A stretch of 36,018 nucleotides of DNA from a virus. The stretch covers positions 1 through 36,018 of IMG/VR virus record IMGVR_UViG_3300001458_000059; one strand, given 5' to 3'. This document shows, piece after piece, positions 1 to 36,018 of this stretch. The translations under genes and the position numbers were made by a program. The stretch's first letter is position 1. Every line of letters starts with the position of its first letter. Below the pieces are notes generated by a model. That model did no database searches and was not told the origin of the DNA. It was given only the letters and a program-made list of their open reading frames with translations.

Positions 1-228
1 TCAGACCTCTATGGTCTGTACTGGCAAGCCTGGTGCTTTGCCAATAATTTTCCCCTCCTGAATGATTGCCTTTTCACCCGCTGCCACGCTGTCGCCCGCG
101 ACGCGGATCTGGTTGTTATCTCTTAACGTCACAATCGAGGTGCCGTCGGTGCCGACGCTTGCCACAGTCACGATTTGCTTTGCACCTGGTGCCAGCAATG
201 CCTTGAACTTTATCCACGGATTACTCAT
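1..228 (-). CDS. Small tail-tip-associated protein, 75 aa
   Basis: This is the last tail gene of the leftward late operon in the window. The ATG at 228 overlaps the stop of the upstream hub gene by 4 bp (ATGA) and has a strong GGGAGG ribosome site 4 bp upstream; a longer TTG start at 240 would lie upstream of that site and is not preferred. The product (begins MSNPWIKFKALL) is predicted all-beta with repeated valine-rich strands, such as VASVGTDGTSIV and IRVAGDSVAAG, like small beta-barrel proteins seen next to phage tail hubs. No enzymatic motif is visible. A role at the tail tip is inferred from position only. Confidence 0.7.
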   Translation of the reverse strand: MSNPWIKFKALLAPGAKQIVTVASVGTDGTSIVTLRDNNQIRVAGDSVAAGEKAIIQEGKIIGKAPGLPVQTIEV

Positions 229-1988
229 GCGGCCTCCCAACCTGCCGGACGATCTAACGTAACCGTCTGAATGACGGTCGCATTACTGCGACCGGGTACA
301 GAAATGTTTATTGCGTCAACGTAGGCGCGGTAGTTGTTTGCCGGATCATCATGCAGAACACCAACCATCAGACCTGGAATCAGTAGGCCAGGCTGCGCGG
401 ACGTTTCGGGAACTGCGAGATCCAGCGTGTAGGTTTGACGATTACCGCTTGCAGACAGCTCTGCCGTGCCGCGACTTGTATTACCTTCAATCGCCGTCAG
501 CCAGCTTTCGGTAATGTCCGGTGCCGGGTTATCTCCAGCCGTACCCAGCCGCTTAACGGTCAGTGCGACGCCCTCGGATTCGCCTGCCACCAGAACGCTG
601 TTAAACAGTGGCTTTTCTGCACTGTCCATCGACTCACCCAGAATCTGTGACTCGTAGATTGTGCGATCCATATCCGCGCCCAACAGATGCCATGCTGCGG
701 CCGGGTACTTTGGGCGCACGTAAAGCGTATTGCTCGCCGGATCTGCCAGTACGACGCCACCGGCAACAGACGCCAGGCGTTTGATGACTTCAATCGGTGT
801 CAAATCCTGATACGAGAATGAACTGTTAGGCATTGACCAGTCAGGTAGCAGGGTTGTGTCCCAGTCGACCGCGAATCCGGTTCCGAACAGTTCGTCTGTA
901 GCCGCTTGTACTGCGGTAGTCGATGCGATAGAGCGTGTACGCTTCGGCGCGTATGGCTGCCCGAGATACTGACTGCGGCTGTAGCCTGTGATGCGCCAGG
1001 TCTGATCGAGTTTATCGCCATTGATTTTGCGGGATGCGGAATACTTAGGTACGAAAAATTCAAAGCGGTGTCCGTTGATTATTACCGCCAGTTCCTTGTA
1101 GCCGGTCACGTCCGGTTTAATCAGATCAAGTGATCCTTTATTGCGGATCTCGCACGTCATCTGCCAGCTGAATGTTTCCCTGTCGCAAGATATACGGATA
1201 TCCGCGACATTGAGCGGCTCTTCGCCAGGGAGTGCGATAACGTCTACTGAGTTCACTGTGATGTTTACCTTTGCTGAATTACCTGCGGGAATATCGCCCG
1301 GCACAATAACGGGCGGTTCTGTTAAATACGGCAGCTCTACTGTATATGCCTGTCCGTGGGCTGGACCCCAGGGCGCGATCAGATCGTCGTCTTTTTTCGG
1401 TGGCTGATGGATGGCCACCGATACGCCGCTGGTAATGGGCTGCGCCGGCAGATCGGTCAGCTTGCGGCCACCCCATTCAATAAAACCGGATGGCACATAG
1501 GGGCCATCCGACAAATCCAGCAGACCGGATAAATCCAGCAATAATTCACCGGCCAACAGGTCGTATTCAGAGGGGCGATCGGTGTATTTCGCCACCCACA
1601 GTTGTGGCATCGCCACCGGCAGATCCAGCACGACCAGACTGGTCGATACATAGGTGGCCATGCCGTGCCAGAGTGCGGTACCCGCAACATGATGACCTCC
1701 CCGGCATTGCTGACTGAGCGACGTTAAAACGTCCCAGCCGGTGCCTGTTGATTGCTGCAAAATCTGCGTGGCCTGCGCCACCGCTTCAGAGACTTCGTAT
1801 TGAACAGGAACACCACCGGCAAATGGATTAACCGAGGTTAAATACACCGGAAAGTCTGCCGGCATGATCGACATCGCAGCAGAAAAACGGATGGGCGTTA
1901 ATGGCATGGAAATGCCAGCAACCGAAGTGGCTGCGGGCGAGGCTGAAGAAAAGGTGGCGGTGAAACCCGTGCGCAGATAATCGGCCAT
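225..1988 (-). CDS. Tail hub-like protein, 587 aa
   Basis: A structural protein of the tail tip. The N-terminal 240 residues are rich in beta-strand and hydrophobic. From about residue 245 the pattern resembles phage tail hub proteins of the gp27/gpD class: a DIRISCD-RETFSWQMTCEI stretch, GHRFEFFVPKY, WRITGYSRSQYLG, a DWSMPNSSFSYQDLTPIEVIKRLA segment split by short loops, then a VLADPASNTLYVRPKYP strand pair near residue 430. This would form the ring that closes the tail tube and carries the tip. The stop/start junction with the upstream gene is TGATG (1-bp overlap), so translation is coupled. The family call rests on remembered motif resemblance and was not searched. Confidence 0.65.
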   Translation of the reverse strand: MADYLRTGFTATFSSASPAATSVAGISMPLTPIRFSAAMSIMPADFPVYLTSVNPFAGGVPVQYEVSEAVAQATQILQQSTGTGWDVLTSLSQQCRGGHHVAGTALWHGMATYVSTSLVVLDLPVAMPQLWVAKYTDRPSEYDLLAGELLLDLSGLLDLSDGPYVPSGFIEWGGRKLTDLPAQPITSGVSVAIHQPPKKDDDLIAPWGPAHGQAYTVELPYLTEPPVIVPGDIPAGNSAKVNITVNSVDVIALPGEEPLNVADIRISCDRETFSWQMTCEIRNKGSLDLIKPDVTGYKELAVIINGHRFEFFVPKYSASRKINGDKLDQTWRITGYSRSQYLGQPYAPKRTRSIASTTAVQAATDELFGTGFAVDWDTTLLPDWSMPNSSFSYQDLTPIEVIKRLASVAGGVVLADPASNTLYVRPKYPAAAWHLLGADMDRTIYESQILGESMDSAEKPLFNSVLVAGESEGVALTVKRLGTAGDNPAPDITESWLTAIEGNTSRGTAELSASGNRQTYTLDLAVPETSAQPGLLIPGLMVGVLHDDPANNYRAYVDAINISVPGRSNATVIQTVTLDRPAGWEAA

Positions 1989-2722
1989 CAGACTACGATC
2001 GGGCCGACGGTTTTAGGCCGGTAAAAAGGCACCGCCACTAACTGGCAAGTGCCGGACATCACCAGCGCTCCTTCCGTGGTGGGCCATGCCGGCTCTTCGG
2101 CCAGCTGGCCAGCCATGGAGACCTGATAAACATAGCCGTTGGGAATCGCCGGGTGTACGCGCTCACCGACACCGCGCGCATCGCCGCTATTAAACGGCAC
2201 GCCGTAGTTATCCAGCGCGGTGATTAACACCTGCCCGTCATAGCCTTGCCATTCCAGTGTGTACTGGCCGGTATTTTCGTTGGATTGTGTTTGTGCCAGG
2301 AAGACCGGTGCCTCACCATCAATACCCACCGCAATCACGGTACGGGATACCGGGGCTTTGTTCACCGTTGTGCGGCCTGTGAATGATTTTGGCTCGCCAG
2401 TGCCGGAGGACTGTCCCTGGCTGGTAAATTCGATATTCAGCTGGCCGGGGTTGTAGACGTAGTTGTCTACCCACCAGACCCCATCCGCTATCCCGTTTTG
2501 AATTTTCAACGCTAGCAATTTATAGCGTGCAGATGCATCAATCGCGGCAAGCGGAAAACTCAATTTATCTCGCGTAACAACAACAGCATCTGCTGCGCCT
2601 ACTGCGCGCACGAACTGAGTGATAAAAAACACGCCGGGCTCGATGGGCAGATTGTGAAACAAGCTAATCCGAATCGGATTAACAACCGGTAGCGTGACCG
2701 TATCGAAATCTAAAAACAGCAT
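1988..2722 (-). CDS. Tail-tip protein of unknown function, 244 aa
   Basis: An unrecognised virion protein between two other tail genes, joined to both by 1-bp TGATG overlaps, which indicates one co-translated tail-tip block. The sequence (begins MLFLDFDTVTLP) has no signal peptide, membrane helix or catalytic motif. Alternating hydrophobic residues suggest a beta-rich fold. The middle (residues about 110-200) contains the segment SRTVIAVGIDGEAPVFLAQT followed by GQYTLEWQGYDGQVLI, which reads like an immunoglobulin- or carboxypeptidase-regulatory-like beta-sandwich. Such domains are common as accessory modules of tail tips, so a structural or surface-binding role is inferred. Confidence 0.7.
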   Translation of the reverse strand: MLFLDFDTVTLPVVNPIRISLFHNLPIEPGVFFITQFVRAVGAADAVVVTRDKLSFPLAAIDASARYKLLALKIQNGIADGVWWVDNYVYNPGQLNIEFTSQGQSSGTGEPKSFTGRTTVNKAPVSRTVIAVGIDGEAPVFLAQTQSNENTGQYTLEWQGYDGQVLITALDNYGVPFNSGDARGVGERVHPAIPNGYVYQVSMAGQLAEEPAWPTTEGALVMSGTCQLVAVPFYRPKTVGPIVV

Positions 2723-3738
2723 CAGTAAGTCCAGTCGCCCGCTTCAAGACTGAGCAGAAAAAATGCGTTCCAGTTCATGCGCCACAAGACATGCCGCTTA
2801 CTTGATAAATAAACATCTCCGCAAACCCCGTCCGCCATTTTCAACAAGTCGGGCAACGCTTCTGCAACATACGCCGGACGAGTAAAGAGTAAGTTCGTTT
2901 TGAGTTGCGGCACAACCGATCGCTGCCACGCCGCAGCTCGCACAAGAGACGCACCGCCCGATGACACAAAAACAGAAACCGGCGTGACATCAAATTCAAC
3001 AACAGCATCAAGCGAGCTCGGATAACTCAATAATGATCCGACATTCACGCCAGACAACATAACGTAATGATTGCCCGATGCTGGGGCACCGGACTTATCA
3101 CGTGATACTGTACCGATATCCGATCGCGCGCCGCCTCCTCCGAGCGAGTTTAAATCGCCCCAAATTCCGATCGCGCCGCCAAAAATGCTGAAATCTCCCA
3201 CCTCGCCGCTCAGCCCGCGAACATCACGAAAACGACCGAACGACAGTGACGCGCCTGAATTGAATCCGTACGACACATTAATCGTGCGCAATGACTCGGC
3301 CGATGAAGTCATCATCATAAATACTGCATCGTCATTAGCAACGACACACCAGCCGGAAACCGCTGTCAGTAATGATGACGCGGGGCGCTGCAACACAGCA
3401 GACGATGAATCCCAGACTGTAGTATTTGATATTTCAACGTAGCCAGATCGGCCATTCACCGGTGTTGTAGCATCAATCATTCCGTCCGCGACAAACAAAA
3501 ACGGATGATCATTACTCGCTGCGCGCACAATACCCAGCACCCCGGTTTGACTGCTATTAATCAGCGTCAGCCAGCCGCTGTTTACCCAGTCATCATAAAC
3601 AACGCTCCAGCCAGCAGCGGGTTTGCTGCCATAACCCGTTACAAGGCACGCAAGAATTATTTGATAAAACGCATCTTGTCGATTAGTTAATACCGGCGCG
3701 CCGGGGTCGTCATAGTAATAAACCGTTGGTGCTCCCAT
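2722..3738 (-). CDS. Tail-tip or receptor-facing tail protein, 338 aa
   Basis: This is probably a virion protein of the distal tail. The N-terminus carries the motif YYYDDPGAPVLTNRQDAFYQ, then ILACLVTGYGSKPAAGWS. A very similar opening (a 'GAPVL...ILxACLVxGYGxKxAAGW' pattern) is familiar from phage tail and tail-fibre proteins of proteobacteria. The remainder is serine/glycine-rich with short hydrophobic strands, including a glycine run near residue 200 (SLGGGGARSD). It follows the 1179-aa tail protein with a 1-bp start/stop overlap. It is the best candidate in the window for a receptor-contacting component, because no classical tail fibre gene is visible. That role is inferred. Confidence 0.65.
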   Translation of the reverse strand: MGAPTVYYYDDPGAPVLTNRQDAFYQIILACLVTGYGSKPAAGWSVVYDDWVNSGWLTLINSSQTGVLGIVRAASNDHPFLFVADGMIDATTPVNGRSGYVEISNTTVWDSSSAVLQRPASSLLTAVSGWCVVANDDAVFMMMTSSAESLRTINVSYGFNSGASLSFGRFRDVRGLSGEVGDFSIFGGAIGIWGDLNSLGGGGARSDIGTVSRDKSGAPASGNHYVMLSGVNVGSLLSYPSSLDAVVEFDVTPVSVFVSSGGASLVRAAAWQRSVVPQLKTNLLFTRPAYVAEALPDLLKMADGVCGDVYLSSKRHVLWRMNWNAFFLLSLEAGDWTY

Positions 3739-6700
3739 CAGTCTGCCTCCACTCGGCCTTCAAATATTGTCGCGTCTTCCGGTGCCGCACCGCTGCTGGG
3801 CAGTACCGTTCGGATTGCCCACACCGGGGACGCTGCCGGGTCGGTATCAAACCGCAGCACGTTGGACGTTACCCAACCGCCACCCCAGCCTTGCTGTTTA
3901 ATGGTGAAATACGGCTGGCCGGTGAATGGGTTAATAGGTGAAAAATCGGCGTTGATACTGCCGGTGCCAATCACGCCGCGTTTTTCGCCGATGCACTGAA
4001 AGCCGGTTGATGAGGTGAATTTTAATTTCCAGCGTTCTTTTACCGCCGAGCGGTTATCAATCAGGATCGGGAAATTCACCGAGTCATAACTCGCTACCGC
4101 TTCTGCGCCGCTGGTATCACTGAACGTACCGTTGTCGGTCTGACGATCGTGCAGGTTTTTAATGCGTGCCTGCATGGTGCCGATGTAAACAGCAGCGCTG
4201 ATGTAGCTGTTGTTGGCCGGGTAATCGTGCGTTAACTCGGTCAGCAGTTGCAGCACACCATCCACACCCACCGCACCCAGACTGACCACGTCTTCGATAC
4301 GATGGGATAGCGTCAGCGGCATGGTCAGGGAATTACCCTCAGCATCCTGGGCTATAAATGGGTCGGCCAATGTCACGGTGCCTGTTGCCCGATCGGCAAC
4401 GTACATAGCCGGATCAAGATCCGCTCCGGTGGCATCACGGATGGTAATAAGCGCCAGATCAGTGCGGCCGCAGTCAATCACTTGCCCAGCGGTGGGCGTC
4501 GCCAACGGTACGGATTCGGTGTTGTGAACAACCGCCAGATAGCCGGGCTGAAAAACGGGCACTGTGCCATTGGTCGGCAATTTAACCGGGTTCAACCCCA
4601 GTACCGTGGGGTCGAGCGGAATGGTGGTATAGCTGACGGCGTTATAGGTGAGCGTGCTCAGAATAACGGGCTGCGAAAAGGTAATGCGGACTACGCCGGT
4701 TTCATAATTAACGCTGCCGCTGGCCGTGCCGGCGGTGGCTGGCTCCGGCACAATCGGCAATGCATAGCCGTTAATTCCCCCCGTTTGCGGCAGCTGCCCC
4801 AGTACATCACCGGTGTCAAAAGAGCCGGTAATGGAACCATCATTAACGGACTCGGCGCGCATTAACGCAGTATCGGCGGCGCGGCGTGCCAGGAACTGCA
4901 AACCCGATGGGCGCAGCGGACTGGCAATGGAACGGAACACCACGCTTTTAACGGCTGCTGCGGCACCAATACCGATGGCAGCACACACCAACTGACCATT
5001 CAGGTTTGACAGATCGGCAGCAATGGACGCAACCGGAATAACGACGCGACCGCCGCTGTAATCAATTTGGCCGGTTTGCAGGCCGGCGGCGGTGGCGGCA
5101 TTAAATGAGCGGTACAAATAGCCGTCGCGGCGATCAACCAACTCAATGCCGCTCAGGGTTAATACAATGCTGCCCGGAATAAAGGGCTGAGCGGCATCGA
5201 GAACGGCTTCAATGTTGGTATCAGCCAGCGCCTGTGTGTGAGTTGCTGGTTCTGATGTGCTGGTGCTGCGGTAACGCACAGACAGGCTTTGGGATTCTAT
5301 GCGCAGGGTTTTGGTGACGGTTTCAAACTGGCCGCCGCCGCGCACAACGCCGGTGGATACCTGCACATATTCCCGCACGTCGATCGTTAATACCGATGCG
5401 TCAATGGTCATAACACCGGTTTCCGGATTCAGTGTGCCGACCTGCGTACCGCCGCGCAGCTTAACCCGGTTGTAATAGTCACAAGAAATCGGCCAGTCAC
5501 GGGCAATACGGGTTTTGGTGACAACGCCGCCGATGGTGGTATTCACGTCGACCGAGGTTTTCAGCGTGAAGCTGACGGAACCCGGAATAATATCTGCAAC
5601 ACCCGTGTTTAACGTCAGTGTGCCACCGGTCTGTGCGCTCACATTAACGGTGGCGGCCTGCTGGCCAGAAAGCCAGCGCTCATACACAACACTGATGGCT
5701 GAGGTTGGTAACGCGCTGGGGCGCATAAAAATACGGTGGCCAATAATGTACCCACTGGCATGGCCGGTTAAATCATTATTGCTGTCTGCCGTCGCCGTGT
5801 AATTGCTGCCATTACGTTGCCAGGTAATCACTACAGATCCGGCGATGGGAATAGCAGGCAGATCCACCATTAACCAGGCATCCAAAGGTGCCGCGCTCTT
5901 GGTCATAAACGGCGAACGTGCCCAGGTATAAATAATCTCGCTGCCCATATCCGGTTCGCCCGGCAGAGTGAAGCTGACTGAGCCGGTTTCGTAATTCACG
6001 CTACCGCTGACCGATGGGCCGGTTAAAACGCCGGTGCCGTTGTCAGTTACGGTGTACCAGCGGCCCAGGTATGCAAATTCAATACGCACAGAGCCAGGCA
6101 TGGGTGTGGGTGCCAGCTGATCGGTATAGGTTAACTGACGGTTGCCGGCGGTAATCAGTACGCTGTCCGTATACGGCATTAATTCAACCGCAACGCCGGG
6201 TAAATAGGTGGCACTGATGGATTGCGATGACAACAACGACAGCTGCAACGTGCCTTTTAACGCATCCACTACGGCAGTGGCCGATAGTCGTTCAACACCG
6301 CTGGTTAGCTGCAGGCCGGCACCGTCATCGGCGTACACAGACCCACCGATGGTTACCCGCAAACTGCCGGGCACCCAGCTGGTTGGCAGGGTTAAAAATG
6401 CATCGCCGTTGCGGGTACCCAGATTGGTTGTGCGCGAGCTGCCGATCGGATGAATTACATTGGCCAGCAAACCGGGCCGCTGATCCAGAATCGCCTGCTC
6501 GGTAGTGGCTGCCGGAACCAGAGGCGAAAAAATAGAGCCAACCCGAACTTCACGCTCACCGGCTTGCGCCGCGACAGACAACGGCTTAATACCGTAATAA
6601 CGGGCGGCGGCGTTGGTCTGGGTTTTAAAAATATCGGTGTATCTGTCCGCAGCCGGTTTCGGATCGGCTCCGGCAAAATCATGTGCCAGACGCTGGGTAA

Positions 6701-7277
6701 TTTTCAGCGTCATTTCAAAGGCTTTAAACGTGGCGTAATCACCATTATTGGTAACGTAGGTATAGGATGCCGGCCGCGTATCAACCCGTACAATTTTCAC
6801 TGCCTGCTCTGCATTGGAATCTTTCAGCACCAATACTTCGCCAATTTCCGGGGCGTCGCTTTCACGTTCGGCATAAACGATTAATGCGGTTTGGCCTGCA
6901 CGTTGAGTACCGACCGGGCGCAGCGGTGAACGGGTACTCATGACAACGTATTGTTCCACTTTATCTTGGGCACTCAGGCGCTCGTCATAATGATCGCCGG
7001 TCTGAAACAGCAGCGTGGAGACGTTAGCAGCAGCGGAGTCTTTGAGAATGATGAAGTGGCCGCCCAGCCCCTTGTCGGTGTTAGCAGAGCGGATAGCCAG
7101 AAACAGCTTGCGCATAGACACGCCGCCGGTGGCCATTAAGGGGCGGGATATATCATCCCAGAGGTTATTGATTTGCCCGTTGGGGATGACGGTGCCGGTC
7201 ATCTGGCCACCACCGTCGGTTTCGTCTGTCAGGCGCTCAGAGCGATAAATTACGACGTCAGATGCTGAAATAGACAT
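3738..7277 (-). CDS. Large repeat-containing tail-tip protein, 1179 aa
   Basis: The second-longest product in the window and almost certainly a structural tail-tip or baseplate component. The first 250 residues form a distinct head domain. From about residue 300 to 870 there is a degenerate repeat: a strand opening PGS-V/I/L-x-hydrophobic-T (near 303, 394, 479, 565, 701), usually followed 30-60 residues later by a turn of the type G-x-V/I-N/D-Y/P-E-T-G (near 425, 615, 737, 853). This looks like tandem beta-domains. A C-terminal domain (about 1000-1179) is separate and rich in W/F. No protease, hydrolase or membrane motif was seen. The gene is TAATG-coupled to the upstream 125-aa gene. Confidence 0.75.
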   Translation of the reverse strand: MSISASDVVIYRSERLTDETDGGGQMTGTVIPNGQINNLWDDISRPLMATGGVSMRKLFLAIRSANTDKGLGGHFIILKDSAAANVSTLLFQTGDHYDERLSAQDKVEQYVVMSTRSPLRPVGTQRAGQTALIVYAERESDAPEIGEVLVLKDSNAEQAVKIVRVDTRPASYTYVTNNGDYATFKAFEMTLKITQRLAHDFAGADPKPAADRYTDIFKTQTNAAARYYGIKPLSVAAQAGEREVRVGSIFSPLVPAATTEQAILDQRPGLLANVIHPIGSSRTTNLGTRNGDAFLTLPTSWVPGSLRVTIGGSVYADDGAGLQLTSGVERLSATAVVDALKGTLQLSLLSSQSISATYLPGVAVELMPYTDSVLITAGNRQLTYTDQLAPTPMPGSVRIEFAYLGRWYTVTDNGTGVLTGPSVSGSVNYETGSVSFTLPGEPDMGSEIIYTWARSPFMTKSAAPLDAWLMVDLPAIPIAGSVVITWQRNGSNYTATADSNNDLTGHASGYIIGHRIFMRPSALPTSAISVVYERWLSGQQAATVNVSAQTGGTLTLNTGVADIIPGSVSFTLKTSVDVNTTIGGVVTKTRIARDWPISCDYYNRVKLRGGTQVGTLNPETGVMTIDASVLTIDVREYVQVSTGVVRGGGQFETVTKTLRIESQSLSVRYRSTSTSEPATHTQALADTNIEAVLDAAQPFIPGSIVLTLSGIELVDRRDGYLYRSFNAATAAGLQTGQIDYSGGRVVIPVASIAADLSNLNGQLVCAAIGIGAAAAVKSVVFRSIASPLRPSGLQFLARRAADTALMRAESVNDGSITGSFDTGDVLGQLPQTGGINGYALPIVPEPATAGTASGSVNYETGVVRITFSQPVILSTLTYNAVSYTTIPLDPTVLGLNPVKLPTNGTVPVFQPGYLAVVHNTESVPLATPTAGQVIDCGRTDLALITIRDATGADLDPAMYVADRATGTVTLADPFIAQDAEGNSLTMPLTLSHRIEDVVSLGAVGVDGVLQLLTELTHDYPANNSYISAAVYIGTMQARIKNLHDRQTDNGTFSDTSGAEAVASYDSVNFPILIDNRSAVKERWKLKFTSSTGFQCIGEKRGVIGTGSINADFSPINPFTGQPYFTIKQQGWGGGWVTSNVLRFDTDPAASPVWAIRTVLPSSGAAPEDATIFEGRVEAD

Positions 7278-7654
7278 TATTCTGGTTCCACTGTAATGAG
7301 GTGAATTTTCAGGCGGTAAGGTTCATCAGCGCCGGGGTTTTTGTTCGGGAAAAATGGTTCGGCATCTACGCCGCCTGCTGTCAGATCAATAACAACGGTG
7401 TGGGTCGCACCGTCATTGAGCGTTAAAACGCGCGACGTATCCGGCGCTGTCTCCAGCAGCGTACGCAGTGCTGCAAGCTCTGTGCGGGTTATTACTCCGC
7501 CTGCGAGCGTAATGGGGCGACCATAACTGAGCGGAGCGATCTGAATATCAAGCGCGCCGTTAACCGCGCGCTGATGCGATGCAGCCCAGGGCTTCCACGC
7601 TTGTTCGTTTTCCCAATACAGGGTTTCGGGTAATTGAGTGGCATCTATCAGCAT
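7277..7654 (-). CDS. Tail protein following the tape measure, 125 aa
   Basis: A small soluble protein (begins MLIDATQLPETLYWENE) encoded directly after the tape measure. Its stop overlaps the next start as TAATG. In siphoviruses the gene after the tape measure usually encodes a distal-tail or minor tail protein that starts tip assembly. The position and the beta-rich sequence with 'ITLAGGVITRTELAALRTLL' and 'DGATHTVVIDLTAGGV' fit such a role, but no family could be named with confidence. No cysteines, signal peptide or membrane segment are present. Confidence 0.7.
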   Translation of the reverse strand: MLIDATQLPETLYWENEQAWKPWAASHQRAVNGALDIQIAPLSYGRPITLAGGVITRTELAALRTLLETAPDTSRVLTLNDGATHTVVIDLTAGGVDAEPFFPNKNPGADEPYRLKIHLITVEPE

Positions 7655-10600
7655 TATGATCGCGCTCCGAATTCTTCCAGGGCATCAAGAAGGTCGTCTT
7701 TATTGTTTGCCAATACTTCTACACGCCTTGTGCCGATTTTGACTTCTACGGTTTGTACTTTCTGGGTCTGGCTTTCAGACGTTGTGCTGCTCTGGCGCTG
7801 GGCCGTTTGCCGTTTTTCTTCGCGTGATTGTTTAAGTTCGTCAGACCTGACTTGATCAAGCAGTTGCAGCGCTTTTGTGTAGTACTGAATGGTCTGCTGA
7901 TCATTCCAGGCACGGGCTTCTTTCAGCTTTGCTTCGTACTCTTCTTTTTTGTTTTTATATTGACGTTCAGCAATGGCTTCCTGATTGCCGTTAAGTCGAT
8001 CCAGCTCATCCTGCAGGCCATCAACAACGGATTTTGCTGTAGCACGCATCGACTCCAGTTTTTGGTTTGCAGAATCCAGCGCAGATTGAAGCTGGCTTAA
8101 GTCTTCTTCGCCCAGCAGGTTCATCCATTGCTGAGCATTTTTGGCTTGATTAATAAACGCCTGATTAACTCCCTGTCCGGATTCCAGTGCGTTGATATAT
8201 TCCATCGCTTTGAGCTTTTGCTCCTGGTATGCGATCAGCGTTTCGTTTTTCGCCTGGATAACGGAGTTTTTAAAACGGTTTACGCCGGTCGGGTCGAATA
8301 CCTGAAGATTATCAATGCTGACTTTGCCGAGTTCTTCACGAGCGGCTGCAATGGATTGCTGCAGCGCTTCCATTTCGCTGACCGGGCCAGCTGTACTGAT
8401 GCCGAGTTTATTATCGAATGCCGCGCGGGCCTGCTCGCTGAGTGCGGACATTTCATCACGCACAGATTGGAACCAGGCAGCGAGGCTTGCGCCTACGGCC
8501 TGCACGTCGCGCTCAGAATCTTTCGCAGCAGCGCCTACATCACGGGTTGCTTCTGCGGCTTTCTTTGCGCCTTTTTCGGTTTTGTCTCCGGCTTGCTCGC
8601 CAGCTTCGCCCGCATCGCTCTGTACTCCGATCAGGTTTACCAACTCATCCGATAATCCCAGCATCGCAGCACGCACTTTCAGCTGCTCAATGACAACCGA
8701 TCGTTGCCCCTCAGATACATGCTCATTAGCCGCAATGGCAGCTTGCGCATATGCAAGAAATGCGGCTTTTTGATCGGCCAGAGGGGCGTTCATTTTCTTC
8801 AAATTATCAACCAGGACTCCGAGCTTTGATGCAGAATCCTGTAAGCTTTTTTGGCTCGTAATGCCAAACTCACGCATGGCATCTTCAGCGTCTTGGATGC
8901 CAGGCGTTGTACTATTGATGATCGCTTTTTTTACTTCAAGTTGCTCGTTGAGGCGTTCAATTTGAGCTGCACTTATTTCACCGTTGCTGCCCATTTCCTT
9001 AATTTTGGTTTTTATCTCTTCGAGAGCAGAGATGCTGTCGGCCTGATTGAGCGCGCCACGAATAGCGATTTCCAGAGCAGTCATACGTTTCTCGCCGGTC
9101 ACCCCCATTGAATCAAGAGTAACGGCGATATTGTCGAGCTGGGTGATGGCTTCCTGAGCTGCCGGGCTTATTTCTCCCAGCGCAGATTTAGCACTCACAC
9201 CAAGCTCGTCGAATGACTTACTCAGAATCAGTTCGTTGTATTCTTTGAGTTTTTCGGCTGACAGCTTGCCGCTTTCAAATGCAGACCGAAGTCCCGCTGC
9301 GAACTTACTCAGATCTGCTGCTTTACTTTCATTGATCCATTTTTTTAGCTCTTCAGTCAGGATGCTGGCATTACCAGACGCTTCATCAATCTGCTTTGTA
9401 AATGCAACGACGCCAGAATCGGATGTCAGATCCAGCTGGCTGAACTCTGTGCGAATCTTCTGCGCAGCTTCCGCACCTTTATCGCCCGCATCTTTAAGTG
9501 CAGATCCTGTATTTACGGCAGCGTCAGCCGCTTTTTTCTGCACATCGATACCGGCTTCTACTTCAGCATAGATCCGCCCATATACGACCTGAATATTATC
9601 CAGTTCGGCATTGAAGCGCGCCCATGCATCACTGGCATCGGATGGGTTGGATATAACATCCCAGGCCAGTGTTGCTGCAGCGGCTAATTGTGAAAATGCA
9701 GCGGCGAGTTCAACACCCAGCTTACGCGCCCACACAAAATTTTCGGCCAGCTGGTCGCCAATATCCCGGCCGATTTCCCAAGCTGACCACAAGCCGCCGA
9801 TCGTTCTGATTGCTCCGCCCAGGAGGCCCACCTGAGCAGTGAGTTCTTTAATGGATAATTTTGACAGCGATACTTCTTTTCCTATATCGCCGAAGGCTTT
9901 AACACCAATAATGCGGAGCGATAAAAACACCAGGCGCAACGCACCCGCCGTAACGGCCACAGTTCCGAGTGATGTAGCGATCGCGGCAATGGATGGATTG
10001 GCCTCAACAAAGTCTGCCAGCGCTCGTGATACATCACCGATGCCCTCAGCAGAGGCGCGGATGATCGGCAAAAAAATGGTGCCCAGATTAATGGCAATTT
10101 CCTGCAGACCGTTCTGCATTAACTGGATCTGCTCCTCGGTCGTTTCCATTCGCGCGGCAAACTCACGCTGCATCGCGCCAGCGGTATTACCCGTATTGGT
10201 AACACGGGCGAGTGATGCGTCGTATTTATCCAGACCATTTAATAGTCGCGCGATGTCGTCTTGATACTCTTGCCCAAATAAGCGAGTGAGTGTTTCTGCC
10301 CGTGATTGGTCATCCAGTTTGCTGAGCGTGCGCAGGAATTCAGTCAGGGCTTGCTGTGGATTACCCCGGATATCGTCGGCCAGTTGCTTCGCTGATAAAC
10401 CAATCCCCTCAAGGGCGCCTTTAAACTCTGGCCCCTGCACATTGGCCGTTTGCAGTTTGCTTAACAGGGCATTAATACCGGTACCGGCGACTTCGCTTTT
10501 CGCTCCCATCTCAATCATGGTGGCGGCTAAAGCGGCAGCCTGGTCAGCGGTTAATTTAAACTGACTGGCTGTACCACCGATACGGGTAAGCACATCAAGG

Positions 10601-11802
10601 ATATCCGCTTCACGGGCGGCGGTCGTGTTGCCCAGGGTATTGATAGCATCGCCCAGGGCTTCGACGTTCTCGATCGGGATGTTGAAAATGTTGCTGAGTT
10701 TTGCAACTGCATCACCGGCTTGCTCTACCGATAAATCAAACGCGACGGACATCTTCGCTGCCAGCTCAACGAACTGATCCAGCTTATCGATCGGCACGCC
10801 CAACTGACCGCCAGCCGCAGCAATTTTAGCCAGACCCTCAGCGGTAATTGGCAGCTCACCGGACATTTCTTTAATGCGCCCGGTCAGCTGTTCAAACTGA
10901 TCGTCGGTACCATCAACCACTTTACGAACGTCGGCCATCGCGCTTTCAAAGTCGATGGCGTAGCCAGCAATGATACCGATAGATGCACCCGCACCGGCGA
11001 GAGCAGCGATACTGCCTTTGGCGTTCTGTAACGATTCACTCCAGCCGTTGGTCTGGTGCTTCAGCTCGCGGATGCGTTCTTCTGTTTTCAGCGCCGCTTG
11101 TGCCAACTCTGCCTGAGTCAGCTTTCCTGATTTTTTTAAGCGTTCATACGCTTGTTGCGTCGCCTCTATTTCTTGTTCAATTTCGGCGTGTGCTTTAAGG
11201 CCCAGCAACTGGCGATCAATTTCTTCTTTCGACAGTTTCTTCTGTGTTTCCGCCGCTGCAGCCGCTGCTGTAGCTGCTTCTTTCTGACGTAGAACTTGCT
11301 TCTCAAGACCGGATGACAGCAGATCAACCCGGCTTGCAAGTTCGGTGGTGCTTTTGTTTGTGCGGATCTGATTGTCGGATAACGATTTGGTCTCAATACC
11401 CGCCGCTTTAAGCTCCGCACGCATAGACTGCACAGATAAGCGGCTGTCCTGGTAAGCAGCTTCAGCCTTCTTAACCGCTTTTCGTGCGTTCTCAAATTCA
11501 CGCACCTGGGCTTTTGTTGGTTCCTCAGTTTCATTCAGTGCTTTGCCGAGTGCCTGGGCTTTTTGCTGCGCTTCGGTAAGCGTTTCGGCGGAATCTGCGA
11601 CGGCCTGTTTGATCTTTTTGAATTGATCAATCAGTCCTCGCTCGGTTGATACTTGCTGCAGCGCAGATTCAAGATCGCGCGCGGCGTCTTCCCATTGCGC
11701 CGTCTCAACGCCAGCCTCTTTTAAACCTGCTATAGTGGACTTTATGTTGCTCAAGCCATCGGCTGTGGCTTTGATTTTTAACGCGAGTTCGAGGTCTTTC
11801 AT
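7654..11802 (-). CDS. Tail tape measure protein, 1382 aa
   Basis: The tape measure sets tail length and is threaded through the tube during assembly. Residues 1-260 are charged, heptad-rich coiled coil (many E/K/Q/A). A glycine/alanine-rich hydrophobic segment follows (SIAALAGAGASIGIIAGYAI). The conserved tape-measure core of the TIGR01760 type then begins with FESAMADVRKVVDG near residue 285 and includes AGTGINALLSKLQ. Further hydrophobic helices near 570-650 and a long C-terminal coiled coil complete the usual plan. By the usual 0.15 nm per residue rule it implies a tail near 200 nm. The ATG at 11802 overlaps, on opposite strands, the ATG of the antisense gene at 11801. Confidence 0.93.
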   Translation of the reverse strand: MKDLELALKIKATADGLSNIKSTIAGLKEAGVETAQWEDAARDLESALQQVSTERGLIDQFKKIKQAVADSAETLTEAQQKAQALGKALNETEEPTKAQVREFENARKAVKKAEAAYQDSRLSVQSMRAELKAAGIETKSLSDNQIRTNKSTTELASRVDLLSSGLEKQVLRQKEAATAAAAAAETQKKLSKEEIDRQLLGLKAHAEIEQEIEATQQAYERLKKSGKLTQAELAQAALKTEERIRELKHQTNGWSESLQNAKGSIAALAGAGASIGIIAGYAIDFESAMADVRKVVDGTDDQFEQLTGRIKEMSGELPITAEGLAKIAAAGGQLGVPIDKLDQFVELAAKMSVAFDLSVEQAGDAVAKLSNIFNIPIENVEALGDAINTLGNTTAAREADILDVLTRIGGTASQFKLTADQAAALAATMIEMGAKSEVAGTGINALLSKLQTANVQGPEFKGALEGIGLSAKQLADDIRGNPQQALTEFLRTLSKLDDQSRAETLTRLFGQEYQDDIARLLNGLDKYDASLARVTNTGNTAGAMQREFAARMETTEEQIQLMQNGLQEIAINLGTIFLPIIRASAEGIGDVSRALADFVEANPSIAAIATSLGTVAVTAGALRLVFLSLRIIGVKAFGDIGKEVSLSKLSIKELTAQVGLLGGAIRTIGGLWSAWEIGRDIGDQLAENFVWARKLGVELAAAFSQLAAAATLAWDVISNPSDASDAWARFNAELDNIQVVYGRIYAEVEAGIDVQKKAADAAVNTGSALKDAGDKGAEAAQKIRTEFSQLDLTSDSGVVAFTKQIDEASGNASILTEELKKWINESKAADLSKFAAGLRSAFESGKLSAEKLKEYNELILSKSFDELGVSAKSALGEISPAAQEAITQLDNIAVTLDSMGVTGEKRMTALEIAIRGALNQADSISALEEIKTKIKEMGSNGEISAAQIERLNEQLEVKKAIINSTTPGIQDAEDAMREFGITSQKSLQDSASKLGVLVDNLKKMNAPLADQKAAFLAYAQAAIAANEHVSEGQRSVVIEQLKVRAAMLGLSDELVNLIGVQSDAGEAGEQAGDKTEKGAKKAAEATRDVGAAAKDSERDVQAVGASLAAWFQSVRDEMSALSEQARAAFDNKLGISTAGPVSEMEALQQSIAAAREELGKVSIDNLQVFDPTGVNRFKNSVIQAKNETLIAYQEQKLKAMEYINALESGQGVNQAFINQAKNAQQWMNLLGEEDLSQLQSALDSANQKLESMRATAKSVVDGLQDELDRLNGNQEAIAERQYKNKKEEYEAKLKEARAWNDQQTIQYYTKALQLLDQVRSDELKQSREEKRQTAQRQSSTTSESQTQKVQTVEVKIGTRRVEVLANNKDDLLDALEEFGARS
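11728..11736 (+). promoter_or_regulatory. Extended -10 promoter candidate for the antisense gene
   Basis: TGCTATAGT matches the extended -10 consensus (TGnTATAAT) with one mismatch. No convincing -35 hexamer lies 16-18 bp upstream, which is typical of extended -10 promoters. Transcription would start near 11743, about 58 nt before the ATG at 11801. The element lies inside the tape measure coding sequence on the opposite strand, so it could be fortuitous. Confidence 0.4.
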
Positions 11803-12028
11803 GATTCTATCTCAGGATAAAGCGGCAAAATGGGAAGGCTGGCTGGGTATTTTTCTGGCCATCGGTTTTCCGGCACTGATGCTGAAGCTGGACGCATCTG
11901 GCATTGATACGGGTGAGGCGTTTGTTAAAGTCCTGGGCTTAATCATGATCGCCTCCGTTTGCATCGGGTTTATTGCCCTTGTTGTGGCTGTTCTCGGCCG
12001 CATCGGTGCATTTTTATTCGGTAAATAA
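11801..12028 (+). CDS. Antisense small membrane protein (moron-like), 75 aa
   Basis: A plus-strand gene inside an otherwise minus-strand head-tail operon. It begins MILSQDKAAKWEGW and has two hydrophobic helices: GIFLAIGFPALMLKL (about 15-30) and a longer one, VLGLIMIASVCIGFIALVVA (about 44-63). A short charged loop with DASGIDTGE lies between them and the end is FLFGK, so it should be an inner-membrane hairpin. A GAGG ribosome site lies 6 bp before the ATG, an extended -10 lies about 65 bp upstream, and a hairpin terminator follows. The minus-strand reading of this DNA is low-complexity and unlike a protein. This is the signature of an independently transcribed moron, possibly a lysogenic conversion or exclusion protein. 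Its function is unknown. Confidence 0.7.
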   Translation: MILSQDKAAKWEGWLGIFLAIGFPALMLKLDASGIDTGEAFVKVLGLIMIASVCIGFIALVVAVLGRIGAFLFGK

Positions 12029-12043
12029 CTCCTGTTTATCCTT

Positions 12044-12068
12044 AAAAAAGGCGGCATCCAGCCGCCTT
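12044..12068 (-). terminator. Rho-independent terminator between tail tube and tape measure
   Basis: A perfect 8-bp stem, AAGGCGGC (12048-12055) and GCCGCCTT (12061-12068), encloses the 5-nt loop ATCCA. Read on the minus strand the stem is followed by a run of six T, a good intrinsic terminator for late transcription leaving the tail tube gene. On the plus strand it is followed by TTATTT, so it may also end the antisense gene transcript. Its strength against the phage's own late operon implies attenuation, antitermination or a further promoter. Confidence 0.75.
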
Positions 12069-12097
12069 ATTTCGTTGCATCCCTGCGGTCATCCCTG

Positions 12098-12871
12098 TTA
12101 CGCCACTTGATTTACTTCGTAGAACGCTGATTCTCCGGCACCTTTGCTGGTGTCTTTCAGCACTTCGCCTTCGATCGGGACGTTCATCATTGACGTGCTT
12201 TTAAGCGCCAGCTCGTTCACGATGCCCGGCGACACTTTCCAGATATCGACAATGACCGGCTTGCCGGAGTCCGCTTCATTCAGACCATCGAACACCAGGC
12301 CAAACTGCTTCTTGGCTTCGGTCAGTGGCTTCACTTTGTTGTATTCGCCATAGCTGTACGAGACCAATACCGGCAGACCAACGGTGGGATCCGGCAAGGC
12401 GGCAATGGCGGTTGCCAGATCACCGGTTTCAGCAACCAGCGCACCGGCTCCCGTTACTTCATATCCGGTGTATGTGGTTTGACCATCGGCACTGGTTACC
12501 ACCACGCTGGATGCACCGGGGTGATCCAGGCGAATAAGGCCGCCGGTGTGCGCTTTTTTCGCTTCGTCAGTTACCGTGCCGCTGGCAAAGGTTGTGCGTG
12601 AGCCGCGCGTGGCCATCGCGATGTTGTCGGCGTTGATGTCGTACAGCACAAAGGCTACGCCGACCGATTCAATGCGGCGCAGTTCTGAGTGAGTGCCGCC
12701 GCCCAGCCCATCGTAGTCCGGGGTTTTTTCAACCTGTTCGTTGTGGGTGATTTTCAGATCTGAGGTATTGCCAACATAGAAACGCGGGCCGTCCACAACA
12801 CTGAGATCCTGCAGATACACACGGCCGACGTTGGCCATCGGTGAAAATACTTTTACGCGCTGAGTCGTCAT
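12098..12871 (-). CDS. Major tail tube protein, 257 aa
   Basis: This protein forms the hexameric rings of the non-contractile tail tube. It opens MTTQRVKVFSPMANVGRVYL and carries DGPRFYVGNTSDLKITHNEQ, a common beta-strand opening of siphophage tube subunits. A C-terminal segment, KKQFGLVFDGLNEADSGKPV, continues into VDIWKVSPGIV and resembles other tube proteins ending in a conserved strand pair. Length (257) is normal for the class. It lies downstream of head-completion genes and upstream of the tape measure, as expected. Its ATG overlaps the stop of the upstream 59-aa gene (TAATG). No sheath gene accompanies it, supporting siphovirus morphology. Confidence 0.85.
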   Translation of the reverse strand: MTTQRVKVFSPMANVGRVYLQDLSVVDGPRFYVGNTSDLKITHNEQVEKTPDYDGLGGGTHSELRRIESVGVAFVLYDINADNIAMATRGSRTTFASGTVTDEAKKAHTGGLIRLDHPGASSVVVTSADGQTTYTGYEVTGAGALVAETGDLATAIAALPDPTVGLPVLVSYSYGEYNKVKPLTEAKKQFGLVFDGLNEADSGKPVIVDIWKVSPGIVNELALKSTSMMNVPIEGEVLKDTSKGAGESAFYEVNQVA

Positions 12872-13050
12872 TATTTAGTCTCCTTTGCCGTGGTTTGGGC
12901 CGCAGCAGCAGGCGCTTTTGCAACACCGTTTTCGTACAGCCACTGTGCGGTGCCAGGGCGTACTTTAATTTTGTCACCAGGTTGTTTTGGCTCACCCTTA
13001 TGGGTGTGCTGTTTTTCCAGAGTGACTTCAATTTCTTCCTGTTTTGCCAT
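12871..13050 (-). CDS. Small head-tail protein, DUF7210-like, 59 aa
   Basis: A small gene filling the gap between the gp37-like and tail tube genes. The product starts MAKQEEIEVTLEKQHTHKGE and continues with a PGDKIKV strand and a W-L-Y-E-N-G-V-A helix. The pattern 'L..x-H-x-G-....-PGD-x-I/L-x-....-A-x-W-L-x-..-G-V-A' matches the short DUF7210-type proteins common in Mu-like and other tailed phages. An AGGAA ribosome site lies 6 bp before the ATG, and the stop overlaps the next start as TAATG. The same pattern recurs in the 79-aa gene at 14327-14566. Function unknown; probably a minor structural or assembly protein. Confidence 0.8.
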   Translation of the reverse strand: MAKQEEIEVTLEKQHTHKGEPKQPGDKIKVRPGTAQWLYENGVAKAPAAAAQTTAKETK

Positions 13051-13060
13051 ACTCAGTTCC

Positions 13061-13489
13061 TCACTGTTTTGCCTGTAAATTGGTTTCCACCGACCAGCTC
13101 AGTGGCGTATACGAGAATCCGTTCTGCCCACCTGGTCGCGGCGGCGTTTCAATCACCAATGGACGGTTGCTGCCTTTCAGCTTTATGCCCATTAATGCCG
13201 CAGCAACGGAGCCGGTTAGTGCAATGGCATCTTGCCGGGCTGATGCGCCACTGCCACGGTTGCGAACATTGCGAATGGCAACCACCGTCAGCCAGTTCTG
13301 TTCAATCGTTGCGGCTTTGCCATCGGGGCGCGTCTCAATGACGCGGAAGCCGTTGTAAATCACATGCACTGCCGGGGTTGGCTGATTGTCTTCTACGATG
13401 TCTGACAGATCTGTGGCCGTCAGGATGTGTACATTCGGCAGGGCATTTTTCAGCAGCTCAACCAGGGCTGATTCGATATCGCTGAGCAT
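13061..13489 (-). CDS. Mu gp37-like protein (DUF1834), probable tail terminator, 142 aa
   Basis: It opens MLSDIESALVELLKNALPNV and carries the pattern of the DUF1834/Mu gp37 family: amphipathic N-terminal helix, a VHVIYNGFRVIE strand, WLTVVAIRNVRN, then a helix AIALTGSVAAALMGI and a PRPGGQNGFSYTPLSW segment. Proteins of this fold sit at the head-proximal end of the tail and stop tube growth, so a tail-terminator role is likely. The start overlaps the stop of the gp36-like gene by 1 bp. The order DUF1320-DUF1834-tube is the order found in Mu-like phages. Confidence 0.85.
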   Translation of the reverse strand: MLSDIESALVELLKNALPNVHILTATDLSDIVEDNQPTPAVHVIYNGFRVIETRPDGKAATIEQNWLTVVAIRNVRNRGSGASARQDAIALTGSVAAALMGIKLKGSNRPLVIETPPRPGGQNGFSYTPLSWSVETNLQAKQ

Positions 13490-13992
13490 CAGTATTTATC
13501 CCAGGGAAAGGCTGATGGACGTGCTGAGACTGTCATACGCCCCGGCTCATCTGGCGTACTCGGCTGCTGGTAATTCAGCGATGCACGGCCCGCAGCCAGG
13601 TCACGCAAGTAACTATCCTGCTCGGCAATGGCTTTGCGCATTTCATCGCTTTTACGCAGACCGTACAGTCGCCCCAGGGCAATGGCCGCAACGGCAAATG
13701 GCAGGCCGGTGTTCTCATAGTGCTCTGGTGCCAGCGGCACCAGCTCACGGTAACGCTGATTAAGGTAGGAGTCGGCGTAACGACTGACCGATTCCAGCAG
13801 ATCCTGCAGCTGCACAAGAGCGGCATCTGCCGCAGCCATTAACGCCTGATCCTCATTCGGGGATTCTCCGTTAAAGCGCTGCTGCAGCAGATGACCGGTT
13901 ACCCCCGGATTGCGGCTGGCGAACTGGGCAAGTTCTTCCCAGCCGTCAGTCGCAACCTGGGCTAACTCTTCTACGGTGGCGTAGGCGGCCAT
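13489..13992 (-). CDS. Mu gp36-like head-tail connector (DUF1320), 167 aa
   Basis: A member of the DUF1320 (Mu gp36) family of head-completion or connector proteins. It is mainly helical, with the typical N-terminus MAAYATVEELAQ and the diagnostic central stretch DSYLNQRYRELVPLAPEHYE followed by ALGRLYGLRKSDEMRKAIAE. The C-terminus has the usual disordered tail with SARPSAFPWDKY. Length is slightly over the common 130-150 because of an insertion near residues 20-60. The protein is expected to dock under the portal and link head to tail. It is co-translated with the gp37-like gene. Confidence 0.87.
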   Translation of the reverse strand: MAAYATVEELAQVATDGWEELAQFASRNPGVTGHLLQQRFNGESPNEDQALMAAADAALVQLQDLLESVSRYADSYLNQRYRELVPLAPEHYENTGLPFAVAAIALGRLYGLRKSDEMRKAIAEQDSYLRDLAAGRASLNYQQPSTPDEPGRMTVSARPSAFPWDKY

Positions 13993-13997
13993 CGTTT

Positions 13998-14330
13998 TCA
14001 GATACCCCGGACGATGCGGATAACATCACCGGGTGCTGTGGCGGCATCCAGTGAGTAACCATTGCCGGTGCCGGATGCCAGCGTAATGGCACGCCCCGTT
14101 GCGTCTGACTCCACTTCGACACCTGCAGCCACGGCGGCACCGGCTTCGACAAGAATGCAGCCGAGTACGTTTGTGGTGGCTTGCTCACCGGACTCTACGG
14201 CGAATTCGCTAACGCCCAGGGCTTTAGCCCCGGCCGCGCACAGGTCGCCGTCCAGGCCGACAAAACGGCGTTGAGCAATCGCAGCCGCAGCGGTGATCGA
14301 CATCACCAGGATGGGTTGATGTGTCTTCAT
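13998..14330 (-). CDS. Capsid decoration-type protein (DUF2190), 110 aa
   Basis: A small alanine/glycine-rich beta protein with the DUF2190 signature: QRRFVGLDGDLCAAGAKALG, a G-V-x-E-x-x-A-x-S-G-E-Q-A-T motif region, 'TNVLGCILVEAGAAVAAG', and a C-terminal 'GRAITLASGTGNGYSLDAAT' with 'PGDVIRI'. DUF2190 proteins are found next to the major capsid gene and are trimeric decoration or capsid-stabilising proteins. The start overlaps the stop of the upstream 79-aa gene by 4 bp (ATGA). Confidence 0.85.
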   Translation of the reverse strand: MKTHQPILVMSITAAAAIAQRRFVGLDGDLCAAGAKALGVSEFAVESGEQATTNVLGCILVEAGAAVAAGVEVESDATGRAITLASGTGNGYSLDAATAPGDVIRIVRGI

Positions 14331-14566
14331 GCTAAATCTCCATCGTTAACAGGGGTTCCAAACCGGGCCAAGCCAGCCGCCTGCTTCGCGGCAAGTTCGG
14401 TTTCGGTCAGGTAAATAAAATCACCTGGCATGTACTTGTCGCCGTTATGCAGCAGCGGCTCCAGAACTTCGCACTCCAGTTCATCGGTCGTTGTTTTTGC
14501 AGCCGCGCTGGCGTCGGCAGCGGCTTTATCAGCCGCTACTTTCGGGGGTTGTTTACGAGCAGCCAT
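14327..14566 (-). CDS. Small capsid-cluster protein, DUF7210-like tail, 79 aa
   Basis: The N-terminal 30 residues are lysine/alanine-rich and probably disordered (MAARKQPPKVAADKAAADAS). The C-terminal half contains 'EPLLHNGDKYMPGDFIYLTE', then TELAAKQAAGLA, the same strand-PGD-strand-helix pattern as the 59-aa protein at 12871-13050. The gene is located between major capsid and DUF2190 decoration genes, with 4-bp overlap to the latter. Short proteins of this type in the capsid cluster have no firmly assigned function; head stabilisation or completion is the likely area. Confidence 0.75.
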   Translation of the reverse strand: MAARKQPPKVAADKAAADASAAAKTTTDELECEVLEPLLHNGDKYMPGDFIYLTETELAAKQAAGLARFGTPVNDGDLA

Positions 14567-14575
14567 AAATCCCCC

Positions 14576-15505
14576 TTAGTCTGCGTTGGTGTCGCTGATC
14601 AGGTAACCGGCGGTGGCACCCAGCAGATAAGGACGGTAGATATCGGTCTGGCGAATCAGCTCGATCTTGCCGTCTTCCGTGCGGGAATCGACAACCAGCG
14701 AGCCTTTCTTGCGCAGGGTGTAACCGTAGGACGGTTCGTACATGCTGCGCTGCATATTCGCCTGAGCTTTAGGCACATACGCCAGCATGATGTTGTCACG
14801 CCAGATATCGGATAATGTGTTTGCGTTGTCCGCCGCAAATACAGATGAACCAATCACGATATTTTCGATTTCAAAAATATCCTGCAGATCTTCCAGACGG
14901 ATCAGGCGTTTAGTGGTCGTTGACAGCAGTTCGCGCAGTTTCGGATGACGCTTCATCACCTTCCAGGAAGTGTTGCCAATGACCATCGTGTTTGGGTCAC
15001 GGCCGATGGCGGTACGCACGGCTGTCTTACCGTCATCAATGACGCCTTCAGGATCAGAATCCGCATGGGAGAACTGGCTGGTGCCGCTCAATGTGATTTT
15101 GTTGCTGGCAGCGTAATTGGCTGCGTTCTGTGCCAGGTCGGCGCAGTATTTTTCACGGCGCAACTGAATGCCTTCAGTTACAACATTGGTGGCATGAGCA
15201 CGCAGTGGAAAGGCGGCTTCCTGATCTTCGCGGTAGTCGATCGGGTATTCCAGATCGTGCTCGTCCAGAATGATATCCACATCACCGATATCTTCCGGTT
15301 GAATCCGGTTTGACTTGGCACGCAATGCGCGCATCGTCTTGTAAATACGGAAGTGCTCCATACCGAACTTCGGAATTTTGCCGCCTTCTTTATCAACTTC
15401 TGCAATAGGGAGCAAAGCTTCAGCAGCGAACTGATTATTGCCATATCCCATTGCCAGTTGAGTCAGTACCGGGTCTTGCTGACGCAGGTTAGATAAACGT
15501 GCCAT
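14576..15505 (-). CDS. Major capsid protein, 309 aa
   Basis: The main head subunit, probably HK97-fold. It begins MARLSNLRQQDPVLTQLAMG and contains features of Mu-like major capsid proteins: AEALLPIAEVDKEGGKIPKF, a YPIDYREDQEAAFPLRAHAT spine region, 'NTMVIGNTSWKVMKRHPKLR', and a C-terminal 'EPSYGYTLRKKGSLVVDSRT' followed by IYRPYLLGATAGYLI. The last is typical of the P-domain/A-loop end. The gene follows the protease-scaffold gene with only 12 bp between them and carries a good GGAG site. Length matches Mu-like siphophage capsid proteins of about 300 residues. Confidence 0.92.
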   Translation of the reverse strand: MARLSNLRQQDPVLTQLAMGYGNNQFAAEALLPIAEVDKEGGKIPKFGMEHFRIYKTMRALRAKSNRIQPEDIGDVDIILDEHDLEYPIDYREDQEAAFPLRAHATNVVTEGIQLRREKYCADLAQNAANYAASNKITLSGTSQFSHADSDPEGVIDDGKTAVRTAIGRDPNTMVIGNTSWKVMKRHPKLRELLSTTTKRLIRLEDLQDIFEIENIVIGSSVFAADNANTLSDIWRDNIMLAYVPKAQANMQRSMYEPSYGYTLRKKGSLVVDSRTEDGKIELIRQTDIYRPYLLGATAGYLISDTNAD

Positions 15506-15517
15506 AGTTCAGCTCCT

Positions 15518-15997
15518 TTAGCTGTTCACTGCGAACGCAGCGGTTTTGTAATCAACGTTGTGTTTTTTCATGTATGCGCGGATTTTCTTATCCATTTCAA
15601 TGGATTCCTTCGGCGTATTTTCCGCGTACTGCACTGCATCTTCTTCAGCCTGATCGGCATCGACTGCAGCGTTATCACTTGTTGCGGTTTCACCGAATTC
15701 CACACGGGGTGGCATGGCAGACAGCGTTTCGGAAAACACCTGGTGCAATGGTTTTGCTGCATCGCCTTCACCGAAGTTCAGGTTTTCAACCGACTGCAGG
15801 GCATCCAGTGCGGCGGTAATAACCGGCACACTGTCTTTACCAATGCGGGTGTCATTGGCCAGTTGCTCGGCAAATGCCAGGTTCTTTTCATGCGCGCGGT
15901 CAGCGGCTTCTTTTGCATGGGCGGCATTGGCAGAAGCCAGCTGCGTCTTCAGTGCTTCATTTTGAGCTTTAAGGTCGGCGGCTTCTTCTGGGGTCAC
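15518..15997 (-). CDS. Z: Internal in-frame start: scaffold protein Z, 159 aa
   Basis: Within the protease gene an in-frame GTG at 15997 (codon 182) follows the ribosome site AAAGAGGA at a 7-nt distance. It falls exactly at the end of the Ala/Pro linker, so it would yield the free scaffold domain (begins VTPEEAADLKAQNEAL, rich in coiled coil). In phage Mu the scaffold Z is made from an internal start of gene I in the same way, which supports the reading. Expression from this start is not shown by sequence alone. Confidence 0.55.
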   Translation of the reverse strand: MTPEEAADLKAQNEALKTQLASANAAHAKEAADRAHEKNLAFAEQLANDTRIGKDSVPVITAALDALQSVENLNFGEGDAAKPLHQVFSETLSAMPPRVEFGETATSDNAAVDADQAEEDAVQYAENTPKESIEMDKKIRAYMKKHNVDYKTAAFAVNS

Positions 15998-16540
15998 GGT
16001 GTGTTCCTCTTTAGTGGGTAACTGAGGTTCGGGCGCTGCTGGTTGTGGTGAGACAGCGGGCGCTGCTGGCTGGGCAGCAGCAGGCGTTTCTTCCGAAAAT
16101 TCGATGGTTATGCAGTCGTCTTGCTCTGCGTAATTAACCAGCTGTGCTGCACGCAGTCCTTTAATGGCCGGTGGCTGAGCGCCCAGGAAAGCAATGTGGC
16201 GCAGGTAATAAACGCCCGGCACAGGGTTGTGCGGACTGGCCGGTGGATAAAAGGATGCGGATACTTTTTTAAATGCGCCGGACTTATGCAGCTCGGCAAA
16301 GTCGGCATTGACCTGGTGCGGGATGGCTTCCGGGCCGTCTGCGGCCATCTGCAGAGATTGCACCCAGCCGTAGGCAGGTGCGTCATCTTGCGGATGCCCA
16401 ATGCACAGCGGGGCTTCGTGTTTGGCAGGGTCGTAAGCCGCAACCGTGGCAGACAGATCAGACTCGCTGAACGTGAGCTGCTGGCCACCCATATCAATAT
16501 GAGTGCCGGGCTTGAATAAATGGATAACTGGGTTTGGCAT
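15518..16540 (-). CDS. I: Mu I-like prohead protease with fused scaffold, 340 aa
   Basis: The N-terminal domain (1-150) is the Mu-I protease type: LCIGHPQDDAPAYGWV, then KKVSASFYPPASPHNPVPGV and YYLRHIAFLGAQPPAIKGL. Ser94 or Ser96 and His115 are the likely catalytic residues by family pattern. An Ala/Pro-rich linker (about 152-175) leads to a charged helical scaffold (182-340) that would template the shell and be degraded. This is the first gene of the leftward capsid-tail operon, with a GGTGAG site before its ATG and a 216-bp regulatory gap upstream. In Mu the order is G-I-T. Here G is not upstream and mor is the neighbour instead. Confidence 0.92.
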   Translation of the reverse strand: MPNPVIHLFKPGTHIDMGGQQLTFSESDLSATVAAYDPAKHEAPLCIGHPQDDAPAYGWVQSLQMAADGPEAIPHQVNADFAELHKSGAFKKVSASFYPPASPHNPVPGVYYLRHIAFLGAQPPAIKGLRAAQLVNYAEQDDCITIEFSEETPAAAQPAAPAVSPQPAAPEPQLPTKEEHTVTPEEAADLKAQNEALKTQLASANAAHAKEAADRAHEKNLAFAEQLANDTRIGKDSVPVITAALDALQSVENLNFGEGDAAKPLHQVFSETLSAMPPRVEFGETATSDNAAVDADQAEEDAVQYAENTPKESIEMDKKIRAYMKKHNVDYKTAAFAVNS

Positions 16541-16604
16541 ACTGGCTCACCTTTAACGGAGTGAGGCCAGTATCGGGGAGGGTCGCGCGGTGCGTCTTTT
16601 AACG

Positions 16605-16621
16605 CAGTTTATAAATATTTT
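16605..16621 (-). promoter_or_regulatory. Candidate late promoter for the capsid-tail operon
   Basis: On the minus strand AAAATATT is directly followed by TATAAAC and TG, about 65 bp before the protease ATG. TATAAA could be the -10 hexamer. No good -35 is present at 17 bp, consistent with activator dependence as for Mu late promoters. A nearly identical element (AAAATATT-GCT-TATAAAC) precedes the rightward packaging operon at 30288-30305. Confidence 0.45.
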
Positions 16622-16695
16622 TAGGTTTTCTGGCAGGAGTTTAGCCGTCGGCAGCATTGCATGCCGAAAGCCATTACGCAAAGCGTCTTAATTGC

Positions 16696-16717
16696 GCGTT
16701 ATAACGCGTTATAACGC
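16696..16717. promoter_or_regulatory. Two overlapping 12-bp palindromes GCGTTATAACGC
   Basis: GCGTTATAACGC, a perfect palindrome, occurs at 16696-16707 and again at 16706-16717. The copies share two bases and have a 10-bp period, so they present on the same face of the helix. They lie 40 bp downstream of mor and about 85 bp upstream of the candidate late -10. They are probably binding sites for a dimeric regulator (Mor or another), or alternatively part of a promoter, as each contains TATAAC. Confidence 0.55.
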
Positions 16718-16756
16718 TTTGATACGGTTTTCTTCGGGCGGATGTAGCTATGCGCA

Positions 16757-17107
16757 TTACAGGAGCGACTGTTGCGCCTCAGAATTGATTTCGTAATTCA
16801 CCCGGCGCAGCACTGCATAAACCCATACTTTGCTGACTTTGTACTTTGCCGCCAGCTCTGCGTGATTGTCGCCGGTAAAATCCTGGTAAATGGCGAGGTC
16901 ACGCTGACGCAAACGCATGCGTGCGCCTTTACCGAAATACAGCTGCTGCCCGGCCCAGGCTTCGGTCAGGGTGTCGATGATTTCCAGTGCCATGGTGTCG
17001 GCCTCTTCGTCATTCAGGCCTGCTCGGCGAGCTGCTGCAGATGCAGTGTCGAACAAATCGGTCAGCATCTCCGGGGCATCACGCATTAATTTACGGGCAG
17101 CGGTCAT
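16757..17107 (-). CDS. mor: Mor-family middle/late transcription activator, 116 aa
   Basis: A member of the Mor/C family, which binds dyad sites upstream of weak promoters and recruits RNA polymerase. The N-terminal dimerisation half includes RKLMRDAPEMLTDLFDTAS and DEEADTMALEIIDTLTEAWA. It is followed by the hallmark 'GGQQLYFGKG-RMRLRQRD'-like stretch (here AGQQLYFGKGARMRLRQRD) and a C-terminal helix-turn-helix with HAELAAKYKVSKVWVYAVLR. An AGGAGG ribosome site precedes the ATG by 5 bp. It is the last early/middle gene and adjoins the late control region, so it is the presumed switch from early to late expression. Length is close to Mu Mor (129). Confidence 0.93.
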   Translation of the reverse strand: MTAARKLMRDAPEMLTDLFDTASAAARRAGLNDEEADTMALEIIDTLTEAWAGQQLYFGKGARMRLRQRDLAIYQDFTGDNHAELAAKYKVSKVWVYAVLRRVNYEINSEAQQSLL

Positions 17108-17140
17108 AGTGGCCTCCTGTTAAGGTCGCCTGCTTTAAGG

Positions 17141-17569
17141 TCAGGAGTGAGATTGGTTTTGTACGCGCTTTTGCCACTGCTTAAGCGATTCAATTAACCG
17201 GATCAACGTGGCGTTACTGCAAAACTCCGGGGCTTCAAACTGGCCCCGCGTCTGACGACGAACGTAACTGCGCAATGCAGCATCGGATGCGTCGCGCAGA
17301 ATACCTGTTTCAGCCATATCGCCCCAAACAGCTTTTAATTTATCCAGCAGATCCGCCGGGGCTTTTTTTGTACTGGTTTTCGGCGGGCGGGTTTTAAACC
17401 CGCGCTGCTTCATAGCCTCAACCACTTTATGCAGATCCATCACGCCCATATCCGCAGACGAGGTTTTCCCCGTTGCGGATTTGAGCAAGGCCCGGTACGT
17501 GTCATCGTCCAGACCGAGTTGCTGTTTGCCGATATGGATTTGTGCAATCAGCTTCTGTCGGTTACTCAT
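17141..17569 (-). CDS. gemA: GemA / gp16-family regulatory protein (DUF1018), 142 aa
   Basis: The product starts MSNRQKLIAQIHIGKQQLGL and has the family signature DDDTYRALLKSATGKTSSAD, with VWGDMAETGILRDASDAALR and SYVRRQTRGQFEAPEFCSNA. GemA-type proteins occur just before mor in Mu-like phages. In Mu, GemA alters host gene expression by affecting DNA supercoiling. The protein is basic and helical and lacks a known catalytic motif. A GGAGG site precedes the ATG, which overlaps the stop of the DUF2786 gene by 4 bp. Confidence 0.92.
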   Translation of the reverse strand: MSNRQKLIAQIHIGKQQLGLDDDTYRALLKSATGKTSSADMGVMDLHKVVEAMKQRGFKTRPPKTSTKKAPADLLDKLKAVWGDMAETGILRDASDAALRSYVRRQTRGQFEAPEFCSNATLIRLIESLKQWQKRVQNQSHS

Positions 17570-18255
17570 AACGCCTCCAGTAGTTCGCGTTTTGTACCGG
17601 TCATTCCCCGGTTTAACTGGGCCTCTTTTCCTTTTCTGTAACCCTCATTCTGAGACTGCCAGTCGTTACCTTTGGCGCTATGTTCTTTCGGCTTCAATGC
17701 TTTCAATTCCGCGTGGTTCTTATTTTTATATTCCGCTATCAACGTCTTATGCTTTTCCGATACCGGACTTATAAAATCTGCAATGACTGAATACACGGCA
17801 ACCACCCACTGCTCAGCGAAAAGGTCGCCACGGCGGCTCTTTGTCGCTGGCTTGCAGCGTTTCTGCTTGCGTACATGCTCAGCCCGATCGCGGGTCAACT
17901 GACGACGCAGCACGTCGTATGCGTAGCTTGCAACCTCTGGTGCCTCCTCAATACCGATAAACTCAACCTCGGTTTCTTTTTGAAAAAATCCAGATCGAAA
18001 AATAGCTTCTACAGAAAAGGCTTCGCAGATGACTCCAACGAGCATGTGTTGCCACTTAGGTGGTTTCTGAGCGCGGCCCCCATTTACACGAGCAGACTTA
18101 ACACTGAGCAGGTCTATATCCTGTTCCGACAACTTATGCGCCGCCATTAACTTCTGAGCCTGACGCAACGCTGCTGCTGCCTCGTGCGGATTACTGCTTT
18201 TAGCGAGTGCCAGACACTTGCGGATCTTTTCAAGGATTTTGTTATTGTTGGTCAT
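17566..18255 (-). CDS. DUF2786-family early protein, 229 aa
   Basis: The N-terminal 40 residues match the DUF2786 pattern: ILEKIRKCLALAKSSNPHEA, then AAALRQAQKLMAAHKLSEQD. The middle (70-130) is a mixed alpha/beta region with EVEFIGIEEAPEVASYAYDV, and the C-terminal third is highly basic. DUF2786 proteins are frequent early genes of Mu-like phages upstream of gemA; their biochemical role is not established. The gene is packed tightly between a 61-aa gene (stop 1 bp away) and gemA (4-bp overlap), so it belongs to the same operon. Confidence 0.88.
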   Translation of the reverse strand: MTNNNKILEKIRKCLALAKSSNPHEAAAALRQAQKLMAAHKLSEQDIDLLSVKSARVNGGRAQKPPKWQHMLVGVICEAFSVEAIFRSGFFQKETEVEFIGIEEAPEVASYAYDVLRRQLTRDRAEHVRKQKRCKPATKSRRGDLFAEQWVVAVYSVIADFISPVSEKHKTLIAEYKNKNHAELKALKPKEHSAKGNDWQSQNEGYRKGKEAQLNRGMTGTKRELLEAL

Positions 18256-18256
18256 T

Positions 18257-18442
18257 TCAACAGTCCCATGCAGTCTCTGGAAGGCTAGGCAAATAAACTT
18301 CCCGATAATATTTTTTAGCCATTTTCATTCTTGAAATAATCGCTTCCCGGTAACAACTTTCTTCCGGCAACTGCTCTTTCAGCCATTCAATATCTTCATC
18401 TGTAATTTTGTCGTAATAATCTGCACTTATTGGGAATGACAT
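18257..18442 (-). CDS. Small acidic/tyrosine-rich early protein, 61 aa
   Basis: An unrecognised early gene. The product opens MSFPISADYYDKITDEDIEW, then has E-rich and K-rich helices and ends LPETAWDC. A run of G (AGGGGG) lies upstream of the ATG, and the stop is 1 nt before the DUF2786 start, so it is translated within the early operon. The sequence is fully soluble and helical with no known motif. Confidence 0.65.
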   Translation of the reverse strand: MSFPISADYYDKITDEDIEWLKEQLPEESCYREAIISRMKMAKKYYREVYLPSLPETAWDC

Positions 18443-18444
18443 AT

Positions 18445-18519
18445 TTATTTCCCCCTGTTAGAAAGGTATTTTTCAGCGTCTCGGATTTTGATCACATGGT
18501 AGCGATTCTCAAGTTCCAT
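18445..18519 (-). CDS. Very small early ORF, 24 aa
   Basis: This ORF exactly fills the gap between two early genes. Its ATG lies 1 nt after the stop of the 111-aa gene and its TAA lies 2 nt before the ATG of the 61-aa gene. A GGAG site sits 6-7 nt upstream. The peptide (begins MELENRYHVI, ends YLSNRGK) is charged and could be a real micro-protein or a coupling leader that carries ribosomes to the next gene. Confidence 0.45.
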   Translation of the reverse strand: MELENRYHVIKIRDAEKYLSNRGK

Positions 18520-18520
18520 A

Positions 18521-18856
18521 TCAGTCTCCATAAAACTCACTCAGATTGACGAGCCCGAATTTCCCTGGTCGGCGGCAATCACCGTCCGGCCCACTCATTT
18601 CGACCAGGAACCAGCCTTTTGGTAAATCACAGCGGCTGGATTTCTTGTCGATACATTGCTCCGCTTCGTGAATCAGCCAATCGTCCTCTTCTTCCGGGTA
18701 ATTCTTGCGGTAGGAATCAACGGCATTAATAACCGCTGCACCCATTTCGGCTGAATCGGTAACGTGATTGATAACGATGGATGCATACACGATGGTGTAG
18801 GTATCCGGCAGACCAAGCTGTTTTGCCGCTGATAATTCTGCTGCTTTCTTAAACAT
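18521..18856 (-). CDS. Early protein of unknown function, 111 aa
   Basis: A soluble early-operon protein (begins MFKKAAELSAAKQLGLPDTY). Two predicted helices are followed by a cysteine-containing region (EQCIDKKSSRCDLPKGWF and GPDGDCRRPGKFG) that could bind metal or be a compact beta hairpin. No family was recognised. A GAGGTC ribosome site precedes the ATG. It lies 7 bp from the upstream gene and belongs to the cluster of small genes between B and gemA. Confidence 0.7.
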   Translation of the reverse strand: MFKKAAELSAAKQLGLPDTYTIVYASIVINHVTDSAEMGAAVINAVDSYRKNYPEEEDDWLIHEAEQCIDKKSSRCDLPKGWFLVEMSGPDGDCRRPGKFGLVNLSEFYGD

Positions 18857-18863
18857 GCTGACC

Positions 18864-19142
18864 TCACACTGCTGTAAAGCCGCCGCAGCGGCGGAAGAAG
18901 TCCATAAACATAATCAGACCGCTGATCTCTTTTCCGGTCTGAAACCAGCCCTGTGGCGGTGTCCAAAGCTCCAGGGCTTTGGCACAGGCTTCAGCCTGTT
19001 CTTTACTGGCCTCCAGATCGTTAGCGCTTATTGTCATGCCCAGGATCTGTTTCAGCGGGCCTTTGTGCAGTTCGTAAAAAGTGCCGTTCGCCACGTTAAT
19101 GTCCGGCACGTTAGGATTATTGGCTATCAGTTGGACGCTCAT
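18864..19142 (-). CDS. Early protein of unknown function, 92 aa
   Basis: The product starts MSVQLIANNPNVPDINVANG. A strong GGGAGG ribosome site lies 5-6 bp upstream and decides the start, even though this makes the gene overlap the 3' end of the DUF3164 gene by 26 bp. The C-terminal half (KALELWTPPQGWFQTGKEIS, then GLIMFMDFFRRCGGF) is hydrophobic with aromatic residues, but too short and charged for a clear membrane helix. No family was recognised. Confidence 0.68.
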   Translation of the reverse strand: MSVQLIANNPNVPDINVANGTFYELHKGPLKQILGMTISANDLEASKEQAEACAKALELWTPPQGWFQTGKEISGLIMFMDFFRRCGGFTAV

Positions 19143-19764
19143 ATCCGCCTCCCACGTCGGTGATATTGAGTGGAATAATCCGGTAGGCTTCGCTGTCGTT
19201 TACTCGCTCGTATACACGGATGTAAACGGTCGCGCCATCGACCATGATGGAGTTTTTCAGCGCCTCACACGCCTTAATCCAGTCAGGATGTTGGATGTCA
19301 TAACTCAGCAGGCGTAGTAACTCTGCGGTGCGGAGTTTATCCCCCCGAGACGACCGGAACGTCGCATTGATCAATACTCGGATATCGTTTTCTGCCGATG
19401 CAGAAATGGCTTCGAGATATTTATCGAACAGGCTCTCTGCCGCTTTCATCTCAATATTGAACGTCATCCGGTCAGCGAAGGTGCGCTGGACTTTATATCG
19501 GCCATCGTAGCTGTAAAGCGTGATATTGCCTTTATCGCCGCCCAGGCTTGCGCCGTATTTTTCACCCGCGATTTTGATCAGTTCACGAATATCGTCGAGC
19601 GCCAGGCGTTTGAATTTCGTCAGCGACATACTTAATTCACGAGCCTGCTGAGCGAGAGCTGTTACCGACTGGTCGACGATCTTATCGATGTCTTTAACGT
19701 TCTCTTCACGCACCAGGTCGCCCCGGCTGTTTTGCATGTAGCCTTCAGGGATCTGATTGGTCAT
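19117..19764 (-). CDS. DUF3164-family early protein, 215 aa
   Basis: The sequence follows the DUF3164 pattern found in Mu-like phages: an N-terminal 'IPEGYMQNSRGDLVREENVK', a helical middle, the conserved GASLGGDKGNITLYSYDGRY with KVQRTFADRMTF, and a C-terminal 'LRLLSYDIQHPDWIKACEAL' with 'TVYIRVYER'. The function of the family is not established. Its conserved position near the transposition and regulatory genes suggests a role in early phage DNA metabolism or host takeover. The start overlaps the upstream zinc-ribbon gene by 4 bp. Confidence 0.88.
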   Translation of the reverse strand: MTNQIPEGYMQNSRGDLVREENVKDIDKIVDQSVTALAQQARELSMSLTKFKRLALDDIRELIKIAGEKYGASLGGDKGNITLYSYDGRYKVQRTFADRMTFNIEMKAAESLFDKYLEAISASAENDIRVLINATFRSSRGDKLRTAELLRLLSYDIQHPDWIKACEALKNSIMVDGATVYIRVYERVNDSEAYRIIPLNITDVGGGYERPTDSQ

Positions 19765-20087
19765 GACTTTTTTTCCCGTTTCAAATTGAAATATTCATCG
19801 TGTCCGCATTTCGGGCAGACTGATACCGACCAGCCGCATTCCTGCATTTTGTCGATACGATCCGCCGTCATGTGTTTCTTTCTGCATTTACAACATTGCA
19901 GCTCGTACTTTGCATTCTCTTCCTCTTTCTGCAGTCGCTTGATGCGGCTGGCGAGGCGCGTCATTACCGTCGGCTGACATCCGGGCACTTGCATTGCATC
20001 CAGGCACTGCTGGACGTCGAATTTTTTCATCGCGTCAAGACGATCGGTAACGGATACCGAGCCGCTGGCTTTAAATGGATCAGACAT
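19761..20087 (-). CDS. Zinc-ribbon early protein, 108 aa
   Basis: After a helical, basic N-terminal half (RLASRIKRLQKEEENAKYEL) come two CxxC-type knuckles, C65/C66-x-x-C68 (QCCKCRKKH) and C91-x-x-C94 (VCPKCGHDEYF), about 22 residues apart with a further C84. This is the layout of a single zinc ribbon, likely binding nucleic acid or protein. It lies in the early operon, overlapping the downstream DUF3164 gene (4 bp) and the upstream 77-aa gene (8 bp). A specific family is not recognised. Confidence 0.75.
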   Translation of the reverse strand: MSDPFKASGSVSVTDRLDAMKKFDVQQCLDAMQVPGCQPTVMTRLASRIKRLQKEEENAKYELQCCKCRKKHMTADRIDKMQECGWSVSVCPKCGHDEYFNLKREKKS

Positions 20088-20313
20088 TTTTCGTCTCCTT
20101 TATCGCTTCAATTTCATAGTTCAGAACACGCCAGCCGCGATCAGGGGCTGCCGGATTAAGGATCAGAGGTTGCGCACCAACCTCTATGCGATCGACTTTA
20201 AATCCTGTCCAGATCCGGCGCTGAAATGGGCGGCTGTCGATCACTTCGTTGTCGTCGTTAAGATCCCATTCCAGAAAGTCCTGGCCCTGGTCTTCAAAAA
20301 AGATTGTTTTCAC
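20080..20313 (-). CDS. Small conserved early phage protein, 77 aa (GTG start)
   Basis: The frame is open to an ATG at 20358, but the GTG at 20313 is the better start. It overlaps the stop of the upstream 56-aa gene as GTGA and has a GAGG site 6-7 nt upstream, and the protein then begins MKTIFFEDQGQDFLEWDLND. This opening (hydrophobic strand, D/H-G-Q-D-F-L-E-W-D) resembles short early proteins of other transposable phages. The rest, DSRPFQRRIWTGFKV and VGAQPLIL, is beta-rich. Function unknown. Confidence 0.75.
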   Translation of the reverse strand: MKTIFFEDQGQDFLEWDLNDDNEVIDSRPFQRRIWTGFKVDRIEVGAQPLILNPAAPDRGWRVLNYEIEAIKETKNV

Positions 20314-20480
20314 TTTCCACCTCGCGTACTGCGCACGTCGGTTAAATATTGGTGGCATATCCGGGTGTTGTATTTGCCAACACTGATACGGTTATGGCAC
20401 GCCTTCGGCTTGGTCTTTTGTTCAATTCTTACTGGCCCACAATGCGGGCATTTAGCGATCCAGATATTGGTGTTATTCAC
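20310..20480 (-). CDS. Small zinc-finger-like early protein, 56 aa (GTG start)
   Basis: This GTG-started gene has an AGGGGG ribosome site 5-6 nt upstream. It encodes MNNTNIWIAKCPHCGPVRIE near its start, with further cysteine/histidine pairs at C28-H29 and C42-H43. Two of four ligands form a CPHCG knuckle, so a small zinc-binding fold is likely. The stop overlaps the GTG of the next gene (GTGA), which supports both starts. Confidence 0.68.
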   Translation of the reverse strand: MNNTNIWIAKCPHCGPVRIEQKTKPKACHNRISVGKYNTRICHQYLTDVRSTRGGK

Positions 20481-20520
20481 GGTGGCCCCCTGACTCTTTT
20501 TGCCTGATTAAATTGCTCGT

Positions 20521-20544
20521 CTAATAGCGTGACTAATAGCGTGA
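20521..20544. repeat. Tandem 12-bp repeat (CTAATAGCGTGA x2)
   Basis: CTAATAGCGTGA occurs twice head to tail, directly abutting the stop codon of the 240-aa membrane protein gene. Together with the start of a third, broken copy (CTACGC) it may be slippage debris or a protein-binding site. Its significance is uncertain. Confidence 0.6.
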
Positions 20545-21267
20545 CTACGCCGCCGCACGCAGGCGGGTTTTGGCGGCATTGAGCTTTGCTGGTTTTTCTG
20601 AATAGCGTCGGGATTTAGGGTGGGAGTCAGCGCCACTTCCTGCGGCGCTAACGTCCCCAGCGGCGGGTGCTGCTGTGTTCGGTTTTGAGTGACTAAACAG
20701 GGTGCGGGTCGTCAGTACGACCAGGCATTGCAAAATGCACAGTGCGAGCATTTGCATGGCCAGCGGCAGGTACAGGCTAAGTGCCGCCGGAGCTGCTGTT
20801 ACTGATTCATTCTGCAGGCGAGCCAGATTTTCACGGGCCTGTGTCAGTTGTTGCTGGGTATTGGCAATTAATTCATACCAGCCCGCACGGGTCTGGCTGT
20901 TGGCGTTGTACATGGCCAGCGACGCCTCCAGTGAGGCAATGCGTTCACGGGCAGCCTGTGTACGCTGCGGCAAGGTTGTGGCGGCTTGTTCTGCTGAGCG
21001 TTGCTGATCTAATACCGGCTCTGCCAGGTCGTACAGCGGTGCGATTAACGCCAGTGCTGTTGCGAATACTGCAATGCCGTTGCGTAAGCCGTTTTTGGCC
21101 GACCACAGCCAGATTGCACCCGCCTCAATCACCAGACTCCACAGCCAGCCGGTGGTCTGGTCGTACTGCATCCACCAGTTCATGGCGTGGTTTTGCAGCA
21201 ACACTACCGCCCCAATCAATAACACCAGTGCCGGCCCATTTTTAAAAAGCGCTTTAATCAGTGGCAT
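20545..21267 (-). CDS. Early multi-spanning membrane protein, 240 aa
   Basis: The preferred ATG at 21267 has a GGAGG site 7 nt upstream; a longer frame reaches 21303 without one. Predicted helices are ALVLLIGAVVLLQNHAMNWW, WLWSLVIEAGAIWLWSA and GIAVFATALALIAPLYDLA. A 75-residue Q/A/E-rich coiled coil follows, then a fourth helix SLYLPLAMQMLALCILQCLV and a basic, Ala/Ser-rich cytoplasmic tail. The plan (membrane hairpins, coiled coil, cytoplasmic tail) suggests an inner-membrane effector such as superinfection exclusion or host interference. No family was recognised. It is rare to find a membrane protein among the transposition-linked genes. Confidence 0.72.
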   Translation of the reverse strand: MPLIKALFKNGPALVLLIGAVVLLQNHAMNWWMQYDQTTGWLWSLVIEAGAIWLWSAKNGLRNGIAVFATALALIAPLYDLAEPVLDQQRSAEQAATTLPQRTQAARERIASLEASLAMYNANSQTRAGWYELIANTQQQLTQARENLARLQNESVTAAPAALSLYLPLAMQMLALCILQCLVVLTTRTLFSHSKPNTAAPAAGDVSAAGSGADSHPKSRRYSEKPAKLNAAKTRLRAAA

Positions 21268-21521
21268 AGGGTTTCCTCCCATTGCAGCACGCAGGTTTCC
21301 CACATGGCGCGAACCTGTTTTTTACCGGCGGCAGACATTGTGGCAATGACCCGCACGCCCGGTACGCCGCTGGCGTTATCGGTTTCGAGCGTGGCGGATT
21401 GTTCGGCAATGCTGATGGCGTGAACGGCTACGTCATGAGCCATCAGCACGGCCAGAGCATCGGATGCCTGGGCGACACCGCAGGCGACACGGTAGTTTGC
21501 ATGGCGGGCTGCTTTACTCAC
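21258..21521 (-). CDS. Early protein of unknown function, 87 aa (GTG start)
   Basis: The GTG at 21521 overlaps the preceding stop (GTGA) and has a GGAGG site 7 nt upstream, so it is preferred to the upstream in-frame start at 21536. The product (begins MSKAARHANYRVACGVAQAS) is alanine/valine-rich, mixed helix and strand, and soluble. It overlaps the downstream membrane protein gene by 10 bp. No motif or family was recognised. Confidence 0.65.
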   Translation of the reverse strand: MSKAARHANYRVACGVAQASDALAVLMAHDVAVHAISIAEQSATLETDNASGVPGVRVIATMSAAGKKQVRAMWETCVLQWEETLCH

Positions 21522-21775
21522 GGACGAACCTCCCACTCTATGCGGCAGTCTTTCAGGCGAGCCTGCATGCGGCTGATAACGCCTGTGGCTGATCCTCTCC
21601 GGCTGAACAGGGCACCCTTCAGGCTATTAACTGCCGTACAGGGTTGAACCGTAATTACAGGGCGAACACGGTTAATGTCGATTTCAATAACTGCGATATT
21701 CATCTTCGAAAGCGCACCGATTGCCGCTGCGACCGCCAACAGGCGGTCGGCATAAATGGTATTGATCCGGGCCAT
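21518..21775 (-). CDS. Early protein of unknown function, 85 aa
   Basis: This gene lies directly after B, with one base between the stop of B and its ATG. The protein (begins MARINTIYADRLLAVAAAIG) has an Ala-rich N-terminal helix, two strands (MNIAVIEIDI and VRPVITVQPC) and a basic C-terminal helix ending EWEVRP. No known family was recognised. Its tight coupling to B suggests co-expression during transposition. Confidence 0.65.
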   Translation of the reverse strand: MARINTIYADRLLAVAAAIGALSKMNIAVIEIDINRVRPVITVQPCTAVNSLKGALFSRRGSATGVISRMQARLKDCRIEWEVRP

Positions 21776-21776
21776 A

Positions 21777-22946
21777 TCACACCGCCTTAATTACGTCGGA
21801 AGTAACACGCGGCGCGCCGATATCGGCGGCCATATTCATGGCGGCAATCAACTGGTTACCGATCGCCAGCGGATACAGCAGGCTGATGGCACGGCTGGCT
21901 TTATCGCGTGCTGGTACGGTCAGTTTTGCGCGCAAGGCATCGATAGCGGCAGGCTCAATAATGTCGCTCAGCTGCTTGCCCGCCGCTTGCAGACGATGCT
22001 GCAGATAGCCTTCCAGGTGGTTGTCCATCGGGTCGAGGGTAATCAGCTCAATGCGCTGCACCACTTCGCGGACTTCGCTGCGGTTTTCGGCCAGCTTCTG
22101 GGCCAACTCTGTCTGGCCGATCAGCACAATGCTGAGCAGGCGGTTAAAGCCGTCCTCTAATTCATAAAAGCGTTTCAGATGCTTCAGGGTTGGAATGCTC
22201 AGGCCATGCGCTTCTTCGATGATCAGTACATGGCGATTACCGGCGCGGCGTGACTCTCGCAACACCCGGTGCAGTTGGGCATAGCGGGCTTCGGCGGTCT
22301 GGCAGATGCGGGCTTGTGGATCGACGGTGCGAATAATGGCTGCGGCAATGTCGGTGGCCTTCAGGGTTTTGCCTTTGTTGTCATTGTCTTCAAGCCCCAG
22401 CACATAGGGTTCAATAACGATGATGGGCAGGCTTTCACGGTTGATACGATCCAGCAGGTCACGGCGCAGTGTGCTTTTACCCGCGCCGGATTCACCGCAC
22501 ACGGCGATGAAGCGCTCGCTGTTAATGGTTTGTGCCAGGGCGGCACGCACGTAGCGCACGTCTGGGGTGTCGTATACCTGGGCAGCGTCGGTCAGCTCAC
22601 CGAATGGGTCGGCAAATAACTGAAAGTGCTTTTTAGTGAGTGGATACAAAGGTTGTTTACGCAGTAACATATCGTTCTCCTTGGGTGATTCCGCGCTTCC
22701 TTTTTCGTTGTGGGGCGCTTTGTCGTTGGTGGCAGGGTCAAACAGGGATGCCAGCGTTGGCGCGCTGGCACCTCTTTCCTGCAGCAGCCTGGTAATACGC
22801 TGCTGCAGCTCTTTCTTGTCACGGCTGGCTGGCCAGTGTCCGTGGTTACAGATAACGCTCATGGCGGAGCGGCCAATGCCCACATGGGCGGCCAGCTCTT
22901 GCCGGGTAATGTTTAACGCTTCAAGAGCGGCGTTCAGCTTCAGCAT
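21777..22946 (-). CDS. B: Transposition target/ATPase protein B (AAA+), 389 aa
   Basis: The MuB partner of the transposase: an AAA+ ATPase that binds target DNA, activates transposase and gives target immunity. The N-terminal helix-turn-helix (RQELAAHVGIGRSAMSVICN, 15-34) is the MuB DNA-binding domain. The P-loop is GESGAGKST (151-159) and Walker B is HVLIIEEAH (239-247). A sensor-like VLIGQTELA follows, and the C-terminal helical region is of the type that contacts MuA. An AAAGGAGG site sits 6 nt before the ATG. The gene overlaps the end of A by 7 bp. The 389-aa length is larger than Mu B (312) and near the length of homologues in siphovirus Mu-like phages. Confidence 0.95.
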   Translation of the reverse strand: MLKLNAALEALNITRQELAAHVGIGRSAMSVICNHGHWPASRDKKELQQRITRLLQERGASAPTLASLFDPATNDKAPHNEKGSAESPKENDMLLRKQPLYPLTKKHFQLFADPFGELTDAAQVYDTPDVRYVRAALAQTINSERFIAVCGESGAGKSTLRRDLLDRINRESLPIIVIEPYVLGLEDNDNKGKTLKATDIAAAIIRTVDPQARICQTAEARYAQLHRVLRESRRAGNRHVLIIEEAHGLSIPTLKHLKRFYELEDGFNRLLSIVLIGQTELAQKLAENRSEVREVVQRIELITLDPMDNHLEGYLQHRLQAAGKQLSDIIEPAAIDALRAKLTVPARDKASRAISLLYPLAIGNQLIAAMNMAADIGAPRVTSDVIKAV

Positions 22947-24670
22947 GCGCTGCCTCCTTTAATGGCTTTGCTATCGCTATTCCACTCCTGTGCAAGCTCA
23001 CTGATGGCCGACTCTGGTACGCCATCGGGGAAACGGCGGGTGATTTCGGCATAGTGGGCTGGTGTCCATTCGATCTGTTGTTTGAGCTGCAGAGCCGCTT
23101 CTGCATGGGTCAGCATGCGGTCTGCAATACGGCTGTCTTTTGTTGCTGGGTGTGCGACACCACGGCGCGGCAATACAGCAACGTCGGGCAAATTCTCCAT
23201 GTGTTTGTATGGGTCGATGCGGCCGCCGAACGGAACGGTTTTAGCTTTGGCTGCCTGCTCCGCTTGTTCGTCGGTGTCCACCTCATAGATGCGGCGCTGA
23301 ATGGCCTTGCGGTTGGTGTCCAGCTCGGTGTCAGCCATGGGTTTGAATTCGCGGCCAATGAGTGGCGCGTCGGCTTCAAAGCCGTGTTCGTCTTTCTCAA
23401 CCTTCCGGATCGGCTGCAGCAGTTCCTGACCATCCACCCAGGTGGCGACATAGGCGGTATCTGGTTGCAGCGGATTGACGGTGATGGCCAGCTTTTCACC
23501 GATGCGAACACCGTGAATACCGGATACGTCGTACAGGCAGCCTTTAAATGACACGCGCAGATCGTCGCGTACTTTCTTCTCTTCCGGTTCACGGGTAAGC
23601 AGTTCGCGGGCTAAATCCACATCGACAATGCGCAGCTGGAACTGGGTGATTTCCATCCAGACATTCAGACGGGTTTTTCCGTGGCGGCTGTGCTTTTGTG
23701 TTGAGTTGTACCAGCGGCAGAACTGGCGGGCTTTTTCGTTAATCCAGTCGATATTCGGGACGTGAGCAAACTTAAAGCCGACCTCGAACTTGGTTTCGAC
23801 AATGTTGTGGTGAACCTCGACCTGTCCGGTGGCGCGGGCATTGCCCACCGAGTGAACAACCGGGTTAATGCTCAGGGCGCGCAGGAAGCGTTTAAAGGTT
23901 TTGGTCGCGGCTGAACCCGGATCGTAGTACAGGTGAAAGGGTACGCCGTACAGGGCTTCGCCTTGTTTTTCGCGCATGGCTTCAAGCAGGCTTTCGCCCA
24001 GGTTGGCAATACTCTCGCCACCGGCTACGTACCAGCAGAAAACAGCGCCGCTGGTGTGGTCGGTAATCACATAGCGCGTGAGGCGCTGGCGTTTGATTTT
24101 TTCAAAATTGCCGGGTTTATTTTTGTAGAACTCTCCGGGGGCCATGTCTTTCAGGCCGTCTTCCGGTACATAGAATAATGTGCTGATAGAGGCGTCGATT
24201 TCCCACACGTCATTCGGATGAGCGCTGCGCTGCTGACGGCTGGGTGCCGGGCGGCGCAGCTGATCAGGATGCAGGCCGTACTGGCGCAAGGCTCTGGCAA
24301 CCGCATTCTCGGACAGTGGGAAAAACTCGCCGGAGGTTTCATCCACCCGGCCCGCTGCGATCATGCCGTTAGCGCGCAATACCTCCAGCGCACCGCGCAC
24401 GGTGGTCAGCTTTTTATTGTTGGCGCGGTAGCCCTGCATCATGTACGCGCTGATGGTCTGGGCATCGGCCAATGACAACACCCTATTGCCAGCATCGGTG
24501 CGTTGCTTGCGGCCCTTTTTAAGGCCCAGCGCTTCCAGCTCGCGGTACAGTGTTGCCATAGAAACCCCCAGGCGTTCCGCCAGGTCTTTTAGTATTGGTT
24601 GCTTTTGGCCATGCCCGGCGGCTTCGGCAGCCCGCCAGGCATCGACCAGCATTTCAGCGGGCAGCGCCAT
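22940..24670 (-). CDS. A: DDE transposase A (MuA type), 576 aa
   Basis: This catalyses cutting at the phage ends and strand transfer for replicative transposition. An N-terminal winged-helix-like region (LKDLAERLGVSMATLYRELE) is followed by an rve-type catalytic core with Asp159 (NDVWEIDAS), Asp250 (YYDPGS) and Glu285 (ATGQVE), the DDE triad with 34 residues between the last two. A beta-barrel domain (RVSFKGCLYDVSGIHGVRIG) and a C-terminal B-contact region follow. The ATG has a GGAGG site and lies 1 nt after the stop of the upstream gene. All catalytic residues are present, so the phage should be transposition-competent. Confidence 0.96.
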   Translation of the reverse strand: MALPAEMLVDAWRAAEAAGHGQKQPILKDLAERLGVSMATLYRELEALGLKKGRKQRTDAGNRVLSLADAQTISAYMMQGYRANNKKLTTVRGALEVLRANGMIAAGRVDETSGEFFPLSENAVARALRQYGLHPDQLRRPAPSRQQRSAHPNDVWEIDASISTLFYVPEDGLKDMAPGEFYKNKPGNFEKIKRQRLTRYVITDHTSGAVFCWYVAGGESIANLGESLLEAMREKQGEALYGVPFHLYYDPGSAATKTFKRFLRALSINPVVHSVGNARATGQVEVHHNIVETKFEVGFKFAHVPNIDWINEKARQFCRWYNSTQKHSRHGKTRLNVWMEITQFQLRIVDVDLARELLTREPEEKKVRDDLRVSFKGCLYDVSGIHGVRIGEKLAITVNPLQPDTAYVATWVDGQELLQPIRKVEKDEHGFEADAPLIGREFKPMADTELDTNRKAIQRRIYEVDTDEQAEQAAKAKTVPFGGRIDPYKHMENLPDVAVLPRRGVAHPATKDSRIADRMLTHAEAALQLKQQIEWTPAHYAEITRRFPDGVPESAISELAQEWNSDSKAIKGGSAC

Positions 24671-24671
24671 A

Positions 24672-25541
24672 TCAGGCCTCCGTGTCCCAACCTTCGGTAT
24701 TAATCAGGGCAAACGCTTCGCGCAGCTCCTGCACTTCGCGTTCAATCTGATTTAACAGACCGACCAGAATGTCGTCCGAATTACCACCGCCCAGGGCGTG
24801 GTGGTCAGATATCTGGGTCAGGCATTTGCGATAGGTTGTACCCAGGGTCTCGGTGATTTGCTGTGTCAGCGTGGTCACTTCGGTCAGGCTTTTATTCAGC
24901 AGCTCTTCGGGGGTATTAAGGCGGGCGGCGCTGCCATCCAGCTTGGTGTGCAGCTGGTCTATTTCGCCGTTCTTTTTGGCCAGCAGTTTGTCTTTGGCTT
25001 CATCTTTGGCTTTGGCGTCACGCAGCTGTTTGCGCAGCTCGGAACAACTCATGCGGTCGATTTCGTCCAGGGCGATGCCGCGCACCGAACCGGCGTATTC
25101 CAGTTCTTTGATTTCTTCATCATCCAGAACCAGCATTTCAAAAAGCTTGGTCTTTCCGAGGTTCGCCAAATTCTGCGTTAACGCAGAATTTGAAAATTTC
25201 AGCGTCGCCTGCATGGTTCGGTTAACTAACGTATGGTCAAGGCCGAGGCGCTGAATACGCTCCATAAATTCGCCGTGCTCACACTGTTCTTTCAGCAGTA
25301 ATAAGCGGGCACCCATACCAAACAATTCGGCGGCGATACGGGCGCGGGCGTCGGCAATGCCCGCTTCTAACGCATCGGGATGCATTGAGCCGTCGTAGCG
25401 CAGCTGGGTGGCCAGCGCCTTGGCATTTTCTGCCTGCTCAAGCGACACCTGCACCATCTGATTGGCAGCGGCACCCACGGCTGGGGTAATTTCAAGTTCG
25501 TCGTGGTCGATGACGGTGGTTTGATTCTGTTTGCGGGCCAT
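24672..25541 (-). CDS. DUF3102-like early protein, 289 aa
   Basis: A conserved-looking early gene placed directly before A. Residues 60-150 (ARARIAAELFGMGARLLLLK, then EQCEHGEFMERIQRLGLDHT) follow the DUF3102-type helical pattern. The segment from 'NLGKTKLFEMLVLDDEEIKE' is shared by related phage proteins. Residues about 170-215 are a long charged coiled coil. The protein resembles ParB/KorB-like accessory DNA-binding proteins in its helical plan, but no catalytic residues are seen. A perfect 26-bp palindrome lies inside the coding sequence at 25167-25192. A GAGGAA site precedes the ATG. Confidence 0.8.
   Translation of the reverse strand: MARKQNQTTVIDHDELEITPAVGAAANQMVQVSLEQAENAKALATQLRYDGSMHPDALEAGIADARARIAAELFGMGARLLLLKEQCEHGEFMERIQRLGLDHTLVNRTMQATLKFSNSALTQNLANLGKTKLFEMLVLDDEEIKELEYAGSVRGIALDEIDRMSCSELRKQLRDAKAKDEAKDKLLAKKNGEIDQLHTKLDGSAARLNTPEELLNKSLTEVTTLTQQITETLGTTYRKCLTQISDHHALGGGNSDDILVGLLNQIEREVQELREAFALINTEGWDTEA
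25167..25192. repeat. Perfect 26-bp palindrome within the DUF3102-like gene
   Basis: The left half is CAAATTCTGCGTT (25167-25179) and the right half is its exact reverse complement (25180-25192), with no spacer. A chance perfect 26-bp palindrome in a window this size is improbable. It encodes residues in the stretch FSNSALTQNLANL of the DUF3102-like protein. It could be a dimer-protein binding site, a cruciform or an mRNA hairpin. Confidence 0.8.
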
Positions 25542-25554
25542 GATGGTTTATTCC

Positions 25555-25854
25555 TCAGTTAACAGGTGTGGTCATACGGGTGCGCAGCTCGGCTAAGCGC
25601 TGCTGGGCTTTATCGAATTCGTGCAGTACGTTCATCGCCCGCTGGGCAACGCGGATGCTGGCGCGAATGCGGTTGGTTTCTGGTATGCGTTCGGCCCAGC
25701 CTGTTGCCTCCAGCGTGGCCACGTAGCGGCTTACGTTGGGTGCGGTGTAACCGGTGGCCTTGCAGATGTCTGATGCGGTCAGGCCATGCACCGTATGGCG
25801 CAGCAGCAGATCCAGAACGTTCAGAATGCATTCGGCTGATTTGTGGGTGCTCAT
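25555..25854 (-). CDS. Winged-helix (IclR/MarR-like) early regulator, 99 aa
   Basis: The N-terminal 60 residues form a winged helix: ILNVLDLLLRHTVHGLTASD, ICKATGYTAPNVSRYVATLE (recognition helix), then a wing with GWAERIPETNRIRAS. A C-terminal basic helix (AQQRLAELRTRMT) follows. It is too short to have an effector domain, so it acts as a stand-alone DNA-binding protein. The second gene of the early operon after ner, it probably helps time early gene expression or acts near the phage ends. Start supported by GGGAAGA upstream. Confidence 0.82.
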   Translation of the reverse strand: MSTHKSAECILNVLDLLLRHTVHGLTASDICKATGYTAPNVSRYVATLEATGWAERIPETNRIRASIRVAQRAMNVLHEFDKAQQRLAELRTRMTTPVN

Positions 25855-25885
25855 ATCAATCTTCCCATCCGTCCATTCGCTTTCC

Positions 25886-26116
25886 TTATGCCGCGTCTTG
25901 CTTGCGACGAACCTGAGGCAGCTGTGGCTTTGGTGGCCAGATGTTGCTCACAGGCTTATTAATGATTTCGCTGATCCGTTCCTGAATGCGGGCACTGGTG
26001 CAGCGCCCATGAATTACCTGGGAGACTGTCGCGCGAGTGACATTCAACTCATCGGCAATAACTGCCGGGGTTGTGCCTGCCATGCGGATATCCGCCTTTA
26101 TCTGTTCTGGGTGCAT
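25886..26116 (-). CDS. ner: Ner-family early DNA-binding regulator, 76 aa
   Basis: A helix-turn-helix protein of the Ner type, the first gene of the leftward early operon. It starts MHPEQIKADIRMAGTTPAVI and continues with ADELNVTRATVSQVIHGR (helix-turn-helix, about 21-38) and a C-terminal 'RIQERISEIINKPVSNIWP', matching Ner in length and layout. In Mu, Ner binds between the divergent promoters, limits early transcription and represses the repressor gene. The gene lies 70-130 bp from the operators and promoter described below, and the same arrangement holds here. Confidence 0.9.
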   Translation of the reverse strand: MHPEQIKADIRMAGTTPAVIADELNVTRATVSQVIHGRCTSARIQERISEIINKPVSNIWPPKPQLPQVRRKQDAA

Positions 26117-26133
26117 CTCGTATACTCCGCCTA

Positions 26134-26148
26134 ACTTGTTTACTTGTT
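26134..26148. promoter_or_regulatory. Possible Ner site: direct repeat ACTTGTT
   Basis: ACTTGTT occurs at 26134-26140 and 26142-26148, an 8-bp period just before the start of ner and downstream of the early promoter. Position and repeat make it a weak candidate for a Ner binding site. A second local repeat (TGTTCTG at 26103 and 26153) flanks it. Confidence 0.3.
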
Positions 26149-26187
26149 GGCCTGTTCTGTTTGGGGAACCTGCCAGCCTTATTAGTG

Positions 26188-26216
26188 ATTCTGGTACGGA
26201 TTTCCGTACCTGTCAA
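26188..26216 (-). promoter_or_regulatory. Leftward early promoter (Pe)
   Basis: On the minus strand a perfect -35 TTGACA (26216-26211) is followed, after exactly 17 bp, by the -10 CAGAAT (26193-26188; 4 of 6 matches). Transcription would start near 26181, leaving a 65-nt leader before ner. The 17-bp spacer lies within operator O1, so a bound repressor would block RNA polymerase directly. Confidence 0.8.
26193..26210. promoter_or_regulatory. Operator O1 in the spacer of Pe
   Basis: GGTACGGA (26193-26200) and TCCGTACC (26203-26210) form a perfect inverted repeat around TT. It occupies the whole spacer of Pe, so binding should shut off ner, A and B. The likely ligand is the adjacent cI-like repressor. 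Confidence 0.75.
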
Positions 26217-26225
26217 TATCTATAT

Positions 26226-26243
26226 GGTATGGAATTCCGTATG
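26226..26243. promoter_or_regulatory. Operator O2 overlapping the repressor start
   Basis: The core TATGGAATTCCGTA (26228-26241) is a near-palindrome of the O1 core TACGGATTTCCGTA. The two centres are 33 bp apart, about three helical turns. O2 spans both candidate start codons of the repressor (26229 and 26241) and lies just upstream of the -35 of Pe, so it may permit autoregulation and cooperative binding. Confidence 0.65.
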
Positions 26244-26585
26244 TCGTCTATTGGTGAGCGATTAAAAAAGGAAAGAGAGCGTCTGGGGTTGACGATCCCT
26301 GAGTTCGCAGAAGCGGCTGGAGCAAAAAAAAACACCGTCATCGATTGGCAAAAAGATGTTTCAAGTCCACCGGCCTTGAAGTTGGCCGCGCTTGCAGAAA
26401 TCGGTGTTGATGTGATGTATGTCCTTGTCGGTCAGCGCAAAACGTCTGAGCAGCCCGAGTTATCACCGCGAAAGGCGGCATTGGTTGATAACTTTGAACA
26501 TCTGAGTGAGGAGGATAAACGCGCACTTGAGCGCACTGCCTCTGCGCTGGCGCAATCGTCGGGGATGACGAAAAAAGCGCAGTAG
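26241..26585 (+). CDS. Short cI-like phage repressor, 114 aa
   Basis: The Xre-type helix-turn-helix lies at the N-terminus: SSIGERLKKERERLGLTIPE and FAEAAGAKKNTVIDWQKDVS (recognition helix about 25-38), followed by LAALAEIGVDVMYVLVGQR. The C-terminal half is a short helical, possibly dimerising region; no S24 LexA/cI-like peptidase domain is present. The start is uncertain: ATG at 26241 has GGA 7 nt upstream, while an in-frame ATG at 26229 would add 4 residues. It is divergent from ner, faces two operators and is the likely lysogeny repressor. Absence of the peptidase domain means induction is not by RecA cleavage of this protein. Confidence 0.85.
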   Translation: MSSIGERLKKERERLGLTIPEFAEAAGAKKNTVIDWQKDVSSPPALKLAALAEIGVDVMYVLVGQRKTSEQPELSPRKAALVDNFEHLSEEDKRALERTASALAQSSGMTKKAQ

Positions 26586-26619
26586 TCTGATGCTGATCAA
26601 GAAATACAAGGGATGGGTT

Positions 26620-27318
26620 ATGTTTGATTATTTAACAGCCACTAAGTGGGTATTGTCCGGAAGTGGCTTGCCAGAAGCGACCATTCGTGAAATAGCAGAT
26701 GCTGTAAAAAGCCAAAGCCGTGGCGCTGTTTCTTACGCGTTGAACGAGCAAGGCTTTAACTGGCCTTGGTTTGATGAATGCCTTGCTCAGTTTCAGGAAT
26801 GGAAGCGTTGGCCAAGCCTATCTGCATGGAGCTGGTTTGAGGGGGGCTCTCGGTTACTGACAGGGAAAAAGGATACATTGGATAGACTGCCCACAAAGAC
26901 TCTGAAAAACATCGCAATACGCCATCAGGTTTCAATTCCGAAGGGTTCCAAAGTTGTAGATATCCGTGCGTTGCTAACCAGAAAGCTATCTCAGGAGCAA
27001 ATCGCGCCTTATAGAACCATTCTAAATAAACGAATCACAGAAAAAGATGAGGCTCGACGGATGCAGGCTAAATATCAGCTATTAGAAGTCAGCATCCGCA
27101 GTAAAGCTTATAGCTTACATCGGCATGGGCAGATTGCTGATTTAGTTACCAACATGGGTTACAAAGCACGGATTGAGTTTGGAGAGTCATTGGCTAAAAA
27201 AATGGCTAACGGGGCGGTATTCTCCATCAATAATCCTGATCTTTTTCCACCTTTTTATCCGGGAGACAGTTCTGACGTGAAAGGTGTAAGGCCCAAAGCA
27301 AGGGCTTCTGCATATTGA
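26620..27318 (+). CDS. Lysogeny-side protein with SAP-like motif, 232 aa
   Basis: An unrecognised gene directly downstream of the repressor and on the same strand. The ATG at 26620 has AAGGGAT upstream; the earlier in-frame ATG at 26590 lacks a ribosome site. Residues 1-80 are tryptophan-rich (FNWPWFDECLAQFQEWKRWP, SAWSWFEGG). Residues 89-123 (RLPTKTLKNIAIRHQVSIPK, then VVDIRALLTRKLS) resemble a SAP-type helix-extension-helix DNA-binding motif. The C-terminal half is basic and ends in a proline/glycine-rich tail. Base composition appears slightly more A/T-rich than the early operon, suggesting separate acquisition. An immunity or anti-phage role is inferred from position only. Confidence 0.75.
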   Translation: MFDYLTATKWVLSGSGLPEATIREIADAVKSQSRGAVSYALNEQGFNWPWFDECLAQFQEWKRWPSLSAWSWFEGGSRLLTGKKDTLDRLPTKTLKNIAIRHQVSIPKGSKVVDIRALLTRKLSQEQIAPYRTILNKRITEKDEARRMQAKYQLLEVSIRSKAYSLHRHGQIADLVTNMGYKARIEFGESLAKKMANGAVFSINNPDLFPPFYPGDSSDVKGVRPKARASAY

Positions 27319-27337
27319 ATTCATACAAGGAGGTTTT

Positions 27338-28021
27338 ATGTATAGAGCAATCTTAATTTTTTTTATCGTCATCTCGTCGACCCATGCGCAGACTCATATG
27401 TGCAAACGCGACGGCCAGGTGGTATTCCAGGACACCCCATGTGATAGCTCATTAACCAAGACAGATGGTGCTTTATGTACAGGCACTATTGGCGGCTACC
27501 AGTCACTGATTGATTCAGGCAAGGCGACCATCGCCGAGAAAATGTGTTATTCGAAGCTCATGGAAGATAAAAAACAGGCAGAAAAAGAAGCGCGAACCAA
27601 AGCTGAAAATGAACACAAGATGGCAGAACGGAAGATCAAGGAAGAGCAACGCGAAAAAGCCAGGGAAGAATATCTGACCAACCAGCTGCGTGAAAAACGT
27701 GAGGCTGAAGAAAGAAGAAATCGCACGATACAACAAGCAAAAGCAGACGGTCGATATTACGTTGAGTACGCCATTACAGGTGAAACTTACGCCGTCAATA
27801 TAACCATGCGAAATGCTAACGGCGATCTTGAGCAGCATAAGGTAATGACTGGATGGCGCTATGGGTTTGACGGCCGCCGGGGGCAGATTCTTTACCTGTC
27901 AGGCCAGAATCAGCGTGATTTTGGTGATGTAGGGGTGCAGATTTTTGTGAATGGCGAACTGGTCAAATCGGCAAGCTCTACCGCTGACTATGGTGTCGCG
28001 ACGGTTAGTGGAAAACTTTAA
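27338..28021 (+). CDS. Secreted DUF4124-like protein with MmpS-like C-terminal domain, 227 aa
   Basis: An AAGGAGG site precedes the ATG by 5 nt. A signal peptide (YRAILIFFIVISSTHAQ, cleavage after about residue 17) leads to a DUF4124-like segment (MCKRDGQVVFQDTPCDS) with two cysteines. A highly charged K/E/R coiled coil (about 75-130) follows. The C-terminal domain (140-227) is a beta-sandwich pattern: YYVEYAITGETYAVNITMRN, GQILYLSGQNQ, VQIFVNGELVKSAS, as in MmpS-like secreted domains. It should act in the periplasm or at the envelope. Position after the repressor on the same strand suggests expression in lysogens, as with exclusion or conversion proteins. Confidence 0.8.
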   Translation: MYRAILIFFIVISSTHAQTHMCKRDGQVVFQDTPCDSSLTKTDGALCTGTIGGYQSLIDSGKATIAEKMCYSKLMEDKKQAEKEARTKAENEHKMAERKIKEEQREKAREEYLTNQLREKREAEERRNRTIQQAKADGRYYVEYAITGETYAVNITMRNANGDLEQHKVMTGWRYGFDGRRGQILYLSGQNQRDFGDVGVQIFVNGELVKSASSTADYGVATVSGKL

Positions 28022-28031
28022 AGGGAGAAAG

Positions 28032-28295
28032 ATGATGAAATTACAAGGCGCTGTGATTAAAGAGCAGGGAGTAACCTTTGCGATTGTGGTTGTAAAGCGT
28101 TCGGCGATCACGACGAATCACCAGGCAGATCAAACCCGACAAGCTTTCCGGCCATTTTTTCCAGGGTTGCCGCTTGTGCTCGCTGCTCAGGATTCATCTG
28201 GCAGGTTCGAGTATCAGGGTCGAACTGATCTGGTAAAATTTCTTGCAGCTTTGCATCCTTCTCAGATCCCTTGGAAGGAATACACGTTCTCTTGA
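28032..28295 (+). CDS. Small conserved-looking protein, 87 aa
   Basis: The start is an ATG pair at 28032/28035 after GGGAG. The product (begins MMKLQGAVIKEQGVTFAIVV) continues with PFFPGLPLVLAAQDSSGRFE, YQGRTDLVKFLAAL and ends IPWKEYTFS. This matches a recurring pattern of small proteobacterial proteins, 'FAIVVVK...FPGLPxVLxAQD...GRxDIxxFLA...IPWKxYTF', of unknown function. It lies 10 nt after the secreted protein gene and probably belongs to the same transcript. Its last 188 bp overlap the antisense 190-aa lysis-side gene, and both frames look coding. Confidence 0.7.
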   Translation: MMKLQGAVIKEQGVTFAIVVVKRSAITTNHQADQTRQAFRPFFPGLPLVLAAQDSSGRFEYQGRTDLVKFLAALHPSQIPWKEYTFS

Positions 28296-28680
28296 TCATT
28301 TCACCCTGATTCACGGGACCGCAGTCGGAATGAAGCTGCTGAAGAAGCGCTGCGGGCGGCAATGCAGAAAAACTGCCAATAATCGCAGCCAGAAACAGGC
28401 AGTCTTCCTCGCTGAAGGAAGACGGTAGTTCGTCAATCATTTTGTGCAAGGCAGCTTTGGCTGGTGTGACTGAGGCCTCCCATTTCTCACTCAGCTTTAT
28501 CAGCTCTTTAAGTACATTATCTGCACCGCCCAGGTTACTGGCAAATATTGGGTTGTTAAGTGCATACAGGTAATCAGAGACGGTATGGCAGATAATGGTT
28601 TCCAGCGCCAGCCCAGATTGCTCAAGGACTTTTGTTCGATCGGTTTCTTGCTCGCAGTTGGTGGTCTCTGATTTATTCAT
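28108..28680 (-). CDS. Lysis-operon distal protein of unknown function, 190 aa
   Basis: The last gene of the leftward lysis operon. It begins MNKSETTNCEQETDRTKVLE (an alternative in-frame start at 28779 overlaps the upstream gene). The region around FSEEDCLFLAAIIGSFSALPP is helical. The C-terminal third (residues about 130-190) is read on the strand opposite the 87-aa gene at 28032-28295; its sequence there is polar and less protein-like, so the C-terminal end may be read-through. No motif or family was recognised. Confidence 0.6.
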   Translation of the reverse strand: MNKSETTNCEQETDRTKVLEQSGLALETIICHTVSDYLYALNNPIFASNLGGADNVLKELIKLSEKWEASVTPAKAALHKMIDELPSSFSEEDCLFLAAIIGSFSALPPAALLQQLHSDCGPVNQGEMIKRTCIPSKGSEKDAKLQEILPDQFDPDTRTCQMNPEQRAQAATLEKMAGKLVGFDLPGDSS

Positions 28681-28696
28681 AATCGGCTCGCCTGTA

Positions 28697-28891
28697 TTAG
28701 GTGGAGGAAACTTGAGCTCGCACAAAACAGTCTTTGGCTTCCAGCAGCTTTCGCATACCGGCTTGTTTTTCAGGGCCATCCGGGAGTTGTTTTTCCATCT
28801 GCTGTGCCAGATCGCCTAGTGGCTTACTGACGGCCTGAAGATGCTCTGGCAGGTGGTCGTATTTGAAGTATTGTAAAGTTGATGTAGGCAT
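28697..28891 (-). CDS. Small conserved phage protein (MPTSTLQYFKYDHL type), 64 aa
   Basis: The start at 28891 is chosen because the product then begins MPTSTLQYFKYDHLPEHLQA. That N-terminus, together with the ending LLEAKDCFVRA, is a well-conserved pattern of short proteins in transposable and other phages. The longer frame to 28945 adds residues with no such similarity. The protein is soluble, helical and lacks known catalytic residues. It lies between the Rz1 and 190-aa genes and is of unknown role. Confidence 0.8.
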   Translation of the reverse strand: MPTSTLQYFKYDHLPEHLQAVSKPLGDLAQQMEKQLPDGPEKQAGMRKLLEAKDCFVRAQVSST

Positions 28892-28947
28892 TGGGTTATC
28901 TCTGAGTAAGGGATTGGAAATAGTTGGAACGGTGAAAATAATCAACG

Positions 28948-29190
28948 CTACGGAGGCCGCAGAATCGCCTCCAGCTCTTCAGTGTATTCCCGCATCAACC
29001 GTTGCCGGGTCGCCAGCGCCCGGTAGGTTTCATCATTCAAACATTCCAGATCTGTTGCTGTGATTGGCGGTAGTAGCGGACGCGCCGGTACAGGCAGAGT
29101 CACGGGCTTATAGCGAACTGCTGAGCAGCCGCTATTTCCAAGTGTTATCAAAATGGCTGCGATCACCATTGGCAATCTGGCGTTCTTCAT
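28948..29190 (-). CDS. Rz1: Rz1-like outer-membrane lipoprotein spanin, 80 aa
   Basis: A short protein starting MKNARLPMVIAAILITLGNS followed by G-C: a lipoprotein signal with the lipobox cysteine near residue 22. A proline-rich segment (PVTLPVPARPLLPPI), typical of Rz1, and a helical end (TRQRLMREYTEELEAILRPP) follow. It should be anchored in the outer membrane and join Rz to fuse the membranes at lysis. Its 5' end overlaps the 3' end of Rz by 59 bp in another frame, the classical Rz/Rz1 arrangement. Confidence 0.8.
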   Translation of the reverse strand: MKNARLPMVIAAILITLGNSGCSAVRYKPVTLPVPARPLLPPITATDLECLNDETYRALATRQRLMREYTEELEAILRPP

Positions 29191-29395
29191 TGGCCTGTTC
29201 CTGCCGATGCTTTTTCTGTAATTCTTCACGGGCCTTATTAATCGCGGTCAGCTGCTGTGTTGCGGCTTCGGCTTGATCGGCACGCTGCTGCTCCGCCTGT
29301 GCTTTTTCAGCGGCTGCGCGTGAGCGCCAGTACATGGCCAGCATTGCCCCCAGCACAGCCAGGTAACGCCACAATTTGCTGAGAAAATTATTCAC
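29132..29395 (-). CDS. Rz: Rz-like inner-membrane spanin, 87 aa (GTG start)
   Basis: The protein has an N-terminal membrane anchor (MNNFLSKLWRYLAVLGAMLA followed by MYW) and a long periplasmic coiled coil (AAAEKAQAEQQRADQAEAAT with QQLTAINKAREELQKKHRQE). It pairs with Rz1 to complete lysis of the outer membrane. GGAG lies 8 nt before the GTG. The gene overlaps the holin-like gene by 8 bp upstream and Rz1 downstream. Membrane-anchor plus coiled coil without enzymatic motifs, and position after holin and endolysin, fit an i-spanin. Confidence 0.82.
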   Translation of the reverse strand: MNNFLSKLWRYLAVLGAMLAMYWRSRAAAEKAQAEQQRADQAEAATQQLTAINKAREELQKKHRQEQANEERQIANGDRSHFDNTWK

Positions 29396-29663
29396 GCACG
29401 ATCTCCGGTTCTGAATTATGGACGGTTGGGTCTCTGATTCGTGTCAGGCTTTTTTCGGTGTACTCCCGGCCTACCCAGGCACCCAGAATACCCACGGCCG
29501 CCAACCCAAAATCAGCGGCGTTCATATCCGGGATTATCCCAAAGGGGGTGGTCAGCCCTGCGGCCAGAAACTTGATGATGAGCACCAGCCAGCTGATGGC
29601 CACAAAAAATAGCGTAACGCTTTGCTTTCCGCGTGCATCGCACAGGGTTGGTACTGTTCTCAT
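29388..29663 (-). CDS. Holin-like membrane protein, 91 aa
   Basis: Two hydrophobic helices are visible: SVTLFFVAISWLVLIIKFLA (about 15-34) and AADFGLAAVGILGAWVG (about 49-65). A basic C-terminal tail follows. The size, two-helix topology and location between endolysin and Rz identify a holin-type protein that forms the membrane lesion. The start overlaps the stop of the endolysin as TAATG. The N-terminus is charged and cytoplasmic. Confidence 0.8.
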   Translation of the reverse strand: MRTVPTLCDARGKQSVTLFFVAISWLVLIIKFLAAGLTTPFGIIPDMNAADFGLAAVGILGAWVGREYTEKSLTRIRDPTVHNSEPEIVRE

Positions 29664-30178
29664 TATTTGCTCCGCTTAACGATAGCCAGCGCTTGCTCCT
29701 GAGTATGGAGACCTACCACGTACACCGTTTTGGGCTTTCCCCAGAGCTTCGGCACTTTGACTGCGGTTAATACCTGGCGGCGTGCCTGCCCCCGACGCAG
29801 TGGCGCTGATATGTGCACCCATTCTCCGAATTCCAGAATCATTTGGTCGTAGTCGACACGCCCCATGATGTCTTCGGCTAATTGCATCGGGGTAATACCG
29901 GCGGCGGTTATGTCGGCCGCCAATCCCTGTATGTGCTGAGAGGTCGGTACACCGCCAATTTTTTTATTAACGGCAGGGCTTCGGTAACCCGACGAAACGG
30001 TAATAGGCCGACCTGTTAAGGCGCGTACAGGTTGCAGCACTTCGTTACACAGGCGATGTATTCGGGTGTAGATCACGCCGCCGATACGCACGCTGTTGTC
30101 CAGGCCATACCGCGCAGCCGTTTGGCTGCGGGTAAATTCGTCCAGGTAAAAGTTTTCTGATAGTTGATGGCGATCCAT
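29663..30178 (-). CDS. Endolysin, peptidase M15-type, 171 aa
   Basis: A peptidoglycan-cleaving L,D- or D,D-peptidase of the M15_3 class: SSGYRSPAVNKKIGGVPTSQ, then HIQGLAADI with zinc ligands His82 and Asp89 and His122 in EWVHIS. An N-terminal binding-like segment (MDRHQLSENFYLDEFTRSQT) leads in and a C-terminal basic tail follows. The start at 30178 has AAGGGGGAT upstream. No signal peptide is seen, so it depends on the holin for export. It is the first gene of the leftward lysis operon, facing away from the divergent packaging operon. Confidence 0.9.
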   Translation of the reverse strand: MDRHQLSENFYLDEFTRSQTAARYGLDNSVRIGGVIYTRIHRLCNEVLQPVRALTGRPITVSSGYRSPAVNKKIGGVPTSQHIQGLAADITAAGITPMQLAEDIMGRVDYDQMILEFGEWVHISAPLRRGQARRQVLTAVKVPKLWGKPKTVYVVGLHTQEQALAIVKRSK

Positions 30179-30206
30179 TACATAACATCCCCCTTGCTGG
30201 TTCTGA

Positions 30207-30236
30207 TTTTTAAAACAGCTTTTGGTTTTTAAAACC
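30207..30236. promoter_or_regulatory. Repeated TTTTTAAAAC sites in the divergent late region
   Basis: TTTTTAAAAC occurs at 30207-30216 and 30226-30235, 19 bp apart (about two helical turns). The second lies in a 13-bp palindrome GGTTTTTAAAACC (30224-30236). They sit between the divergent lysis and packaging operons, upstream of both start sites. They may be activator or RNA polymerase (UP-element) sites. Confidence 0.4.
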
Positions 30237-30287
30237 GAGTGGGGTCAGTTTGCATGGCTCGCGCGGGGCAATCTTTTAAAGGACTTT

Positions 30288-30305
30288 AAAATATTGCTTA
30301 TAAAC
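30288..30305 (+). promoter_or_regulatory. Candidate late promoter for the packaging operon
   Basis: AAAATATT (30288-30295) followed by GCT and TATAAAC (30299-30305) lies 40 bp before the first packaging-operon gene. It resembles the element at 16605-16621, which is oriented to the capsid operon. A weak -35 is consistent with activator dependence. Confidence 0.45.
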
Positions 30306-30344
30306 AGGTGGGTACACTGAGGGAAATTAGTTTGAGGCTACATC

Positions 30345-30749
30345 ATGGGGATCATGGATGCACTTAAAGATTGGTGGGTGCCACTGATCACCATTGTTAA
30401 CTTTATTGCGGTATGGATTGCCTGGTCGTTTCGTAAAGCGACCGTAAGCCCTGATGATTTCAAAGGCTTTACTACCGAAATTGCCGGATCAATTCAGAAG
30501 CTGGAAAACGATCTGAAGGGTCAGAAGAGCGATCAGGATAAGATTCTGGCAGAACAAGACAGGCGCCTGGTTAAAGTTGAAGCCGAATTAAAACACCTGC
30601 CCCGACATAAAGACTTTGAGGATATTCATGTTCGCATCGGCGGAATATCCCGATCGTTGTCAAAAGTTGAAGGCGCTATGAATACGATGAATCAGCAAAG
30701 CAGTCTGATTTATCAGCATCTGTTAGACCAATCCAAATCCAGGGGGTGA
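30345..30749 (+). CDS. DUF2730-family protein, 134 aa
   Basis: The first gene of the rightward packaging operon. An N-terminal membrane helix (WWVPLITIVNFIAVWIAWSF, about 10-29) is followed by a charged coiled coil (KLENDLKGQKSDQDKILAEQ and RIGGISRSLSKVEGAM). This plan and position are those of DUF2730/Mu gp25-like proteins, which lie between lysis and DUF3486 genes. GAGG lies 8 nt before the chosen ATG; a second ATG at 30354 is possible. It may anchor assembly or a lysis accessory complex in the membrane; the role is not established. Confidence 0.85.
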   Translation: MGIMDALKDWWVPLITIVNFIAVWIAWSFRKATVSPDDFKGFTTEIAGSIQKLENDLKGQKSDQDKILAEQDRRLVKVEAELKHLPRHKDFEDIHVRIGGISRSLSKVEGAMNTMNQQSSLIYQHLLDQSKSRG

Positions 30750-30754
30750 AGATC

Positions 30755-31063
30755 ATGAATTTCTCAGACCGTGTGTCTGCCCGTGAGCGGCTGATTGTTC
30801 TGCAACTGTTAATGCAGGATGCCGACAACGCTGTTACTGAATACGAACTGAAGCAGTCTATGGCGGCGGTCGGCCAGACAATTTCAGGACAGGATTTAAA
30901 AGACCAGTTGCGCTGGCTGGAACGCCAATGGCTGGTAAAACTTGAGCCATCGCTGTTGGACAGCACAGGCATGATCGTCCGCATTACTGAGCGTGGCGCG
31001 GATGTTGTCAGTGGCGCGATGTCTGTTGATGGCATTGAGAAACCACGTAAAGAGGTGTTCTGA
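30755..31063 (+). CDS. gp26-like (VpaChn25_0724-type) phage protein, 102 aa
   Basis: The chosen ATG at 30755 gives MNFSDRVSARERLIVLQLLM, which fits the conserved start of this family; a GTG at 30746 overlaps the previous stop and would add three residues. The remainder (DNAVTEYELKQSMAAVGQTI, QLRWLERQWLVKLEPS) forms a winged-helix-like fold, ending MIVRITERGADVVSG. Such proteins sit between DUF2730 and DUF3486 in Mu-like phages. The function is unknown, but the fold suggests DNA or protein binding in packaging. Confidence 0.82.
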   Translation: MNFSDRVSARERLIVLQLLMQDADNAVTEYELKQSMAAVGQTISGQDLKDQLRWLERQWLVKLEPSLLDSTGMIVRITERGADVVSGAMSVDGIEKPRKEVF

Positions 31064-31064
31064 C

Positions 31065-31643
31065 ATGGGTCGTCAATCCAGCATTAAACAGTTGGCTCCG
31101 GATCTGCTGGATAAGCTGAATGAGCTGCTGCGCGATCCGCGTATTAATCAGCTGGATGCGACGGCTCGTATTAACGAGATTCTGGAAGAACGCGGCGAAG
31201 ATCCTATCAGTAAATCTGCGGTAAACCGCTACAAGATGAGCATGGATCAGGTGGGACGTGCTATCCGGGAAAGCCGGGAGATGGCCGATATCTGGATCGG
31301 TAAGCTGGGTGCTGCCCCGCAAAGTAAGGTGGCTAACCTTACGTCGGAGATTATCCGTAACTCGCTGATTGATTTATCGCTGGCGATTCAGCGCATCACG
31401 ATGGGTGAGTCTGATCCAGAGGTTGTCGCGGGTGCCGTTAAGATGGTTAAGGATTTAGCGTTTAGCCATGAGAAGCTGGAAAAAGCCGTCAGCGAAACCA
31501 CGAACCGTGAAGCCAAAATTAAAGAGCAGGCCCGACAGGAGGCATTGCAGGAAGCAGCGAAAAACGCTGAAGAAACCGCACGTGCTCAGGGTATGGATGA
31601 AGACCAGGTAACGTTCTGGCGTAACAAGGTTCTGGGAGTTTAA
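31065..31643 (+). CDS. DUF3486 protein (Mu gp27-like, probable small terminase), 192 aa
   Basis: The protein begins MGRQSSIKQLAPDLLDKLNE, then contains a helix-turn-helix-like ATARINEILEERGEDPISKS with AVNRYKMSMDQVGRAIRESR, and a helical C-terminal domain rich in K/E. This matches DUF3486, which is encoded next to the large terminase in Mu-like phages and is thought to act as the small terminase subunit that recognises phage DNA. The ATG is 1 nt after the preceding stop and AGAGG precedes it. Length fits the family (about 190). Confidence 0.88.
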   Translation: MGRQSSIKQLAPDLLDKLNELLRDPRINQLDATARINEILEERGEDPISKSAVNRYKMSMDQVGRAIRESREMADIWIGKLGAAPQSKVANLTSEIIRNSLIDLSLAIQRITMGESDPEVVAGAVKMVKDLAFSHEKLEKAVSETTNREAKIKEQARQEALQEAAKNAEETARAQGMDEDQVTFWRNKVLGV

Positions 31644-31646
31644 CCC

Positions 31647-33263
31647 ATGGCGATTAAACCCCGCGCCGATACTATCCGCTGCGTTGAATGGGATGAGTTG
31701 CCCGCCAGTGCGCGCAACATTCCCGACGGCTTTAACCCTGCTGCTGAAGGCGTTTTGATGAAACACCAGGTGAAGTGGCTGCGCATCACTGCACCGATTA
31801 AAGTGTGTTCAAAAGGCCGCCGAACCGGTATTACTTTTGCTGAAGGTTTGGATTCGCCGCTAACCGCTGGTGCAACGAAAGCGGCTGGCGGTATGGATGT
31901 TTTTTATATCGGCGATACCAAAGAGAAAGGTCTGGAATTTATCGGCTATTGCGCGAAGTTTGCAAAAACAATCGCGCAGGCACAGGCCGGTGGTATGTCG
32001 GAAATTGAAGAATTTCTGTTTGAAGATCAGCAGGAAGACGGCACAACAAAACACATCACCAGTTACCGCATTCGCTTTGCTTCGGGTTTTAAAATTGTCG
32101 CGCTGTCCAGCAACCCGGCGAACATCCGTGGTCTGCAGGGTAAAGTTATTATTGATGAGGCGGCATTCCATCGTAACGTCGCGGCAGTTATTGATGCTGC
32201 AACCGCGCTGCTTATTTGGGGTGGTCGCGTTTCTATTATTAGTACGCACAATGGTCGTGCGAACGCATTTAATAGCCTGATTAAAGATATTGAAGACGGC
32301 CGTTACGGTGACAGTGCTGAGGTATTTACCTGCACGTTCGATGACGCGGTAGCCAACGGGCTGTATGAACGTGTGTGCATGATGAAAGGCGAAAAGCCAA
32401 CCATCGAAGGCAAAAAGCAATGGTATGCCACCATCCGCAATGCGTACGGCCCACGTAAAGCTCAGATGCGCGAGGAGCTGGATGCCATCCCGCGCGATGG
32501 CACCGGTACCAGCATGCCGGGTATCTGGATTGATAATGCAATGCCGGATAAACCTTATCGGCCCGTCGTTCGTCTGGCACTGGCAGATGACTTTGCTCAG
32601 AAGCCTGTAGATGAACGTGAAGACTGGGCGGCTGACTGGATCAGACGTTACATCGATCCGGTGTTGGCACTTTGCACGCCAGAGCATCTGCATGTGTTCG
32701 GCCACGATTTTGCCCGCCATCGCGACTATTCCATTTTCACGCCGCTGGCCATTGAACCAGGTCGGCATCGTTACTGCCCCTTCGTTTTTGAAATGCATAA
32801 GGTGCCAACGCGGCAGCAGGAGCAAATTATCTGGTACATCCTTGATCGGCTTCCGCGATTTTGTGGCGGTGCGATGGATGCCACAGGCTCTGGTGAAACT
32901 CTGGCGGAATATACGGCGGATAAATACGGCAGCGGCATGATTGCTCAGGTGAAACTGAATCGGGGCTGGTATGGCAGCTGGATGCCAAAAATGATTCAGC
33001 AATTTGAGGACGGCACGATTCAGGTTCCGAAAGATCAGGATCTGGCGAATGATCTGCGCGCCATTGAGGAGGTTGATGGCATTCCTTTGGTGAGCAAACA
33101 GCGCCGACAGGATTTAAAAGATCCGGATACGTACCGCCACGGCGACTTTGCGCCGTCTCTGGCGTTGGCAAATTTCGCCAGCATTGAAATGCGTCAGGGG
33201 CCGGTTGAGGTGGCCAGTCGCCACCGCCGCCAGACGGCTGATTTACTTGAGGGGTATGTATGA
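31647..33263 (+). CDS. Large terminase (Mu gp28-like), 538 aa
   Basis: The packaging motor ATPase and nuclease. The Walker A-like motif is KVCSKGRRTGITF (about 52-64) and Walker B is GKVIIDEAAFH (about 165-175). A C-motif-like SIISTHNG follows. The C-terminal RNase H-type nuclease shows acidic residues at 'HVFGHDFARHRDYSIF', 'GGAMDATGSGE' and 'YRHGDFAPSLALA'. Length is near Mu gp28 (551). It cuts and packages phage DNA with host ends, as expected for a transposable phage. It is preceded by the DUF3486 gene and its stop overlaps the portal start by 4 bp (ATGA). Confidence 0.95.
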   Translation: MAIKPRADTIRCVEWDELPASARNIPDGFNPAAEGVLMKHQVKWLRITAPIKVCSKGRRTGITFAEGLDSPLTAGATKAAGGMDVFYIGDTKEKGLEFIGYCAKFAKTIAQAQAGGMSEIEEFLFEDQQEDGTTKHITSYRIRFASGFKIVALSSNPANIRGLQGKVIIDEAAFHRNVAAVIDAATALLIWGGRVSIISTHNGRANAFNSLIKDIEDGRYGDSAEVFTCTFDDAVANGLYERVCMMKGEKPTIEGKKQWYATIRNAYGPRKAQMREELDAIPRDGTGTSMPGIWIDNAMPDKPYRPVVRLALADDFAQKPVDEREDWAADWIRRYIDPVLALCTPEHLHVFGHDFARHRDYSIFTPLAIEPGRHRYCPFVFEMHKVPTRQQEQIIWYILDRLPRFCGGAMDATGSGETLAEYTADKYGSGMIAQVKLNRGWYGSWMPKMIQQFEDGTIQVPKDQDLANDLRAIEEVDGIPLVSKQRRQDLKDPDTYRHGDFAPSLALANFASIEMRQGPVEVASRHRRQTADLLEGYV

Positions 33264-35503
33264 ATAACGGCATCTGGATTAGCCCTGATCAGTTTGTGCA
33301 ATTTGGCGAGAAGGCTCAGGGCTTTTCTGACCACATTGTGACTCGCGATCGGGCACCTGATTTTTCTGGCCTGGGTAGTTATCTGCCTAACCCTGACCCT
33401 ATTTTGAAGGCTCAGGGTAAGGATGTGTCGGTCTATCGCAGTTTACGCGGGCATGCGGCTGTTGGCGGTGCTATTCGTCGCCGTAAGGCCGCTGTAACTG
33501 CGTTGGAGTCGGGTGTTAAGCGAGGTAATGCATCGGCACGCGTTGAGGCCAATATTAAAGCCATTATCGACGATATCGACGTCGTGCAGTTCACACGCGA
33601 TGTATTGGAAGCCACGCTTTATGGTTTTCAGCCGATTGAGCTGTTGTGGAACAAAGGCCAGCGCTGGACGATCCCTGGTGAGTTAATTGCTAAGCCGCCG
33701 GAGTGGTTTACCTTCAGCACTAAAAATGAATTGCGGTTCCGTAGCCGTCAGTCTCCGTTGGAAGGTGAGCCGTTGCCGGTACGTAAATTCCTGCTGCCGC
33801 GCAACGACGCAACGTATCAGAACCCGTGGGGTGTGGCGGATCTGGGCATGGTGTTCTGGCCAGCCACCTTTATGAAAGGCGGCCTGCGCTTCTGGGTTCA
33901 GTTTGCGGAAAAATACGGCACTCCATGGCTGGTCGGTAAGGTTCCCCGCAACACTAACCGTTCGGTGAAAAATGACCTGGCAGCCGATCTGGAGGCCATG
34001 ATTCAGGATGCGATCGCAGTGGTACCGGATGACTCCAGTGTCGATATCATTGAGGCTGGATCGAAAGCGGGGGCGGCTGATGCGTATGAGAAGTTGCTGA
34101 AGTATTGCCGATCTGAGATCAATATCGCATTGCTCGGCCAGAATCAGACCACGGAATCGAACAGCACAAACGCCAGTGCAACTGCGGGCCTTGAGGTTGC
34201 GGATGATCTGCGCGACAGCGATGCGGGATTGGTATGCAGCACAATGAATACTCTGATTGAGTGGATCATGTATGCCAATGGAATGTCTGGCCCTGCACCC
34301 AAGTTTGATATGTGGGAGCAAGAGCAGATTGATGATGTTCAGGCAAAACGAGACCAGTCGCTTACCGGTGCCGGTGTTCGCTTTACCAAAAAATACTGGA
34401 TGCGAACTTATGATCTGAATGATGACGATCTGGAAGACACCGTAAAGGTTGAACCAAAAACTCCGGCCCCAGCGGTTCAGTTTGCAGAAGCTGATGCCGC
34501 AAATGACAACCCGGTACGCAAGCGGACAGCTGAGCTGTCAGAGCAATTGATGCAGGCTGCTGCCGATCCTCTTCGTGCCTGGCTGGAAGTTATCCGTGGT
34601 TTGGCAGCCGCTGCCGGTAATCTGGATGCATTGCATACGCAGCTGCTGGAAGCGTATGAAAGCCTTGATGCCGAAGACATGACGACGCTGTTTGAATCTG
34701 GATTCATGGTGGCTCAGGCGCGTGGTATTGAGGACGTGGCGACTGAAGCCGGTCAGTCTATGGGGTATGCCTTCGCCGAACCAACGGCGGTGTTTGCCGA
34801 GCAGCTGGCGGCTCTGCAAATCCGTCTGCGAAATCTGGTGCCAACAAAGCGCTGGACAGATCTGCAGAAGAACGCGCATGACCGGGCATTTGTTGTCGCT
34901 GGAGCAAAAAAAGCGGATCTGCTGAATGACCTGGCCAGCGCAGTTATGACAGCCATTCAAAATGGCGGAACCATTGAGTCGTTCCGTGCTGACTTTGACG
35001 CGATCATCGATCGGACTGGCTGGTCATATAATGGCGAGCGTAACTGGCGTACGCGGGTTATCTATTCCACCAACATGAGCAGCAGTTATCACGCTGGGCG
35101 CTTATCCCAGCTCAATGATCCTGATTTGCAGGCAGTGGCACCATTCCGTATGTATCGGCATGGCGGTAGTGCCGAACCACGCCTGGAACATTTGAAGTGG
35201 GATAAAATTACCCTGCCCGCAACAGACCCATGGTGGGATACCCATTACACGCCGAATGGCTTTGGCTGCAGTTGTTATGTGATTGCGGCATCCCACGCAA
35301 CAGCAGAGCGTATGGGCGGTCGTTTTGAAACACCGCCAGCAGACCTTCCGGGGGATATCGGTGAAGGCTGGGATTATGCACCAGGTGCAAATTCAGATGC
35401 GGAGATTCGGCTAATCGTTGAGCGTAAACTGCTACAGCTTCCGCAAGTGTTGGCCAGAGCTTATGCCGATGCCTGGCGGGCTGAGCTTGGGCGTGTACGA
35501 TGA
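33260..35503 (+). CDS. Portal (DUF935) fused to minor head protein F, 747 aa
   Basis: A fusion of two proteins that are separate in Mu. Residues 1-500 are DUF935 portal (Mu gp29): DVLEATLYGFQPIELLWNKG, RFWVQFAEKYGTPWLVGKVP, LLGQNQTTESNSTNAS, and the C-terminal AYESLDAEDMTTLFESGFMV. Residues about 510-690 are the F/SPP1 gp7-type minor head domain with NWRTRVIYSTNMSSSYHAGR, the WWDTHYTPNGFGCSCYV motif and other conserved residues. The usual long C-terminal part of F is missing. The chimera would place the minor head protein directly at the portal vertex. Start ATG overlaps the terminase stop by 4 bp. Confidence 0.93.
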   Translation: MNNGIWISPDQFVQFGEKAQGFSDHIVTRDRAPDFSGLGSYLPNPDPILKAQGKDVSVYRSLRGHAAVGGAIRRRKAAVTALESGVKRGNASARVEANIKAIIDDIDVVQFTRDVLEATLYGFQPIELLWNKGQRWTIPGELIAKPPEWFTFSTKNELRFRSRQSPLEGEPLPVRKFLLPRNDATYQNPWGVADLGMVFWPATFMKGGLRFWVQFAEKYGTPWLVGKVPRNTNRSVKNDLAADLEAMIQDAIAVVPDDSSVDIIEAGSKAGAADAYEKLLKYCRSEINIALLGQNQTTESNSTNASATAGLEVADDLRDSDAGLVCSTMNTLIEWIMYANGMSGPAPKFDMWEQEQIDDVQAKRDQSLTGAGVRFTKKYWMRTYDLNDDDLEDTVKVEPKTPAPAVQFAEADAANDNPVRKRTAELSEQLMQAAADPLRAWLEVIRGLAAAAGNLDALHTQLLEAYESLDAEDMTTLFESGFMVAQARGIEDVATEAGQSMGYAFAEPTAVFAEQLAALQIRLRNLVPTKRWTDLQKNAHDRAFVVAGAKKADLLNDLASAVMTAIQNGGTIESFRADFDAIIDRTGWSYNGERNWRTRVIYSTNMSSSYHAGRLSQLNDPDLQAVAPFRMYRHGGSAEPRLEHLKWDKITLPATDPWWDTHYTPNGFGCSCYVIAASHATAERMGGRFETPPADLPGDIGEGWDYAPGANSDAEIRLIVERKLLQLPQVLARAYADAWRAELGRVR

Positions 35504-36018
35504 GTATCAGCATTGAGGTGAACGACGGCGAAGTCGGTACGGCTTTACAGTCGCTTTATGATGCGCTGGGCAACATTGATCCCGCACTTAAGGAAATCGG
35601 TGAGGTGCTGGTCGACAGCACCAGACAACGCTTTAAGACAGCTACCGCACCCGACGGAACCGAGTGGGAAGATAATGCAGATTCGACACTGCTCAACTAT
35701 GCCTCCCGCTTTAAGACCTCGTTTACCAAGAGTGGCCGCATATCGAAGAAAGGCCGACAGCGAATAGCAAACAAGCTGCCTGGTACTGGTGAGACCAAAC
35801 AGCTGCAGACTCAGATCTTCTACAACGTAAAGAATGGCGTTCTGGAGGTCGGATCGCCTCTGATTTATTCAGGCACGTTCCACTTCGGTGCGAAGAAGGG
35901 CCAATACGGGAAAGGCGTTCCGTGGGGAAAGATTCCTGGTCGCAAGGTTGTGGGTCTATCAAAGGAAGATCAAACCAGCATCAACGACATCATCCCCCGC
36001 TATCTGGGCTTTGCATAG
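35500..36018 (+). CDS. G: Virion morphogenesis protein gpG-like, 172 aa
   Basis: Similar to Mu gpG and P2 gpS-type virion morphogenesis proteins. N-terminal MSISIEVNDGEVGTALQSLY, then EIGEVLVDSTRQRFKTATAP and DGTEWEDNADSTLLNY are typical, and the C-terminal half contains YNVKNGVLEVGSPLIYSGTF followed by HFGAKKGQYGKG. These proteins are needed for joining head and tail or for tail completion. It follows the portal-F gene with a 4-bp ATGA overlap, as in Mu-type operons. In Mu the next gene is I, but here the window ends at its stop codon. Confidence 0.92.
   Translation: MSISIEVNDGEVGTALQSLYDALGNIDPALKEIGEVLVDSTRQRFKTATAPDGTEWEDNADSTLLNYASRFKTSFTKSGRISKKGRQRIANKLPGTGETKQLQTQIFYNVKNGVLEVGSPLIYSGTFHFGAKKGQYGKGVPWGKIPGRKVVGLSKEDQTSINDIIPRYLGFA

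Follow-up and report, generated by a model that had tools for sequence, protein, structure and literature searches.

We identified a recurrent slot for antisense genes at the start of the tape measure protein (TMP) gene of phages. The DNA studied here (the window, an IMG/VR virus record of 36,018 bases from a Mu-like transposable siphophage) is one example of it. The slot is occupied in the window by a moron, a small accessory gene that runs against the tail operon and whose product is a predicted two-helix membrane protein. The earlier note, which described this one gene from the sequence, was right but understated the observation. We propose, with a probability of roughly 0.55, that the moron is expressed from the prophage and blocks TMP-dependent DNA entry in the manner of HK97 gp15, that is, that it mediates superinfection exclusion.

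The window encodes a transposase (phrog_310, 22940-24670), a Mor-like late activator (16757-17107) and an endolysin (29663-30178). The plus strand carries the terminase and portal genes, the minus strand most of those for head and tail. The minus-strand genes include those for the major tail tube protein (12098-12871, minus strand; Ig-like domain, phrog_807) and for the TMP (7654-11802, minus strand; 1382 aa, PhageMin_Tail, phrog_28), separated by a gap of 295 nt. The tape measure gene is the determinant of phage tail length.

The moron is a plus-strand open reading frame (ORF, 11801-12028) of 75 aa (MILSQDKAAKWEGWLGIFLAIGFPALMLKLDASGIDTGEAFVKVLGLIMIASVCIGFIALVVAVLGRIGAFLFGK) with two transmembrane helices. 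In the AlphaFold2 model, residues 2-32 and residues 37-73 each form a long helix (pLDDT 78); a two-helix hairpin was predicted for five homologues. A GAGG ribosome-binding site lies within TMP codons (11791-11794, plus strand) with a spacer of 6 nt; it is kept in a relative, L006, and GAGG is likewise found in L028. A single CATG (11800-11803) holds the ATG of the moron on the plus strand and that of the TMP on the minus strand, so that the two genes overlap divergently at their starts. The membrane protein, its ribosome site and the overlapping starts are thus all as the earlier note had described them. That note had named in advance the absence of homologues with the same frame as evidence against the gene, and such homologues were found in L003 and L007 (97% identity to the window protein), L117 (60%), L119 (34%) and, more weakly, L036. 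The ratio pN/pS is 0.11 between the window and L003 and 0.35 between the window and L117, and dinucleotide shuffles of the window region yield a comparable antisense ORF next to the TMP start in 1.4% of cases. We conclude that ORF 11801-12028 is a real accessory gene at the junction of tail tube and TMP. Representative morons had no match above the cut-off in Pfam, PHROGs, NCBIfam or PADLOC, where we found weak domain matches only, and a structure search with the predicted hairpin returned nothing below E 2.7. GenBank phages contained no homologue of the window moron and none of the L098/L074 family, and in scans of genome contigs neither the window moron nor the tail tube protein retrieved a relative.

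The gene had also been credited with its own extended -10 element, and the sequence in question (TGCTATAGT, 11728-11736, plus strand) is present within TMP codons 23-25. Taken alone the motif is not significant, because TGNTATART occurs once in the 36 kb of the window against 1.3 occurrences expected by chance, and a search for a -35 element found none. Conservation among relatives is more informative. The -10 is kept in the window, L024, L041 and L028 (identical in L041 and L006, TGTTATGAT in L028) and lost in the moron-less L039 and L040, which have ATT or ATC at the corresponding codon, so that in this clade promoter and moron have been gained and lost together. The -10 uses the rare isoleucine codon ATA (25 of 438 Ile codons). 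The TMP N-termini of the window, L005/L006/L041 and L028 lineages are only 45-54% identical, and the -10 codons are nevertheless kept. Sites scoring at least 10 were found at 4 of 42 loci, compared with 0.13% of control windows; many morons outside the clade of the window have no recognisable -10 or terminator. An antisense moron with its own promoter, as first suggested, is consistent with the existence of relatives with and without the gene, with a -10 that accompanies it and with purifying selection on its frame.

The terminator claimed for the moron requires a different reading. The perfect 8-bp hairpin is present between tail tube and TMP (12048-12068) and would act as a bidirectional terminator, but it did not originate with the moron, because its better T-run points towards the tail genes and because moron-less relatives have it too: L039 and L040 keep a GGCGGC..GCCGCC hairpin before the TMP. 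The L005/L006/L041 group has the same hairpin as the window. It is shared with the tail operon and probably belongs to it. More broadly, this junction has a GC-rich hairpin, its T-run oriented in the tail direction, whether or not a moron is present (window, L039, L040, L120 and L122); the hairpin probably attenuates transcription and so reduces TMP expression.

Loci for the survey came from scans with the TMP of L028 (80 loci) and with that of the window (20 loci); a scan with the TMP of Pseudomonas phage Bise yielded few. As a moron we counted any antisense ORF of 35-110 aa starting with ATG, with at least two hydrophobic (transmembrane) segments and no more than 45 nt away from a possible TMP start. 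Such ORFs occur at 41 of 82 non-redundant TMP loci; for the other gene starts of these loci the count was 2 of 465. When upstream gaps were matched (120-400 nt), the counts were 36 of 46 TMP starts and 0 of 90 other starts, and dinucleotide shuffles of the same regions gave 0.27% per locus on average. The exact CATG shared by both starts was found in 23 of the 41 moron-bearing loci.

Including that of the window, the 42 morons fall into 22 sequence families (E<1e-4). In 16 within-family pairs pN/pS ranges from 0.11 to 0.79, and the frames in the tail direction are mostly interrupted by stops; by these substitution patterns the moron frames are under purifying selection. Among close relatives, L005/L006/L041, whose tail tube is 98% identical to that of the window, have an unrelated hydrophobic antisense ORF of 49 aa at the same CATG, and L028 has a third antisense moron, of 51 aa. 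The tail tube-TMP junctions of L039, L040, L120 and L122 are without a moron, with gaps of 109 and 112 nt in L039 and L040. Two tandem antisense membrane ORFs precede the TMP in L053 (about 2891-3356) and L069; the distal ORF of the pair is almost the same as the only moron of L125.

The identity of the moron follows that of the TMP. The TMPs are mosaics of three blocks (N-terminal, middle and C-terminal) that have been exchanged independently, as seen among the window, L041, L117, L119, L028 and L039. The middle block of the window TMP (9223-11217, minus strand, about residues 196-860) contains all three of its hydrophobic segments (265-283, 615-633 and 699-717) and is common to L117/L119/L036, not to L041. 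From about residue 190 onward the window TMP is 60-70% identical to those of L117, L119 and L118/L036; the N-terminus is unrelated and the morons are homologous. The window and L041 share the tail tube (98%) and the N-terminal (54%) and C-terminal (81%) parts of the TMP, and differ in the TMP middle and in the moron. In all 52 pairs of homologous morons the TMP middles are homologous as well, while N-terminal homology is absent in 10; these 10 pairs seem to go back to two exchanges, one separating the window from L117/L119 and one separating L091 from its family. The pattern suggests that the moron is matched to the TMP middle. Yet L063 and L091, with TMP middles 76% identical, carry different morons, the partial Mantel correlations are 0.34 for the middle given the N-terminus and 0.41 for the N-terminus given the middle, and a Fisher test of middle against N-terminus on the discordant pairs gave p=1. 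Because neither test separates the middle from the N-terminus or the whole TMP, the safe statement on these alignments is that moron identity tracks TMP type. Plain linkage of neighbouring DNA would also give much of this association.

Superinfection exclusion by the moron is well motivated by its position, its predicted membrane topology, its association with TMP type and its restriction to temperate phages. In contigs of 30 kb or more, a marker of temperate lifestyle (an integrase or a Mu-type transposase) was found in 22 of 23 that bear a moron and in 10 of 16 that do not (Fisher p 0.013); the contigs are not independent, so this bias is supportive only. The moron would be transcribed from the extended -10 inside the 5' end of the TMP gene, in the direction away from the TMP, which would allow the prophage to express it at a time when the late tail operon is off. 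Its product would then insert into the inner membrane as a two-helix hairpin, where it may meet the TMP of a related phage that is entering the cell. That TMP has to engage the inner membrane for DNA passage, and contact with the moron protein would block DNA entry as gp15 of HK97 does. We infer each of these steps: expression in the lysogen, membrane insertion, TMP contact and exclusion.

Among the alternatives, the moron might serve its own phage as a membrane partner of the TMP in folding, tail assembly or DNA delivery, perhaps in place of the missing tail assembly chaperones. The tight placement at the TMP and the association with TMP type would fit this role, as would the junction of this clade, which has no chaperone gene. 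In the window we found none between tail tube and TMP (11803-12097), in agreement with the earlier note, and no same-strand ORF of the G/GT type with a -1 frameshift was found there. The same chaperone-less junction, however, occurs in L028 (3758-3994), L039 and Vibrio phage 1.055.O, moron-less members included: L039 and L040 have it without a moron, and Vibrio phage 1.055.O has neither chaperone nor moron, whereas Bise has both. The moron is moreover oriented against the late operon, and we regard service to its own phage as rather unlikely. A membrane protein of the lysogen with some other role (in host surface or physiology, in exclusion of unrelated phages, or as a holin-like or toxic protein) seems unlikely to us as well. 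Small hydrophobic proteins of many unrelated families, with a temperate bias and weak domain matches only, would fit it, but it leaves both the slot at the TMP and the association with TMP type unexplained. We rejected a holin as the main idea, since the endolysin is encoded elsewhere in the window.

A purely regulatory element, in which antisense RNA over the TMP start and the hairpin limit TMP expression and the peptide is incidental, is in our judgement improbable. The transcript would indeed cover the TMP start codon, and the hairpin, which is present without the moron too, would attenuate tail transcription. Purifying selection on the peptide and the retention of two-transmembrane proteins across 22 families speak against it, and moron-less relatives manage without an antisense element. 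Very improbable, finally, is a chance ORF, or a true gene on the other strand. The sole ORF in the tail direction at the junction (81 aa, 11812-12057) is open together with the moron frame in both the window and L003, and the third codon positions of the two frames coincide, so that substitutions between the window and L003 cannot tell them apart. This ORF begins inside the hairpin, however, and is not conserved in relatives: in L005/L006 it meets a stop after four codons, and in L117, L119 and L036 the tail-direction strand has stops in all frames. We rejected it as a chaperone for the same lack of conservation. Chance is excluded by the slot survey, the shuffles and the gap-matched comparison. 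A small tail-direction ORF (MTKRVRIENADTGSDK...) was also noticed at the same junction of the moron-less L120 (about 2738-2930).

Extending exclusion by the window moron to the other loci, we suggest more tentatively, and at somewhat below even odds, that the tail tube-TMP junction of temperate phages is a general, previously unrecognised exchange slot for antisense genes of inner-membrane exclusion proteins matched to their own TMP, and that through dozens of such small, unrelated proteins phages tell one another's injection machinery apart by TMP type. If so, the exclusion gene of a temperate phage would be expected just before its TMP gene. Many exclusion proteins that lack annotation (22 families in one survey) could be located by this simple rule, each paired with its TMP. 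The way in which TMPs open the inner membrane, and its blockage by prophages, could then be tested with many natural cognate pairs.

The closest functional parallel is gp15 of HK97, for which we used GenBank record NC_002167 and PMC10883804. In the GenBank record gp15 has 62 aa and lies directly before the TMP. It is a predicted inner-membrane protein, and HK97 hybrids with the tail tube and TMP genes of HK022 escape exclusion (PMC10883804). Like the window moron, it is a very small, accessory, predicted inner-membrane protein located just before the TMP and beside a terminator in a temperate siphophage. Exclusion by gp15 depends on tail tube/TMP type (PMC10883804); here moron identity tracks TMP type, though the tests did not separate the block responsible. 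The arrangement differs: gp15 is on the strand of the tail operon, after frameshifted chaperone genes, whereas the window moron is antisense, its start overlaps that of the TMP and chaperones are absent. The two proteins gave no alignment with E <= 100. The principle is also supported from lambda-like phages, in which a TMP region at about residues 300-400 correlates with, and appears to set, the inner-membrane protein that is used; the defence protein SNIPE contacts the TMP (PMC13190303).

Other exclusion systems share part of this design. Ltp of TP-J34 and Sie2009 of Tuc2009 are membrane-associated prophage proteins that block DNA injection; the TMP is the target of Ltp, and exclusion by Ltp is overcome by TMP changes (PMC10883804). 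Unlike the window moron, both belong to phages of Gram-positive hosts, their location at a TMP junction is not established and the window moron had no family match. Ltp is a surface lipoprotein. SieA of P22 is likewise an inner-membrane exclusion protein that blocks DNA injection (PMC10883804), but it targets short-tailed phages and their ejection proteins.

Antisense genes among tail genes have precedents too. HK97 gp23, annotated as 'reverse moron product' (NC_002167; 6716-6976 in our locus L014), is likewise antisense to its neighbours, but lies between tail genes I and J and not at the TMP. Bise encodes an antisense membrane protein of 96 aa (WWQ71680.1, annotated only as a hypothetical protein) between chaperone and TMP, with its start at a CATG. 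Bise differs in being a contractile-tailed Mu-like phage with a chaperone present, the sequence is unrelated, and some 130 nt separate its CATG from the annotated TMP start downstream, unlike the shared CATG of the window. In the Bise sequence (L018, 23312-23441) a TMP-like N-terminal frame runs from the CATG at 23313 in a different frame from the TMP start annotated at 23441, perhaps because of a misplaced annotation or an indel in the record. Our literature search found no description of an antisense gene at the TMP and nothing pairing 'reverse moron' with the tape measure. In layout, the gene described here is a variant of the TMP-linked exclusion moron not met before; it would be one in function too provided that the protein excludes as we infer.
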